From contig CALXMF010000013.1 in the NCBI GenBank assembly GCA_944389415.1, positions 1 through 57,185 of the forward strand: a DNA stretch of 57,185 nucleotides, written 5' to 3'. Source of the DNA: an uncultured Spirochaetota bacterium. GTDB taxonomy: Bacteria > Spirochaetota > Spirochaetia > Treponematales > Treponemataceae. Under the pieces are notes generated by a model that ran no database searches, was not told the origin of the DNA, and saw only the letters and a list, made by a program, of their open reading frames with translations. This document shows positions 1 through 57,185 of the stretch, in pieces (within the stretch, counting starts at the first letter, position 1; every line of letters starts with the position of its first letter). Made by a program: the position numbers and the translations under genes.

Positions 1-51
1 CTCCTGCGCCGATGATACTGCTTCTTGTGGGAAAGTAGGTCGCTGCCAGGC
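1..51 (+). rRNA. rrf: 5S ribosomal RNA, 3' end (partial)
   Basis: The first ~51 bases match the 3' end of bacterial 5S rRNA: the CCGATGATACTG block, the GTAGGTCGCTGCCAGGC end and the GAAAGTAGG segment lie in the same relative positions as in other 5S genes (E. coli ends CTGCCAGGCAT). The 5' part lies outside the window. A T-rich run (52-60) follows directly and probably forms the operon terminator. Only the 3' half is visible, so the call rests on motif recognition. Confidence 0.85.
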
Positions 52-105
52 TTTTTCTTTTCCCTCTCCCTACTCCTCTTTTGATAAAATACTTCCGTTT
101 TCTTA

Positions 106-1032
106 TTGATTATTTTACCTCTTTCCTTAATAATACTGAAAAATATTCATCTTTTTATACATTTATTTTTAGGAGAAAAGAAAGTTGTTATCTTCTTTTT
201 ATTTAGAAAAAATCTGATTGTCCATTGTTTATTTTTATGTATGTATGTAACAGTATTTGCTGCAACTCAAGAATTGTCTGATAGTAATACCCTAGTATCT
301 GAGAATGATTCACAGCAAAACAAAACAATGCAGTTACGTCAACTTGCCTTATCAAACCCTGAATATGTTGTTTGTGCCGGTGATGTGTATAATTTAAGTT
401 ATAATGCTGGCGGTCAGGCTATAAGCTATACAATTCAACTTGATACTTCATATAGGTTAAAAGTAGCGAATCTTGCAACAATAAATGTTGCCGGTCAAAG
501 ATTTACACAGGTAAAAAAGTCTGTAGAAGATATAGTTATAAAGAATTATCCATTCAGTGCTGTACAGTTTACGTTAGTTTCTCCCTCTCAATTTAAAGTG
601 TTGATTAAAGGTGAAGTATCATCTGTGTCTGAAATAATAACATGGGGTGGACAGCGTCTAAGTGAATGTGTGAAGGAAGTTGCTACTGAATATACATCTT
701 TTCGTTCTGTGCAAGTCGAGTCTGCCGATGGTAAAAGAGTAACACATGATTTGTTTCTAGCACAACGGTACGGTGATATGTCACAAGATCCCTTTTTGCG
801 TCCGGGAGATACGGTTATTTTACAGCGATATGACAGAAAGGTAACGATTAGCGGTGCTGTGGAGCGTCCGGGGGAATATGAGCTGTTGCCTGGTGAACAC
901 TTGGAAGAACTTCTGAATAAATATGGCGGAGGATTGACGCAATTTGCAGATGTAAATACTATTTCTGTTTTACGGTTGATTAATCTTGAAAATACCTCTA
1001 TAAAATCTGGTGAATATATATCTCGATTTTAA
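106..1032 (+). CDS. SLBB/Wza-type polysaccharide export protein, N-terminal part of a frameshifted gene
   Basis: This is the 5' part of a periplasmic polysaccharide export-like protein (Wza/SLBB family). After a hydrophobic leader ending near VFAATQ comes a Poly_export-like region (about residues 87-165), then a first SLBB domain (VTISGAVERPGEYEL, about residues 245-300). The frame stops at 1030-1032, just where a second SLBB-containing frame (1010-1714) takes over, so the gene appears split by a +1-type shift at an (AT)4 tract (1014-1021). The TTG at 106 has no Shine-Dalgarno. A good AGGAG at 171-175 has no in-frame canonical start behind it, and the next in-frame ATG is at 241, so the start is uncertain and a second lesion near 185-215 is possible. 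The family acts in export of surface or extracellular polysaccharide; whether this copy works is unknown. Confidence 0.6.
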   Translation: MIILPLSLIILKNIHLFIHLFLGEKKVVIFFLFRKNLIVHCLFLCMYVTVFAATQELSDSNTLVSENDSQQNKTMQLRQLALSNPEYVVCAGDVYNLSYNAGGQAISYTIQLDTSYRLKVANLATINVAGQRFTQVKKSVEDIVIKNYPFSAVQFTLVSPSQFKVLIKGEVSSVSEIITWGGQRLSECVKEVATEYTSFRSVQVESADGKRVTHDLFLAQRYGDMSQDPFLRPGDTVILQRYDRKVTISGAVERPGEYELLPGEHLEELLNKYGGGLTQFADVNTISVLRLINLENTSIKSGEYISRF

Positions 1033-1714
1033 TATGGTCTTTAGAAATAATCGTTTTGATTATGACTTATGTGATTATGACGCTGTTTCTATAGCTTCTG
1101 TATTAAGACTGAAACCCATTATTTTTATGGAAGGAGCGGTTAGACAGGTTGAAGCTGATTCAGCTGCAGAAGTTGTTGATGAAGCTGCTTCTCGCAAGAC
1201 GGTTGTTTCATTCACTCTTGGCGAAGATTATGGCGATATAGTGCGCCGAGTGTCCAGTTTTTTTTCATCTCAATCGGATACAGGAAAAGCATATATAATT
1301 CGCGGATCTGAAGTATTGCCGCTTAATATAGAAGATTTGATTTATAATAGAATTGAAAAGGCGGGGATCACTGCAGAACTGTTTGATACAGTTATTGTGC
1401 CATTCCGTTTATATTATGTAACTGTTGCCGGTGCTGTTAATGCCCCGGGGCGATTTCCATATGTGCCGGATCGTACGTGGGAATATTACATAGGTCTTGC
1501 GGGTGGATTTAATGAACAAAATGGTATGGAAACTATAACGATACAAGGGCCTGATGGAATGAAGTTATCGAAATCTGATGTTATTTTACCTGAAACAACC
1601 ATAACAGCTGAACGAAATGGTTTTTTGTATAATTTTAACCGATTTGCTGTTCCTGTCACAACTTTATTATCAATTACAAGTACAATTCTAATGTTCTTTA
1701 ATTTGGCAAAATGA
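1010..1714 (+). CDS. SLBB polysaccharide export protein, C-terminal part of a frameshifted gene
   Basis: This reading frame continues the protein of the preceding frame, with an overlap of 23 bp. A segment with FMEGAVRQVEAD and a second SLBB domain (YVTVAGAVNAPGRFPYVP, about residues 135-180, followed by AGGFNEQNG) are followed by a C-terminal hydrophobic segment (PVTTLLSITSTILMFF) that would anchor it in a membrane. The nominal GTG start at 1010 has no ribosome-binding site and lies inside the upstream frame. I therefore read it as the downstream half of one gene of about 530 codons and not as an independent gene. It could still be expressed by frameshifting or after slippage at the AT repeat. 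Upstream neighbour is the 5S rRNA and downstream is the flagellar operon promoter. Confidence 0.6.
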   Translation: MNIYLDFNMVFRNNRFDYDLCDYDAVSIASVLRLKPIIFMEGAVRQVEADSAAEVVDEAASRKTVVSFTLGEDYGDIVRRVSSFFSSQSDTGKAYIIRGSEVLPLNIEDLIYNRIEKAGITAELFDTVIVPFRLYYVTVAGAVNAPGRFPYVPDRTWEYYIGLAGGFNEQNGMETITIQGPDGMKLSKSDVILPETTITAERNGFLYNFNRFAVPVTTLLSITSTILMFFNLAK

Positions 1715-1737
1715 TTCTGTGTTAAAACGGGAAATAC

Positions 1738-1764
1738 TATAGTTGTTGTTTTTTTTGCCGATAA
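1738..1764 (+). promoter_or_regulatory. Sigma-28 (FliA)-type promoter for the flagellar operon
   Basis: TATA (1738-1741), 15 bases, then GCCGATAA (1757-1764). The -10 is a perfect match to the flagellar sigma-28 consensus TAAA-N15-GCCGATAA and the spacing is exact; the -35 differs at one base. Transcription would start near 1771, about 90 bases before flbB. A sigma-28-like promoter at the head of the treponemal fla operon is established knowledge for T. pallidum; here it is inferred from sequence. Confidence 0.7.
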
Positions 1765-1860
1765 ACAGAAAAGATATCTGTTTGTATATTTTAATGGCAG
1801 ATATTGTTATGCATTTTAAGTGGATAACAGGACTTTTCGGCGAAGTTCAGGAGTTTAAAT

Positions 1861-2535
1861 ATGGCTTCTTATAAAAGAAGAAATGTTGGCAAAACAATTT
1901 TGTTATTGTTCCTGATATTGATTTTAATATTAGGTGGTTTACTTTGGTTTGATTATCTTGGTTTAATTACTACGAAGCAGTTGTTTTCTCCTGTATATCG
2001 GCTTCTGGGGTTAGAACCGCAGTCATCTGTAACTGTTACATCAGGAGTTTCAATATTTTCGGATATTGATGAAGATCGTTATGCTAAGCGCCTTGAGGCT
2101 TTAAATATTAGAACGCAAGAATTAGATAAGCGGGAACAGGATATATTACTTGCTGAACAGAAAAATAATCAAATAGCACAGGAATTGGAAGATAGGCGAA
2201 TTTCTCAGGAAGAAAGAGAAAAAACATTTAATAATACGGTGAAAAAGTACGATGATAGAGAAGTAAACATCGTGCAGAATGTACAAAATCTGACCGGGAT
2301 GCAGCCGCAGAATGCAGTTGATATTTTGGTGGCGATGGATGACCAAGATGTGATTGATATTCTACGAAAAGCAGATGAAATTGCTGCTGAAGAAGGCAGC
2401 GCATCTATGGTGGCATATTGGTTGTCGCTTATGCCGGCAGATCGTGCTGCTCAAATTCAGAGAAAAATGCTTTCCAAGCCTTCATCTCTTGAAGCTGTAT
2501 CTGATATAACTGATACACAGGAGTTAGCTCAGTAA
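1861..2535 (+). CDS. flbB: FlbB-like periplasmic flagellar collar protein (MotE-like)
   Basis: The 224-residue protein has a short basic N-terminus, one transmembrane segment (about 12-32), a charged coiled coil (about 72-135, rich in E, K, R, Q) and a C-terminal MotE-like domain (about 138-207, TGMQPQNAVDILVAMDDQDV...LMPADRAAQI). This matches FlbB (BB0286 in Borrelia), which scaffolds the spirochete-specific collar around the periplasmic flagellar motor; B. burgdorferi flbB likewise sits directly upstream of the fliK-like and flgD genes. CAGGAG at about 1848 gives a good ribosome-binding site for ATG 1861. It is the first gene after a sigma-28-type promoter. The symbol rests on architecture and synteny, not an alignment. 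Confidence 0.65.
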   Translation: MASYKRRNVGKTILLLFLILILILGGLLWFDYLGLITTKQLFSPVYRLLGLEPQSSVTVTSGVSIFSDIDEDRYAKRLEALNIRTQELDKREQDILLAEQKNNQIAQELEDRRISQEEREKTFNNTVKKYDDREVNIVQNVQNLTGMQPQNAVDILVAMDDQDVIDILRKADEIAAEEGSASMVAYWLSLMPADRAAQIQRKMLSKPSSLEAVSDITDTQELAQ

Positions 2536-2540
2536 ATAAG

Positions 2541-2578
2541 AACCTTCTGCCGGTGGATGATGGGCAGGAGGTTTTTTT
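2541..2578 (+). promoter_or_regulatory. Hairpin with T-run that overlaps the fliK ribosome-binding site
   Basis: AACCTTCTGCC (2541-2551) pairs with GGCAGGAGGTT (2563-2573) over 11 bp with one G-T wobble, loop 2552-2562, followed by a run of T to 2578. It looks like an intrinsic terminator just after the flbB stop (2533-2535), but its 3' arm contains the AGGAGG (2566-2571) that serves the fliK ATG at 2581. It could act as an attenuator and as a translational-coupling switch. Confidence 0.65.
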
Positions 2579-2580
2579 AT

Positions 2581-3915
2581 ATGCAAACGCAGCTGGTTAA
2601 TCTTGATGCAACGACAAACAGCCAGTCAAAAATACAGAATTCATCAAAAGGTTCACAGACAAAAACAGTTTCTTCTTTTGAGAAACATCTGACTGACGCT
2701 CAAAATATACAGCAGGAAAAATCATCTTCTGTTGCCGGTCATACAGAAAAAAACGGAAATCCATCTGAGAATCAAATCACATATTCAGAAAAAAATAGCG
2801 AACTTGGTGAGCCTTCTCAACAAACGCAGCTGGTTTTTTCAGCAAAAACAGCAGAGAAGAATTTATTTAAAGAATGTCTGCTGAAAAATCAAAATGAAAA
2901 GATATCACAGAGCGGAAATACTGTACCACAAGAGACTGGTATGGTACCTACTGATACTGAAAAATCTGAACTAGATTTGGATATCGGTCTTATTGAGGAT
3001 GATGCTCTTCTTTCTGTAGTGTTGGAACGTGCGAAATCTGAGGAAGCAGAAACAAATATGGTTAGTCTGCCGGAGTTGGAAGAGGCTGGGGATACAGTGC
3101 AGATAGATAATAAATCTGCTAGCAAAAATAAAAAGAAAGTAGAAGGTATAGAAAATATTCCGGCTGCCTCTGTTTCTTCCTGCAATATACAGCAGATTTC
3201 TTCTGACCCTGCCTTAATTGTGTCTGATACGATGCCGTTTAATACAGAATTGTCTGCTCACCGGCTGTACTCACAGGGGCGCAGTGAGAAACCTTTGATT
3301 TCAGTAATAGATGAGCGCTCACAGATATCTGCGCAGGAAGCTGTTCTTCAAAATGGAAATATAAAAACTGATTTTACTGGTAATGGTGTGGCGCAAATGT
3401 CTCTTACATTATCAGAAAAGGGGGCAGTGCCAGGTACAGCTGCGGCAAAATCAGAGGTAGCAAGTAGCAGGTTTGCTTCAATGCTGTCTGCTGAAATCAA
3501 TGCTCATGCAGGGGAGTTTGTAAAAACGGGATCTATTATTTTACGCGATAATAATGTCGGGTCGATTAATCTTGTTTTACATCCGGAAGAGCTTGGAGAT
3601 GTCAAGATCAGTTTGAAATTAACCGATAAAATAATAGCTGGTCATATCACTGTTGCTTCTCAGGAAGCATATAATGCTTTTAAGAGTAACATAGAAACGC
3701 TGCGGCAGGCATTTGTTTCAAATGGGTTTGAAGCGGCTGGCTTTGAACTTTCATGGTCAGGAAGTGACACAGATCAGGGAGATCGGCAGCAACAGGGTCG
3801 TAATCTATATCATGGTCTTGCTTATGTTGAAAGTATTCCTGATGCCGTTGGGACTGGTGTTGCTGAAAAAAAATATTCAGATTCCAGCCAATATGCCGTT
3901 AATGTAATGGTATAG
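2581..3915 (+). CDS. fliK: FliK-like flagellar hook-length control protein (Tap1)
   Basis: The first ~290 residues are low-complexity, Gln/Ser/Glu/Lys-rich and probably disordered, as in FliK rulers. The C-terminal ~100 residues carry the FliK C-domain pattern (LVLHPEELGDVKISL, then AYNAFKSNIETLRQAF and GFEAAGFELSW), the part that contacts FlhB to switch export specificity. Position directly before flgD and flgE is that of treponemal tap1. An earlier in-frame ATG exists at 2557, but AGGAGG at 2566-2571 with a 9-base spacer favours 2581, giving 444 residues. Its ribosome-binding site is in the stem of a hairpin, so translation may depend on flbB translation. Confidence 0.8.
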   Translation: MQTQLVNLDATTNSQSKIQNSSKGSQTKTVSSFEKHLTDAQNIQQEKSSSVAGHTEKNGNPSENQITYSEKNSELGEPSQQTQLVFSAKTAEKNLFKECLLKNQNEKISQSGNTVPQETGMVPTDTEKSELDLDIGLIEDDALLSVVLERAKSEEAETNMVSLPELEEAGDTVQIDNKSASKNKKKVEGIENIPAASVSSCNIQQISSDPALIVSDTMPFNTELSAHRLYSQGRSEKPLISVIDERSQISAQEAVLQNGNIKTDFTGNGVAQMSLTLSEKGAVPGTAAAKSEVASSRFASMLSAEINAHAGEFVKTGSIILRDNNVGSINLVLHPEELGDVKISLKLTDKIIAGHITVASQEAYNAFKSNIETLRQAFVSNGFEAAGFELSWSGSDTDQGDRQQQGRNLYHGLAYVESIPDAVGTGVAEKKYSDSSQYAVNVMV

Positions 3916-3942
3916 ATTTATTGGTATTAAATGGAGCAGAAA

Positions 3943-4386
3943 ATGGAATTGAACACTACAATGAGCGCTGGTGAACAGGTTAAAACAAAACAGGCTGTGG
4001 ACATGTTCAACAAGACACTTGCTGTAAATGGACGTACTGCAAGTCAGGAATTAGGCAAGGATGATTTTCTGAAGTTATTGTTGACGCAGTTGTCTCATCA
4101 GGATCCAACTGCTCCAATGGATAATACGCAATTTATTGCTCAAATGGCACAGTTTTCGACATTGGAACAGATGACCAATATGAGCAGTGGTGTTAATCAG
4201 CTGGCAAATTTATTAAATTCTTCAGATGCGGCTGCAACAATAGGAAAAACGGTTGAAATTGATACGGGCTCTGATGTGTCTGTAACCGGAACTGTTGAAG
4301 CTGTTACACGCGGTTCTCAGCCGCAGGTTCAGGTTAATGGCATGCTGTATGATGTCAACAGCATTAAAACTATTTATGCAAACTAA
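3943..4386 (+). CDS. flgD: FlgD hook-capping (hook assembly scaffold) protein
   Basis: The 147-residue protein has the FlgD core: [22 protein letters not shown], then [18 protein letters not shown] and a short C-terminal beta region ([10 protein letters not shown]...[15 protein letters not shown]). FlgD caps the growing hook and directs addition of FlgE subunits. It is much shorter than enterobacterial FlgD (about 230), lacking most of the C-terminal Tudor/FnIII part, as is usual for spirochetes. An in-frame ATG lies at 3931 without a ribosome-binding site; GGAG at 3933-3936 points to 3943. It sits 27 bp after fliK and 14 bp before flgE. Confidence 0.9.
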
Positions 4387-4400
4387 AAGAGGGTAGTTAT

Positions 4401-5792
4401 ATGATGAGATCACTTTACGCTGGTGTATCCGGCATGCAGAACCACCAAACACGTCTTGATGTCATTGGTAATAATGTTGCGAATGTGAATACGACTGGTT
4501 TTAAAAGAGGCCGTGTGAATTTTCAGGATATGATATCACAGCAGCTTTCGGGGGCTTCAAGTCCGACTGCTGAACTTGGTGGTGTAAATCCTAAAGAAGT
4601 TGGATTGGGGGTGATGACTGCCAGTATTGATACTGTATTTACACAGGGTAATCTCCAGTCAACAGGTATTTCAACAGATGTCGCTATCCAGGGAAATGGT
4701 TTTTTTATTCTGCAAAATGGTGATCAGACTTTTTATACACGCGCAGGAGCATTTGGTGTTGACCGCGATGGTACACTGGTTAATCCGGCGAATGGTATGC
4801 GTGTGCAGGGATGGATGGCGCGTGATGTAAATGGGGAGATGATTGTAAATACAGCGGGTTATACAGAAGATCTTGTAATTCCAATCGGTGCGAAAGATCC
4901 TGCGAAAGCAACAGCAAATGTAAATTATGCTTGTAATTTGAATAAAAATACACCTGAAATCTTGGAAGGAGCAACAGAAGCTGATATACAGAGAGGTACC
5001 TGGTCAACGGAATTTAAAGTATATGACAGTTTTGGTAATGAACATAATTTGAATATTTCTTTTACTCGTGTTCCAGGTAATCCTAATCAATGGCAGGCAA
5101 CAGTAAATGTTGATCCTGAAAATGAAGTTGCAACACAAACGAGAGTTGGTCTGGGGACCACTGATGGCGTAGGTGATACCTTCCTTATTAATTTTGATAA
5201 TACTGGTACTTTGCAATCTGTTACAGATACGGCTGGAAATGTAACAAATCCGGAAGGGCAGGTTATTTTACAGGCTTCGTTTGATGTAGCAAACGCAAAT
5301 CCAGATGAGAATGGAAATCCGTACCGTCAGACATTGAATATAAATCTGGGAACAATTGGCAGTCAGCAGAATACTATCACACAGAGTGCTGCGCAAAGTT
5401 CAACGAAAGCGTATTCTCAGGACGGTTATGGAATGGGTTACTTGGAGAATTTTAAAATTGATTCGACAGGAACCATAACAGGCGTATATTCCAATGGTAC
5501 AAACAGGACAATTGGTCAGATTGCCTTGGCGTCCTTTACAAATCAGGGCGGCCTTGAAAAAGCTGGTGATAATACATATGTTGAATCGAATAACTCTGGA
5601 CTTGCGAATATTGGTGTTTCTGGTGTTGCCGGAAAAGGGTCTTTGATGGCTGGTGCTTTAGAGATGTCAAACGTTGATCTTACCGAGCAATTTACAGATA
5701 TGATTGTTACGCAGCGAGGTTTTCAGGCCAGTTCAAAAACAATACAGACAGCAGATGTATTGCTCGATACGGTATTGAGTTTGAAGCGTTAA
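4401..5792 (+). CDS. flgE: FlgE flagellar hook protein
   Basis: The 463-residue protein starts [16 protein letters not shown], the rod/hook family N-terminus, followed by [20 protein letters not shown]. It ends with the hook C-terminal helix ([31 protein letters not shown]). A single cysteine lies at residue 178 (NYACNLNKN) and a lysine at 165 (IGAKDPAKA). These are the numbers reported for the Lys165-Cys178 lysinoalanine cross-link of the Treponema denticola hook, so the hook is probably covalently cross-linked here too. Exact numbering supports the start at 4401. AGAGGG at 4387-4392 is the ribosome-binding site. A strong terminator follows, so flgE closes the first transcription segment of the cluster. 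Confidence 0.97.
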
Positions 5793-5826
5793 AAAGTGAT
5801 TAGATAAATACTATCTGACTATAATC

Positions 5827-5857
5827 AAAAGACCGGTATTATACCGGTCTTTTTTTT
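5827..5857 (+). terminator. Rho-independent terminator after flgE
   Basis: GACCGGTAT (5831-5839) and ATACCGGTC (5841-5849) form a perfect GC-rich stem followed by eight T (5850-5857). AAAA before the stem makes it partly bidirectional. It lies 34 bp after the flgE stop and before a new promoter, splitting the flagellar cluster into two transcription segments. Confidence 0.9.
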
Positions 5858-5901
5858 CGTGATATAATCTGCTGTATTTTATAACTTTATGTTTTTTTCA
5901 C

Positions 5902-5928
5902 TTAACTGTGTAACTAAACCGCCGATAT
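5902..5928 (+). promoter_or_regulatory. Sigma-28-type promoter before flbD-motA
   Basis: TTAA (5902-5905), 15 bases, GCCGATAT (5921-5928); each box has one mismatch to TAAA-N15-GCCGATAA and the spacing is exact. It lies just after the flgE terminator. Transcription would begin near 5935, about 70 bases before the flbD ATG at 6007. It would restart transcription of the stator, switch and export genes. Confidence 0.6.
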
Positions 5929-6006
5929 TATATATGGTTGTATATTCTTTGGGTAAACCAAACGGGCCTACTTGACTGTAAGGTTATAAGTGTACAAAAT
6001 ATAGGG

Positions 6007-6204
6007 ATGATAGAAGTTATGCGCCTTGACGGCAAGCGGTATTGGATAAATCCGCATCAGATCGAGAGCATCGAAACTAATCCCGATGTGACATTATGTA
6101 TGTTATCCGGAAAGCATGTGGTTGTCAGAAATACTCCTGAAGATATTATTCAGAAGATAATTGATTACCGCCGCAGAATCGGAGCATTCAAAAACGAGGA
6201 ATAA
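6007..6204 (+). CDS. flbD: FlbD flagellar family protein
   Basis: This is a 65-residue FlbD-family protein: MIEVMRLDGKRYWINPHQIESIE, then DVTLCMLSGKHVVVRNT and IIQKIIDYRRRI. FlbD is found between flgE and motA in spirochetes and many other flagellated bacteria; its role is still poorly defined. A TTG at 5938 would extend the N-terminus by 23 residues, but the family begins at MIEV..LDG, and the extension would begin almost at the predicted transcription start, so ATG 6007 was chosen. motA starts 4 bp after its stop. Confidence 0.85.
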   Translation: MIEVMRLDGKRYWINPHQIESIETNPDVTLCMLSGKHVVVRNTPEDIIQKIIDYRRRIGAFKNEE

Positions 6205-6208
6205 TACT

Positions 6209-6991
6209 ATGGATTTGGCGACTATTATTGGTCTTGTCGGCGGTACTGCCTGTGTTGTAATGTCAGTCTTGACATCTGGTGGTACCATAATGGGTATTAT
6301 TGATATCCCTTCGGTATTCATGACGATTGGTGGTTCGTATATGGCTTTGATGATCGTCGCGCCGCTGAAGAAGACTCTTGGTATATTTAAAATAATGGGA
6401 CGGGCTTTTAAAATTCCTGATTTTGGTGAAAAAACACTTGTTCAGAATATGGTTGCATTGTCAGAGAAAGCACGCCGAGAGGGTATCCTTGCTCTTGAAG
6501 AAGGGCTTGAAGATCTAGATGATGAATTTATGAAGACTGGATTGCGCCTCGTCGTTGATGGTACTGATGGTGCAGTTATCAGGAATATACTTGAAAGTGA
6601 GATGAATCAAATAGAAGCCCGCCACATGGATTGGTTGAATATCATTTCTCAATGGGCAGGTTATGCTCCTGGTTTTGGTATGACAGGAACTGTCGTTGGT
6701 CTGATTGGTATGTTGCGCAACATGGAAGATAAATCATCTATTGGTCCTAATATGGCTGTTGCTCTTATTACAACTTTGTATGGTGCGTTGATGGCTAACT
6801 GGCTTATCGCGCCTTTCGGACAGAAGCTGCTGGCACAACATAATGATGAAATGCGGGTTAAGGAAATGATTATTGAGGGTGTCTTATCTATTCAATCAGG
6901 TGACAATCCGCGTATTTTAGCAATGAAGTTGCTTACTTATCTAGATCCAAAAGCCAGAAAAGTTATTGAATCTGATGTTCTGAAGGATTAA
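6209..6991 (+). CDS. motA: MotA flagellar stator protein
   Basis: The 260-residue protein has the MotA/TolQ/ExbB fold: two N-terminal membrane segments (LATIIGLVGGTACVVMSVL; FMTIGGSYMALMIVAPL), a cytoplasmic domain with many charged residues that contacts FliG, and two C-terminal membrane segments (APGFGMTGTVVGLIGML with the conserved proline; NMAVALITTLYGALMANWLIAP). It forms the ion channel of the stator with MotB. The longer frame from 6161 would run inside flbD; ATG 6209 follows GAGGAATA and gives the usual length. Position between flbD and motB is standard. Confidence 0.95.
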   Translation: MDLATIIGLVGGTACVVMSVLTSGGTIMGIIDIPSVFMTIGGSYMALMIVAPLKKTLGIFKIMGRAFKIPDFGEKTLVQNMVALSEKARREGILALEEGLEDLDDEFMKTGLRLVVDGTDGAVIRNILESEMNQIEARHMDWLNIISQWAGYAPGFGMTGTVVGLIGMLRNMEDKSSIGPNMAVALITTLYGALMANWLIAPFGQKLLAQHNDEMRVKEMIIEGVLSIQSGDNPRILAMKLLTYLDPKARKVIESDVLKD

Positions 6992-7003
6992 GGGAGTCGT
7001 TTT

Positions 7004-7717
7004 ATGGGTAAGAAAAAAGAACCCGAGAAACCTTCAACTGCGTGGCAGGGTACATATGGTGATATGATCACCCTGATGCTGTGTTTCTTTGTCATGTTAT
7101 ATAACCCGACCGAAATAGATGCTGTTCAGCTTGCAGCTTTAACAGCATCTTTGCAGGGAGATCCTACTGCAGGTGGGCAATCTTTATCAGCGGGGCGTTT
7201 GGCTGATTTGGGAAATACAGTAAATAGTCTTCCTGCGCTTGATAAAGGAAAATCATTAGGGTTGGCTGTTAAGCGTGCTGTTAGTTTATTTGCTCCTGAT
7301 GTTAAATCAAGTAGAATTACGCTTACAAGTGATGAACGTGGACTGATCATCACTCTTGCTTCTGATGCTTTCTTTAAGCAGGGAAGTGCAGATTTGGATA
7401 TTGATGCGACTCGAGATACTATGTTGCGGTTGGCTCAGTTCCTTTCTTCAGATGAACTGAAGGGGCGTCGCTTTAGAATAGAAGGTCACACAGATAATAC
7501 TCCTGTTACTGGAACTGATTTCCCTAGTAACTGGGAATTATCAAGTGCACGGGCAGTTAATGTGCTGCATTATTTAGCTGATTTTGGTGCTGATGAATCT
7601 CAGTTCTCTGTTGCTGGATATGCCGATACACGGCCAAAGTTTTCAGATGATACTGCAGAGGGAAGGGCATATAATCGTCGTGTAGATATAATAATTCTGG
7701 ATGACGGACATTTTTAA
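7004..7717 (+). CDS. motB: MotB flagellar stator protein
   Basis: The 237-residue protein has a basic N-terminus, one membrane helix carrying the essential proton-binding aspartate ([15 protein letters not shown], Asp20), a periplasmic linker and a C-terminal OmpA-like peptidoglycan-binding domain ([33 protein letters not shown]). It anchors the MotA/MotB stator to peptidoglycan and conducts protons. GGGAG at 6991-6995 is the ribosome-binding site, 12 bp after motA. The periplasmic OmpA part is complete. Confidence 0.96.
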
Positions 7718-7741
7718 TGTTACAATTAAGGAAGGTTGTTT

Positions 7742-8284
7742 ATGGCTGATGAAGATTTAGGAATGGATGAGAATACTGCCAGTGCTGGGCCTGCAAAAAA
7801 AGGTTTGATGGGAGGTCTTTTACCGACGCTCCTTAAATGGATAGCTATTGCGATTGGTGCTATAATAGTAATTGTAACTGTTGTTGTTATAACACTTCAT
7901 GTGGTGGGGGGAAATACAACAGCCCAGACTACAATACCTGTTGCTCAAGAATACTCTGGCCGTCGTGAAACGCTTGACTGGTTCACTTCTATTGGTTCTA
8001 TTCGTACAAAAACAAGTGATGCTGTCCCTGTCAGTGTATTAGTTGAGGTTGTCTTAGGATACAAAAAAGACGATAAATCTGCTGCTACAGAAATAACAGC
8101 TCGTTTAATTGAAATTAAGGACTTCTTGCGTCGTTATTTTACTGAGAAAAGGGCAGATGATCTGCGCCCGATGAATGAAGAGAAACTCAAGATAGAAATT
8201 CGTAACTCGATAAATGATGATATTTTGAGTAATTCTAAGATTAAAGATGTCCGGTTCCTAAGTTTAGAAGTGATTGAGCAATAA
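7742..8284 (+). CDS. fliL: FliL flagellar basal body-associated protein
   Basis: The 180-residue protein has a single membrane segment (TLLKWIAIAIGAIIVIVTVVVI, about residues 28-50) and a periplasmic FliL domain (VPVSVLVEVVLGYKKDD, IEIRNSINDDILSNS, VRFLSLEVIEQ). FliL forms a ring around the stator and supports torque. The frame is open from TTG 7736, but GGAAGG at 7730-7735 and ATG 7742 give the natural start. It sits between motB and fliM as in other spirochetes. Confidence 0.92.
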   Translation: MADEDLGMDENTASAGPAKKGLMGGLLPTLLKWIAIAIGAIIVIVTVVVITLHVVGGNTTAQTTIPVAQEYSGRRETLDWFTSIGSIRTKTSDAVPVSVLVEVVLGYKKDDKSAATEITARLIEIKDFLRRYFTEKRADDLRPMNEEKLKIEIRNSINDDILSNSKIKDVRFLSLEVIEQ

Positions 8285-8298
8285 AAAGGTATACATGC

Positions 8299-9339
8299 AT
8301 GAACGAAGTTCTGTCACAGGATGAAATAGATCAGTTGCTCCAGGCAATTAGTTCTGGTGAAACTGAAGCCAACGATGACTTTAAGCCAGTTAATGATACT
8401 CGTAAAATTAAAATTTACGATTTTAAGCGTCCGGATAAATTTTCGAAGGAACAAATCCGTACTATCTCGATCATGCATGAAACGTTTGCGCGTTTGACAA
8501 CAACGAGTTTGTCTGCTCAATTGCGCAGTATTGTGCATGTTCATGTTGCGTCGGTTGACCAATTGACATATGAAGAATTTATTAGATCTATTCCGACTCC
8601 GACAACATTAGCTGTGATTAATATGGATCCGTTGAAGGGTAATGCAATATTAGAAATTGATCCAGCTATTACATTTTCAATGATTGATCGCCTCTTTGGT
8701 GGTACTGGTCAAGGTGGGGCTAAAGTTCAGCGGGATCTCACTGATATTGAGCAATCTGTTATGGAAGGTATCATTGTTCGCATTTTGGCTAATATGCGCG
8801 AAGCTTGGACACAGGTTATAGATCTTCGGCCAAGACTTGCCCAGATTGAAACAAATCCTCAATTTGCTCAAATTGTTGCGCCCTCTGAAATGGTTGTTTT
8901 AGTCACCTTAGAAACGAAAGTTGGTGATGAAGAGGGAATGATGAATTTCTGTATTCCCTATATCACTATAGAACCGATTATTTCAAAATTATCCAGTCAG
9001 TTCTGGTTTTCATCGATACGGCGCAGTTCTACAACTCAATATCTTGGGGTGTTAAAGGAAAAGCTGTCTGATGTGGCCATGGATGTTGTTGCAGAAATAG
9101 GCTCTATAGATTTGCCAATTCGAGATGTTTTGGCTTTACAAGTCAATGATGTTGTCCGATTATCTAATGTAAAGATTACCGATCCATTAACGTTGAGTGT
9201 TGGTAATAAGAAAAAATTTTACTGTCAGCCAGGTGTTATTGGGAAAAAAATGGCTGTACAGATAACAGGAAAGATTGCTCAGGCTGAAGATGAAGATATA
9301 GATCAGCTTGATGCAGAAGGAGACGAATCGTATGAGTGA
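8299..9339 (+). CDS. fliM: FliM flagellar motor switch protein
   Basis: The 346-residue protein begins with the CheY-P binding peptide (VLSQDEIDQLLQAI), then the CheC-like middle domain (SIMHETFARLTTTSLSAQLRS..., NMDPLKGNAILEIDP, SMIDRLFGGTG) and the C-terminal SpoA domain (PIRDVLALQVNDVVRLSN). It is the C-ring protein that receives the chemotaxis signal and contacts FliG and FliN. It starts 14 bp after fliL; its 3' end overlaps fliY by 8 bp (ATGAGTGA), implying translational coupling. Confidence 0.96.
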   Translation: MNEVLSQDEIDQLLQAISSGETEANDDFKPVNDTRKIKIYDFKRPDKFSKEQIRTISIMHETFARLTTTSLSAQLRSIVHVHVASVDQLTYEEFIRSIPTPTTLAVINMDPLKGNAILEIDPAITFSMIDRLFGGTGQGGAKVQRDLTDIEQSVMEGIIVRILANMREAWTQVIDLRPRLAQIETNPQFAQIVAPSEMVVLVTLETKVGDEEGMMNFCIPYITIEPIISKLSSQFWFSSIRRSSTTQYLGVLKEKLSDVAMDVVAEIGSIDLPIRDVLALQVNDVVRLSNVKITDPLTLSVGNKKKFYCQPGVIGKKMAVQITGKIAQAEDEDIDQLDAEGDESYE

Positions 9340-10429
9340 TGGCGCGATATCACAAGATGAAATAGATGCATTATTATCCGGTGTTGATATGGGTGGTATG
9401 GGAACCGCTGCACCTGTTGCGTCGGCTGCTCATGTGGATACAAACGCTCTGAATGGTTTCTTTGCCAGCTTAAAAGATACTTTTGCACAGAATCTGACCA
9501 CAATTACAGGTGGAACAGCGTCTGTTTCTGCTCCTCAGTTGACTATTTCCGGAAAAGATACATTTCTGGCTCAATTGCCAGATGAAGTTGTCTCGGTGGA
9601 AGCACCTTTTTCTGATGTTGTGCAGGGGGGGCATACTTTTGTATTACCTACTGATTTTGCAAAAGAATTAGTTGCTTTAATTAATAAAGAGGAAAATGCT
9701 GAGCTTGATGAGATGGGCCTTTCTGTTGTTGCAGAAGTTATTTCCCAGCAGATTGGTTCAGAAGTTACCGAGTTGTCAAAGAAACCTGGATTAAATGGAT
9801 TAGGCAGCTCTCCTGCGTCGGCAACTGCTGTTCCCAAGGCAATGTTGCAGCTTCCTGATGACCAGTTTACATTATTGGCATATCCTGTTACTCTTAATGG
9901 TGAACAGAATACGATCTGGGAAGTTATTGCAAAGAGTCCTTCTGAACGGATTTCTTCTGTTTTAACAGAAAGTTCTACTGCTGCGGTACAATCGTCTCCC
10001 AATGTTTCTATTGGACAACAGCAGACTGCGTCAACAACAAATATGGGGATGGGGGGTGGAATAGCTATGCCTCAGAATAATTTTACCGGTGCAACAATGG
10101 GTATGGCAGCTCCAAATGTACAGCCGTTGCAGTATCCGAATTTACAGCAAGGCGGCGGCACACCGGAACAGGGTAATATCGGTCTTATCATGGATGTATA
10201 CATGGAGATGACCGTAGAACTTGGCCGTACTAAAAAGCAGATAAAAGAAATCCTGGGAATGGGCGAGGGAACAATTATCGAGCTCGATAAACTTGCTGGT
10301 GAGCCGGTTGATATTTTAGTTAACCATAAACCGATTGCGAAAGGTGAAGTGGTTGTTATTGATGAAAACTTTGGTGTTCGTGTAACAGAAATTCTATCTC
10401 CTGCGGAACGTGTTTCTGATATTCACTGA
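9332..10429 (+). CDS. fliY: FliY/FliN flagellar motor switch protein
   Basis: The 365-residue protein opens with a FliM-like peptide (ISQDEIDALLSGVD), continues with a CheC/FliY-like domain (about 40-205), a low-complexity Gln/Gly/Met linker (about 215-280), and ends with a FliN SpoA domain (IMDVYMEMTVELGRTKKQIKEIL, LAGEPVDILVNHKPIAKGEVVVIDENFGVRV). It forms the lower C-ring with FliM. In the CheC-like part the place where phosphatases have an ExxN motif reads VVAEVISQQIG, with Ser instead of Asn, so CheY-P phosphatase activity is doubtful. The overlap with fliM and the AGGAGA ahead of ATG 9332 fix the start. Confidence 0.93.
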   Translation: MSDGAISQDEIDALLSGVDMGGMGTAAPVASAAHVDTNALNGFFASLKDTFAQNLTTITGGTASVSAPQLTISGKDTFLAQLPDEVVSVEAPFSDVVQGGHTFVLPTDFAKELVALINKEENAELDEMGLSVVAEVISQQIGSEVTELSKKPGLNGLGSSPASATAVPKAMLQLPDDQFTLLAYPVTLNGEQNTIWEVIAKSPSERISSVLTESSTAAVQSSPNVSIGQQQTASTTNMGMGGGIAMPQNNFTGATMGMAAPNVQPLQYPNLQQGGGTPEQGNIGLIMDVYMEMTVELGRTKKQIKEILGMGEGTIIELDKLAGEPVDILVNHKPIAKGEVVVIDENFGVRVTEILSPAERVSDIH

Positions 10430-10438
10430 CAGAAAGTT

Positions 10439-11113
10439 TTGGGTGGGGGATTAATTATTACGAAACGAATAACTCGTATTTTTATTATACTGTTATTTTT
10501 TCAGGCCTTTGCGGTTTTGTCTGCTCAACAGATTGAGCAGACAGACGCTGAAAGGGATAATACGTTTACAAATTCACGGTTACCAGATGAACATGATGTA
10601 TATCTGGATATGACTGAGGAAACTGTTCAGCAAGAGCAACGGCAGACTCCATCAACAACATGGTTGTTTGTTCGTATGGTATTAGTTCTTGCAGTAGTTA
10701 TTGCATGTATTTATGCAGTATTATTTTTTCTAAAAAAAGGTTTAAATCCTGCTGGTGATACTGATCCGTATTTACGCAGAACAGCTTCTTTAACTTTGGG
10801 CCAAGGTAAGTCTGTTCAGGTCGTGACGCTTGGCGGTGAAGCTTATTTATTAGGTGTCTGTGATAATTCTGTTACGTTGCTTGGTAAAATAAATGATAAG
10901 GACTTAGTCAGCGCCATGAATTTAAATGCTGAAAAGACAGCTGCGCTGAAAGTTCCAAGAGATTTTAGCTCAATACTTGCGAAATTTACTGGTACTAAAA
11001 AAGAAGACTCTATTACAGATGTGACCTTTTCTACAGAAAATTTTCTGCGATCTCAACGAGAAAGGCTTCATAGTGTACGGAGTGATGAGAATGTTTCTGA
11101 TAAAGAGGAATAG
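10439..11113 (+). CDS. fliO: FliO (FliZ)-like flagellar export gate assembly protein
   Basis: The protein has an N-terminal signal-like hydrophobic segment (IFIILLFFQAFAVLSAQQ), a ~55-residue periplasmic stretch, one membrane helix (WLFVRMVLVLAVVIACIYAVLFFLKKGL) and a cytoplasmic FliO domain (RRTASLTLGQGKSVQVVTLGGEAYLLGVCDNSVTLL split across the domain). FliO helps FliP ring assembly. The start is odd: no ATG precedes the signal segment. TTG 10439 (224 residues) is possible, but a strong G-rich box (10440-10448) lies inside that frame and would fit an ATT start at 10457, giving ITKRITRIF. It lies between fliY and fliP as expected. Confidence 0.82.
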   Translation: MGGGLIITKRITRIFIILLFFQAFAVLSAQQIEQTDAERDNTFTNSRLPDEHDVYLDMTEETVQQEQRQTPSTTWLFVRMVLVLAVVIACIYAVLFFLKKGLNPAGDTDPYLRRTASLTLGQGKSVQVVTLGGEAYLLGVCDNSVTLLGKINDKDLVSAMNLNAEKTAALKVPRDFSSILAKFTGTKKEDSITDVTFSTENFLRSQRERLHSVRSDENVSDKEE

Positions 11114-11119
11114 TGTTGT

Positions 11120-11953
11120 ATGATGTCGCAAATACCAAAACGACTGTTCAGAATCATTTTTATTGCTTTTTTTTCACTGATTTGTGTATTGCCTGTTTCA
11201 TCACAGGCAAATTTTCCTGCTAATTCTGCTGTTGGTAGAACTAATATGACGGGAACTGTGCAGGGATTGGAAATACCCTCAGTTAATTTAGAAATAACAC
11301 AGCCGCAATCAGGACAGGAAGTTGCGTTTTCCATACAGTTGCTGCTGCTGCTTACAATACTCACACTCGCTCCGAGTATTTTAATTTTAGCAACATCTTT
11401 TCTTCGCTTTTCTATCGTTCTTGATTTTATCAAACGGGCTCTGTCTCTTCAGCAAGTACCGCCAACCGCTGTATTAAATGGTATCGCCTTTTTTATGACT
11501 CTTTTTATTATGTGGCCGGTTTTTAATGAAATATATACAAATTCTTTTAAACCCTTGTCAGATGGTCAGATCGGTATTGAGGCGGCATATGCAGAAGCAG
11601 AAGCCCCTATCCGTTTATTCATGTATAAGCAGATGTCAAATGATACAAGTTATATAGCTTTGTTTATGAATATGGGTGGTTTAGATAAACCAGAGACTCT
11701 CGCAGATGTTCCGACATATGTATTAATTCCGGCATATATTTTACATGAGCTGACAGTTGCTTTTAAAATTGGCATTTTATTGTATATCCCATTTATTGTT
11801 ATCGATATGGTTGTGGCCAGTGTTCTGATGTCGATGGGTATGATTATGCTTCCTCCGGTACAAATTTCCATGCCGTTTAAATTAATGCTGTTTGTACTCA
11901 TTGATGGCTGGGGATTGCTGACGCAACAGCTGTTTAATTCTATTGTTCGCTGA
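11120..11953 (+). CDS. fliP: FliP flagellar type III export gate protein
   Basis: The 277-residue protein has a cleavable signal peptide (FRIIFIAFFSLICVLPVSSQA) and four membrane segments with FliP signatures: LLLLTILTLAPSILILATSF followed by LRFSIVLDFIKRAL, FFMTLFIMWPVFNEIY, and near the end VIDMVVASVLMSMGMIMLPP and FKLMLFVLIDGWGLL. FliP forms the pentameric core of the export gate with FliQ and FliR. Start ATG 11120 (or the adjacent 11123) follows GAGGA at about 11106, 6 bp after fliO. Confidence 0.96.
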   Translation: MMSQIPKRLFRIIFIAFFSLICVLPVSSQANFPANSAVGRTNMTGTVQGLEIPSVNLEITQPQSGQEVAFSIQLLLLLTILTLAPSILILATSFLRFSIVLDFIKRALSLQQVPPTAVLNGIAFFMTLFIMWPVFNEIYTNSFKPLSDGQIGIEAAYAEAEAPIRLFMYKQMSNDTSYIALFMNMGGLDKPETLADVPTYVLIPAYILHELTVAFKIGILLYIPFIVIDMVVASVLMSMGMIMLPPVQISMPFKLMLFVLIDGWGLLTQQLFNSIVR

Positions 11954-11978
11954 GATTTTATAGTAAGGAGCTGAGATT

Positions 11979-12248
11979 ATGTCTATTGGAGATCTGGTTA
12001 CCCTGATGCGCGGAGGCGTATTTCAGATATTCATATTGAGTGCTCCTATTCTTGGTGCCGCATTGATTGTTGGTTTGCTGGTAGCTATCTTTCAGGCGAC
12101 GACTTCCATACAGGAACAAACTCTTACCTTTGTGCCAAAGTTATTTGCAATTCTTGCTATGCTCGCTTTACTAGGAGCGTGGATGTTTGCAAGTATGCGT
12201 GGGTATACATTGAATATTTTCCAGATGATTAGTCAGATGGGGCGGTAA
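11979..12248 (+). CDS. fliQ: FliQ flagellar export gate protein
   Basis: The 89-residue protein has two membrane helices with the family pattern: FQIFILSAPILGAALIVGLLVAIFQATTSIQEQTLTF broken by a polar turn, then VPKLFAILAMLALLGAWMF. FliQ wraps the FliP/FliR core of the export gate. AAGGAG before ATG 11979 is a clear ribosome-binding site. fliR begins 6 bp after the stop. Confidence 0.96.
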   Translation: MSIGDLVTLMRGGVFQIFILSAPILGAALIVGLLVAIFQATTSIQEQTLTFVPKLFAILAMLALLGAWMFASMRGYTLNIFQMISQMGR

Positions 12249-12254
12249 TACGAC

Positions 12255-13076
12255 ATGTTAACACAGATAGCGGCCAACGCTTCTGTTTTTCTGCTGGTAG
12301 CAGTCCGTTGCTTTGCGCTGGTCATGACATTGCCACTCCTTTCGATGCGCAGTGTATCAAGAATTTCAAAGGTCGCGCTTGCAGGGTATATGGCTTTTTT
12401 AGTGCTGCCAACAGCGTCTTCTGCTGCATGGGGAAGCGCTGTCGGTGTTTATGGTGCGTTTTCTCTTGAATATTTGTGCTTATTGATGGGGGAAGCGCTA
12501 ATTGGTATTATCACAGGTTTTTATATAACCATTATTTTTTCCGCTTTCAGTTCAGCAGGGCAGTTTTTTACTTTTCAGATGGGATTTGGCGCCTCAGAAG
12601 TATATGATTCGTTATCACAAATAGAAAATCCGCTTATGGGGCAGTATCTCAATCTTATTGCGATGTTGCTTTTCCTTCAGGTGGAAGGATTTCAGCAGAT
12701 TTTTTTAGGAGGAGTACTTCGCAGTTTTCAGACACTGAATTCATATTCACTTATTTATGCACAGGACTTATTTTACCAGTTTTTACTAACTGGTTTAACA
12801 GATTTGTTTTTTGATGCGCTGATGATTGCGCTGCCTCTTATGGCGACTCTGCTTCTTGTTGCGGTATGTATGGGAATTCTCTCAAAAGCTGCCCCTCAAA
12901 TGAATCTTTTATCAGAAGGGCTGCCGATAACTATTTTAGTCGCTTTTTTTCTTTTGACTCTTCTGCTGCCTACAATGTGTGATTTTTTTATTCGGTCATT
13001 TATGATTGCTTTTACGAAAATAGAACAGCTTTTTGCTGAGATTGGAACTGTTTTGAAAACGGTTCCACTGTTTTAG
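12255..13076 (+). CDS. fliR: FliR flagellar export gate protein
   Basis: The 273-residue multi-pass protein fits FliR: VAVRCFALVMTLPLL near the N-terminus, EALIGIITGFYITIIFSAFSSAGQF, the GFGASEVYDSLSQ loop and a C-terminal region ILSKAAPQMNLLSEGLPITI. It closes the export gate spiral and couples to FlhB. Position between fliQ and flhB is conserved. A GCCGATAA inside the gene (12923-12930) has no -35 partner. Confidence 0.95.
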   Translation: MLTQIAANASVFLLVAVRCFALVMTLPLLSMRSVSRISKVALAGYMAFLVLPTASSAAWGSAVGVYGAFSLEYLCLLMGEALIGIITGFYITIIFSAFSSAGQFFTFQMGFGASEVYDSLSQIENPLMGQYLNLIAMLLFLQVEGFQQIFLGGVLRSFQTLNSYSLIYAQDLFYQFLLTGLTDLFFDALMIALPLMATLLLVAVCMGILSKAAPQMNLLSEGLPITILVAFFLLTLLLPTMCDFFIRSFMIAFTKIEQLFAEIGTVLKTVPLF

Positions 13077-13085
13077 AGGTGTCCA

Positions 13086-14210
13086 GTGAAAACTTTTCCG
13101 GCTACTGGCTGTGAGCAGAAAATATGGATCGACTTGCAATGGTTTGCTTCTGCCGAAGAAGAGGGCCGCACAGAAGAACCCTCTGAACTGAAACTTCGTA
13201 AAGCACGAGAAGAAGGGCGTGTTCCTAAAAGTTCTGAATTAAACAGTGCGATTGTGATGCTGCTTACTGTTCTTTCTGTGGTTTTGCTGGGAACATGGCT
13301 ATTTGATAATTGTATTGATGTTCTCCTTTTCTATTTCCAATTATGTACACAAACTGAATTATATGATGGAAAACTAGCCGCTGCATTTTATGTTTATTTT
13401 ATAAAAATGGTTCTTCCTGTGGCGCTCATTTCTGTTATTGCGGCTATTGCAGCGAATCTTGTTCAGAACAAAGGTTTCTTATATTCAAGCAAGCCTCTGG
13501 AACCCAAATTTAGTAAGGTTATACCGAAATTTGGGGAATATTTTCGAAAAACACTTTTTTCGTTTGAAGGTGCATTTAATGTTGTAAAATCACTGGTAAA
13601 AGTGATTGTTATTTTTTGTGTAGCGTTTGTAGTGATAAAAGGTGATTTACATCAGTTATTATCTTTAATGAATGTTGGTTTATGGCCTGCTCTTGTTCAT
13701 ATTGGAACAATGGCTGCAAAGATTCTGATTTTCTCTGCCGTGATTTTTCTTGTGATTGCAGTTCCTGATTATCTTGTTCAGAAGAAACAGTTCATGGAAT
13801 CAATGAAAATGTCAAAGCAGGAAGTGAAAGAGGAATACAAAACACTAGAAGGAGATCCCTTTATAAAAAGCAGGCTGCGTCAGTATATGCAAGAAATGCT
13901 TGTTCGAAATATGCCTGCTGATGTTGCAAAATCAGATGTTGTGATTGCAAACCCGACTCATTATGCTGTAGCAGTAAGATATGATAAGCAGACAATGCAG
14001 GGACCAATGGTGATGGCTAAAGGTGCAGACAGCGTTGCGCAGAATATAAAACGTATTGCAAAAGAGAATAATGTGCCTATTGTTGAAAACAAGCCGCTTG
14101 CCCGTGCACTCTATGCGGAAGTTGAAATCGGTGATATAATACCGGAAAATTATTATCAGGCTCTGGCTGTAATATTAGCAAAAGTCTATACTATGAAAAA
14201 GAAATTGTGA
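13086..14210 (+). CDS. flhB: FlhB flagellar export specificity switch protein
   Basis: The 374-residue protein begins with the acidic/basic FlhB pattern (EEGRTEEPSELKLRKAREEG), contains four membrane helices and a cytoplasmic domain with the self-cleaving NPTH motif at residues 289-292 (VVIANPTHYAVAVRYD). Autocleavage at this site lets export switch from hook to filament substrates together with FliK. The start is GTG 13086, preceded by GAGGTG. An N-terminal extension of about 22 residues (KTFPATGCEQKIWIDLQWFA) precedes the family core. Confidence 0.95.
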   Translation: MKTFPATGCEQKIWIDLQWFASAEEEGRTEEPSELKLRKAREEGRVPKSSELNSAIVMLLTVLSVVLLGTWLFDNCIDVLLFYFQLCTQTELYDGKLAAAFYVYFIKMVLPVALISVIAAIAANLVQNKGFLYSSKPLEPKFSKVIPKFGEYFRKTLFSFEGAFNVVKSLVKVIVIFCVAFVVIKGDLHQLLSLMNVGLWPALVHIGTMAAKILIFSAVIFLVIAVPDYLVQKKQFMESMKMSKQEVKEEYKTLEGDPFIKSRLRQYMQEMLVRNMPADVAKSDVVIANPTHYAVAVRYDKQTMQGPMVMAKGADSVAQNIKRIAKENNVPIVENKPLARALYAEVEIGDIIPENYYQALAVILAKVYTMKKKL

Positions 14211-14227
14211 TCTGTTGGGTGGGATAA

Positions 14228-16303
14228 ATGGCAGATATAAAACCTGTTTTTAAAAATTCTCAAGATTTTTTTGTTGCGGTTGCGGCGGTTGTTGTTATAT
14301 TGATGCTGATTGTGCCGCTGCCAACATTCTTACTCGATGTTTTGATGGCCTGTAATGTTCTGCTTGCTTTGTTGGTTTTGCTGATTGTCCTATATACGCC
14401 TAAAGCGACTGATTTTTCTTCTTTCCCGACGGTTCTACTCGTTTCTACTGTTTTTGGTCTTGGTATAAATGTTTCTTCAACTCGTCTAATTTTATCGCAG
14501 GGAACAAAATTTGACGGAAAAATGGTGCGTGCATTTTCAAGCTTTGTAGTTGGTTCTGGTGGAACAGAAGGAGTTTTGATTGGTTTCGTCATTTTTATAA
14601 TTTTGATTGCTGTCCAAACTTTTGTTATAACAAAAGGTGCCACTCGTGTTGCCGAAGTAGCTGCGCGTTTTACTCTTGATGCTATGCCGATGAAACAGGC
14701 AGCTGTTGAAGCAGAGTATAATTCCGGTGCCATAACGGAGGAAGAAGCACGAAAACGGAAACTTGATGTGCAACGGGAAGCTGGTTTCTACGGAGCAATG
14801 GATGGTGCAACGAAATTTGTCTCTGGTAACGTGAAAGTTGGAATCTTTATAACAGTGATAAATCTTGTTGTTGGTCTTATTTTTGGGATGGTACTTCGCC
14901 AAGAACCTTTTCAGACAGCTTTGACTACGTATGCGTCATTAACAATTGGTGACGGTCTTTTGTCTCAGTTGCCTTCTCTTCTTGTATCATTTGCGACTGG
15001 TATTGTTGTAACCCGTTCTGCATCTGTAGAAACATTCGGAACTGATGTAAAAAAGCAGTTTTCTCAGAATGCATGGGTATTTTATGTTGGTGGTGGTACA
15101 TTAATTGTTATTGGCTTACTTCCCGGTTTCCCCTGGTATGTGTTAATTCCGATGGGCGCCGCGTTATTATATTTAGGGTATCGGTTACAGAGTATTGAAA
15201 CTGCTCGCGAACGGGAACGTTCTCTCGCAGATAAAATTAAGCAGAAAACACAGCCTGCTCCCGGCAGTGTTGATGCAGGAGCGGTTGCGCCTCTTGATCC
15301 GCTTTCTTTGGAACTAGGATTTGCTCTTATCCCCCTTGTTGACAAGGAAAAAGGAGCTGAACTTCTTGAGCGTGTTACCAGAATCCGGCGTGAGTCTGCT
15401 CTTGATTTGGGACTTGTTGTGCCTCGTATCCGCATTATTGATAATATGCGTCTTGAGCCAAATGAATATTGTTTTAAAATTAAGGGTGTGGAAGTTGGCC
15501 GTAGTAAGATTCGCATGGGATGGTACATGTGTATGAATACTGGTGCCGTTGTTGAAGAGATTAGGGGTGAACCGACTGTTGATCCGGCGTTTGGTTTGCC
15601 AGCTCTTTGGATTCCAGAAGAAGGGCGTGAAAAAGCTGAACGTGCTGGTTATGCGGTTGTTGATTCTCCTACTATTATTGCGACTCATCTGACTGAAATT
15701 ATCAAGTCTCATGCATCCGAGATTTTAGGCAGACAAGAAGTGCAAACAATGATTGATTCTTTGAAAAAGGACTATCCTGCTGTTATTGAAGAAAGTACAA
15801 AGCTGTTTTCTCTTGGTGAAATCCAAAAAGTGTTGCAGGGATTGCTTCGTGAACAGGTTTCTGTTCGAAACCTTGTTGTTATTCTTGAAACGATGTCTGA
15901 TTTTGCTCCTATTACTAAAAACATTGAACTATTAACAGAGAAGGTTAGACAGGCTCTTGGAAGACAAATTTGTCTTCAGTATGCAGACGAAAACCATGTG
16001 CTGCATATATTAACAGTAAATCCGCAGTTGCTTCAGAAAATGGCTGAAAATAAAGCGGCTACTGTGAATGGTACTGTCGTTGCGTGGGAGCCTGCAAGTC
16101 AACGCAGCTGGATTACTGCTGTTAATGCTGCGTTTGCTGCCGTTCGTGAAAAAGGTTATATGCCAGTTATTCTGACTTCTGAAGAATACAGGCTCTTGAT
16201 AAAAGTTAGTACAGAACGAGAAATGCCAGATCTTGTTGTGTTATCTGTTCAGGAGATTACGAACGATATTCGCGTAGAATCTCTGGGAGAGATAAATGTC
16301 TGA
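14228..16303 (+). CDS. flhA: FlhA flagellar export gate protein
   Basis: The 691-residue protein has eight predicted N-terminal membrane segments, the cytoplasmic FHIPEP-type loop region (RFTLDAMPMKQAAVEAEYNSG, then ARKRKLDVQREAGFYGAMDGA), and a large C-terminal cytoplasmic domain that docks chaperone-substrate complexes. FlhA forms the nonameric export ring. Start ATG 14228 has GGGTGGGA upstream, 17 bp after flhB. Its last 8 bp overlap flhF. Length is typical (about 690-700). Confidence 0.97.
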   Translation: MADIKPVFKNSQDFFVAVAAVVVILMLIVPLPTFLLDVLMACNVLLALLVLLIVLYTPKATDFSSFPTVLLVSTVFGLGINVSSTRLILSQGTKFDGKMVRAFSSFVVGSGGTEGVLIGFVIFIILIAVQTFVITKGATRVAEVAARFTLDAMPMKQAAVEAEYNSGAITEEEARKRKLDVQREAGFYGAMDGATKFVSGNVKVGIFITVINLVVGLIFGMVLRQEPFQTALTTYASLTIGDGLLSQLPSLLVSFATGIVVTRSASVETFGTDVKKQFSQNAWVFYVGGGTLIVIGLLPGFPWYVLIPMGAALLYLGYRLQSIETARERERSLADKIKQKTQPAPGSVDAGAVAPLDPLSLELGFALIPLVDKEKGAELLERVTRIRRESALDLGLVVPRIRIIDNMRLEPNEYCFKIKGVEVGRSKIRMGWYMCMNTGAVVEEIRGEPTVDPAFGLPALWIPEEGREKAERAGYAVVDSPTIIATHLTEIIKSHASEILGRQEVQTMIDSLKKDYPAVIEESTKLFSLGEIQKVLQGLLREQVSVRNLVVILETMSDFAPITKNIELLTEKVRQALGRQICLQYADENHVLHILTVNPQLLQKMAENKAATVNGTVVAWEPASQRSWITAVNAAFAAVREKGYMPVILTSEEYRLLIKVSTEREMPDLVVLSVQEITNDIRVESLGEINV

Positions 16304-17540
16304 TAATTACAGTGAATCGGATATTCTTATTGAGGTTGGAAAATCGTTTGATGAATGTACCAGCAAGCTGCGTGATCTATATGGTATGGATGGATATCAT
16401 ATTTTGCGGCAGCGTTTGCGGCCTGCAGGTATTTTCAGACGTGCGCAGGTTGAAGTTCAATATGTAATTCGGCCTGTACAATCTCGAAAAATTCCGCAGG
16501 CATTTTCTGCGGCTGATTTTGAAAGAGAACGTAGTAAAATTCTTGCCGAAGCAAAGGCTGGTTTGCCACAGATTGCAAAGGTTGAAAAAGCCTTGGCTGA
16601 TATTGCGCAAAAAATAGATACGCTTTCTGTGCCTAATCAATCAGTGCCACCTGTTATTGCAGAAATTGATCATCTGCTTGATTTAAATGAATTTACTCCT
16701 ACGTATCGTAAACGGATTACAGATCGGATAACTCGAGAATTTACTTTGTCGGAATTGGATGATAAAAATAAAATCCTTGAATCTGTGGTCAAATGGATAG
16801 GAGAAGATATGAGATTCTCTGATCCTGAATCAGATACGCAGCATCCAAAGATTATTATGTTGGTTGGTCCTACTGGTGTCGGTAAAACAACGACAATTGC
16901 GAAACTTGCAGCTAAATACTGTATACGGTTTCGTGCTGCTGGGGAAAAAAATCCATGTATTAAGCTGATAACTATTGATAGATTCAGGATTGCTGCTAAA
17001 GAGCAAGTAGAGAGATATGCGCAGGCAATGGGAATCCAGTCTTCTGTAGCCGATTCTGCTGAAGATATACGTAAAATTCTTGAGATGGATAAAGACCGGC
17101 TTGATGTTTTATTGATAGATACTATTGGGTATAGCCCTAATGATTATGAAAGTATTGCTAAAATGAGAACAATGTTGTCCATCAAAGACTGTGTTCCCGA
17201 TATGTATCTTGCTGTTTCTGCGAGTTCGAAGGCAAGTGATTTACGTACTATCATGAAAAATTATGAAGTTTTTGATTATTCATCAATTATAGTGACTAAG
17301 TGTGATGAAACGGAGCATATCGGTAATGTTATTAGTATATTGCAGGAAAGAAATGTGCCTGTTGCATATATTACATGTGGCCAGCAAGTGCCTCGCGATA
17401 TAAAACATGCTGATGTGATGTATTTTATTGAAAAGTTAACCGATATGAATATAGATAAAGATTTATTAAAATTAATGTTTTTAAAAGAAGAAAACTATAC
17501 AGAAGGAACTGTTACAGATGATGGAAGATCAGGCCGCTGA
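16296..17540 (+). CDS. flhF: FlhF SRP-type GTPase, flagellar placement
   Basis: The 414-residue protein has an N-terminal basic B region, a helical N domain and an SRP-like GTPase domain with P-loop GPTGVGKTTT (residues 191-200), TIDRFRIAAKEQVERYAQ and the DTIGYSP motif (replacing DTAGR of SRP54/FtsY), then TKCDE. FlhF sets flagellar number and polar/subpolar position with FlhG. It overlaps flhA by 8 bp and flhG by 23 bp, so the three are likely coupled in translation. Confidence 0.95.
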   Translation: MSDNYSESDILIEVGKSFDECTSKLRDLYGMDGYHILRQRLRPAGIFRRAQVEVQYVIRPVQSRKIPQAFSAADFERERSKILAEAKAGLPQIAKVEKALADIAQKIDTLSVPNQSVPPVIAEIDHLLDLNEFTPTYRKRITDRITREFTLSELDDKNKILESVVKWIGEDMRFSDPESDTQHPKIIMLVGPTGVGKTTTIAKLAAKYCIRFRAAGEKNPCIKLITIDRFRIAAKEQVERYAQAMGIQSSVADSAEDIRKILEMDKDRLDVLLIDTIGYSPNDYESIAKMRTMLSIKDCVPDMYLAVSASSKASDLRTIMKNYEVFDYSSIIVTKCDETEHIGNVISILQERNVPVAYITCGQQVPRDIKHADVMYFIEKLTDMNIDKDLLKLMFLKEENYTEGTVTDDGRSGR

Positions 17541-18399
17541 ACTGCGCACACTTATGCAAAATCATTCTGGTTGGAAAATAGATCCGAATAATTTGCAGAT
17601 CCATAAAACAAGAATTATTGCCATAACGAGTGGAAAAGGTGGTGTTGGTAAAACTAATATTGCTGTTAATATGGCGATTGCGTATGCTCAGCTTGGAAAA
17701 AAAGTTATTTTGATTGACGGCGATCTTGGTATGGCAAATGTGAATATTCTATTGAATATGGTTCCTAATTATAATTTGCTGCATGTTATTAATCATCAGA
17801 AAAAAATGTCTGAAATAATTCAAGATACTGAATTTGGAATCAAATTTATTGCCGGAGCCAACGGGTTTTCAAGAATTGCAAATTTATCTGAAGATGAACT
17901 TTCTTATTTTGCAGAAGAATTCAGTATGCTTGGAGATGCTGATATAATCATTATTGATACTGGGGCGGGGATTTCTAATAATGTGCTTCAGTTTGTTGCT
18001 TCTGCTGATGAGGTGTATGTGGTTACTACACCTGAACCGACTGCAATTACCGATGCATATGGAATTATAAAAATTATTTCAACAGAATTTATGAATCGGG
18101 AAATCAATTTAAAGCTTATTGTAAACAGAGTTCATTCTGCTGATGAGGGACGAAGAATTGCAGAACGAATTATGACAATCGTTGGTCAGTTTCTAAATTA
18201 TAAAGTCGAATATCTGGGATTTATTTATGATGACCCTACTGTTATGTCTTCTGTAATCCGGCAAAAGCCATTTATGATTGTAAGTCCTTCTTCTAAACCG
18301 GCTATATGTATAAAACATATTATTGGAAAAATTGAAAAAACAGAATTGCAGGGGCAAAGTGGTGTATCCAAATTTTTGAAAAAGATTTTAGGTAAATAA
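17518..18399 (+). CDS. flhG: FlhG (YlxH/FleN) MinD-like ATPase
   Basis: The 293-residue ParA/MinD-family protein has a deviant Walker A motif SGKGGVGKTNIAVN (about 38-50), LIDGDLGMANVNILL and DTGAGISNNVL (Walker B/switch II), and the EPTAITDAYGIIK segment typical of FlhG. It controls flagellar number together with FlhF. Start is ATG 17518 (or 17521) inside the flhF 3' end, with AAGGA at about 17503. A 97-bp gap with a promoter follows, so it ends this overlapping run. Confidence 0.95.
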   Translation: MMEDQAAELRTLMQNHSGWKIDPNNLQIHKTRIIAITSGKGGVGKTNIAVNMAIAYAQLGKKVILIDGDLGMANVNILLNMVPNYNLLHVINHQKKMSEIIQDTEFGIKFIAGANGFSRIANLSEDELSYFAEEFSMLGDADIIIIDTGAGISNNVLQFVASADEVYVVTTPEPTAITDAYGIIKIISTEFMNREINLKLIVNRVHSADEGRRIAERIMTIVGQFLNYKVEYLGFIYDDPTVMSSVIRQKPFMIVSPSSKPAICIKHIIGKIEKTELQGQSGVSKFLKKILGK

Positions 18400-18447
18400 T
18401 AGCAGTCTTACATAGGATATGTTATACTAAGGCTGTATGTATCTAAC

Positions 18448-18476
18448 TTGACCAGAAATATTTTTTACCTTATGCT
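18448..18476 (+). promoter_or_regulatory. Sigma-70-type promoter before flgV-fliA
   Basis: TTGACC (18448-18453), a 17-base spacer, then TATGCT (18471-18476). Transcription would start near 18483, immediately upstream of the CGGAGG ribosome-binding site and ATG 18497. It would give fliA a housekeeping promoter independent of the sigma-28-driven operon. Confidence 0.55.
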
Positions 18477-18496
18477 GTCATTACGGAGGATTTTAT

Positions 18497-19168
18497 ATGT
18501 TTAACCCGAAAGTTTTAATTATTACCGCTGCTGTCGGGTTTGTATTATCCTTCCTGGCGGGATTGTTTTCCGGTATATCTTTTGGCTATATATTGTTGCG
18601 TGCCTTGATTTCAGCTATCATACTAGTGCTTGTAGCGATTGGAATATCATATATTTCAAAAACGTTTTTAGATGTTTCTGTAACGCTTCCTGTATCTGGT
18701 GAAACAACTGTTACAGGCACAACAGTCGATATTACGGTTGCCGATGAAGCTCTCCCGGAGGAAAGTGGTGCACCTGAGTTTTATGTGGCTGATCCCGAAG
18801 GAATAGAAAAAAACGATGCACAAAATTCTGAGCAGGGATTTAAACCAGCAGGATTGGCTTCTGTCGTACAATTTTCGGGAGGTAATACAGCTCCAGTCAT
18901 TGACCGTAGTGCCGGAAATGTTCCTGTGCAGCAAACTGTAGTTCAAGATACTGTGCAGCAAAGTTCGGATGCAGCTTTTGATGAATTACCTGATATGAAC
19001 AGTTTTATATCAGGCAGTGATGATACTATCGACTCTACTGCTGAGACGGTGACTATTCCTGATTCTGTAAAGGAATCAAAACGAATACAAAAAGAACAGA
19101 GTGCAGATATGAAAGATTCTCAAGTCTTGGCGCAGGCATTGCGTACTATGATTTCCCGTGATTCGTAG
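18497..19168 (+). CDS. Membrane protein in the FlgV position (FlgV-like)
   Basis: The 223-residue protein starts with two hydrophobic segments (about 5-30 and 33-55, VLIITAAVGFVLSFLAG and LLRALISAIILVLVAIGI), followed by a long acidic, probably unstructured region and a short basic/hydrophobic C-terminal helix (SQVLAQALRTMISRD). It lies between flhG and fliA, the position of BB0268 in Borrelia, first called Hfq and later renamed FlgV, a flagellar membrane protein affecting filament assembly. I infer FlgV-like from position and membrane topology; sequence similarity was not tested. CGGAGG before ATG 18497 is a strong ribosome-binding site. Confidence 0.55.
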   Translation: MFNPKVLIITAAVGFVLSFLAGLFSGISFGYILLRALISAIILVLVAIGISYISKTFLDVSVTLPVSGETTVTGTTVDITVADEALPEESGAPEFYVADPEGIEKNDAQNSEQGFKPAGLASVVQFSGGNTAPVIDRSAGNVPVQQTVVQDTVQQSSDAAFDELPDMNSFISGSDDTIDSTAETVTIPDSVKESKRIQKEQSADMKDSQVLAQALRTMISRDS

Positions 19169-19193
19169 TTCTTGAGAATAAGGGTGTGGAGAA

Positions 19194-19982
19194 ATGGCAA
19201 AATCGGTTTTTGATGAAAAATCTGAGGAGGAACTCTGGATTGAGTTTCGAAAAACTAAATCGCCGGTACTGCGAGATGCTTTTATTAGACAATATATGCC
19301 TTTGGTAAAGTATGTAGTTGGTAAAATTTCACCAAGCATGCCTAGTAGTGTTGAATTTGATGATTTAGTGGGGTTTGGTCAGTTTGGCTTGCTTGATGCG
19401 ATTAATAGATATGATCCTGATCGAAATGTTAAATTCAAGACATATGCTGTGACGCGAATTCGTGGTGCTATTTTTGATGAATTACGGCAGCTTGATTGGG
19501 TTCCCCGCTCTGTCCGACAGAAATCACGTGAGATTGAGAATGCTATTGTGAAGTTGGAATCTAAACTGGGGCGCCCTGCTACAGATGCAGAGATTGCTGA
19601 ATCTATGGGGCTTACTGAATCTGATTTTCAGCAAACGGTAATGAAAGTTTCTCTTACAAATGTGCTGTCACTAAACGATGTTTGGCATTCAGGGGATGAT
19701 TCTGATCATATTTCAATAGGGGACAGTATAGAAGCTCCTTCAAGCTTGAACCCTGATGTAATTGTTGAAAGAGAAGAAATTCGCCGGGTTATTACAGAAG
19801 CTATAAATGAACTTCCTGAGCGGGAACGAATGGTTCTGGTATTATATTATCATGAAGATCTGACTTTTAAAGAAATTGGGCAGGTTTTGGAAGTCAGTGA
19901 ATCGCGTATTTCGCAGTTGCATACAAAAGCAAATTTGCGTTTACGGGCAAAACTGACTAATATTCGTAAAGGCATAATGTAA
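19194..19982 (+). CDS. fliA: Sigma-28 factor FliA (WhiG type)
   Basis: The 262-residue RNA polymerase sigma factor has region 2 (DAFIRQYMPLVKYVVGKI, FDDLVGFGQFGLLDAINRYDP, KFKTYAVTRIRGAIFDELR, DWVPRSVRQKSREIE), region 3 and region 4 with its helix-turn-helix (LPERERMVLVLYYHEDLTFKEIG, VSESRISQLHTKANLRL). It directs transcription from TAAA-N15-GCCGATAA promoters. Such sites lie in this window before flbB, flbD and both flaB genes, so it probably feeds back on its own cluster. GTGGAG precedes ATG 19194. Confidence 0.96.
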   Translation: MAKSVFDEKSEEELWIEFRKTKSPVLRDAFIRQYMPLVKYVVGKISPSMPSSVEFDDLVGFGQFGLLDAINRYDPDRNVKFKTYAVTRIRGAIFDELRQLDWVPRSVRQKSREIENAIVKLESKLGRPATDAEIAESMGLTESDFQQTVMKVSLTNVLSLNDVWHSGDDSDHISIGDSIEAPSSLNPDVIVEREEIRRVITEAINELPERERMVLVLYYHEDLTFKEIGQVLEVSESRISQLHTKANLRLRAKLTNIRKGIM

Positions 19983-19995
19983 AAGAGTGTGAATT

Positions 19996-21969
19996 ATGGT
20001 CAATCTGAATTATATTCGTGAGGATCTGAAAAAACAGTTAGAAGCAGATAAGGCATTGCACTGTGTCGAAGTTCGTGCAGATACACTTGATGAGGCGCTT
20101 GCTGATGCGGCTGTGCAATTGGGAACAAAAGTTTCTAATTTAGAGTATGAGATACTGGAAAAGGGATCAAACGGCTTCCTTGGATTGGCAAAGAAAATCT
20201 GGACAGTACGCGTTTATCAGAATCCTGCTACAGTGGAACATGTAGTACATACGGATGTTGCTAATACGGCAATTGAAGAAGATAATTTTGAGCAGACCGC
20301 AGTCTTAAATAAAGATGGTATTTTTTATATACATAATTTTGGTTCTGATGTGTATCTAAAGGTCATTCCTCCTGTTGGAAACGGAGCTCCTGTTCAGGCA
20401 AATGATGTTCTTCTTGCTCTTGGTCGGCCTGATATAAAATCTCTCGATGAGGCAGCGGTCAGACAGTTTGTCGAAGAAGGTACGGATGGTCAATATAAAT
20501 CAGTTGGTATATTTGATCACAATGCCGCTGCTGATGCAACTTTTGTTATAGAAATTTCTCCTGATGAAATGGAAGCTTCTATTGTGGCAACGAGTCCGTA
20601 TCCACAGGGTGCTGAAATTTCTGCGGAGACCATTCGGGCTGCTTTACAATCACAGGGCGTTGTTGCTGGTGTTGCTGATGATAAAATAACCGCGTTTGTT
20701 GATAATCCTGTATATAATGTACCATATGTTATTGCTGAAGGTATTCGCCCCGTTGATGGGCGTGATGCATATATTGCGTATAACTTTGAAACAGATCGTA
20801 CTAAACTTCGTGTTAAAGAAGCTGCTAATGGACAGGTAAATTTCAAAGAATTAAATCTGATTCAAAATGTAGTAAAAGGACAACCGCTTGCGCAGAAAAT
20901 GCCAGCAGAGCGTGGTAAGAATGGTAAAACTTTATTTGGAAAATTCTTGGAATCAAAAAATGGAAAAGATATTCCATTACCGCTGGGTAAGAATGTTTCT
21001 GTAGATATAGACGGCTCGACTATTATTGCAGATACTAATGGACAGGTACTCCTAGTTGGAAATAAAATTAATGTTGAACCTATTATGGAGGTTGATGGGG
21101 TATCAATCAAGACTGGTAATATTAAATTCCTGGGAACTGTTATTGTCAAAGGAAATGTTGATGATGGGTTTGAGATTAAGGCTTCTGGAAATATTGAAGT
21201 CTATGGAACTGTAGGCAGCTGTAAACTTGAAGCTGATGGCGATATTATTGTGTCACTTGGTATTATGGGACGTGATACTGGTGTCATATTGGCCGGTAAA
21301 TCATTGTGGGCGAAATTTATTCAGAATACGACTGTTGAGGCAAAAGAATTTGTAATTGTTACGGATAGTATTGTAAATTCGAATGTGATAGCGAATCGCA
21401 AAATTCTGCTGCAAGGTAAACGGGCTCAGATCATTGGCGGTCATCTATTTGCAACAGAAGAGATTTTTGCCAAAGCCATTGGAAGTACTGGTGGGGGCAG
21501 TGAAACTATTCTTGAAGTTGGATATGATCCCATTGCTAAACGTAATTTGGATCAATTAGTTGAAAAACAGACAGCGCTTGTAAAAGAGCTTGACGAGATT
21601 GAAGTGAATATTCAGACGCTTGAAAATAATAAGAAAATCAGGCGTTCTATTTCTCAAGAAAAGGAAGATAGTTTACAAAAACTTATAACAAGAAAAAATG
21701 AGATATTAGATGAGAATGAAAAAGTAACAGACAGTATTCATGAATTGCAGACGCATTTACGTGAGCTCAAAGTGATTGGACGGGTATCTGCCTCTGGAAC
21801 TGTTTATTCTGGTGTTAAAATATTTATAAGAGATGTGAAAGATGAAATCCGTACAGATGTTAAGAATGTGACATTCTATTATGAAAATGGGTTTGTTCGT
21901 CGCGGTAAATATGAAGCTCCTAATTTGGAGGATATGAAAAGAGTTCCTGATGGCTATTCAACCAATTGA
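19996..21969 (+). CDS. FapA/DUF342 family protein with Jag-like N-terminus
   Basis: The 657-residue protein opens with a Jag-N-like segment (EVRADTLDEALADAAVQLG ... GFLGLAKKIWTVRVY, about residues 23-73). A FapA/DUF342 region follows, including DGRDAYIAYNF and the right-handed beta-helix repeats (GNIKFLGTVIVKGNVDDG, IKASGNIEVYGTVGSC, LEADGDIIVSLGIMG, about 365-470), then a C-terminal coiled coil (about 520-600) and a final beta part. The family forms polymerising cytoplasmic scaffolds in some bacteria and occurs next to fliA in treponemes. The flagellar link is from position only. It overlaps the next gene by 20 bp. Confidence 0.8.
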   Translation: MVNLNYIREDLKKQLEADKALHCVEVRADTLDEALADAAVQLGTKVSNLEYEILEKGSNGFLGLAKKIWTVRVYQNPATVEHVVHTDVANTAIEEDNFEQTAVLNKDGIFYIHNFGSDVYLKVIPPVGNGAPVQANDVLLALGRPDIKSLDEAAVRQFVEEGTDGQYKSVGIFDHNAAADATFVIEISPDEMEASIVATSPYPQGAEISAETIRAALQSQGVVAGVADDKITAFVDNPVYNVPYVIAEGIRPVDGRDAYIAYNFETDRTKLRVKEAANGQVNFKELNLIQNVVKGQPLAQKMPAERGKNGKTLFGKFLESKNGKDIPLPLGKNVSVDIDGSTIIADTNGQVLLVGNKINVEPIMEVDGVSIKTGNIKFLGTVIVKGNVDDGFEIKASGNIEVYGTVGSCKLEADGDIIVSLGIMGRDTGVILAGKSLWAKFIQNTTVEAKEFVIVTDSIVNSNVIANRKILLQGKRAQIIGGHLFATEEIFAKAIGSTGGGSETILEVGYDPIAKRNLDQLVEKQTALVKELDEIEVNIQTLENNKKIRRSISQEKEDSLQKLITRKNEILDENEKVTDSIHELQTHLRELKVIGRVSASGTVYSGVKIFIRDVKDEIRTDVKNVTFYYENGFVRRGKYEAPNLEDMKRVPDGYSTN

Positions 21970-22288
21970 TTTGCAAGTGTTATATACACAATTAGAAAAT
22001 GTCTCGAAAAATGTTGTTGCTCAGCAGCAGGGAGTTCAACTGTCCAATTCTATTCAGCAGGAAGAAAGAGGCAGACAGCTGGCAAAAAAAAGTACTACGG
22101 TACAAAAAACGCCTGAAGATGGTGATGGAGTTGCTATTATTAAAGATCATCAAGACACAAAAAATGCCCCTTCTTCTTCAGATGATAGAAAGGAGAAAGA
22201 CGATAGAAATTCTCCTTCTGAGCAGAAGCCAGATGTCGAGTATGTGTCTGATCCTGAATTGGGCCGTCATATTGATATAAGCGGATAA
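21950..22288 (+). CDS. Conserved small hydrophilic protein, function unknown
   Basis: The 112-residue protein begins MAIQPIDLQVLYTQLENVSK, a predicted helix, then Gln-rich and strongly charged low-complexity sequence, ending with a short conserved-looking tail (VEYVSDPELGRHIDISG). It has no signal peptide or membrane segment. It overlaps the 3' end of the FapA-like gene by 20 bp and is followed 8 bp later by another unknown gene, so it belongs to the same transcript. The head-and-tail pattern resembles a small adaptor, but I do not recognise a family. Confidence 0.65.
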   Translation: MAIQPIDLQVLYTQLENVSKNVVAQQQGVQLSNSIQQEERGRQLAKKSTTVQKTPEDGDGVAIIKDHQDTKNAPSSSDDRKEKDDRNSPSEQKPDVEYVSDPELGRHIDISG

Positions 22289-22295
22289 GCTATAC

Positions 22296-22970
22296 ATGAC
22301 TATTTTTGTAATTTTATTAAGTTGTTGTAATATATTCCTTTGGATATTTTTTTTTGCTACATTTAAAAAGAAATTTTCTCCTGATACGATTCTTGCTCAA
22401 ATTAAGGCGGAAGTAAATAAACTTATCATTGAAATCAATCAAGGAACATACCGTGATATTACATTGCTTGAGAGCCGTATGAAAGGGTTGAAGGCATTAA
22501 TAGAAGAAGCTGATCGTCGTACTTTACTTGCTGATAAAGAAGAAGGTAAGCGTTTGCGCGAACAGGCAGTATTGGAGTCATTACAGCAATCAAAGGTGGT
22601 GAATCGTAGTGTTTCTTCTGTTACTGCCCGCGCAGCAGCTGCGTATGCAACAGAATCGGTTTCGTTAAAAACGGGCGCGCTAAAGACTGACCAGGGGGAT
22701 TTATTTACTGCTGTGGAGCAAACACCTGCTGTTGTGGAAGAAAATACTTCGGAATCAGTATTTCCCCAATTCCCGGAACGTCCAGCGCCAGATTTATCTG
22801 TTTCTTTTCCTCATATCAGTGTTGCACAGGATCCTATTGTTCCCAAAAAAGATACTCGCAGTCAAGTACTTGATTTAGCCGCATCAGGATTTGCGGCAGA
22901 TATGATCGCGGAAAAATTATCCATTTCGGTTACGGAAGTTGAGTTGTATACAAATATGTATGGTATATAA
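22296..22970 (+). CDS. Membrane-anchored coiled-coil protein with C-terminal HTH-like segment
   Basis: The 224-residue protein has one N-terminal membrane segment (IFVILLSCCNIFLWIFFFATF), a basic helical region (about 28-100, RDITLLESRMKGLKALIEEADRR), a Pro/Glu-rich linker and a C-terminal ~35-residue helix-turn-helix-like unit (RSQVLDLAASGFAADMIAEK, then LSISVTEVELYTNMYGI). The layout resembles DUF6115/DUF2802-type membrane proteins found near flagellar genes in other phyla. Function is unknown. It is the last gene of the flagellar supercluster; no terminator hairpin was seen after it. Confidence 0.65.
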   Translation: MTIFVILLSCCNIFLWIFFFATFKKKFSPDTILAQIKAEVNKLIIEINQGTYRDITLLESRMKGLKALIEEADRRTLLADKEEGKRLREQAVLESLQQSKVVNRSVSSVTARAAAAYATESVSLKTGALKTDQGDLFTAVEQTPAVVEENTSESVFPQFPERPAPDLSVSFPHISVAQDPIVPKKDTRSQVLDLAASGFAADMIAEKLSISVTEVELYTNMYGI

Positions 22971-23327
22971 TGGTATGTACAGACAGAATTCTTGTAATAC
23001 TGTGAATGGTGCTGTTTTTAATCTTATTTTAATACAAAAGTAATTTAAATTCTGTTTGCTTTGAAGTAAGGTTTATTTCAAAAGTAATTTATCGACAGCG
23101 CAAAATAAGACTAAAAACGTATTGAAATAAGCTTATATTTGGTTGTTTTAGATACTGTAGTATATAAACTTGGCGTTTTGAGATATTTTCACCGATGATG
23201 AGTTGTATATCGATTTTTCTATATGGTAATGAGCTGATTGCAGTGCTGTGTTAAGAGAAAATCTACAGTGATATCTGCCCTTATTCGTTATGGAGATGTC
23301 CGTGAGGTTAAAAATGAAAGGATACTA
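22971..23327 (+). other. Non-coding gap without recognisable gene
   Basis: This AT-rich stretch separates the flagellar cluster from the tRNA genes. It contains a repeated AAAAGTAATTTA/T (about 23035 and 23078) and an imperfect inverted pair TTATTTCAA / TTGAAATAA (about 23069 and 23139). No open frame longer than about 20 codons with a ribosome-binding site, no terminator and no RNA family was recognised. Confidence 0.5.
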
Positions 23328-23356
23328 TTGACTTTTTTCTAAAAAGCATTTATTAT
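23328..23356 (+). promoter_or_regulatory. Sigma-70 promoter for the tRNA-Phe genes
   Basis: TTGACT (23328-23333), a 17-base spacer, TATTAT (23351-23356). The predicted start near 23363 is only a few bases before the first tRNA at 23368. Confidence 0.8.
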
Positions 23357-23367
23357 CTGACCATCAA

Positions 23368-23440
23368 GCCGCTGTAGCTCAGTTGGTAGAGCAAAGGACT
23401 GAAAATCCTTGTGTCGACAGTTCGATTCTGTCCGGCGGCA
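23368..23440 (+). tRNA. tRNA-Phe (GAA), copy 1
   Basis: The 73-nt cloverleaf has acceptor stem GCCGCTG / CGGCGGC (one G-T pair), D arm GCTC-AGTTGGTA-GAGC, anticodon arm AAGGA-CTGAAAA-TCCTT with anticodon GAA, variable loop GTGTC, T arm GACAG-TTCGATT-CTGTC and discriminator A. CCA is not encoded. An identical copy follows after 20 bases. Confidence 0.97.
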
Positions 23441-23460
23441 TGAGTATAAGATATAGTTTA

Positions 23461-23533
23461 GCCGCTGTAGCTCAGTTGGTAGAGCAAAGGACTGAAAATC
23501 CTTGTGTCGACAGTTCGATTCTGTCCGGCGGCA
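23461..23533 (+). tRNA. tRNA-Phe (GAA), copy 2
   Basis: It is base-for-base identical to the tRNA at 23368-23440, with the same 73-nt cloverleaf and GAA anticodon. The two are separated by 20 bases and are probably cotranscribed from the promoter at 23328-23356 to the terminator at 23541-23565. Confidence 0.97.
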
Positions 23534-23540
23534 TAGTATT

Positions 23541-23565
23541 CCCGCATAATTTTGCGGGTTTTTTT
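23541..23565 (+). terminator. Rho-independent terminator after the tRNA genes
   Basis: CCCGCA (23541-23546) pairs with TGCGGG (23553-23558), loop of six, then seven T (23559-23565). Confidence 0.9.
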
Positions 23566-23585
23566 ATCTCTTTTTGTTTTTTGTC

Positions 23586-23615
23586 TTGTTTTTTTCATAA
23601 AGAATAGCATATACT
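23586..23615 (+). promoter_or_regulatory. Sigma-70-like promoter giving a leaderless ankyrin mRNA
   Basis: TTGTTT (23586-23591), 18 bases, TATACT (23610-23615). Only six bases separate the -10 from ATG 23622, and no Shine-Dalgarno lies before that ATG, so transcription should begin at or next to the start codon. Confidence 0.5.
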
Positions 23616-23621
23616 GTTTCT

Positions 23622-24539
23622 ATGAACTGGTTATTACTTACTCTGTCTGATAAAGCATCCGATTTTATACAATTAAGAAATTATTTTGAGGATCAGCAAA
23701 TTCCACTGGTAACACTTGAGGCTGATGAACATGGATATATTCCCCATAAAGGACTTACTGATGCGTTGGCGGAAACGGTATATTGTATTATAGATAGTGC
23801 TGACATACTGTCTAATAATAAAGATATTGTTTTTGCTATCGGATATATGCTGGGGAAAGGTGTTTCAATTTTTATGACTGGCAGACCCGACAGTCCGCTG
23901 TATAATTATTTTTCAGAACAGATACAGTTTTTCTCATCAATTGAAGAATTATCTGAATCTGTACGGCAGCATCTGCCTGAATATATTAGTATGATAAATA
24001 GAAAACAGGCATTGCAGTCACTTGTTTCACGGGGAATTCCCTTTACGCCTGATTGTTTTTCATTCCATATTGCTTCTGATAATATGCGTGAATGCAGCTT
24101 ATTTATCACTGCGGGTATGGATGTGAACTGTTGTGATTCCGCCGGTGTCTCAATGTTGAATATTGCGTCTCGTACCGGTAAGCTTGATATGGTAACGTGG
24201 CTTCTTGCTCATGGTGCGGATATCAATGCGATAGCCAGAGATCGCGGATATACACCGATTATGGATGCTATCTGGAAGATGAAACCGGATATTGTAGAAG
24301 TGCTTGTTAACCATGGAGCAGATCTGAATGTGATCAGTAAAGATGGTCAGCCGCCGCTTGTTCTAGCTGTAGGTAATGGAAATGAAACGATTTGCAGACT
24401 GCTTGTAGAACATGGTGCAGATCCGCTGATTAAAGATTCGATGGGAATGTCCGCGCTCGCTTATGCGCGTCTCTTCAAAAAAGAGAGACTTGTTGCATTA
24501 TTGGAAAAATATGTTCCTGAAGAAAAAAAACAATCTTGA
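23622..24539 (+). CDS. Ankyrin-repeat protein with an N-terminal nucleotide-hydrolase-like domain
   Basis: The 305-residue protein has no signal peptide. Residues 1-125 look like an alpha/beta Rossmann-type unit (MNWLLLTLSD, DSADILSNNKDIVFAIGYML, GKGVSIFMTGRP) recalling nucleoside 2-deoxyribosyltransferase/TIR-like folds, but the family's catalytic Glu is not evident. Residues about 150-300 form four ankyrin repeats (AGMDVNCCDSAGVSMLNIAS, HGADINAIARDRGYTPIMDA, HGADLNVISKDGQPPLVLA, HGADPLIKDSMGMSALAYA). The ankyrins imply protein binding; the N-domain role is inferred. It is the first gene of an operon and its end overlaps murG by 29 bp. Confidence 0.8.
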   Translation: MNWLLLTLSDKASDFIQLRNYFEDQQIPLVTLEADEHGYIPHKGLTDALAETVYCIIDSADILSNNKDIVFAIGYMLGKGVSIFMTGRPDSPLYNYFSEQIQFFSSIEELSESVRQHLPEYISMINRKQALQSLVSRGIPFTPDCFSFHIASDNMRECSLFITAGMDVNCCDSAGVSMLNIASRTGKLDMVTWLLAHGADINAIARDRGYTPIMDAIWKMKPDIVEVLVNHGADLNVISKDGQPPLVLAVGNGNETICRLLVEHGADPLIKDSMGMSALAYARLFKKERLVALLEKYVPEEKKQS

Positions 24540-25668
24540 CGAAATACGTGTCGCCTGTACTGGTGGAGGAACAGGCGGACATATATATCCTGGACTTGCC
24601 GTTGTCGATGAGCTGCGTATGTTATGTACTGATCGGAAGCTGCATGTCTGCTGGATAGGATCGTCTTCTGGTATGGATCGCACTCTTGTAGAGAAAAGCG
24701 GTAGTGTTGATGTTTTTTATGGGGTGCCGTCAGGTAAATTACGCCGTTATTTTTCTTTGCGTACAATCACTGATGTATTTAAAATAATTGCTGGTTTTTT
24801 TTGTGCTGTTGCAGTCCTGAGAAAAGAACATCCTGATGTTTTATTTTCAAAAGGAGGCTTTGTTAGTGTACCGCCGTGTTATGCGGCATGGTGTCTAAAA
24901 ATTCCGGTATATACGCACGAATGTGATTTTTCTCCTGGATTAGCTACAAGATTAAATAGCAAAGTAGCTGAAAAAATTTGTATTTCTTATGCAGATACGA
25001 TTCGCTTTTTTCGCAAGAATATGCAAAATAAAATCCTGCTTACCGGTAATCCTGTTCGTCCTGTTTTTTATAGTGCATCAAAACAAAGAGGATTGCAGTT
25101 TCTTGGTCTTTCAGAAAAACAAGTAGAATCCAAACCTCTGCTTCTGATTCTCGGAGGAAGCAGCGGAGCGGTGCAGTTAAATAACCTTGTAGCTGAGAAT
25201 CTTGAGTGGTTATGCAGCCGTTTTATTATTGTTCATCAGACAGGTTCTGCTCATCAGTCAGAAATTCCTGCTGCCGTATCTGCTGAAGTTCAGTCGGAAT
25301 ATCATCCATATCAATTCATATATAAAGAAATGCCAGATGTGTTGGCTGCCGCTGATGTGGTGTTATCACGTGCAGGGGCAAATTCGTTGGCTGAATTTAT
25401 TGTGCTGCATAAGCCAATGGTTCTTATTCCTCTATCAGGCAGAGGGACTCGTGGTGATCAGGTTGAAAATGCTGATTTTTTAAATAGACAGGGTGCTGCG
25501 CTTGTTCTGAACGCTGCTTCCTGCGACAGTGTTCATTTGCGGCATATACTTGAGCAAATGAGAGAGCGGTCATTTAGAACGTCTTGCAGTTTTGCTGTTT
25601 CTAAAATAGCTGGTTCTGACAGACCTGCACATAAAATTGCCGAACTATTATTGGCAATCAACAAATAA
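24511..25668 (+). CDS. murG: MurG, UDP-GlcNAc:lipid I N-acetylglucosaminyltransferase
   Basis: The 385-residue GT-B transferase makes lipid II, the last cytoplasmic step of peptidoglycan precursor synthesis. The N-terminal GGGTGGHIYPGLAVVDEL loop, DVLFSKGGFVSVPP, the HECDFSPGLATRLN segment and the C-terminal donor-binding region (LLILGGSSGAVQLN, DVVLSRAGANSLAEF, IPLSGRGTRGDQVENA) are diagnostic. ATG 24511 lies inside the ankyrin gene's 3' end; the frame is open further up but the family starts just before the Gly-rich loop. The N-terminus is slightly extended (FLKKKNNLDEIRVACT). Confidence 0.95.
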   Translation: MFLKKKNNLDEIRVACTGGGTGGHIYPGLAVVDELRMLCTDRKLHVCWIGSSSGMDRTLVEKSGSVDVFYGVPSGKLRRYFSLRTITDVFKIIAGFFCAVAVLRKEHPDVLFSKGGFVSVPPCYAAWCLKIPVYTHECDFSPGLATRLNSKVAEKICISYADTIRFFRKNMQNKILLTGNPVRPVFYSASKQRGLQFLGLSEKQVESKPLLLILGGSSGAVQLNNLVAENLEWLCSRFIIVHQTGSAHQSEIPAAVSAEVQSEYHPYQFIYKEMPDVLAAADVVLSRAGANSLAEFIVLHKPMVLIPLSGRGTRGDQVENADFLNRQGAALVLNAASCDSVHLRHILEQMRERSFRTSCSFAVSKIAGSDRPAHKIAELLLAINK

Positions 25669-25677
25669 GGAGAGAAA

Positions 25678-26175
25678 ATGAATTTTGCCACGATTGATAT
25701 CTTTTTTGTTGTTATTATCCTTGGATTTGCTATTGCAGCGTATATAAAAGGTTTTATTGATGAATTATTTACTAAACTTGCTTTTTTGCTTGGTTTGATT
25801 GGAGCTGTTCTTTTATATGATCGTACTGCACCGTTTATATATTCATATGTTCCGAATGTATTTGCTGCTCAGATTCTTGGTTTTCTTGCGGTGTTTATTG
25901 TTGTATATCTCGTTGTTCGGATTGTTCAGAAATTTATCGGGGTATTTTTTCAGAATGATATTTTGGCGGGACTTAATAAAGCGTTAGGATTTTTTCTTGG
26001 CATCGCGGAAGGAATTTTTATTGTTGCGGCCTGTTTGATCCTTATGAACATGCAGCCATGGGTTTCCGTTGATGGGATTTTGCAGGACAGTTTCTTTGTG
26101 AGAATACTTGCGCCACTGCTTGCAGATCCGAAACAATATATGGATATTGTTATAAATTCTGTTGCGTTGCAATAA
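25678..26175 (+). CDS. cvpA: CvpA family membrane protein
   Basis: The 165-residue protein has four membrane segments in the CvpA pattern (IDIFFVVIILGFAIAAYIKGF, LAFLLGLIGAVLLYD, AAQILGFLAVFIVVYLVVRIV, LGFFLGIAEGIFIVAACLIL). CvpA is linked to colicin V production and envelope integrity. AGGAGAG before ATG 25678. Its stop overlaps the next start by one base (TAATG). Confidence 0.88.
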   Translation: MNFATIDIFFVVIILGFAIAAYIKGFIDELFTKLAFLLGLIGAVLLYDRTAPFIYSYVPNVFAAQILGFLAVFIVVYLVVRIVQKFIGVFFQNDILAGLNKALGFFLGIAEGIFIVAACLILMNMQPWVSVDGILQDSFFVRILAPLLADPKQYMDIVINSVALQ

Positions 26176-27419
26176 TGTTTGAAAACCTATTGTATCAGAA
26201 TGCCGGAGAACAGCTATCCGCTGATGTACGTCTTACCCGGCTTCCTCATGCAATCTTGCTGTCAGGGCCTGTATCTTCGGGAAAACTCAGTTGTGCACTT
26301 GAATTAGGACGTGTATTGTCCTGCCGAGCCCATGAACATGGACTGTGGCAGTGTACCTGTACTTCGTGTCTGCTTCATAAATCTTTGTTGAGTCCTGATG
26401 TGATACTCGCAGGTCCCCGTGATTGCACATTGGAAAATGCAGCTGCGGCAGAAGCTTTTCTGCGGGGTGTTCGGCAGAATAGAACATGGGTTGCGGCTGC
26501 GCGTTATTTGTTTATCCGCAGTGTTCGTAAGCTGACAGCACGTTTTTCGCCCGTTCTGCTTGCTGGTGATGATAAAGTATCAAAAATTGCGCCGCTGCTT
26601 GCTGGCCTTGATGAACTGTTAGAAGAAATAGATCCTGGCAGACCGCTTCCTCCTGTCGCTCTACTTGAAAAAAACTGTGGTGAAATTGTTACGCTGTGTA
26701 AAAAACTCGAAAGCGGTTTTATGTATGATACGTTGCCTGTTTCTCATATTCGTTCTGTATCACAGTGGGCTCGGTATACTGTAAGTGATGGCAAAAAACT
26801 GGTGATTCTTGAAAATGCTGATCGTATGCAAGAAAGTGTCCGTAACGCGTTATTGAAAATTCTGGAAGAACCGCCTGAAAATACGGTTTTTGTTTTGACT
26901 ACTGCTCATAAAGGTGCGATAATGCCGACGATTTTATCCCGTGTGCGTCAATATTCTTTTACGGAGCGTACTTCAGTGCAGCAGCGTGAAGTGTTGTCTC
27001 GTGTATTCCATGCTCAGGTACAGGATGATTATATTACGGACTACTTACAGAGGTTTTTGCCAATTTCGCCACAGGATATTAAGCAAGCTGGTGCAGAATA
27101 TATAATGAATCTGATGCGTGGTATACGATTATCGCCGGAAATGATTTGCAAATCATGTATGGCGTTTGAGCCAAGAGTTCTTCTTTCTTTATTTTGTAAT
27201 GGTATGACAGGTATGTTGCGTGATATGCAAGTTTCGCATGATTTGAATATTCCACAGCATGCATGTTTATCTGAAATCGCGGTTTTGATTATGTATCAGG
27301 TACGATATTTTTACAGCAGTATCACAACGTATAATCAAAATCCGGTTTCTGCGTTAGAACTTTTAACAGGAAATATTTTGTCTGTATTAAAGCAGTATAA
27401 AGGAGGTCTTGTTGTATGA
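26175..27419 (+). CDS. holB: DNA polymerase III delta' subunit-like clamp-loader protein
   Basis: The 414-residue AAA+ protein starts with a P-loop (LLSGPVSSGKLSCALELG, about 29-45), a zinc-type cysteine group (SCRAHEHGLWQCTCTSCL, about 50-68) and the delta'/gamma signature LLKILEEPPENTVFVLTT with ILSRVRQY. It loads the beta sliding clamp. The longer insert between the zinc region and the LLKILEEPP motif (about 75-200) is unlike E. coli HolB, and ATP hydrolysis may be lost (GPVSSGKL lacks the usual Thr/Ser after Lys). A 4-bp overlap couples it to the kinase gene. Confidence 0.85.
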   Translation: MFENLLYQNAGEQLSADVRLTRLPHAILLSGPVSSGKLSCALELGRVLSCRAHEHGLWQCTCTSCLLHKSLLSPDVILAGPRDCTLENAAAAEAFLRGVRQNRTWVAAARYLFIRSVRKLTARFSPVLLAGDDKVSKIAPLLAGLDELLEEIDPGRPLPPVALLEKNCGEIVTLCKKLESGFMYDTLPVSHIRSVSQWARYTVSDGKKLVILENADRMQESVRNALLKILEEPPENTVFVLTTAHKGAIMPTILSRVRQYSFTERTSVQQREVLSRVFHAQVQDDYITDYLQRFLPISPQDIKQAGAEYIMNLMRGIRLSPEMICKSCMAFEPRVLLSLFCNGMTGMLRDMQVSHDLNIPQHACLSEIAVLIMYQVRYFYSSITTYNQNPVSALELLTGNILSVLKQYKGGLVV

Positions 27420-28612
27420 CAGGTTTCTCTCGGAGAGCGGTAGAAAAGCTTTCTAAGCTGTCTGCTGAACAAATACAGCAGTTGCTCAACAGATTATGTG
27501 ATGAAGAAGCCGCGCTGGATGCTGTCCTTGAATCTCTTGCTACAGGTATTATTGTTTGTTCTGTTAACGGTCATTTGTTAATGTTAAATAAAGCTGCTGA
27601 ACGATATATCCCTTTTACAACAAGGCCTCTTGAAAATAGAGATACAGAGCTTCGAGTTTGGGAAATGATTGATGATTCTGATATCGTTACGTTTCTCAAA
27701 ATAAACTATGAACATCAGAAAAGTAATGTCTCTGATGAGTTTTCAGTTCCTGGTCCAGGTGGTGGAATTCGTTTTTTATCAGTCAAGCTGATGCCTCTGG
27801 TTCAACGCTGTTGTATAAAAGGAACAATTATAACAGTTGACGATATTACAGAAAAACGGAATCAGGAGATTCTGCTGCGCCGTATGGAAAATCTTGCTGG
27901 TCTTACTAATCTTGCCGCTAATGTTGCTCATGAAATAAAAAATCCGCTTGGTAGTATCAGTATTCATATTCAGCTGATGCAGAAAGCACTGGCTAAAGCG
28001 CGCTGTTCTGATGGTATGCTTCCTGATGAGAAAAATGCAGAGAAACATCTTTCGGTGATAAACGAAGAGATTGACCGGTTAAATAAAATTATTATGGATT
28101 TTCTGTTTGCTGTTCGTCCTGTTAGTGCTCAGCTTGAACTGCTTGATCCTAATCAGCTCATTCAAGATTGTATTGATTTCTGCCGTCCGGAACTGCAAGG
28201 CTTGAACATAAAACAAGAAATAAGTTTGGATAATTCAGTTCCACGTCTTATGCTTGATAGTAAATTGTTTCGTCAGGTTCTGGTGAATCTAGTACAAAAT
28301 GCACAGGCGGCAATGCCTGATGGCGGGGTATTATGTATTAAAACGGTTGTACAAAATGATTGCTTTGTATTGACTTTAGCTGATACAGGTGTTGGGATGG
28401 ATGAAGCAACTGTTTCCCATGTTTTTGAGCCTTATTTCACTACGAAGGCGACTGGAACAGGATTAGGATTGACAATGGTGTATAAAATAATCAAAGAGTT
28501 TTCTGGAGATATAACTGTGAAGTCTGCTGTGGGAAAAGGAAGTGTTTTTACAATTTCTCTTCCAATTCCACAGGGTTCTCGGAGATTACTTACATATACG
28601 GACGAAAAATAA
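27416..28612 (+). CDS. atoS: NtrB/AtoS-like sensor histidine kinase
   Basis: The 398-residue soluble kinase has no membrane segment. A PAS-like domain (about 32-145, LESLATGIIVCSVNGHLLMLNKAAE broken by variable residues), a HisKA box AANVAHEIKNPLGS with phospho-accepting His172, and an HATPase domain with NLVQNAQAAMPDGG, DTGVGMDEAT, FEPYFTTKATGTGLGL are present. It sits immediately before a sigma-54 activator with a one-base overlap, so the pair forms a two-component system. In T. pallidum the neighbouring pair is annotated AtoS/AtoC; the signal is unknown. Confidence 0.9.
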   Translation: MTGFSRRAVEKLSKLSAEQIQQLLNRLCDEEAALDAVLESLATGIIVCSVNGHLLMLNKAAERYIPFTTRPLENRDTELRVWEMIDDSDIVTFLKINYEHQKSNVSDEFSVPGPGGGIRFLSVKLMPLVQRCCIKGTIITVDDITEKRNQEILLRRMENLAGLTNLAANVAHEIKNPLGSISIHIQLMQKALAKARCSDGMLPDEKNAEKHLSVINEEIDRLNKIIMDFLFAVRPVSAQLELLDPNQLIQDCIDFCRPELQGLNIKQEISLDNSVPRLMLDSKLFRQVLVNLVQNAQAAMPDGGVLCIKTVVQNDCFVLTLADTGVGMDEATVSHVFEPYFTTKATGTGLGLTMVYKIIKEFSGDITVKSAVGKGSVFTISLPIPQGSRRLLTYTDEK

Positions 28613-30003
28613 TGCAGTTTACTATTCTGATAATTGATGATGAAAAGAATATCAGAGAAGGGCTTGCTGAGGCTCTTGAACTGGATGGCTATAAGACAAA
28701 GACTGCTGCTACGGGTAAAGAAGGTCTCGGTCTTGTTGGATTGGGAGATATTGATCTTGTTATTACAGATCTTCGGATGGATGGTATTTCCGGTGAAGAA
28801 GTTCTTAAACGTATTGTAACAGAAACTCCAGGAATTCCGGTAATTGTGCTGACTGGACATGGAAGTATAGATAGTGCTGTTGATGCGATGCGGAATGGAG
28901 CTTATGATTTCTTAACAAAGCCACTAAATCTTGATAGGTTATCATTGATTGTTAAACGCGCACTCCAGGGAAGAGAACTTGCTATTCGTCATCATCAGTT
29001 GGAAGATGAACTGGCGGGAAAACGTGCTTTTGAATCGATTATTGGTAAAAGTGCTGAAATGCAGAGAATATTTGAAATGGTACGCCGCGCTGCTGATACC
29101 AAGGCTTCTGTTCTGATTACCGGAGAAAGTGGTGTAGGGAAAGAACTCATTGCAAATGCTTTGCATAATCTGTCTTCTCGGCGTGATAAACCTTTTATAA
29201 AAGTCCACTGCGCGGCTTTATCAGAAACGCTTCTTGAGAGTGAATTATTTGGGCATGAAAAAGGTGCTTTTACCGGAGCTTCCGCCCGAAAGCGTGGTCG
29301 TTTTGAGCTTGCTAATACAGGAACGATTTTTCTCGATGAAATTGGCGAAATAAATCAAAATGTTCAGATAAAAATTTTACGTGTGCTGCAGGATAAGAAA
29401 TTTGAGCGTGTCGGTGGTGAAGAAACTCTAGAAGTTGATGTTCGTATTATTGCGGCGACTAATCGTGACTTACTACAGGAAATACAAGAAAAACGTTTTA
29501 GAGAAGATTTATATTACCGGCTAAATGTGGTGCATATTCATGTTCCTCCTTTACGGGAACGTAAAGAAGATTTACCACTTTTGATTGCAGCTTTTTTGGC
29601 AGAATTTGTCAAAGAGAATGGCAAACAAATTAAAGGTATTGATAGCAGAGCTCGTGCCGCTTTGTATAAATATAACTGGCCTGGAAATATTCGGCAATTG
29701 AGAAATTGTATTGAAAGTGCTGTTGTTATGTGTGCGTCTTCAGAAATTACGTGCGATGATTTGCCGCCAGGTATCATAGGAGATGGAGAGGCAAATACAG
29801 TATCTGTTCCATTGGGAATTACAATGGCTGAGGCAGAAAAAATTCTGATACAGGCAAATTTATTTGCAAATCGAGGAAATAAGTCAAAAACAGCCGATAT
29901 ACTTGGTATTGGAAGGAAAACACTGCATCGTAAAATAGAAGAATATAGTATTACTGATGATAAAAATCCGGAGATAGCATCTCAAGAGACAATAGCTGAA
30001 TAA
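28612..30003 (+). CDS. atoC: Sigma-54-dependent response regulator (AtoC/NtrC-like)
   Basis: The 463-residue activator has a receiver domain (DD at 9-10, phospho-Asp53 in VITDLRMDG, Lys103), an AAA+ domain with Walker A GESGVGKE (171-178), the sigma-54-contacting GAFTGA loop (218-223) and Walker B IFLDEIGEI, and a Fis-type helix-turn-helix (KSKTADILGIGRKTLHRKI). It activates sigma-54 promoters when phosphorylated by the adjacent kinase. Target promoters were not recognised in this window. Confidence 0.94.
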   Translation: MQFTILIIDDEKNIREGLAEALELDGYKTKTAATGKEGLGLVGLGDIDLVITDLRMDGISGEEVLKRIVTETPGIPVIVLTGHGSIDSAVDAMRNGAYDFLTKPLNLDRLSLIVKRALQGRELAIRHHQLEDELAGKRAFESIIGKSAEMQRIFEMVRRAADTKASVLITGESGVGKELIANALHNLSSRRDKPFIKVHCAALSETLLESELFGHEKGAFTGASARKRGRFELANTGTIFLDEIGEINQNVQIKILRVLQDKKFERVGGEETLEVDVRIIAATNRDLLQEIQEKRFREDLYYRLNVVHIHVPPLRERKEDLPLLIAAFLAEFVKENGKQIKGIDSRARAALYKYNWPGNIRQLRNCIESAVVMCASSEITCDDLPPGIIGDGEANTVSVPLGITMAEAEKILIQANLFANRGNKSKTADILGIGRKTLHRKIEEYSITDDKNPEIASQETIAE

Positions 30004-30005
30004 GT

Positions 30006-30374
30006 ATGTCGGAATATGGTATGTATGATAGAATGGGCGATTTGCTGAGCGAGTTTTTGGATAACGGACAGCTGCCGCCTGAAAGAAAATCCTCTGACGC
30101 TGTCACAACGGAGGAGACTGAAAGAAATGAAAATAGATTAGAGATTCCTGTTCATTTATGTGCGGATTTTGCCCGCCTTGGTTTTTCATCGGAATCTGGC
30201 GTTCCGTCCTACAGTGAATGCCGCAGGGCGTATAAAAAAAAGCTGTTGCAATCTCATCCTGATTTAAAAAACGATAATCCTGTCTTACAAAAAGCAGCTG
30301 CAAAAGTAACAAAAGATCTTTTATTTGTATGGCAGCGTATTTCTGCTTGGTATAAAGAACAGTGTTTATTATAA
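30006..30374 (+). CDS. J-domain (DnaJ-like) protein
   Basis: The 122-residue protein has a variable N-terminal half and a C-terminal J domain (about 55-120) with SYSECRRAYKKKLLQSHPDL containing the HPD motif at residues 84-86. The HPD tripeptide stimulates Hsp70 ATPase, so it should recruit DnaK. The N-terminal MGDLLSEFLDNG part may select the client. It starts 2 bp after the sigma-54 activator and is the last gene of the murG operon. Confidence 0.8.
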   Translation: MSEYGMYDRMGDLLSEFLDNGQLPPERKSSDAVTTEETERNENRLEIPVHLCADFARLGFSSESGVPSYSECRRAYKKKLLQSHPDLKNDNPVLQKAAAKVTKDLLFVWQRISAWYKEQCLL

Positions 30375-30420
30375 TTAATATATGCTGCTTATAAAGAACT
30401 GTCTAAGACCGTTTGACAAT

Positions 30421-31119
30421 CTATTTTTCTGTTGAGTCAGAGTTGTTTATTTTGTTCAAGGATTCTTCCGCCTCGCTTTTACGCAAGTATATTGGGCCTT
30501 CTGCTATGTTAAATGAAGGTGTGCCTTTTTTATATAATTGTTCTCCAAGTATCAATAAAGATGAAGTTGTTGCAGCAGGCAAATTAAAAGTGACAGGATG
30601 TATGATAGGTCGATAAGTAATTAATGATTCTGCTAACATATCAGCGTCTGGACCCGCTATTAGTAAAGGTTCTTCTTCATCAAGCCACTGTGCTATTTGT
30701 GATGCATCTGTGTCGGTCGGACCGATTATCAGATTTCCATGTCTGTATAAGGCCGTATAAAAACGATTCTTTTTTGCATCCATTCCCGATAATACGGCAC
30801 CATTCCAATTTTTATATGGGTATGAATACACATCAAGTGTTGGAATACCGTATATTGGGCAATTAATTGTTAATTGTAGTGCTTTTAATGCGGCAAATGA
30901 CAGTCTTAGGCCTGTAAATGATCCAGGCCCTTTTGTAGTGACAGCGAATTCCAACATTGGCAATGTCAAATCGACTTGTTGTAAAACGTATTCTATAAGA
31001 GGTAATAATTTCTCAGATTGTCGCATGCCGATATCAAGAGAAACTTCTGCATATTTTGTATCATTCTTAGCTGCAATTGAGAGGACTGTTGTTGCACTAT
31101 CGATTACAAGTGCTTTCAT
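30421..31119 (-). CDS. tsaB: TsaB, tRNA threonylcarbamoyladenosine biosynthesis protein
   Basis: The 232-residue ASKHA-fold protein starts MKALVIDSATTVLSIA and has the TsaB core KGPGSFTGLRLSFAALKAL and SGMDAKKNRFYTALY. TsaB works with TsaD and TsaE to make t6A at position 37 of ANN-decoding tRNAs. It overlaps tsaE by 4 bp and ends the - strand cluster that begins with the flagellins. It converges with the J-domain gene. Confidence 0.93.
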   Translation of the reverse strand: MKALVIDSATTVLSIAAKNDTKYAEVSLDIGMRQSEKLLPLIEYVLQQVDLTLPMLEFAVTTKGPGSFTGLRLSFAALKALQLTINCPIYGIPTLDVYSYPYKNWNGAVLSGMDAKKNRFYTALYRHGNLIIGPTDTDASQIAQWLDEEEPLLIAGPDADMLAESLITYRPIIHPVTFNLPAATTSSLLILGEQLYKKGTPSFNIAEGPIYLRKSEAEESLNKINNSDSTEK

Positions 31120-31556
31120 AAAGTTAAAACTCCATATTTCCAGTTGTTTATTGTAATTTGTCTTGTATTATCTTTTTTAACTTCCAGTTTTATTATAATT
31201 GTTTTTTCTGGAGGTAATTCAGATAGAATTTTTTCACTCCATTCGATAATACAAATACCATCTCCATACAATAGTTCTTCAACTCCGAGATTAAGAAAAT
31301 CGTCTATCCCGTCAAGCCGATACACATCCATATGATATACTGGCAATCGGCCTTCATATTCTGAAATGAGAGTAAATGTTGGACTAGTAACGGATTCCGT
31401 AACAGCCAAGGCATCTGCAATGCCTTTTGTGATGGTTGTTTTTCCAGCGGCTAATGTACCTTGAAGTGCAATGATATCACCCTTATGTAGTTGTGAGCCA
31501 ATACTGTATCCAAGTTTAATAGTTTCCTCTGGAGTTTTTGTTATGATTTCAATCAT
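31116..31556 (-). CDS. tsaE: TsaE, tRNA threonylcarbamoyladenosine biosynthesis ATPase
   Basis: The 146-residue P-loop protein has Walker A GTLAAGKTT (33-41), VTSPTFTLISEYEG and the HMDVYRLDG and CIIEWSE motifs of the family. TsaE is the ATPase that activates the TsaB-TsaD complex for t6A synthesis. It overlaps both neighbours by 4 bp (ATGA-type), implying translational coupling with the small gene before it and tsaB after it. Confidence 0.94.
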   Translation of the reverse strand: MIEIITKTPEETIKLGYSIGSQLHKGDIIALQGTLAAGKTTITKGIADALAVTESVTSPTFTLISEYEGRLPVYHMDVYRLDGIDDFLNLGVEELLYGDGICIIEWSEKILSELPPEKTIIIKLEVKKDNTRQITINNWKYGVLTL

Positions 31557-31816
31557 AGTGGTAAATTACCCTCAAAATCTTTCTGCTTGATAATCTCTTT
31601 CATTGCTTTTAAGACAGGCAATAACGGGTAATCTATTTTTTCTTTAAATTCAATTTCAATATTTTTTGTTCCCAGCGGAGTCATCTCTATTGTGAATGTA
31701 ACTGGTTCTTCTGTTGTTGTGAGCGGGAATTGAATAACTGCAGTGCCTGTAAATGTTCGGCGATAAAAAATTTCTCCGTCTTCTCTTGTAATATTTTTAA
31801 TATCCAGTATCTTCAT
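31553..31816 (-). CDS. Conserved small protein, function unknown
   Basis: The 87-residue soluble protein (MKILDIKNITREDGEIFYRR, then beta-rich sequence with TAVIQFPL and PVTFTIEMTPLGTKNIEIEF, and a C-terminal helix LPVLKAMKEIIKQKDF). No signal or membrane segment. AGGA lies 9 bases before the ATG. The alternating hydrophobic strands suggest a small beta-sheet protein. It sits between the PilZ gene and tsaE; I recognise no family. Confidence 0.7.
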   Translation of the reverse strand: MKILDIKNITREDGEIFYRRTFTGTAVIQFPLTTTEEPVTFTIEMTPLGTKNIEIEFKEKIDYPLLPVLKAMKEIIKQKDFEGNLPL

Positions 31817-31854
31817 AGTTATGCTAATCCTTTCATCGAGTTAAATAAGTTCTG

Positions 31855-32967
31855 TTACATATAATCATATACTGTCATTAAAATCCGATTTCTTGTTTTC
31901 TGAGATAAACTGACAAAACGGATATGCAGAATACGCATTTTTGTGTTTTGATCATCATGAGCGTTTACAACAAGACCGTCCATCTGTTCAGGCTGAGAAT
32001 TATTTAGGTTGATTTCAAGATGTAAATATTGATTTGTTTTTACGTTAACATTACAGGCAAGCTGACAACCCCCACTTGCAATATCAATTAATTTAGCACC
32101 ATAACTTTTTCCAACTGGAATATAATTAAGTTTTTCTTTTCTTCCTTCATTGGTAATTTCAACCTTAACAGCAGAAAACAGGCATTTTTGACTTAATTGT
32201 ATACGTTTTGAGCTTCGTTTTTGGAGCATTTGCAGGTCATTGCTGTGAGAAAGTAACATTTCCAATCCCATGTTCCCAGCCTGATATCTGATGACTCTTA
32301 CAGTCATCAGATATGCCATATTACTTTTTTGTTGAAAAAATAACTGAATTTTAGAAAGCTGTTCAGGCTGAATTGTTGTACCAAAACAATCTTTAAAAAC
32401 AGTACAAATAAGTGCTTCTGAAGTATTTTTTTGAATAGTTGCAGTATATAGTTTTCGCTGAGAATCATAGTATTGGATTTCAGTTCCTTCTGGAATACTT
32501 TTTGAGGATGCGATAATAAGCTGATTCGCTTTAGTAATATCAAATTTTTGCCGTATTGATAAAAGCAATGAACGGCGTTCTTCTATTGTATCTGTTTTAC
32601 TTGTTGTATTTTGCAAATCTTCAAAAATTTGCTTAAAAATGGGATCAATTATTTCTGAGTTGCGATAATTGTAAGATATATTGGGTATATTATACTTCTG
32701 ACATACAGCTGCTAGAATTTGTTCTTCTTGTTCTGTCAAATTACATAATTGACCAATTGCTTTTATATGACTGCTATTTGTTGGAATATTATGCTGCTTG
32801 TTCTGATATTCTTCTGATTTTATCATTTTCTGATACATCTGTAAAATCAGCCAGACGATACCAAAAATTGAGCAAATGATTATACCTCCAATCGCCACAA
32901 AATAAAAAGTATGATTCTGACGTGCCATTAACGGCGAACCGGTTGCCTGCAATAATAGATTGATCAT
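31855..32967 (-). CDS. Membrane-anchored PilZ-domain protein (c-di-GMP receptor)
   Basis: The 370-residue protein has one membrane segment (about 22-44), a long cytoplasmic region (about 60-235) without recognised domain, and a C-terminal PilZ domain. The c-di-GMP contacts are visible: RSSKR (251-255, RxxxR) and DIASGG (295-300, the [D/N]xSxxG loop with Ala at the Ser position). It lies in the flagellin/fliD cluster and overlaps the preceding gene by 4 bp, so it probably links c-di-GMP to motility. The preceding ~180 residues resemble a YcgR-N-like layout, but that is a guess. Confidence 0.85.
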   Translation of the reverse strand: MINLLLQATGSPLMARQNHTFYFVAIGGIIICSIFGIVWLILQMYQKMIKSEEYQNKQHNIPTNSSHIKAIGQLCNLTEQEEQILAAVCQKYNIPNISYNYRNSEIIDPIFKQIFEDLQNTTSKTDTIEERRSLLLSIRQKFDITKANQLIIASSKSIPEGTEIQYYDSQRKLYTATIQKNTSEALICTVFKDCFGTTIQPEQLSKIQLFFQQKSNMAYLMTVRVIRYQAGNMGLEMLLSHSNDLQMLQKRSSKRIQLSQKCLFSAVKVEITNEGRKEKLNYIPVGKSYGAKLIDIASGGCQLACNVNVKTNQYLHLEINLNNSQPEQMDGLVVNAHDDQNTKMRILHIRFVSLSQKTRNRILMTVYDYM

Positions 32968-33566
32968 ATGCCTATGCTCCTTATCATGGAACAGATTGCT
33001 TCAATACGGGGTTTTATTTCATACTCGGCTAAATCACCGATCATAACAGTATCTTTATTTGCTAGTGCTTCCTCGAACTCTTTTAAAACTGGTGAGAAAT
33101 CGGAAAAGAAATCTTTTATATTCATTCCATTTATTCTGCATGTCTGGAATAAAGTAGGGAAAAGCGCTGTCATAGATACTAGATGACAGAACTGTTCAAC
33201 CGTATCTGCAAATACATAAATAACAGATGCTGCTTCTTTATCTTTCCCACTTTGCAATTTTACCGATGTGTTTTCGATTTCTTCAGCAAGTTGACTGAAT
33301 TTATTCAAACATTCTGCGAGGGCTGTTTTTATATCTTCTTGAGTAACTGTCTCAAAATCAAGGCGGAATATCTCATTCAGCGATTTATTGCGTACAGATT
33401 CTATTTGATCTGCAGATACTACTTGATTGTTTACTTTCACACCGATAATAGCAGCATTATTCTTTTCACATTCTAGTGTAATACTTGTAAAGACATCACC
33501 AACTGTTTGTTCTGTGTCGAGTGATACGTCTAATTTTGAATTATTAATAAATATTTCTAAGTTCAT
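32964..33566 (-). CDS. Conserved flagellin-cluster protein, function unknown
   Basis: The 200-residue soluble protein has a beta-rich N-terminal ~60 residues (LEIFINNSKLDVSLDTEQTV, ubiquitin-like in feel) followed by long helices (TQEDIKTALAECLNKFSQLAEEIE, VIYVFADTVEQFCHLVSM, SPVLKEFEEALANKDTVMIGDL). It lies between fliD and the PilZ gene, where other bacteria often have fliS. The helical C-terminal part could be a filament chaperone or adaptor, but no FliS motif was seen. An in-frame TTG at 33569 precedes ATG 33566; AAGGAT upstream serves the ATG. Confidence 0.7.
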   Translation of the reverse strand: MNLEIFINNSKLDVSLDTEQTVGDVFTSITLECEKNNAAIIGVKVNNQVVSADQIESVRNKSLNEIFRLDFETVTQEDIKTALAECLNKFSQLAEEIENTSVKLQSGKDKEAASVIYVFADTVEQFCHLVSMTALFPTLFQTCRINGMNIKDFFSDFSPVLKEFEEALANKDTVMIGDLAEYEIKPRIEAICSMIRSIGI

Positions 33567-33594
33567 CAATTACACATCCTTTCTTATTTTTAGA

Positions 33595-35664
33595 TTATCG
33601 GTTGTTTTGCTGTTGTCTATTGAAATTTGTGATAGAATCCTGTTGGGACTCAAGACTATTTAAAGTTGCTTCCATTTGTCCATATTTTTGTTTTAATTGT
33701 GCTTCTTTATCTGCAAGTTGTGTTTCCAATTTTTTGATCGTATTTTTGCTCGTTTCTATTTTTCTATCAAGACTTGCTGTTTTTGTTGAGAGTATGCCAT
33801 TGCTTTGAACATAGGCCTGAAGGCGTTGATCAGCAAGATATGCAACACCTGTATCTATGATAAGATCTCCGTCGCTGTCAAATCCAAATACATTTTTTAT
33901 ATCTGGCATATTACTTTTTAATGCTGCATCAAGTTTTTTTTCATCTATTTCAAGATATCCACGAAGTTGACTTGCCGAATAACCAGAAAATGTGCCTGCT
34001 TTAGTTGAAATTCCCATCTGTGCAAGTGAAACAATTTCTGCTGTTTCTAGAGAAGGGTAAACATTGGTGATAATTGTCTGTAATGCGCTTTTCCCATTTG
34101 TCAGAGAAAAATCTGATGCAAATAAACCAAGCCTTTCTTCTGCTTCCTCTTTTTCATCATCCTCAAGGTAGGTCAATTCAGAAATTATTTCAGGTGACCT
34201 TTGTGTCAGAATATTTATTTCTCCTAAAAGTTGATTGTAGTATCCAACAAATGAAATAATAGCATCTTTTGCCGTTTCAGTATCAGGGTCTATACTAATT
34301 GTAGCAGGTTTCTCTGTTGCAGAATGTATATGCAGTGTTACATCAGGAACAATATCATCGATATCGTTTGTTGATCTGTTTATCGTGATGCCTTCATATT
34401 TAATTTTAGCATCAGCTGCTAAGCTAACGGCATTTACTGGTTCGAATCCCAACGCTTGTTGAGGGTTCGAAGCTGTAATGGGGGATATAGAAATTTCTCT
34501 GCCTGTATTCGCATTACGAATTGTTATACCTGTGATATCTGGGTAATCAGCAATATTTAAAACGATCGTTTTGAATCCACTCGCATCTGTTTGATAATTT
34601 GTTATGTCAATTGGCTCTTCGGTACCATCTGTATTTTTAACCCAAATATATGCATCAGATGATATAGGTAAAATTTGCTGTTGTTGATTATTGTTGTGTA
34701 ATGGAAGAGCAGCATCTGAGAGTTCGTTTGTTATAGTAATGCCCTGATATTCAATTTGTCCAGCCGACGGAAACACAGGTGTAGTCTGCATTAATTGTTT
34801 ATTAATTTCATTTGTAATATCTTCAGTATCATGCTGCGAAAAAGTAAAAGACAGCTGCTGTTGTGGGTCACTGCTTATATTTGTTGGTACTGGAATCGTA
34901 AAACTACTTCGAGGTGGAATTATTAAACCATTTTGTGAAAAAGAAATAGATGCTTTATTTAATGCCGGCATACCTGTTTGTTCTGTGGGAACTGGTGTTG
35001 CGTCTATTAATTCCTGCTCAGTATTCCCGAAAACGATTTCTTTTGGTTGTACCTTCTGTAGCATTCCAATATCTATTGCGAATTGCTTTGCTGTGTCTCC
35101 AAAAATAATCTTATTCTCTGCGCCTGTTTTGAGCGATTCCAACATCAATGCCTGTGTATCACTAGAAATTCCAATGAGACTTGCTTTTACAAGTCCGTTT
35201 GATCTCTTATTTAATGCTTCAGCAAAATCCTGAATATTCCCGCCTTTCCAGTTTACAGTAGCAGTTTTATCTCCCACTGTGAATTCATAAGTACCGGCAG
35301 GCACTTTCAAGGTTTTATCAAGTGAATGAGAAAGAAATCTGTCCGCTGATGCAGGTTGAAGTACTTCAACCTGAAAAGTCTGTAAAGCTGCATTTCGTCC
35401 AGGCTCTGCTGTAATGGCATCCTGTTGTGTTGATGAGGATAACTTATTGCTGAAAGGATTATCAAATGAATATAAATTTCTGCACGTTTCACGCAGAGTT
35501 GTCATTTTCTGATTGAGACCGCGCCATGCATTTTGCTGAAATTCATAACCTTCAAGCGCCTTTTGCTCACGTTCTAACGGTAGACGCTCAATTTTCATGA
35601 GATTTGCAACTATATCATTTGTTTTATATTTATCGCTGACTCCAGGTATATTTATATCGGCCAT
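33595..35664 (-). CDS. fliD: FliD filament cap protein
   Basis: The 689-residue protein begins with the FliD N-terminal pattern (MADINIPGVSDKYKTNDIVA, LEREQKALEGYEFQQNAW) and ends with the C-terminal coiled coil (LDRKIETSKNTIKKLETQLADKEAQLKQKYGQMEA across 630-670) that inserts into the filament tip. It caps the periplasmic flagellar filament and guides flagellin folding. It is a little longer than many FliD proteins, with an extended middle domain. It follows the FlaG-like gene by 22 bp and shares its orientation with both flaB genes. Confidence 0.94.
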   Translation of the reverse strand: MADINIPGVSDKYKTNDIVANLMKIERLPLEREQKALEGYEFQQNAWRGLNQKMTTLRETCRNLYSFDNPFSNKLSSSTQQDAITAEPGRNAALQTFQVEVLQPASADRFLSHSLDKTLKVPAGTYEFTVGDKTATVNWKGGNIQDFAEALNKRSNGLVKASLIGISSDTQALMLESLKTGAENKIIFGDTAKQFAIDIGMLQKVQPKEIVFGNTEQELIDATPVPTEQTGMPALNKASISFSQNGLIIPPRSSFTIPVPTNISSDPQQQLSFTFSQHDTEDITNEINKQLMQTTPVFPSAGQIEYQGITITNELSDAALPLHNNNQQQQILPISSDAYIWVKNTDGTEEPIDITNYQTDASGFKTIVLNIADYPDITGITIRNANTGREISISPITASNPQQALGFEPVNAVSLAADAKIKYEGITINRSTNDIDDIVPDVTLHIHSATEKPATISIDPDTETAKDAIISFVGYYNQLLGEINILTQRSPEIISELTYLEDDEKEEAEERLGLFASDFSLTNGKSALQTIITNVYPSLETAEIVSLAQMGISTKAGTFSGYSASQLRGYLEIDEKKLDAALKSNMPDIKNVFGFDSDGDLIIDTGVAYLADQRLQAYVQSNGILSTKTASLDRKIETSKNTIKKLETQLADKEAQLKQKYGQMEATLNSLESQQDSITNFNRQQQNNR

Positions 35665-35686
35665 GGGCTCCTATGTCTGCATACGA

Positions 35687-36058
35687 TTAAACAGTAACAT
35701 CAAAAATAACACCAATGGCTTCTTTGATACTGATCTTTATCTTCTGTATTTCAGCAGACGGAATCTCCTTTATTACTTTATCGGTATAAGGGTCAACTAT
35801 CTTAACGATAATGCTATTCAGCTCTTCACTGACAATAAAACGGAGACTTATATTGAATCTTTCTGAGAGCTGATCTAATTGTTGTTGTAAATGCTTTTTT
35901 GTTTCCTCAGTCTGACGAGAACAGAAATCAATTACTTGTGATGGATCATTGGTGATTAACGGAACAGAAATAATTGTTTGATCATTTTTAATTAGTGAGT
36001 GAGAAGTAAATTGACCATCTTTTGCCAGTTTTTGCTCAACAGTATTTATGATACGCAT
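35687..36058 (-). CDS. flaG: FlaG-like protein
   Basis: The 123-residue protein's C-terminal half has the FlaG pattern (ISLRFIVSEELNSIIVKIVD, PYTDKVIKEIPSAEIQKI). FlaG influences filament length in other bacteria. The N-terminal half is unique and helical (RQTEETKKHLQQQLDQLSERF). A GGAGAAGG ribosome-binding site precedes ATG 36058. It sits between flaB and fliD, downstream of two hairpins after flaB, so its expression may rely on read-through. Confidence 0.87.
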   Translation of the reverse strand: MRIINTVEQKLAKDGQFTSHSLIKNDQTIISVPLITNDPSQVIDFCSRQTEETKKHLQQQLDQLSERFNISLRFIVSEELNSIIVKIVDPYTDKVIKEIPSAEIQKIKISIKEAIGVIFDVTV

Positions 36059-36078
36059 GAGCCTTCTCCTTTAAAAAT

Positions 36079-36108
36079 AACAGGAAGAGGGGCGCACCTC
36101 TTCCTGTT
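36079..36108 (-). terminator. Terminator-like hairpin between flaB and flaG
   Basis: On the - strand AACAGGAAGAGG and CCTCTTCCTGTT form a 12-bp perfect stem with a 6-base loop, followed by ATTTTTA. It probably reduces transcription into flaG-fliD and so makes flagellin the major product. Confidence 0.8.
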
Positions 36109-36119
36109 TTAGGACTCAA

Positions 36120-36155
36120 ACGTTTCAGAAAAATATCCAGTTTTATCTGAAACGT
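36120..36155 (-). other. 3' hairpin just after the flaB stop
   Basis: A 10-bp stem (36120-36129 with 36146-36155; CGTTTCAGA / TCTGAAACG core) with a 16-base loop lies directly after the flaB stop. No T-run follows, so it is more likely a 3' stabilising structure than a terminator; the stronger hairpin at 36079-36108 follows. Confidence 0.55.
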
Positions 36156-36167
36156 ATACTTCTTCAA

Positions 36168-37073
36168 CTAGCGCAGAAGAGCAAGAACTGTCTGTGACTG
36201 TGCATTTGCCTGTGCAAGCATTGCTGTTCCAGACTGTGTGAGAATCTGGTTTTTTGTATACTGTACCATTTCTGATGCCATATCTGTATCGCGAATACGT
36301 GATTCAGCAGCCTGCAGATTCTCTGCAGCGATTGCAATACCTTTGGCAGCTGTTTCAAAACGGTTCTGATATGCGCCAAGATCTGCTCTCTGTCTTGAAA
36401 CAGTGCGCAGAGCATTATCAACAGTCGCAATAGCGATATTTGCACTTTCGGGGGAACCAATAGAAAGACGATCTGAATCGGTTGTAGCAGCAACAGTCTG
36501 ATCGCCTTCTGTACTCTGGACACTGGCAACACCCTGGCCGCCAGTTAACCCAAGAGATGCAGCTGTCATTGTACCAATATATACACGAACATTCTGATCA
36601 ATGTTTGCTCCGACCTGGAGCTGCATGACTTTACCGCTTGCTGAATCTGTTGCAAACGCTCCAGTCAGCATGTTCATACCATTGAACTGTGCTGAGCTTG
36701 CAATGCGATCTACTTCAGCAACTAATTGGGAAACTTCAACTTGAATCTGCATACGATCTTCATCGCTGTAAATACCGTTTGCAGACTGAACAGCAAGTTC
36801 TCGAATGCGCTGCAGAATATCTGTTGTTTCCTGTAAATAACCTTCTGTTGTTTGAATAAAAGAAACACCATTCTGAATATTTCTCTCTGCCTGATTCAGA
36901 CCTCGAATCTGAGAACGCAGCTTTTCTGATACAGCAAGACCGGAGGCATCATCTCCCGCCTTGTTTATACGCATACCAGAGCTGAGTTTTTCTATGTTGC
37001 CCTGAATAGCAGCAGTACTTAAGCCTAATGTACGATTTGCATACATAGAACTCATGTTGTGATTAATAACCAT
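36168..37073 (-). CDS. flaB: FlaB core flagellin (longer copy)
   Basis: The 301-residue flagellin has conserved D0/D1 ends: [54 protein letters not shown] at the N-terminus and [48 protein letters not shown] at the C-terminus. FlaB proteins form the core of the periplasmic filament and are exported by the type III gate. It differs from the other copy by about 15 extra residues in the surface region (about 185-215, Thr/Ser/Asp-rich). Own sigma-28-type promoter at 37333-37359; GGAGGG precedes the ATG. Confidence 0.97.
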
Positions 37074-37332
37074 AATAATAGCCCTCCATGTTCAATACAT
37101 GTGAAGCAATCCCTGCTTCATTATTTCTTTCCGTAATAGCTGATGAATAAATTGTGCGCCCTTAACTCAACAGCTTAACAAAACAGTTACTACATATCTG
37201 CAATAACTATTTATGTTATACGGTGACTTTGAAAAGCATTTAAAGATTTTTGCTTCCCTTGATGGGAGTATAATACCAGTTTGTGAGAAATTTGTAAAGC
37301 GAATTAAGAACTGTTATATGGTTTTTATTATA

Positions 37333-37359
37333 TTATCGGAAAAAAGTTTGCGGAGTTTA
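37333..37359 (-). promoter_or_regulatory. Sigma-28-type promoter for the second flaB
   Basis: On the - strand TAAA (37359-37356), exactly 15 bases, TCCGATAA (37340-37333): one mismatch to the consensus TAAA-N15-GCCGATAA. Transcription would begin near 37326, giving a ~250-nt leader before ATG 37073. The -35 lies in the end of a terminator stem and the -10 begins at the terminator T-run. Confidence 0.75.
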
Positions 37360-37376
37360 GTAAAAACTCCGCAAAC
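37340..37376 (-). terminator. Rho-independent terminator after the first flaB
   Basis: On the - strand GTTTGCGGAGTTT and AAACTCCGCAAAC form a 13-bp perfect stem (37376-37364 and 37358-37346) with a 5-base loop, followed by six T (37345-37340). It ends transcription of the flaB at 37387-38247, 11 bp after its stop. Confidence 0.93.
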
Positions 37377-37386
37377 CTACTTGTTA

Positions 37387-38247
37387 CTATCTGAGCAATG
37401 TCATGACAGTCTGTGACTGAGTGTTTGCCTGTGCAAGCATTGCAGTACCGGCCTGAAGCAGAATCTGGTTCTTTGTATATTCAACCATCTGCTTTGCCAT
37501 ATCTGTATCACGAATACGTGATTCAGAGGCCTGTGTATTTTCTGCGGCGATGTCAATGCCTTTTACAGCATATTCAAGACGATTTTGATATGCGCCGAGA
37601 TCTGCACGTTGCTTGTTGATCACTTTCAGAGCTTCATCAATTGTTCCGATAGTTCTGTTGGCATCTTCCGGTGTTGACAACTGTATAATGCTTTCTGAAG
37701 CAGCGTCGCGCAGACCGAGTGCACTTGCAGTCATGGTGCCGATATAGACAGCCATGCGCTGATCTATATTAGCTCCGATATGAAGCCACATGGATGCAGT
37801 AGGCGCATTACCATCTTCGACTCGTGCAAACCGGCCAGTCAGCATATTCATACCATTGAACTGTGCTGAACTTGCAATACGATCTACTTCAGCGACCAAC
37901 TGAGATACTTCCACTTGAATCTGCATACGGTCTTCATCAGTATAAATACCATTTGATGCCTGAACAGCAAGTTCCCGAATGCGCTGAATAATATCTGTCG
38001 TTTCCTGCAGATATCCTTCTGTTGTCTGAATAAAGCTAATGCCATTTGAAGCATTCATAGAAGCCTGATTCAGACCACGGATCTGACTGCGCATTTTTTC
38101 AGAAACTGCAAGTCCTGATGCATCATCTCCCGCCCGGTTAATCTTCATACCAGATGAAAGTTTTTCCATATCCTTCTGCAGACTTGAGTTAGTTACCCCA
38201 ATCTGGCGGTTGGAATACAGTGCTGACATGTTGTGGTTGATGACCAT
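37387..38247 (-). CDS. flaB: FlaB core flagellin (standard-length copy)
   Basis: The 286-residue flagellin has the same conserved ends as its neighbour ([72 protein letters not shown]), matching the length of treponemal FlaB1-3 (about 286). It forms the filament core. The frame is open to 38280, but GGAGGAAG and the universal MVINHNMS place the start at 38247. It has its own sigma-28-type promoter, a structured leader and a dedicated terminator, marking a strongly expressed gene. Confidence 0.97.
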
Positions 38248-38399
38248 AGTCTTCCTCCATGGAATATATTCGGATAGCATCCGTGCTGTCCGTTTGTAAG
38301 TTAAACACTAATATACAAGGCTCCATCAGTACATAACTTACGAGGGATTGCTACTTATCAGACTTTCTTCTACGAAGCTGATCTGATAACAGCTCTCCT
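38248..38399 (-). promoter_or_regulatory. Structured 5' leader of flaB
   Basis: The predicted ~150-nt leader has two stems. The first is at its 5' end: TTATCAGA (38355-38362) with TCTGATAA (38382-38389), and an inner CTTC/GAAG. The second is GTAAGTTA (38296-38303) with TAACTTAC (38334-38341). A 5' stem-loop often stabilises abundant mRNAs. The GGAGGAAG before ATG 38247 is unpaired by these stems. Confidence 0.5.
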
Positions 38400-38405
38400 T
38401 CTTAA

Positions 38406-38432
38406 TAATCGGCGAATTTAGGTAAAAACTTA
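38406..38432 (-). promoter_or_regulatory. Sigma-28-type promoter for the first flaB
   Basis: On the - strand TAAG (38432-38429), exactly 15 bases, GCCGATTA (38413-38406): one mismatch in each box against TAAA-N15-GCCGATAA. Transcription would begin near 38399. This agrees with sigma-28 control of flagellin genes. Confidence 0.7.
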
Positions 38433-38463
38433 AGATTTTAGTAATGAAAATACTTTTATTACC

Positions 38464-41400
38464 TTAATGACGATCTTTTTTGTATATAGAAAGTAGGGCT
38501 TGATTATCTGATTTATTGTGTTTCTTATTCTTTATTCTTTTTTTCTTTTTTGAAAACGGAATAGATATAATTTCTTCCAGAAATGTGTCCGTCGTAGTTT
38601 CACAGGAAAATATGTTTTCAGATTCAGATATTTTGTCTTGTTGATGATCATGATTGATCTTGGGTTCTGTTATTTTTGAAGAATCCATATCTGTTGTGGA
38701 GAGTTCTGCTTTCTTTCGCGCCTCTTTTTCATCAAGAACAGCGAGTTGATTGCTGAGTGAATTAGGGTTATAGAAATTGTTTTCTCGACGGCGATTCAAT
38801 AATGTATAAAGTATTGGTGAGATAAAAAGAGTCATAAAAGCCCCTGACAGTAAGCCGCCCAAGATTGTCAGACAGATTGGCTGCATGGATTCAGCCCCCT
38901 CTCCAGGAAATAAAGCCATAGGAACCATTCCGAGTACAGTGGTAAGTGTACTCATTAGAATAGGACGAAGTCTGTTACGCCCAGCAAGGATACATGCTTT
39001 GAATACAGGGATTTTTTCTTTTACCAGCTGATTAGTAAAATCAACCAGAACAATTCCATTATTAACTACGATGCCTGCAAGGGCAACAATACCGACATAT
39101 GAATATAAAGTTACTGTCTGATCTGTAAGAAGATATGCTGCGGTGACACCGATGAAGAGTAGTGGAATTGAAAAAAATATAATCAGAGGATCAATGAGTG
39201 ATTCAAATTGAGCTGCCATGACAGCGAAAACCAAAAATATTGCTAATGCGATAACAATACGCAGTGCCTTCATGAATTTTTCAATATCCTGTGCGTCACC
39301 ACTATATGATAATTCAACTGTATCAGGAATTACTATGTTATCGGATATAATTTGTTCAATCTGAGTTTGTACTTCTGTGGCAACGGCTCCTGCCTGAAGA
39401 CGGGCAGTGATGCGGCTTATTCGTTCACCATCTTCACGTTGTATTCGTTGTGGTGCAGTCGTCTCAATATATGAGATAAAATTATCTAGTGTCATAAGGC
39501 CGTTTGTTGCTGATACAGTCAGCGCACCAATATCAGTTGGACTGAGCATATCAGTTTCTTTTAAAGAAACAATAATGTCTATATCTTCACCATTTGCATG
39601 AAATGTCGTTGCTGTTGATCCGCTAACCGCAGTTTTCATTACATTTGTAATATCTTTTACGCTTACACCTGCTGCAGCTGCTGCAGATGTGTTAACCGTT
39701 ATCTGAAATCGGGGATTACCATTTTCAAGATCCGTAGTTACTTCTGTTATTTCTGGAACTTTTTCTTTTAAGAGGGCAATGATTTCATCTGCTGTTGCCT
39801 TTGTCGCTTCATTATCGTTAGAAATGAGCCTGATTGTCATTGCACTGGAACTGCCTCCTGGTCCACGGTTCCCGCTGAATGTAATAGTAACATCACTCCA
39901 CATATCCAGATATGGCTGTAATTTTGATTTGATTTCTGTAGCGCTTATTTTCTGTTGGGATAGATCAGGAAGGTTTATTTGTATGGACCCAGTATTTGAA
40001 CTTCCTGTATCGAGCACTATTGTTTCATACGCATCACCTATTTCCGACAAAATAATTTCCTGAAAATCAAAGAGATACTGCGATACAACATCATTGTTTG
40101 TTCCAGTCGGCATTTGAAGAGATAAATTTACCTGATCATCAGCATTGGATGAAGGCGCAATATTCATTCCCATCGAAAGAAAAATCTGTATTGATACAAT
40201 GCACATTACAATAACGAGCATCAAAACGATAAAACGGTTGTGCAGACAAAAGTGCAGTACTCCTGCATATCCATATTCTATGAAATCGATTAAACGGACA
40301 ATCTGATTATCTATCCATTTAAGCATTTTATTATGTAATGGTTTTTGTGTTCGGGTATTTATTGGAAGAATACTGCCGCATAATGCCGGAACTAATGTAA
40401 CAGCTACGACTAAAGAGGCGGAAAGAGAAACACAAATAGTAATGACCATTTCTTTGAACATCTGACCATATGACTCTAATTCTGCTTGATAAATGAGTAT
40501 TGGGATAAATACACATAATGTTGTGAGAGTAGATGCGACAATTGCATTAAGCATATTGCGGCTCCCTAGAATTGCCGCAATGGCAGATGGTTCTCCTTTT
40601 TCTCGTCTGAGTGTGATATTTTCAAGGATAACAATAGACGAATCAACCATCATTCCCATACCAAGGATCAGACCGGACATTGTCATCATATTGATTGTTA
40701 AATCCATCATCGCCATGACCATCAGTGTGAGCAGAATGGAAATGGGCATAGACAAACCGATAATCAGTGCGCTTCTTATACCACGCAAAAAGAAAAAAAT
40801 AACCAACATTGCAAGTACTGCACCTTCAATTCCAGAGGAGTATACTTGATTCATTGTGGAATTTATTAGAGTAGCATCATCACTTAAAATTCTGACGGAG
40901 ATACCTTTAGGAAGCCGAGCATTAATTTCTGGTAGTATTTCATGAATTCCTCGGGATATCGCAGACGCATTAGAACCTGATTCATTGGATACACTAATAT
41001 ATAGTGCTGGTACACCATTTATGTATACATCTCGTCCGTTATCATCATAATTTTCGTATACATCAGCAATATCATCAATAGTAATTGCAGCACCTGATTT
41101 TAATGCTACAACAGTTTGCCGGATATCATCTAAATTACTATAGTATTCACTGGTAACGATTTCGTAATCGATTCCCTGTTGTGTCATTGTTCCGCTGGAT
41201 GTTTGGATATTCCGGGCTGATAATGCTGCGGTTATCTGCGGAATAGTCAGTCCATATGCTTCAAGCCGGTTTCTCTGAAGATCAATACGAATTTCTTTTG
41301 TACGGCCTCCCATAACATCTGTTGCAGCTACTCCCTCAACTCGTTCAAGAAGTGGTTGGATAATATCTTCTGCAAGATTTTTTAATTCATAAAGAGGCAG

Positions 41401-41838
41401 ATCTCCATCAATAACAAGACGCATAATAGCGCGTGAATCTGAATCGAATTTTCGTATTGATGGGGTACCACAGTTATCAGGCAATGAATTGGAAATATTG
41501 GCCAATGCTGATGTGACATCGTTGAATGCTTCATCCATATCTTGATCATATCCAAACTCCAGAAAGACACTGCTTCGACCAGATCTTGATGTGGAAGTAA
41601 TTTTTTGGACTCCTTTTACACGGGTTAGGCGATTTACAATCACATCAGTAACATTCTGATCTATTTCTTCTGGTCCAACATCAGTATATGTTGTATTAAC
41701 AGAAAGGAAGGGATATGTTGTTGATGGGAATAAAGCGATACCAAGTCGTGGAATATATACACAGGCAATGACACAAAGTAACAGGAATACCATTGTCATG
41801 GCCACTGGTCGTCTGACAGATAATTCGGAAATATTCAT
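38464..41838 (-). CDS. RND efflux transporter, inner-membrane pump (HAE1/AcrB-like)
   Basis: The 1124-residue protein has the RND plan: TM1 (VRRPVAMTMVFLLLCVIACVY), a first periplasmic loop, TM2-6, TM7, a second loop and TM8-12 (FLVFAVMAAQFESLIDPLIIFFSIPLL, GIVVNNGIVLVDFTNQL, LSGAFMTLFISPILYTLL). TM4 reads MGMMVDSSIVILEN, keeping the first of the two proton-relay aspartates of AcrB and having Ser at the second. A ~100-residue cytoplasmic tail, ending in a Lys-rich SKKKKRIKNKKHNK stretch, is unusual. The frame is open to 41895, but GGGGC before ATG 41838 (MNISELSVRRP) gives the family N-terminus. Last gene of the - strand pump operon. Confidence 0.95.
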   Translation of the reverse strand: MNISELSVRRPVAMTMVFLLLCVIACVYIPRLGIALFPSTTYPFLSVNTTYTDVGPEEIDQNVTDVIVNRLTRVKGVQKITSTSRSGRSSVFLEFGYDQDMDEAFNDVTSALANISNSLPDNCGTPSIRKFDSDSRAIMRLVIDGDLPLYELKNLAEDIIQPLLERVEGVAATDVMGGRTKEIRIDLQRNRLEAYGLTIPQITAALSARNIQTSSGTMTQQGIDYEIVTSEYYSNLDDIRQTVVALKSGAAITIDDIADVYENYDDNGRDVYINGVPALYISVSNESGSNASAISRGIHEILPEINARLPKGISVRILSDDATLINSTMNQVYSSGIEGAVLAMLVIFFFLRGIRSALIIGLSMPISILLTLMVMAMMDLTINMMTMSGLILGMGMMVDSSIVILENITLRREKGEPSAIAAILGSRNMLNAIVASTLTTLCVFIPILIYQAELESYGQMFKEMVITICVSLSASLVVAVTLVPALCGSILPINTRTQKPLHNKMLKWIDNQIVRLIDFIEYGYAGVLHFCLHNRFIVLMLVIVMCIVSIQIFLSMGMNIAPSSNADDQVNLSLQMPTGTNNDVVSQYLFDFQEIILSEIGDAYETIVLDTGSSNTGSIQINLPDLSQQKISATEIKSKLQPYLDMWSDVTITFSGNRGPGGSSSAMTIRLISNDNEATKATADEIIALLKEKVPEITEVTTDLENGNPRFQITVNTSAAAAAGVSVKDITNVMKTAVSGSTATTFHANGEDIDIIVSLKETDMLSPTDIGALTVSATNGLMTLDNFISYIETTAPQRIQREDGERISRITARLQAGAVATEVQTQIEQIISDNIVIPDTVELSYSGDAQDIEKFMKALRIVIALAIFLVFAVMAAQFESLIDPLIIFFSIPLLFIGVTAAYLLTDQTVTLYSYVGIVALAGIVVNNGIVLVDFTNQLVKEKIPVFKACILAGRNRLRPILMSTLTTVLGMVPMALFPGEGAESMQPICLTILGGLLSGAFMTLFISPILYTLLNRRRENNFYNPNSLSNQLAVLDEKEARKKAELSTTDMDSSKITEPKINHDHQQDKISESENIFSCETTTDTFLEEIISIPFSKKKKRIKNKKHNKSDNQALLSIYKKDRH

Positions 41839-41851
41839 AAAATGCCCCTTA

Positions 41852-42796
41852 TTATATTGCAGATATTGTTTCTGCAATACGTACGGGAGCACCATCCGTG
41901 ACAGAACCGGCTGTTATAACAATATCACCAATATTGATTCCGCTGGTGATCTGGATATGGGTATCGTTTTGCAATCCTATCGTAACAGGAACTCGAACCG
42001 CGGTATTATCTTCTGTAACACAAAATACGGTGTATCCATCATTAAATTCCTTTAAAGCTCCTTTTGGAATCACCAGAGTATTATTTTCTTGCTGAATAAT
42101 CAGCTCAACCGAGGCAAACATGCCGGGTTTGAGCATGTTCGTTTGTTTTTTGGGAGTCAATGTTACATCAAGGGTTCTGCTTGTTTTATCTACGACAGGA
42201 CTTATGGAGGTGACCGTCGCTTCTGTTATTTTATCCGGTTCGGATACAGTACTTATAAATGCGCTTAGTCCCTGTTTGAGGTATGAACTATATTTTTCAG
42301 ATACATTTACATGTATTTCAAGATTTGTAAGAGAACCAACGGTTGCAATGCAGGTGTTTATTGTTACGGTGTCGCCTACATTTACTGGATTACTGATAAT
42401 AGTTCCGCCAACAGTAGCCGTTACCGGACTGAGGGCATACGCAGATCCTGGTTTGGAAGGATCGATATAGGCGATAATATCTCCTTTATATACTCTGTTG
42501 CCTTCGTCAATTAAAAGTCGGCTGACAGTTCCGCCTGTGTGCGGATACAAATTAACTTCTGTTTTTGATGCGACTTCACCGTTTAGTTTTATAGTCCTAT
42601 TAATTGCTTGCGGTTGAATTTCAATAGTTGATACAGTAATTGTCTTTGTCTGGACAGCTGGTCTTTGTGTTTTTGAGGAGCCGATATTTTTTTTATCTGT
42701 TACTATGTGTGCAATTCCAATAAATGTGAACAGTCCGATTAATATTATAACAATAATTTTTCCGATTATATCGATTAGATGATCTGTATTTTTCAT
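41852..42796 (-). CDS. RND efflux membrane fusion protein (periplasmic adaptor)
   Basis: The 314-residue protein has an N-terminal membrane anchor (DIIGKIIVIILIGLFTFIGIAH), then a split lipoyl domain (LNGEVASKTEVNLYPHTGGTVSRLLIDEG... and SPVTATVGGTIISNPVNVGDTV), a beta-barrel (VTSISPVVDKTSRTLDVTLTP, LKPGMFASVELII) and a membrane-proximal domain (VIPKGALKEFNDG, GLQNDTHIQITSGINIGDIVITAG). No long alpha-hairpin is seen between the lipoyl halves, so it is a compact adaptor. It bridges the pump at 38464-41838 and the outer-membrane channel. GGGGGAT favours ATG 42796 over 42808; it overlaps the channel gene by 4 bp. Confidence 0.92.
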   Translation of the reverse strand: MKNTDHLIDIIGKIIVIILIGLFTFIGIAHIVTDKKNIGSSKTQRPAVQTKTITVSTIEIQPQAINRTIKLNGEVASKTEVNLYPHTGGTVSRLLIDEGNRVYKGDIIAYIDPSKPGSAYALSPVTATVGGTIISNPVNVGDTVTINTCIATVGSLTNLEIHVNVSEKYSSYLKQGLSAFISTVSEPDKITEATVTSISPVVDKTSRTLDVTLTPKKQTNMLKPGMFASVELIIQQENNTLVIPKGALKEFNDGYTVFCVTEDNTAVRVPVTIGLQNDTHIQITSGINIGDIVITAGSVTDGAPVRIAETISAI

Positions 42797-44100
42797 TCTA
42801 TCCCCCATAATGAATATACATCAGTAATACTTAATTGCAGCGCATCTGCAAGATTGTATACTGCTGAAAAATAATTTATTTCAGCCTGAACAACAGCCTG
42901 CCATGCGCTGGTCATATCCTGCCGGGACGTCTCAAGATCCGTTTGACTCACTAAGCCATTATTATACCCGTCCTGTGCCAGAGAATATGCGCGCTCTGTA
43001 ATCTGATGATTTAGGCGGGATATTTTGAGTGTTTCATACAGTCTTTTTGTTTCATCGACACAGTCTGAGATATTTTGTGCAGCTTTTTTTTCTCCGATTT
43101 CTAATGCGATTTGTGCAGAAGTAACAGCATTATCAGCGGCGGCAATAGAAAGACTATCTTGTGACCCGGGAATGAATCCATCAATCGGAATATTTAAAGA
43201 AATACTGAAAGAACCACCTGCACCTGGTACGGAACTGAATGCTTTATTTGTATCTGGAGATAATTTGATTGATTCGCTCAGGCTGAGTGTGGGAGCCCGT
43301 GCTGATAATATCGTCATCAATTTATCAAGTTGAGTCTGTTTTACTTCCTGTTGCAAACGAATGATATCAAATCGGTTTGTGCTGTATGAATCTGTAAGTA
43401 CCTGTACATCAGGTAAATTTAATTCATACAGAGGCGGTATATCGTGTTCGTCTGGTTCTCCTCCGTCCGCGCCAATAAGAATGAGAAACGATCTTAATGA
43501 TGACTCATAGGCACTTTCGGCAGCCTGCAATTCCGGCCCTGCTTTCTGATATGCATATTGTGAACGTAGCATATCAAGTTCTGAGGTGAGTCCGTAATCA
43601 TAGTTTATTTTGTTCTGCCGATACACTTCTTCTGAGAGTGTCAGGTTGTTTTTTAGAATTGAAATATTCGTTCGGAGTGCAATCAAAGCATAATAGGATA
43701 AAATTACTTGTTTGATAATACTTCTTTCTAATTGATTATACTGAGTCTGGGCTGTTTCCACCGCAAGAGATTTCTGCGTTAATTTGAGGGGGGTATTAGA
43801 AGGTAAGCTTAATGAAATACCAGCGGAAGCATTCCAGCCCCACATAGAAACGTTTTCAGGAGTAAATACATGAGTGTTTGATATACCGCCTCCTGCGGAC
43901 AGCGAAGGTAAAAATATATTCCATCTGTTCTCGTTTTCTTTTTGTGCGTTTTCAAGCAGAAGTGCTTGTTGCCGTAGTTCTGCGTTATGTTGAAGAGCCA
44001 TCTGTACTGATTCATCAACCGAAAATGCAAAAGTAAGCATATTCGCAGCAGTAAAAAGTAGCCACCCTGATATAAGCGCCTTGACGGCTGTAAGTCTCAT
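42793..44100 (-). CDS. TolC-family outer membrane efflux protein
   Basis: The 435-residue protein has a signal peptide (ALISGWLLFTAANMLTFAF), then two repeats of the OEP family, each with long helices (AQTQYNQLERSIIKQVILSYYAL, RQNKINYDYGLTSELDMLRSQYAYQ; then QISLEIGEKKA-type and YSLAQDGYNNGLVSQTDLETSRQDM). It forms the outer-membrane tunnel of the tripartite pump. It is the first gene of the - strand operon, divergent from a second OEP gene across a 277-bp control region. Confidence 0.92.
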   Translation of the reverse strand: MRLTAVKALISGWLLFTAANMLTFAFSVDESVQMALQHNAELRQQALLLENAQKENENRWNIFLPSLSAGGGISNTHVFTPENVSMWGWNASAGISLSLPSNTPLKLTQKSLAVETAQTQYNQLERSIIKQVILSYYALIALRTNISILKNNLTLSEEVYRQNKINYDYGLTSELDMLRSQYAYQKAGPELQAAESAYESSLRSFLILIGADGGEPDEHDIPPLYELNLPDVQVLTDSYSTNRFDIIRLQQEVKQTQLDKLMTILSARAPTLSLSESIKLSPDTNKAFSSVPGAGGSFSISLNIPIDGFIPGSQDSLSIAAADNAVTSAQIALEIGEKKAAQNISDCVDETKRLYETLKISRLNHQITERAYSLAQDGYNNGLVSQTDLETSRQDMTSAWQAVVQAEINYFSAVYNLADALQLSITDVYSLWGIE

Positions 44101-44144
44101 GGAAGTATTTCCCCTGTTGTAATATCTGATATTGATATCTTTTC

Positions 44145-44287
44145 TAACAAGTATAACGAATTGTTACCTGTTTTTGTAACACTTATAACAAATATAAACT
44201 ATAACAAATATAAACACAATTTATTGAGAACTATATTTTTTTATTATTGTAAAAAACGCAGATAACAAAAAATTAGTTATACATAAC
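44145..44287. promoter_or_regulatory. Operator-rich control region between divergent efflux operons
   Basis: The region carries TAACAA (44145-44150) with TTGTTA (44161-44166) as an inverted pair with a 10-base centre, and TGTTAC (44162-44167) with GTAACA (44176-44181). A perfect 16-bp tandem repeat of TATAACAAATATAAAC (44184-44199 and 44200-44215), a further TAACAA (44263-44268) and the palindrome GTTAT-AC-ATAAC (44276-44287) follow. No convincing -35/-10 pair was found. The repeats look like binding sites for a regulator of both operons. Confidence 0.65.
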
Positions 44288-44377
44288 AGATTTTTAGTCT
44301 GTATTTACCTGTTTTTTATGGAGTTTACCCGTTTGTACACATATAGTGTAGCACAGTTTGAAACTTTTGGAGGCTAT

Positions 44378-45643
44378 ATGAAACGTATTTGCGGCTTGCT
44401 AGTTGTATGTGGACTTTGTGCCGCTGCAGCGGCACAGACCGTATTTACTGCAGACACCGCCGTTGAAACAGCATTGAAAAATAATATTTCTGTAAAACGG
44501 AGTGCGTTGTCTCTTGATGGGTTGGAACGTGTTAAAAATCACGCTTGGAACAGTATGTCTCCTGATATCAGTGCTGGTGCAGGAATACAGGTTCCAAATA
44601 AATCAAATGCATATGATTTAACTGCGTATGGTAACGTTTCTATTGGGGTAGTCTTTTCACCTGGGCGTATTAGTAACATAAAAACAGCTGTATTACAGTA
44701 TGAAGCAGGACAGCTGTCTTATCGGGATGCGTGTCGTGCTGTTGAACTTGCGGTTCGGCAATCATTCTATGGATTGCTGTATGAACAGTCTTATATTGAA
44801 CAGCAGGAACGTACTTTAGAAACAGCTCGGCAGCAGTATGAACAGAATCTCAGACAGTATAATGCTGGCCGCATCAGCGAATTGGATGTTTTGTCTGCTC
44901 AAGTCGCCTATGAACAAATAAAACCTCAGCTTGAAAGCGCACGGATAACTTTTATGAATGATATGGATACATTTAAAGTTCTTCTTGGGCTTTCTCCGGA
45001 GGATGCAATAGAACTTGAAGGATCATTGGATACATTGCTTGATCTTGAGGAATTGTCGCTTGATGGTATCGAAATTTGTCCTGCTGGTATAGAATCTCTG
45101 GAAAAATCTTTGGAAATAGCACAAGCAGATCTTACGGCTGCAAAATTATCAGCGTATGCACCGGATTTATCCGTAAGTTGGAATTATCAGCCTCAGGCTG
45201 CTAATTCAGACTGGCAGTTGTGGGGCGATAGTGGTGCTTTAAGTGTAGGAATATCACTGCCAATTGATAGTTGGTTTCCTTGGTCAGAGTCTGCTGATAC
45301 TATTGCTGCTGCAAAAGATGAAGTTGCGGATATCGGACTTCAACTGGAAGATGAAAAACAGCAGACTGCTAATTCAATTGTTTCGGCGCTTCGCCAAATA
45401 GAGAAATGCCGTACATCTATTGTATCGTGCAAAGCAAATGTTGCTCTGGCGGAAAAATCTTATGAACTTGCATTAGATGCATACAACCGCGGAGCAAGAG
45501 ATTTTTTAAGTCTCCAGGATGCTTCAGATACATTATTTGAAGCTCAAGTTGCGCTTTTATCAGAAGCCTATCAACTTGGTGTTGAGATTCTTTCTCTTGA
45601 AGATATTACCGGTGTTCCCTTTGGAACATTTACAGTTCAATAA
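44378..45643 (+). CDS. TolC-family outer membrane efflux protein
   Basis: The 421-residue protein has a signal peptide (MKRICGLLVVCGLCAAAAAQ) and two OEP repeats (RQSFYGLLYEQSYIEQQERT, YNAGRISELDVLSAQVAYEQ; second half KSYELALDAYNRGARDFLSLQ, DASDTLFEAQVAL). It is the outer-membrane channel of the + strand RND pump. The frame is open to 44318, but TTTTGGAGG directly before ATG 44378 and the signal peptide fix the start. It is a paralogue of the divergent OEP, with limited similarity to it outside the family motifs. Confidence 0.92.
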   Translation: MKRICGLLVVCGLCAAAAAQTVFTADTAVETALKNNISVKRSALSLDGLERVKNHAWNSMSPDISAGAGIQVPNKSNAYDLTAYGNVSIGVVFSPGRISNIKTAVLQYEAGQLSYRDACRAVELAVRQSFYGLLYEQSYIEQQERTLETARQQYEQNLRQYNAGRISELDVLSAQVAYEQIKPQLESARITFMNDMDTFKVLLGLSPEDAIELEGSLDTLLDLEELSLDGIEICPAGIESLEKSLEIAQADLTAAKLSAYAPDLSVSWNYQPQAANSDWQLWGDSGALSVGISLPIDSWFPWSESADTIAAAKDEVADIGLQLEDEKQQTANSIVSALRQIEKCRTSIVSCKANVALAEKSYELALDAYNRGARDFLSLQDASDTLFEAQVALLSEAYQLGVEILSLEDITGVPFGTFTVQ

Positions 45644-45670
45644 AACTATATATTAGTAAGGAGCATGATT

Positions 45671-46609
45671 ATGGCAAAAAAAACAACCGTAGTCGTATTT
45701 TTTGTTTGTGTACTTGCTGTCGCTGCAGCTGTTTTTATTCCGCAGTCTGCCAGTGGAAAGCCTATTCCTGCAGTAGAATCTGCGACAGCAGTGTATACTG
45801 TACGCAGTGAAAAAGTGGTACAGCAGAATCTTATCTCATATATTCAGACAAATGGCGATGTTGAAGCCGCTAGTTCCATAGAAGTATACCCTGATATGGG
45901 AGGAAAACTTGTTCGGACATCAGTAGCTTTAGGATCTCAGGTTCGTAAAGGACAGGTAATTGCAGAAGTAGATCCTTCTACACCTGGTGTTCCCTATGCA
46001 ATAAGCCCTGTTCGGGCACCATTGTCCGGGGCGATAACATCAGTACCTCTTCAGCCTGGTACAACTGTGACGGTAAATACACCAATTGCCGTTATTGGCA
46101 GTATTGATGATATTCAGATATCAGCAAATATCCCTGAACGATATGCCTCTTTACTGAAACCTGGATTAAAAGCAGATATTACTCTTGAGGCATATCCAGG
46201 CATTATTTTCCCAGCTACTGTTACTAGGGTGTCTCCGGTAGTAGATGCTCTTTCACGGACTAAAGAAATACAACTTATTTTTGAACAGAGTGATGATAGA
46301 ATTAATGCAGGTATGTTTGCAAAAATTAAATTATATACTACTGAAACAGATAATGTATTAACAATCCCTGAAGCATGTATTGTAACTTCTTTTGGAAATA
46401 AATCTGTATTTGTTCTTAATGGAGATAGTACTGTCAGTCAAAGAGAGGTTACAACGGGTATGTCCGTTGACGGTATTGTAGAAGTAAAAACAGGTCTGAA
46501 TCTTGATGACCGCGTTATTGTGGAAGGAATGCAGCTGCTTACTGATGGTGCCGTTGTTCGTGATATTTCTCAGAATTCTTCATCTGTATCGAATGGAGGC
46601 GCCGTATGA
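45671..46609 (+). CDS. RND efflux membrane fusion protein (periplasmic adaptor)
   Basis: The 312-residue protein has an N-terminal membrane anchor (TVVVFFVCVLAVAAAVFIPQ), a split lipoyl domain (NGDVEAASSIEVYPDMGGKL; SPVRAPLSGAITSVPLQPGTTV), a beta-barrel (VTRVSPVVDALSRTKEIQLIF) and a membrane-proximal domain (VLTIPEACIVTSFGNKSVFV, GLNLDDRVIVEGMQLL). It resembles the adaptor at 41852-42796 in length and layout, so the two pumps are probably duplicates. AAGGAG (45658-45663) favours ATG 45671 over 45665. It overlaps the pump gene by 4 bp. Confidence 0.92.
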   Translation: MAKKTTVVVFFVCVLAVAAAVFIPQSASGKPIPAVESATAVYTVRSEKVVQQNLISYIQTNGDVEAASSIEVYPDMGGKLVRTSVALGSQVRKGQVIAEVDPSTPGVPYAISPVRAPLSGAITSVPLQPGTTVTVNTPIAVIGSIDDIQISANIPERYASLLKPGLKADITLEAYPGIIFPATVTRVSPVVDALSRTKEIQLIFEQSDDRINAGMFAKIKLYTTETDNVLTIPEACIVTSFGNKSVFVLNGDSTVSQREVTTGMSVDGIVEVKTGLNLDDRVIVEGMQLLTDGAVVRDISQNSSSVSNGGAV

Positions 46610-49600
46610 GTCCGTCAAAGGCTGCGGTAGAACATCCTGTTCTGACACTGATTGTATTTTCTTTGCTTGGTATTATGGGTATTTTTACGTTGAGCAATGT
46701 TGCTATCGATTTATTTCCTGATACTGATATTCCTATGATTGTCGTTATGACGGAGTATGAAAATGCCGGTCCTGAATCTGTAGAAAAATCAGTAACAGAA
46801 GTACTTGAAAGCGCGCTTGTCAGTGTAAGTGATCTCGATACGATGACATCAACTTCATCTGAAGGCTCATCGATGATTATGCTTGAGTTTAATTATGGTA
46901 CTGATCTTGATGTCGCGACAAATGATATTCGTGATAAGATTGACCGAGTTGAACGAAGACTGCCGGATGATGTTGAAAATCCAAGTATTATGAAAATGGA
47001 TGCGTCTTCAATGCCGATTATGCGTGTTGCTGTACGTGGAAATCGATCAAGTAATGAGCTTAAAGAAATTGCAGATGATATGATTGCAGATCAATTGGAA
47101 CAGACTGCAGGTGTTGCAGAGGCAACTGTTTCTGGTGGTGATGAAAAAATTATCCGCATAGAGATCTCCCGAAATAGGCTTGATGCATTTGGCTTAACAT
47201 TAACTGAGATTGCAGATAATCTTGCCGCCCAGAATTTGGAGCTTGGCGGTGGAAAGATTACTGAGCAGGATAGAGATTATAGTATCCGTACAACAGGAGA
47301 ATTTTCTTCTATAGAACAGATAGCAAACACTGTTGTTTCAACTGTGAATGGGTATGGGGTTCGTTTGTGTGACCTGGGGGAGGTGTTTGAAGGATACGAA
47401 GATAAATCAAATGCAGTATATATTAACGGCGAAGATGGTGTTTATATCGGTATAGTTAAACAGAGCGGTAAAAATTCAGTTGCAGTAGCTAATGCTGTGT
47501 ATAAAAAACTGGATGAAATTCAGAAAACCCTGCCATCTGATATTACTCTTGAAATTGTCTCTGATGATACTGACCAGATACGTGATACGATCAGTATTCT
47601 ATTAGATTCTGCATGGCAGGGGCTGCTGCTTGCCGTCGTTATTCTTTTCTTATTTCTTAAGAGTATGAAAAGTACTCTTATTATATCTATCTCGATTCCC
47701 GTATCTATTATTATCACATTGTTAGCCATGTATATGGCTGATATTACGCTGAATATGATGACCCTAACAGGACTGATTCTTGGTGTAGGGATGATTGTAG
47801 ATGCTTCTGTTGTTATGATAGATAATACGTATTCATATAGAATGCGTGGAGCAAAACCCCATATTGCCGCAATGATTGGCGCATCAGAAATGTTATCTTC
47901 TGTTGTATCTGGCAACCTGACTACGATATGTGTATTTGTGCCCTTTATTTTATTTCAAAGTGCACTGGGGATGATGGGCGAGATGTTTAAGAGCATGATT
48001 TTTACTGTTATCATTGCACTTGTCTCGAGTTTGTTTGTTGCAATATTTCTTGTGCCTGCGCTTGCTGGCCATTTTTTACCGCTGACCAATCGTAATGAAA
48101 AACCAGTTAAGAACAGAATTTTAAAAACAGTATACGGTTTCCTTGATAAAGTTCTTGATGTTATTACTGAGGTTTATCGTAAAATGTTAAATGCGGCGCT
48201 GAATCATCGTGTGATAACAATTTTGATTGTCGCAACACTGTTTATCGTAAGTATAATTCAAGTTGTGCACATGAATATCATTATGATGCCTACAGGACAA
48301 GACAGTTCTGTGACTCTTAATGTGGAATTACCTATCGGGACAACATTGGAAGAAACGGATGCTGTGATGAAACAGCTTGAACGTGCTGCAATGGAAGAAA
48401 TTCAGGGATATGAATCAATTATTACGAGCGTTGGTACTGGAGGCAGCCGCCGGAGTGGTGATGCATCTTATAAAGGTTCATTAAGTATTCAGCTGCCTGA
48501 GACGGCATTGCAGATCGATACATCAGATGATGTAAAACGAAAACTCCGTGAACATTTCCAGGATTTTCCTGGTGCCACTATGTCATTTGGACAGGGAATG
48601 GCCGCGTCAATGGTTGGAGATGATCTTGATATTGCCATACGTTCTGATGATCTTGATACTGCATATGAAATTGCTGTTGCGATTCAGAAAATAATGAATA
48701 GCATGGATGATATTGGCGAAGCAACTATTGATCTGACAGAAGGATTGCCGCAGGTAGAAATTCAGATAGATCGAGAACGTGCGTATGCATTTGGTCTTAC
48801 TGTTACCGCGGTTGCTAATGAAATAAATGCCTGTATAGATGGTGTTACTGCTTCTGTATATCGTAATAATGGAGATGATTACGATATGGTTGTTATGCTT
48901 CGTCCTGAAGACCGTGAGCAGGTTGTAGACTTGGAACAGATTTATATTAACAGTTCAAACGGACGTGTCAGTGTTGCCAATTTTGCTCAGGTAGTAAAGG
49001 GAACCGGACCTGTAAGTATCAATCGTGAAGACCAAACTCGTATTATACATGTTACCGCTGATATTGTAAGTGATACCCGTGCTGATATTATTGAAAATAA
49101 CATCAGAAGTGCCATAGCAGAGACCATGGTAGTACCTGAATCTGTTTCTATAAGTTATGAAGGTTCTTGGCAGAATATTCAGGAAGATGGTGCTGTGTAC
49201 ATGCAGATTATATTACTGGCGATTATTCTGGTATTTGGAGTTATGGCGGGTACGTATGAATCGTTTAAGGCTCCTCTTATTAATTTGCTGACTATTCCAA
49301 TGTTTATGATAGGTGTTGTTGCCATATATATGGTGATGGGACAGCCGCTTTCAATGATGTCTATGATTGGGATCATAATGCTTGTTGGAATTGTAGTTAA
49401 TAATGGTATTATTTTAGTTGATTATACAACACTCTTGCGTGAACGAGGAATGGAACTTCAGAAAGCCTGTCTGGAAGCTGGTGTTTCGCGTCTGCGGCCG
49501 GTATTGATGACGACATTGACGACGATACTTGGTATGCTGCCGATGAGTTTTAATACAGAGGGCAGTGCAGCAATCGTTCAGCCAATTGCGTTATGCGTGA

Positions 49601-49743
49601 CTGGCGGTTTGACATCAAGTACTTTTATTACATTGCTGTTTATTCCTGTTGTTTATTCATTGGTTATGAAAAATGAACACGGAAAGAAACAGGTATCTAC
49701 CGCACTGGTAAATTTAAAACAACTGGAGGAACAGAATGTATAA
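46606..49743 (+). CDS. RND efflux transporter, inner-membrane pump
   Basis: The 1045-residue RND pump starts MSPSKAAVEHPVLTLIVFSL, has 12 membrane helices in the usual 1+5+1+5 order, two large periplasmic loops, and TM4 GVGMIVDASVVMIDNTYS, again with one relay aspartate and Ala in place of the second. Later motifs include ILVFGVMAGTYESFKAPLIN, GIVVNNGIILVDYTTLLRE and LRPVLMTTLTTILGMLPM. It lacks the long basic tail of the divergent pump. Substrates are unknown. Its last 8 bp overlap the following PII-like gene, so the pair is probably translationally coupled. Confidence 0.95.
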   Translation: MSPSKAAVEHPVLTLIVFSLLGIMGIFTLSNVAIDLFPDTDIPMIVVMTEYENAGPESVEKSVTEVLESALVSVSDLDTMTSTSSEGSSMIMLEFNYGTDLDVATNDIRDKIDRVERRLPDDVENPSIMKMDASSMPIMRVAVRGNRSSNELKEIADDMIADQLEQTAGVAEATVSGGDEKIIRIEISRNRLDAFGLTLTEIADNLAAQNLELGGGKITEQDRDYSIRTTGEFSSIEQIANTVVSTVNGYGVRLCDLGEVFEGYEDKSNAVYINGEDGVYIGIVKQSGKNSVAVANAVYKKLDEIQKTLPSDITLEIVSDDTDQIRDTISILLDSAWQGLLLAVVILFLFLKSMKSTLIISISIPVSIIITLLAMYMADITLNMMTLTGLILGVGMIVDASVVMIDNTYSYRMRGAKPHIAAMIGASEMLSSVVSGNLTTICVFVPFILFQSALGMMGEMFKSMIFTVIIALVSSLFVAIFLVPALAGHFLPLTNRNEKPVKNRILKTVYGFLDKVLDVITEVYRKMLNAALNHRVITILIVATLFIVSIIQVVHMNIIMMPTGQDSSVTLNVELPIGTTLEETDAVMKQLERAAMEEIQGYESIITSVGTGGSRRSGDASYKGSLSIQLPETALQIDTSDDVKRKLREHFQDFPGATMSFGQGMAASMVGDDLDIAIRSDDLDTAYEIAVAIQKIMNSMDDIGEATIDLTEGLPQVEIQIDRERAYAFGLTVTAVANEINACIDGVTASVYRNNGDDYDMVVMLRPEDREQVVDLEQIYINSSNGRVSVANFAQVVKGTGPVSINREDQTRIIHVTADIVSDTRADIIENNIRSAIAETMVVPESVSISYEGSWQNIQEDGAVYMQIILLAIILVFGVMAGTYESFKAPLINLLTIPMFMIGVVAIYMVMGQPLSMMSMIGIIMLVGIVVNNGIILVDYTTLLRERGMELQKACLEAGVSRLRPVLMTTLTTILGMLPMSFNTEGSAAIVQPIALCVTGGLTSSTFITLLFIPVVYSLVMKNEHGKKQVSTALVNLKQLEEQNV

Positions 49744-50263
49744 AAATGATTCAGATACAGATGAGATAAAAATAAATATAAAAAAAATAGAGAAAAAGAT
49801 ACTGGAGAAATTAGAAAAACATGCAGCGGGGAAAGTAAAGGAACTTGAGGAACAGGTTATCTCTTTATCGCAGCATATTTCCCAGATTGAGGAGGTTTTA
49901 AAAGATAAGATATCTCACAAAAATTTGAATTACTGTTCTGAGAACGCTGAGAAATGTACTGATGAAAGCTCTGATTGTATATATAGATGTGAAATCATTG
50001 CGAACCAGTCTGTTCTTGAAGATGTTACAGAAGTTTTAGAAACTGCTGTACCTGATATCTTATATACTATATTTCCAATGGTTCATGGTCGCGGCGGCAA
50101 TGATAGGAAACTTGGAAATATAACCTGGCCCGAAACAAATTTTGTTTTAGTATCTTACACTGATAAGTCAAATGTTATGTCTATTCGACGTGCTGTTGCT
50201 GCGGTAAAACAAAGGTTTAAAGATGAGGGCATTAAACTGTTTGTGATTGTAAGTGATGTATAA
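49736..50263 (+). CDS. Coiled-coil protein with cysteine cluster and PII-like domain
   Basis: The 175-residue protein has three parts. Residues 10-60 form a charged coiled coil (KIEKKILEKLEKHAAGKVKEL). Residues 67-85 hold four cysteines (67, 74, 81, 85; spacing C-x6-C-x6-C-x3-C). Residues 82-175 resemble PII/DUF3240-type proteins (RCEIIANQSVLEDVTEVLE, PMVHGRGGNDRKLGNITWPE, VLVSYTDKSNVMSIRRAVAAVKQRF). PII-like proteins next to RND or cation transporters are thought to regulate them. It overlaps the pump gene and is followed by a terminator, so it belongs to the pump operon. Metal or small-molecule binding is inference. Confidence 0.7.
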   Translation: MYKNDSDTDEIKINIKKIEKKILEKLEKHAAGKVKELEEQVISLSQHISQIEEVLKDKISHKNLNYCSENAEKCTDESSDCIYRCEIIANQSVLEDVTEVLETAVPDILYTIFPMVHGRGGNDRKLGNITWPETNFVLVSYTDKSNVMSIRRAVAAVKQRFKDEGIKLFVIVSDV

Positions 50264-50302
50264 TTCCATACTGATTATTTAATAAAGTTTTCTTGTTTTA
50301 CA

Positions 50303-50344
50303 GCAGGTTCCGAGTATTAGAAATACTATTTGGAACCTGCTTTT
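50303..50344 (+). terminator. Rho-independent terminator after the efflux operon
   Basis: GCAGGTTCC (50303-50311) pairs with GGAACCTGC (50332-50340); inside, AGTATT pairs with AATACT around AGA. Four T follow. It separates the pump operon from the two-component genes. Confidence 0.8.
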
Positions 50345-50385
50345 GTATTTATCCCTTGCAGTATAATATTCTCTCTATGGTAGAG

Positions 50386-50398
50386 TAACAAGTTGTTA
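50386..50398. promoter_or_regulatory. TAACAA-G-TTGTTA palindrome before the response regulator
   Basis: A perfect palindrome with 6-bp arms around a single G lies about 70 bp before the response-regulator ATG (50467). The same half-site recurs five times in the control region of the two efflux operons. It may be an autoregulatory site. Confidence 0.5.
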
Positions 50399-50466
50399 TT
50401 TATCTTTATATATTATTTATTGCTCTTGTTGAAACGCTCATGTATTATACATATAGAGAGGTGATT

Positions 50467-51192
50467 ATGAAGGCGAATGTTCTGATAATTGAAGATGTAC
50501 GAGAACTTGCAGAACTTGTATCTATGTATTTGGCAAAAGAAGGTATGGAAACGGTGTTGTGCGAAACGGCAGAGGAGGCAATAGAACAGCTTAAAACGCA
50601 GTCGTTTGATTTAGTTGTTCTTGATTTAAACCTTCCTGGGATGGATGGTTTTGAATTCTTAAGTATCTTTCGCAAGGAGTATGCCACTCCTGTTTTAATT
50701 ATGTCTGCCCGTGATGCGGATGAAGATATTATTGCGGGGCTTGGCGGCGGCGCGGATGAGTTTGTGACAAAACCATTTTCTCCGCGTGTTTTTGCTGCTC
50801 GAGTACGTGCTCTTGTGCGTCGTTCACAGGAAACAGTTATTCCTGAAACAGAAAATACAATTCGTTTTGGCGATTATGTTTTATATGAGAATACCTGTGT
50901 TTTAAAAAAGGGGAATGACCGTGTTGCGCTTTCAGCTAAGGAATATGCGGTACTTGATTATCTAGTTCATAATGCCGGTAAACCTATTCTTCCTGAAGTT
51001 ATTTATAATAACGTGTGGCAGAATAATTATGGTGATTTATCTGCCGTTGCTGTGTATATACAGCGGCTGCGCAAAAAACTGGAAGATGATCCAGCCTTTC
51101 CTGTTTATATAGAAACTGTCTTTGGTATGGGGTATCGTTTTAATTTAGATGGGCATCCAAAACCAATGAATACGGGCGGTGCTCAGAATTAA
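50467..51192 (+). CDS. OmpR/PhoB-family response regulator
   Basis: The 241-residue protein has a receiver domain (IIED at 7-10, phospho-Asp53 in LVVLDLNLPGMDG, MSARDADE, Lys in FVTKPFSPRV) and a C-terminal winged helix (ALSAKEYAVLDYLVHNAGKP, AVYIQRLRKKLEDDP, IETVFGMGYRFN). It is paired with the sensor kinase 18 bp downstream. The frame opens at 50440, but AGAGGTG before ATG 50467 and the family N-terminus (MKANVLIIEDV) set the start. Position after the pump operon and the shared TAACAA motif suggest it controls efflux; this is inference. Confidence 0.94.
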   Translation: MKANVLIIEDVRELAELVSMYLAKEGMETVLCETAEEAIEQLKTQSFDLVVLDLNLPGMDGFEFLSIFRKEYATPVLIMSARDADEDIIAGLGGGADEFVTKPFSPRVFAARVRALVRRSQETVIPETENTIRFGDYVLYENTCVLKKGNDRVALSAKEYAVLDYLVHNAGKPILPEVIYNNVWQNNYGDLSAVAVYIQRLRKKLEDDPAFPVYIETVFGMGYRFNLDGHPKPMNTGGAQN

Positions 51193-51210
51193 CAGATATA
51201 TTATTTTATT

Positions 51211-52623
51211 ATGAAAATTAAGACACAATTTTTGATTCTTGTTGCCGGTATAGTATTAATCCCGACTCTGATTTTTGGGACAATGCTGCTGCTTGCTTAT
51301 TATCGTTCTCCAGACCGTGTTTTTACACCAGGAGTAAAAGATATTGTTTTAAATATTGATGTTCCTGTAGATTCAAAGCAGCTGCATCATATTGAGCGGT
51401 TTATACAAAATCTGCCGCCAAATGTTCAATGCGCAGTTCTTGATGAGAATGGAAAGGTTGTGTTTTCAGGAATGCCGGAGATAAAATCTGGCGATATACT
51501 GAAAGACGGTGATGTTATGAATCTCGTACGAAATTCAAATAAGCATTATCTTTATCAAATAGATTTAAATTTTGGTGCTGATAATAAATCGAAAGAAACA
51601 TTGTCTGAAGAAAGTAAAAAGCGGGCGCTTGTGCTGCTTACCCGTGTTGCCCGAGATGTGGCTAAACGTCCTAATCTGTTTCTGGATATATTTTTCGCTA
51701 TGCTGTCAGTATTTGCGGTAGTATTGATTTTTACAGCTGTTTTGCTGATATGGATTGCGCGGTCTGTAACTCAATCAGTTACGTTATTAGAAGATGCAAC
51801 AAGAAGACTTGCTGCCGGTGATTTGGATACAGAAATTGTGGTTACTGGCAGTAATGAGATAACATCTCTTTCTGATTCGCTTAACCGTATGCGTGTCGCG
51901 TTAAAGGATCAAATGCTGCGCCGTTCACGCTTTATTATGGGACTCAGCCATGATTTGCGTACGCCAATTGCTCTTATTAAAGGATATAGTGAAGCGATAA
52001 AAGATGGAATGGCCGATGATCCTGTTATGCTTGAAAAATCTCTGAACATTATTGGCACCAAGATTGACCAGCTTGAGAACTTGATTAATAGCTTGATAGA
52101 TAGTGTACGGCTTGAATCAAGTGAATGGAAAGGAAAACTGGCACCCTGTGCTTTATCTTCATTTTTAACTGCATATGCGGAACGTACTGTTGCCGATGGT
52201 AATTTACTGCATAAAAAGATAGATACAGTCATTTCCATTCCGGAAACGGTGACTTTGCAGGTTGATGAAGAAATGCTCAGTCGTCTTTTAGATAATATAG
52301 TAGGGAATGCATTTCGATATACCAATGATGATGGCTATATCAAATTTTCAGCAATCTATTCTGCTGATTCACATCTTAAAGAACCGTATTCCGGCAATGT
52401 ATATATAACAATTTCTGATAACGGGTGCGGTATCGAAGAAAAGGATATTCCCTATATCTTTGATTCTTTTTACAGAGGAACCAATTCCCGCCGTGAAGAA
52501 GGGTACGGTTTTGGACTGTCTGCAGTAAAACATATTGCTGATTCGTATGGGTGGAAGGTGCAAGTAAACTCCACTGTGGGCGTTGGTTCTCTATTTACCA
52601 TAACTATACCCGTGCAGTTATAA
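51211..52623 (+). CDS. Membrane sensor histidine kinase
   Basis: The 470-residue kinase has two membrane segments (about 5-32 and 158-185) enclosing a ~125-residue periplasmic sensor domain without recognised family. HAMP (VTQSVTLLEDATRRLAAGDL), HisKA (FIMGLSHDLRTPIALIKGYSE, phospho-His in SHDLRTP) and HATPase boxes (LLDNIVGNAFRYTNDDGY, ISDNGCGIEEKDIPYIFDSF, GYGFGLSAVKHIADSYG) follow. It phosphorylates the adjacent OmpR-type regulator. The signal is unknown; neighbouring efflux genes make envelope or toxic-compound stress plausible. Confidence 0.94.
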   Translation: MKIKTQFLILVAGIVLIPTLIFGTMLLLAYYRSPDRVFTPGVKDIVLNIDVPVDSKQLHHIERFIQNLPPNVQCAVLDENGKVVFSGMPEIKSGDILKDGDVMNLVRNSNKHYLYQIDLNFGADNKSKETLSEESKKRALVLLTRVARDVAKRPNLFLDIFFAMLSVFAVVLIFTAVLLIWIARSVTQSVTLLEDATRRLAAGDLDTEIVVTGSNEITSLSDSLNRMRVALKDQMLRRSRFIMGLSHDLRTPIALIKGYSEAIKDGMADDPVMLEKSLNIIGTKIDQLENLINSLIDSVRLESSEWKGKLAPCALSSFLTAYAERTVADGNLLHKKIDTVISIPETVTLQVDEEMLSRLLDNIVGNAFRYTNDDGYIKFSAIYSADSHLKEPYSGNVYITISDNGCGIEEKDIPYIFDSFYRGTNSRREEGYGFGLSAVKHIADSYGWKVQVNSTVGVGSLFTITIPVQL

Positions 52624-52643
52624 TAAATAGAGTTATTTTTGTA

Positions 52644-53474
52644 TTAAAGATACTGTTTCTTTTTTTCATTTTCAACGCCGGCAAGCAGCTCAATATAAGG
52701 TTTTATTGGGCTGCAGTTTATTTTCTGTATCAGAACTTCTTCTATCTGAAAAAAGCCGACATCGCTTGTCATTGTTACTTCGATACTAATCGGTTTTATG
52801 TTTCCGCTGCGGATATGTATTTCTTTTATAGAATTTGCTGAATATTTGTGAATATCACCAACTTTTGGTTCCGTATTAAGGCATATTGGAATACGTGCCC
52901 GTCCTTTTGTCATATCACATCCATCAGCGACCAGTATAATTCCTGCTTCTACTGAATGAATGCGGCGGCTGCCCATATGTCCGGCAATACCTTCCACTGC
53001 AAGAGAACGGATAGTGATTCTTCTAATTAAATTCTCTGGTCCAGGCAATGCTTCTGTAAGGATTCTGTTTATAACAGGCAGCGCAAGTGATATGCTGAAT
53101 AATTCATGATCCTGTCTGCCTATAGTCATTCCAAGATCATGCATAAAACCGGCAAGAATAACTGCTGTCATACTGTCTTCAAAAGTTCCTGCTTCTTCTG
53201 TTTCCAGACTTGTTTGAATACCTGCTTTTCGTAGCAGGGTAAGCATTTGTATAGCATTTTTCGCGACAGTACGCATATGAACAGGTCCATGATCATTGTA
53301 TCCGAGACGCTTTATGGATACGGAATTTGCATAATTTTGCATGGCTTCAAGTTCTGTATCTGTAAGCAGCATACGTGCCGTTATAAGCGGCAGATAATTT
53401 TCCTGCCCGTCAGCAAGGATTTCTAGCCGGTCAAGTATTTTTTTATCAAGGGTTAATTCTTTTGGTGATTTCAT
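52644..53474 (-). CDS. HD-domain phosphohydrolase
   Basis: The 276-residue protein carries an HD metal site: His66 (DHGPVHMRTVAKNA), His112-Asp113 (FMHDLGMTIGRQDHE, with His123) and a late Asp in VADGCDMTKGRARIP. HD enzymes hydrolyse phosphate esters of nucleotides; the exact substrate cannot be told. No GYP motif of c-di-GMP phosphodiesterases was seen. The C-terminal ~75 residues (VGDIHKYSANSIKEIHI...) form a separate beta-rich part. It converges with the sensor kinase gene; AAGGT precedes ATG 53474. Confidence 0.85.
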   Translation of the reverse strand: MKSPKELTLDKKILDRLEILADGQENYLPLITARMLLTDTELEAMQNYANSVSIKRLGYNDHGPVHMRTVAKNAIQMLTLLRKAGIQTSLETEEAGTFEDSMTAVILAGFMHDLGMTIGRQDHELFSISLALPVINRILTEALPGPENLIRRITIRSLAVEGIAGHMGSRRIHSVEAGIILVADGCDMTKGRARIPICLNTEPKVGDIHKYSANSIKEIHIRSGNIKPISIEVTMTSDVGFFQIEEVLIQKINCSPIKPYIELLAGVENEKKKQYL

Positions 53475-53591
53475 CTTTAACTACCTTCTATACCTAATGT
53501 TATTTGTATATACAGTTTTTATAAAAAGAAAGTTACACTGGTATTAGAAGCTAGTTAAAATATTTTTGTGATGTAACAATCTATATGAGTA

Positions 53592-54338
53592 TTATATACT
53601 GTCGTTCACCAGTTGTCTGACAAATTCCGTACGTGGATGGAGTCTGATTATATCAGGAGCTGCGTCCTGTATAATTTTTCCCTGATCCATAACCAGTACG
53701 CGTGTTGCCAGTTTCAGCGCTTCTCTTATATCATGAGTAATGAAAAGTACAGTGAGATTTTGCCTGCGCCATATCTGCATTAATTCCTGTTGGAGATGCC
53801 GCCGGGTTATTTCATCTACTGCGCTGAATGGTTCATCCATCAGCATCAGCCGTGGACGTGAAGCGAGTGCCCGTGCGATACCGACACGCTGCATTTCGCC
53901 TCCTGATAATTCAGATGGGTAACGTACTGCACACGCACTGTTAAGTCCAACTGTTTGCAGAAGTTCCGCGGCAAGTTCTGCATCATGCTGTCGATGCGGG
54001 CGCCGCTGGAGATGCGGGACATATGTGATATTCTGCGCGACAGTCATATGAGGAAATAAACCTATTGTTTGAATAACGTATCCTATTGAACGGCGCAGCG
54101 CTATTAAATTTGTTTTTTTTGTATCTTGTCCGGCTATTGTAACTGTACCGTTATCAGGAAGCAGAAGTCCGTTGCACAGTTTTAAAAGAGTTGTTTTTCC
54201 GCAGCCTGATGTTCCAATTAATGTGACAAATTCACCGTTTTTGATTGAAAAACTTGTTTCAGACAGTACTGTGATGCCGTTATATTGCTTTTCAACTTTA
54301 TCAAATACTATCAGCGGAAGGGTGGTATTTTCTTCCAT
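53592..54338 (-). CDS. opuCA: Osmoprotectant (glycine betaine/choline type) ABC transporter ATP-binding protein
   Basis: The 248-residue ABC ATPase has Walker A GTSGCGKT (42-49), the LSGGEMQRVGIARAL signature, Walker B RLMLMDEPFSAVD and the switch His (FITHDIREALKLATRVLVM). The C-terminus is short and lacks the CBS pair of OpuAA/OpuCA of many Firmicutes. It energises uptake with the permease and binding protein encoded just upstream on the - strand. The osmoprotectant assignment comes from those neighbours. Confidence 0.88.
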   Translation of the reverse strand: MEENTTLPLIVFDKVEKQYNGITVLSETSFSIKNGEFVTLIGTSGCGKTTLLKLCNGLLLPDNGTVTIAGQDTKKTNLIALRRSIGYVIQTIGLFPHMTVAQNITYVPHLQRRPHRQHDAELAAELLQTVGLNSACAVRYPSELSGGEMQRVGIARALASRPRLMLMDEPFSAVDEITRRHLQQELMQIWRRQNLTVLFITHDIREALKLATRVLVMDQGKIIQDAAPDIIRLHPRTEFVRQLVNDSI

Positions 54339-54342
54339 GTAG

Positions 54343-55245
54343 TTATTGTATCAGGCCTTTTGCGGTAAGAAAACTGCGCGCGACACTAATTTCATCTTTG
54401 CCGTTGATTTCAACTTCTGCATTCATATAAATCATATCTTCAGTGGATATCAGACCGTCCATTTTTTCCAATGTCTGGCGCAGTTCAGGATATTTTTGCA
54501 GCGTATCAGTTCTGACGACCGTGCCGCAATAGTAATTGGTAACAAAATGCTTATCATCTTCAAGCGTGGTAACTGGCGCTTGCGCAAGTCTCGCATCTGT
54601 AGTAAATGCATTTATGGCGTCTACGCTGCCGTTCTCAATAGCGGTATATTTGAGTCCCATATCAAGATCAACTGCTTTTTTGAATTGCAGTCCATATGTT
54701 TCACATAATGGAGTAAAACCATCTGCTTTTTCATAATAATCGGGATTTGCACCGAAAATCATCTGCGGCGCAACAGCCGCCAACTGTGAAAGTGTCGTGA
54801 TTCCGTACGGCTGGACAATTTCGTTTCGAACAGCAATGGTGAATTTATTTTCAAATCCGTACAGTCCTATCCATTCAAGGCCCAATACTGCGTATGCCTG
54901 CTGAAGTTCCTCCCACATTGTGCCATACATTTGTCCGTCAGCAGGAATATCTGACCGTTTAACAACAAATGCCCATGCGGTGCCAGTATATTCTGGGTAC
55001 AGATCAAAATCTCCTTTAAGCAGAGCAGGGTGGATATTTGTTGTTCCACCTCCGATACCCTTGGTGATTTCAACAGTAAGATCGGTATCATATTCAATAA
55101 GCTGTTTCAATATTTCGGTAAGAATATATTGTTCAGTCATTGGTTTTGACGCTATTTTGATGTTGTTTGTTTCTTTTGCGCCGCCGGCAAATACATACAT
55201 TGCACTGACAAATAGCAGAACGACGTACAGTATATTTTTTTTCAC
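54343..55245 (-). CDS. opuCC: Osmoprotectant ABC transporter substrate-binding protein
   Basis: The ~300-residue OpuC/ProX-type binding protein has a signal peptide (KKNILYVVLLFVSAMYVFAGG) without a lipobox cysteine, KIASKPMTEQYILTEILKQL, KGIGGGTTNIHPALLKGDFD, the YPEYTGTAW aromatic-box segment and the VDAINAFTTDARLA region. It binds glycine betaine, choline or a related compound. The frame is open to ATG 55260, but GGAGG at 55254-55258 fits a GTG start at 55245, which also gives a clean signal peptide and a 4-bp overlap (GTGA) with the permease gene. Confidence 0.9.
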   Translation of the reverse strand: MKKNILYVVLLFVSAMYVFAGGAKETNNIKIASKPMTEQYILTEILKQLIEYDTDLTVEITKGIGGGTTNIHPALLKGDFDLYPEYTGTAWAFVVKRSDIPADGQMYGTMWEELQQAYAVLGLEWIGLYGFENKFTIAVRNEIVQPYGITTLSQLAAVAPQMIFGANPDYYEKADGFTPLCETYGLQFKKAVDLDMGLKYTAIENGSVDAINAFTTDARLAQAPVTTLEDDKHFVTNYYCGTVVRTDTLQKYPELRQTLEKMDGLISTEDMIYMNAEVEINGKDEISVARSFLTAKGLIQ

Positions 55246-55889
55246 TTTATAAGCCTCCATTTGTGCGTGAGATAGTTTTCAATGAGACCAAACAGACAGT
55301 CAGCGGTAATCGCTGTAATCGCGATCAACAGACTTCCGGCGACGGTAAATGCAGCATTGTTTGTTGTTATGCCCCGGTATACGGCTGCACCCAAGCCGCC
55401 TGCACCAATAAAAGCGGAAACACCTGAGAGGGAAATCGTCATTACAGTCATGTTTCTGAGCCCGGTTATTATTGCGGGAGATGCAAGCGGCAGTTTGATA
55501 CGCAATAAAATTTGCAGATCCGTACTTCCCATGCCGCGTGCTGCTTCGATAACTGCTTTGTTTACAGTTGTCAGTCCGGTACAGGTATTTCGAAGTACGG
55601 GCATAATACCGTATATAATAAGCGCAATAATAGCGGTGGTAGCGCCGATACCGGAAAATGGAATCAGGAAACCAAGCAGCGATATTGAAGGGATAGTATA
55701 AATTGCGTTTGCCACGGCGATAACTGGCTGCTGCGCTTTAGTACCGCTGATACATATACCGGCGGTTAGGCCAATCACAGCGGCAATAACGGCCGCTGTG
55801 ATTGAAAGCTGCAGATGCTGTATAAATAATTCCAAAAAATATGCAGAACGGGTACTATACAGTTCAAATATCGTATGAAAGAAATCCAT
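55242..55889 (-). CDS. opuCB: Osmoprotectant ABC transporter permease
   Basis: The 215-residue permease has six membrane segments and the binding-protein-dependent transport loop (VIEAARGMGSTDLQILLRIKLPLASPAII with the EAA region), plus AIYTIPSISLLGFLIP and SAFIGAGGLGAAVYRGI. It matches OpuCB/OpuBB/ProW-type permeases in length and motifs. It lies 15 bp after the Wzz-like gene and overlaps the binding-protein gene by 4 bp. Only one permease gene is present, so the transporter is presumably a homodimer. Confidence 0.92.
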   Translation of the reverse strand: MDFFHTIFELYSTRSAYFLELFIQHLQLSITAAVIAAVIGLTAGICISGTKAQQPVIAVANAIYTIPSISLLGFLIPFSGIGATTAIIALIIYGIMPVLRNTCTGLTTVNKAVIEAARGMGSTDLQILLRIKLPLASPAIITGLRNMTVMTISLSGVSAFIGAGGLGAAVYRGITTNNAAFTVAGSLLIAITAITADCLFGLIENYLTHKWRLIK

Positions 55890-55904
55890 AATAGTTTAAT
55901 TACT

Positions 55905-56960
55905 TTACTTATGTTTCTTTGTCTGAAGTTTCGCCATCGCTTCAGGGTCCTGTTTGATATTATCAATTGCGTTCAGCAGGAAAGCGAGAAATACAGAAAA
56001 GAATCCTGCTGCAAATGTGACAATTATACACAGCATTCCGCGGCTGGGGCCTGATTTCTGATCAGGAATTTCTGCGCGCTCAAGTATTTGAAATACCGGT
56101 GTTTCGCTTGCCATCTGGATTTTCACCAGTTCATACTGTGCTTTTAGCTGCTTATATATCTGTTCCTGAGCCTCAAGCTCAAGCTGCAGTTTTGAAAGCT
56201 CCAGCATAATCGACGGTACAGAAGTTGGATTACGGCTTGATACTGAATGCTCCAGATTGGTAGTCTGTTTTTGTAAGTCTACGATAGCGTCATAGGTGTT
56301 TTGAATATTGATTTCGAGATTATCTTTTTCGCGTTTTGTTTTATCAAGCCCCATGTTCAGGAACCGCTGTTCCATATAGTCTGTCGCAAAATTAACAACT
56401 TCTTGTGCAAACGCGGGGTCTGTATCAGTGAATGAGAGACTGAGAACGCCTGTTTCTTCATCAAATTCTGCTTTAAGAACTTCTTTTAATTGTTTGCGGC
56501 TGTTTGCCCGAACTTCTTTTTCTATTTCCCATCTGGTGATTAAATCAAATTTATCGACAATAGTATCAAGAAAGGTATTGGTTGTAGAAAGAAAAACCGC
56601 AAGCGCGCTGTATGTGGAACCGCCTGGTACTGAAACTCCTGCAAGACTTGCGAGAGAACCAAGACCGCTTGAACTGAGCATACTGCTTAAAGACCCGCCG
56701 GATGAAGATGAATCGTTGATAAGCATCAGCGCTTTCGGTGTATACGTATTAGGCAGCGGAGATTTTTCTGCTGGCAAAACAAGCGATATTATAGAGAAAA
56801 CAACTACCGCAATCATGGCAAGTACTGTTATGGTAATGATAAGCCATTTTCTGTGCCATAATACGGCAAATAAATCAATAAGGCTGATTTCATCATCGTC
56901 TGTGCTGCCTGTGCTCTGTGAAGCGGATATTTGCTGATTAAACTCATTATCTGTACTCAT
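55905..56960 (-). CDS. Wzz-type polysaccharide chain-length determinant protein
   Basis: The 351-residue protein has the Wzz/PCP plan: a short acidic N-terminus with DEISLIDLFAVLWHRKWLI leading into TM1 (IITITVLAMIAVVVFSII), a large periplasmic region with a Gly/Ser-rich loop (about 83-113) and a coiled coil (about 200-285), and TM2 (GMLCIIVTFAAGFFSVFLAF) preceded by ERAEIPDQKSGPSRG, the Pro-rich motif of the family. It sets chain length of a surface polysaccharide. There is no tyrosine-kinase domain. A promoter lies just before the ATG. Confidence 0.9.
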   Translation of the reverse strand: MSTDNEFNQQISASQSTGSTDDDEISLIDLFAVLWHRKWLIITITVLAMIAVVVFSIISLVLPAEKSPLPNTYTPKALMLINDSSSSGGSLSSMLSSSGLGSLASLAGVSVPGGSTYSALAVFLSTTNTFLDTIVDKFDLITRWEIEKEVRANSRKQLKEVLKAEFDEETGVLSLSFTDTDPAFAQEVVNFATDYMEQRFLNMGLDKTKREKDNLEINIQNTYDAIVDLQKQTTNLEHSVSSRNPTSVPSIMLELSKLQLELEAQEQIYKQLKAQYELVKIQMASETPVFQILERAEIPDQKSGPSRGMLCIIVTFAAGFFSVFLAFLLNAIDNIKQDPEAMAKLQTKKHK

Positions 56961-56968
56961 AGGTAAGA

Positions 56969-56998
56969 ATTATATCATAACTACAGAATAGCTGTAAA
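56969..56998 (-). promoter_or_regulatory. Sigma-70 promoter for the wzz-opu operon, leaderless
   Basis: On the - strand TTTACA (56998-56993), an 18-base spacer, TATAAT (56974-56969). The start point would fall at about 56962, two bases before the ATG at 56960, and no Shine-Dalgarno precedes that ATG. The rest of the window to 57185 is AT-rich and shows no gene. Confidence 0.6.
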
Positions 56999-57185
56999 TA
57001 TTGAGAAAACTGTCTGCCGTTCCCTGTTTTTAAATTATTTTTATAAAAAAGATAATCTTATTTTGATCTGTTTTTAATTTAAATTCAAACAAAAAATAGT
57101 GTATTTTTAGATAGTGTACAATAAAGTTCGCAATTTGGGGTAGAAAAAAGCCATTGAAAATTCCAAAATGTTAGTTACCACAACA

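Follow-up and report, generated by a model that had tools for sequence, protein, structure and literature searches.

A conserved element between divergent RND efflux operons of a gut Treponema is the predicted operator of an OmpR-family regulator

Results

Two divergent RND operons flank an AT-rich gap

The stretch of DNA analyzed here (hereafter the window) is contig C13, 57,185 bp, of the 2.6-Mb genome of a member of the Treponemataceae, a gut Treponema. Within it, a 277-bp gap (44101–44377, 74% A+T) separates two divergent tripartite RND efflux operons, one on each strand. The plus operon encodes, in order, TolC (44378–45643, OEP domain), a membrane fusion protein (MFP; 45665–46609, HlyD_D23), the RND permease (46606–49743, ACR_tran), a PG0541-family protein whose PII-like domain follows an N-terminal coiled coil (49736–50263), an OmpR/PhoB-type response regulator (50467–51192, Response_reg plus Trans_reg_C) that is the predicted binder of the gap, and its histidine kinase partner (51211–52623). 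The regulator, a receiver joined to a winged-helix Trans_reg_C domain, thus adjoins a kinase of HAMP-HisKA-HATPase_c architecture. The minus operon, read from the opposite strand, consists of TolC (42793–44100, OEP), MFP (41852–42808) and RND permease (38464–41895). We name minus-type and plus-type pumps after these two operons; the two types stay separate in relatives. The true start of the plus-operon TolC is the ATG at 44378, which follows a GGAGG and closes the gap; the open reading frame listing also offers an in-frame ATG upstream, at 44318.

The product of 49736–50263 scores 74.1 bits against the PG0541-family model NF045581 (cut-off 45), and proteins of this family end plus-type RND operons across the order. 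By AlphaFold model and Foldseek, its C-terminal domain groups with the PII/SbtB nucleotide-binding signaling proteins; the window version and that of Candidatus Treponema faecavium (G001, the sole genus mate available for comparison) carry an extra ~60 N-terminal residues, modeled in the window protein as one long helix. Beside the minus operon lie two adjacent flagellin genes followed by a FlaG gene (36168–38280). An Rfam scan of the window returned no RNA element in the gap and only two tRNAs (23368–23440 and 23461–23533, 20 bp apart, with equal model scores).

The minus and plus operons are divergent in T. faecavium also, where two contig ends that share 42 identical overlapping bases bring them together. 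The T. faecavium gap is enlarged by repeated dyads, TTTGCCG(A/T)(T/C)GGCAAA (L103 1–200, L088 1–90), which are absent from the window.

The conserved element lies apart from most of the conspicuous repeats

The initial annotation had described this gap as a repeat-rich operator region, with more TAACAA/TTGTTA half-sites than base composition would suggest, and all of the repeats that it named are present. They comprise a perfect 16-bp tandem (TATAACAAATATAAAC at 44184–44199 and 44200–44215), an inverted repeat TAACAA-N10-TTGTTA (44145; 44161–44166), a second, TGTTAC-N8-GTAACA (44162; 44176–44181), and an additional TAACAA at 44263, the fifth half-site. The excess of half-sites also holds (5 in the gap, where 5000 dinucleotide-shuffled versions average 0.95; p 0.0012), and an exact direct repeat of at least 16 bp arises in 0.02% of gap shuffles, these p values being post hoc in that the repeats were picked after inspection of the gap. 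Across the whole window TAACAA alone is not enriched (62 occurrences, 55 expected). The 16-bp unit was considered as a dispersed element and discarded, genome-wide matches numbering 93/63 against 98/75 for the reversed control.

Alignment with T. faecavium sorts these features. The 16-bp tandem is present there as a single copy, and on this comparison is therefore a lineage-specific duplication; TTGTTAC (44161–44167), part of both named inverted repeats, is lost. The elements TAACAAGTATAACGAAT, TTTTGTAACA and ATAACAAATATAAA are retained. On the plus side, TAACAAAAAATTAG and, 21 bp on, TAACAGATTTTTA of the window pair with TAACAGAAAATTAG and, again 21 bp on, TAACAGTTTTTTA of T. faecavium; the TAACAA at 44263 reads TAACAG in the relative, inside a retained TAAC-N5-ATTA. 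As judged by alignment, then, the conspicuous repeats are mostly not what is conserved: the tandem and both inverted repeats fail the comparison, and it is the region of the fifth half-site, 44260–44276, that is the conserved element.

An order-wide motif identifies the main predicted operator

Orthologues of the regulator, 55–93% identical, were gathered from 80 genome loci; their DNA recognition helix is nearly invariant, which fits a single motif for all of them. An unbiased expectation-maximization search of 72 non-redundant gaps before orthologous regulators, with the window and T. faecavium excluded and the plus-operon promoters of loci L104–L106 likewise outside the training set, found the motif ATATAACAAAAAATTAT and used 90% of the gaps (this matrix supersedes a first one derived from pattern-selected sites, which was biased by construction). 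In an independent count of spacings, also excluding the window, TAAY-N5-RTTA was present in 49 of 82 regulatory regions against 4.6 in shuffles, and other spacings of the TAAY/RTTA pair gave no comparable peak. Matches of at least 14 bits occur in 57 of the 80 gaps and at only 8 positions across the other 1.06 Mb, in-sample counts that include the training sequences.

The best match in the 57,185-bp window, held out from training, is AGATAACAAAAAATTAG (44260–44276, plus strand; core TAACAAAAAATTA, 44263–44275; reverse complement TAATTTTTTGTTA), at 18.3 bits with the next at 13.9. The best held-out match before the plus-type TolC scores 17.7 bits in T. faecavium, at the position corresponding to 44260–44276, 20.5 in L104, 17.1 in L105 and 15.8 in L106. 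A second, weaker site, ACATAACAGATTTTTAG (44281–44297, plus strand, 7.6 bits; TAACAGATTTTTA at 44284–44296), lies 21 bp or two helical turns from the main site, a spacing that is the same in T. faecavium (TAACAGTTTTTTA); measured from the downstream promoter, it lines up with the main site in three more genomes. That promoter has a probable −10, TATAGT (44342–44347, plus strand; TATAGTG kept in T. faecavium), and no recognizable −35; a scan of 44000–44500 for sigma70-type promoters found none.

That the repeats of the gap are functionless, low-complexity products of chance is a reading in keeping with its A+T content, with a tandem not kept as such and with inverted repeats that are broken in T. 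faecavium. Five plus-operon promoters, all kept out of training, have a motif match in the same position, and the minus side has a conserved block (below); this makes it very improbable.

The exact core TAAYTTTTTGTTAT has two copies in the 2.6-Mb genome, the other one inside a gene, leaving the gap copy as the only intergenic one. Such pattern searches had genome-wide scope, whereas the matrix scan covered the 57-kb window. The genome-wide search with the 14-mer TAAYTTTTTGTTAT gave no enrichment over the reversed control, and a shuffle test on the window gap alone was modest (6/3000) because the region is AT-rich. A large TAAC-N5-GTTA regulon was rejected, with 21 places in the genome against 59 for the reversed control.

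The motif accompanies the regulator and its transporter operons

Across species, regulator genes are linked to TolC–MFP–RND operons: 25 loci have the gene and such an operon, plus-type or minus-type, in divergent orientation with the site between, and in 5 loci (L103–L106 among them) the gene follows a plus operon, as in the window. The strong half TATAACAAA of the top site holds the same orientation to the TolC operon in all divergent loci having a match, and the plus-operon sites of the window and L103–L106 share it. In L123 and L168 the regulator lies at the end of a transporter operon of the MacB or LolDE type, and the top site shifts to the operon front; these fronts, of operons ending in orthologous regulator–kinase genes, account for two of the 8 sites outside the gaps (L123 3837–3853; L168 3115–3131). 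A third (L124 1166–1182) is close upstream of a separate membrane-fusion-protein-like gene, gene identities at all three loci being judged from sequence by eye.

In relatives, the site before the regulator gene mostly lies 16 or 27–28 bp upstream of a TTGnnn-N17/18-TATACT-like promoter, offsets that differ by one helical turn, as for an activator. The window has TAACAAGTTGTTA (50386–50398) upstream of its regulator gene, 21 bp before TTGCTC-N17-TATTAT; T. faecavium retains both this site, one of the 21 TAAC-N5-GTTA in the window's genome, and the promoter that follows it (21–22 bp apart in the two genomes). The window site fits the N5 spacing and scores 4.7 bits in the unbiased motif, which is not significant. 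In a subgroup, mostly rumen Treponema, GTTA-N12/13-TAAC occurs instead of or beside TAAY-N5-RTTA upstream of the regulator (8 and 9 regions against ~0.4 expected; L147, L149, L150, L163, L170, L175 and similar), and is perhaps a variant site.

These data also bear on whether the element might be an AT-rich UP element or curved DNA that aids RNA polymerase, as opposed to a protein-specific operator. The site does have an A/T tract at its center and does sit upstream of promoters; its fixed TAAC-N5-RTTA ends and constant orientation are unlike a general polymerase contact, its offsets from the −35 fall mostly one helical turn apart (16 versus 27–28), and with those 8 matches elsewhere it is confined to transporter and regulator promoters. 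We consider this explanation improbable.

Comparison between genomes supplies the site itself and shows it to be conserved, rare between genes genome-wide, tied to the regulator family and constant in orientation to transporter operons; together these describe a conserved pump-promoter site that appears specific to the regulator at 50467. The earlier proposal that this regulator acts through the gap finds good comparative support for the plus pump operon; the evidence rests on TAACAAAAAATTA at 44263–44275 and not on the tandem or the two inverted repeats that the proposal listed ahead of it.

The probable minus-operon promoter is conserved and carries half-site-like matches

A 55-bp block (44144–44198, minus strand; TAACAAGTATAACGAA, GTAACAnnnATAACAAATATAAA) covers the probable minus-operon promoter, with the minus-strand TATACT at 44155–44150 as likely −10. 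It is 84% identical to T. faecavium contig C88 (E 2.4e-8) amid otherwise unalignable intergenic DNA, and by this measure is clearly under constraint. Motif matches here are half-site-like: those in the window score 0.5–5.6 bits, and those in T. faecavium do not exceed 3.1. The highest, TAACGAATTGTTA (44154–44166, 5.6 bits), is a TAAC-N5-GTTA match with the spacing enriched in relatives and is not kept in T. faecavium; the two tandem units (44184–44215, plus strand) score 1.5 and 0.5 bits, their strong half TATAACAAA being the motif half and the other half degenerate. A MerR-type site was rejected, since the 19-bp spacer that both genomes permit encloses no conserved palindrome.

Either the regulator uses this weaker half-site array, or another protein acts at the minus promoter. 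The first reading, in which the regulator controls both pumps (44260/44281 for plus, the TAAC half-sites of 44145–44215 for minus), draws on relatives whose regulator gene is divergent from a minus-type pump with a strong site between (8 of 9 such gaps reach 14 bits), on the block conserved in T. faecavium and on the divergent arrangement shared with that genome. Against these stand the low scores of the array in both genomes and its 9-bp direct TAAC spacing, for which relatives show no enrichment; we regard control of both pumps as quite possible, if somewhat short of an even chance. The co-regulation originally proposed thus gains from relatives in which the site serves minus-type pumps too, and loses by the weakness of the matches at the window's own minus promoter.

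The second reading assigns the repeats of 44144–44215, as an operator, to an unlinked regulator other than that at 50467, making the gap two independent switches. The conservation of the block, and a TAAC-N5-TAAC logic unlike the order-wide motif set over the likely −10, would suit it; no candidate regulator gene adjoins the minus operon, and the half-sites look like the strong half of the motif of the 50467 regulator. We hold it as a tentative alternative.

A model for activation of the plus pump operon

We consider it likely, from the comparative evidence, that 44260–44276 and its weaker partner 21 bp downstream form, in this divergent promoter region, the operator of the OmpR-family regulator 50467, activating the plus pump operon. 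In this model, kinase 51211 would phosphorylate the regulator, dimers of which would occupy the same helical face at both sites (about −85 and −64 relative to the probable start point) and recruit RNA polymerase to a plus promoter without a good −35. The TolC–MFP–RND–PII-like genes would be switched on, and regulator and kinase would also be raised, wholly or partly by read-through, giving positive feedback. The bound complex might act on the minus operon as well, which is a guess that we lean slightly against. Binding, phosphorylation, the start point and activation rather than repression are what we infer; activation is favored since the sites lie upstream of a conserved TATAGT with no good −35. 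Several features speak against the operator reading: the low motif score of the site at 50386, the GTTA-N12/13-TAAC of a subgroup of relatives, the modest shuffle result for the window gap, and the motif being an imperfect inverted repeat, whereas direct repeats are frequent binding sites of OmpR-type regulators.

Discussion

The gap, as read from sequence comparison, is a regulatory region that is real and conserved, if ordinary in kind, whose key element is 44260–44276 and not the repeats that first catch the eye. Control of efflux in spirochaetes is little studied, and a precise candidate operator of 17 bp common to dozens of Treponemataceae and related genomes predicts the small regulon of this regulator in each genome and ties the regulator to several transporter types. 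A broader and more speculative proposal, which we think unlikely to hold in full, is that an order-wide spirochaete regulator–operator pair (ATATAACAAAAAATTAT) kept one regulator while swapping targets (two RND types, MacB-type, LolDE-type), and that here it would switch both divergent pumps, the PII-like protein linking pump control to nucleotide state.

The switch itself would be of a standard bacterial kind, and we found no description of it in this spirochaete group: searches of open-licence papers on Treponema, efflux and regulators turned up none on an OmpR-type regulator controlling Treponema RND pumps. Among known systems, AdeRS-AdeABC likewise has OmpR-type regulator and kinase genes adjoining a tripartite RND pump. 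AdeR of Acinetobacter baumannii binds the adeR–adeA spacer at a 10-bp direct repeat, AAGTGTGGAG (PMC9426577), whereas the motif here is the imperfect inverted ATATAACAAAAAATTAT; the window regulator stands at the end of the pump operon and is not divergent from it, although it is divergent in most relatives, and it scores 118.1 bits against the AdeR model NF012227 (cut-off 340).

CusR and its relatives (CopR/CzcR) are OmpR-type regulators that bind palindromes between divergent regulator and RND, efflux or metal genes, with one site serving both directions and a small regulon (PMC11195947). Their placement of the site resembles that seen here; their half-sites (TGACAAnnTTGTCA; ATTCATnnATGTAAT) differ from our motif, and no metal-resistance genes were recognized near the window pumps. 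The regulator scores 128.9 bits against the heavy-metal regulator model TIGR01387 (cut-off 279.2), and the two permeases 462.2 and 402.6 bits against the CusA/CzcA heavy-metal RND model TIGR00914 (cut-off 701.45); both permeases score higher on multidrug than on CusA/CzcA models, all below the curated cut-offs. BaeSR and envelope-stress control share the principle of two-component control of RND pumps, and the window kinase weakly resembles BaeS/CpxA models at scores below their cut-offs, giving no membership at the level of sequence. The best reading is that the system would work like AdeRS-AdeABC and CusRS-CusCFBA, by OmpR/PhoB-type two-component control of an adjacent RND pump.
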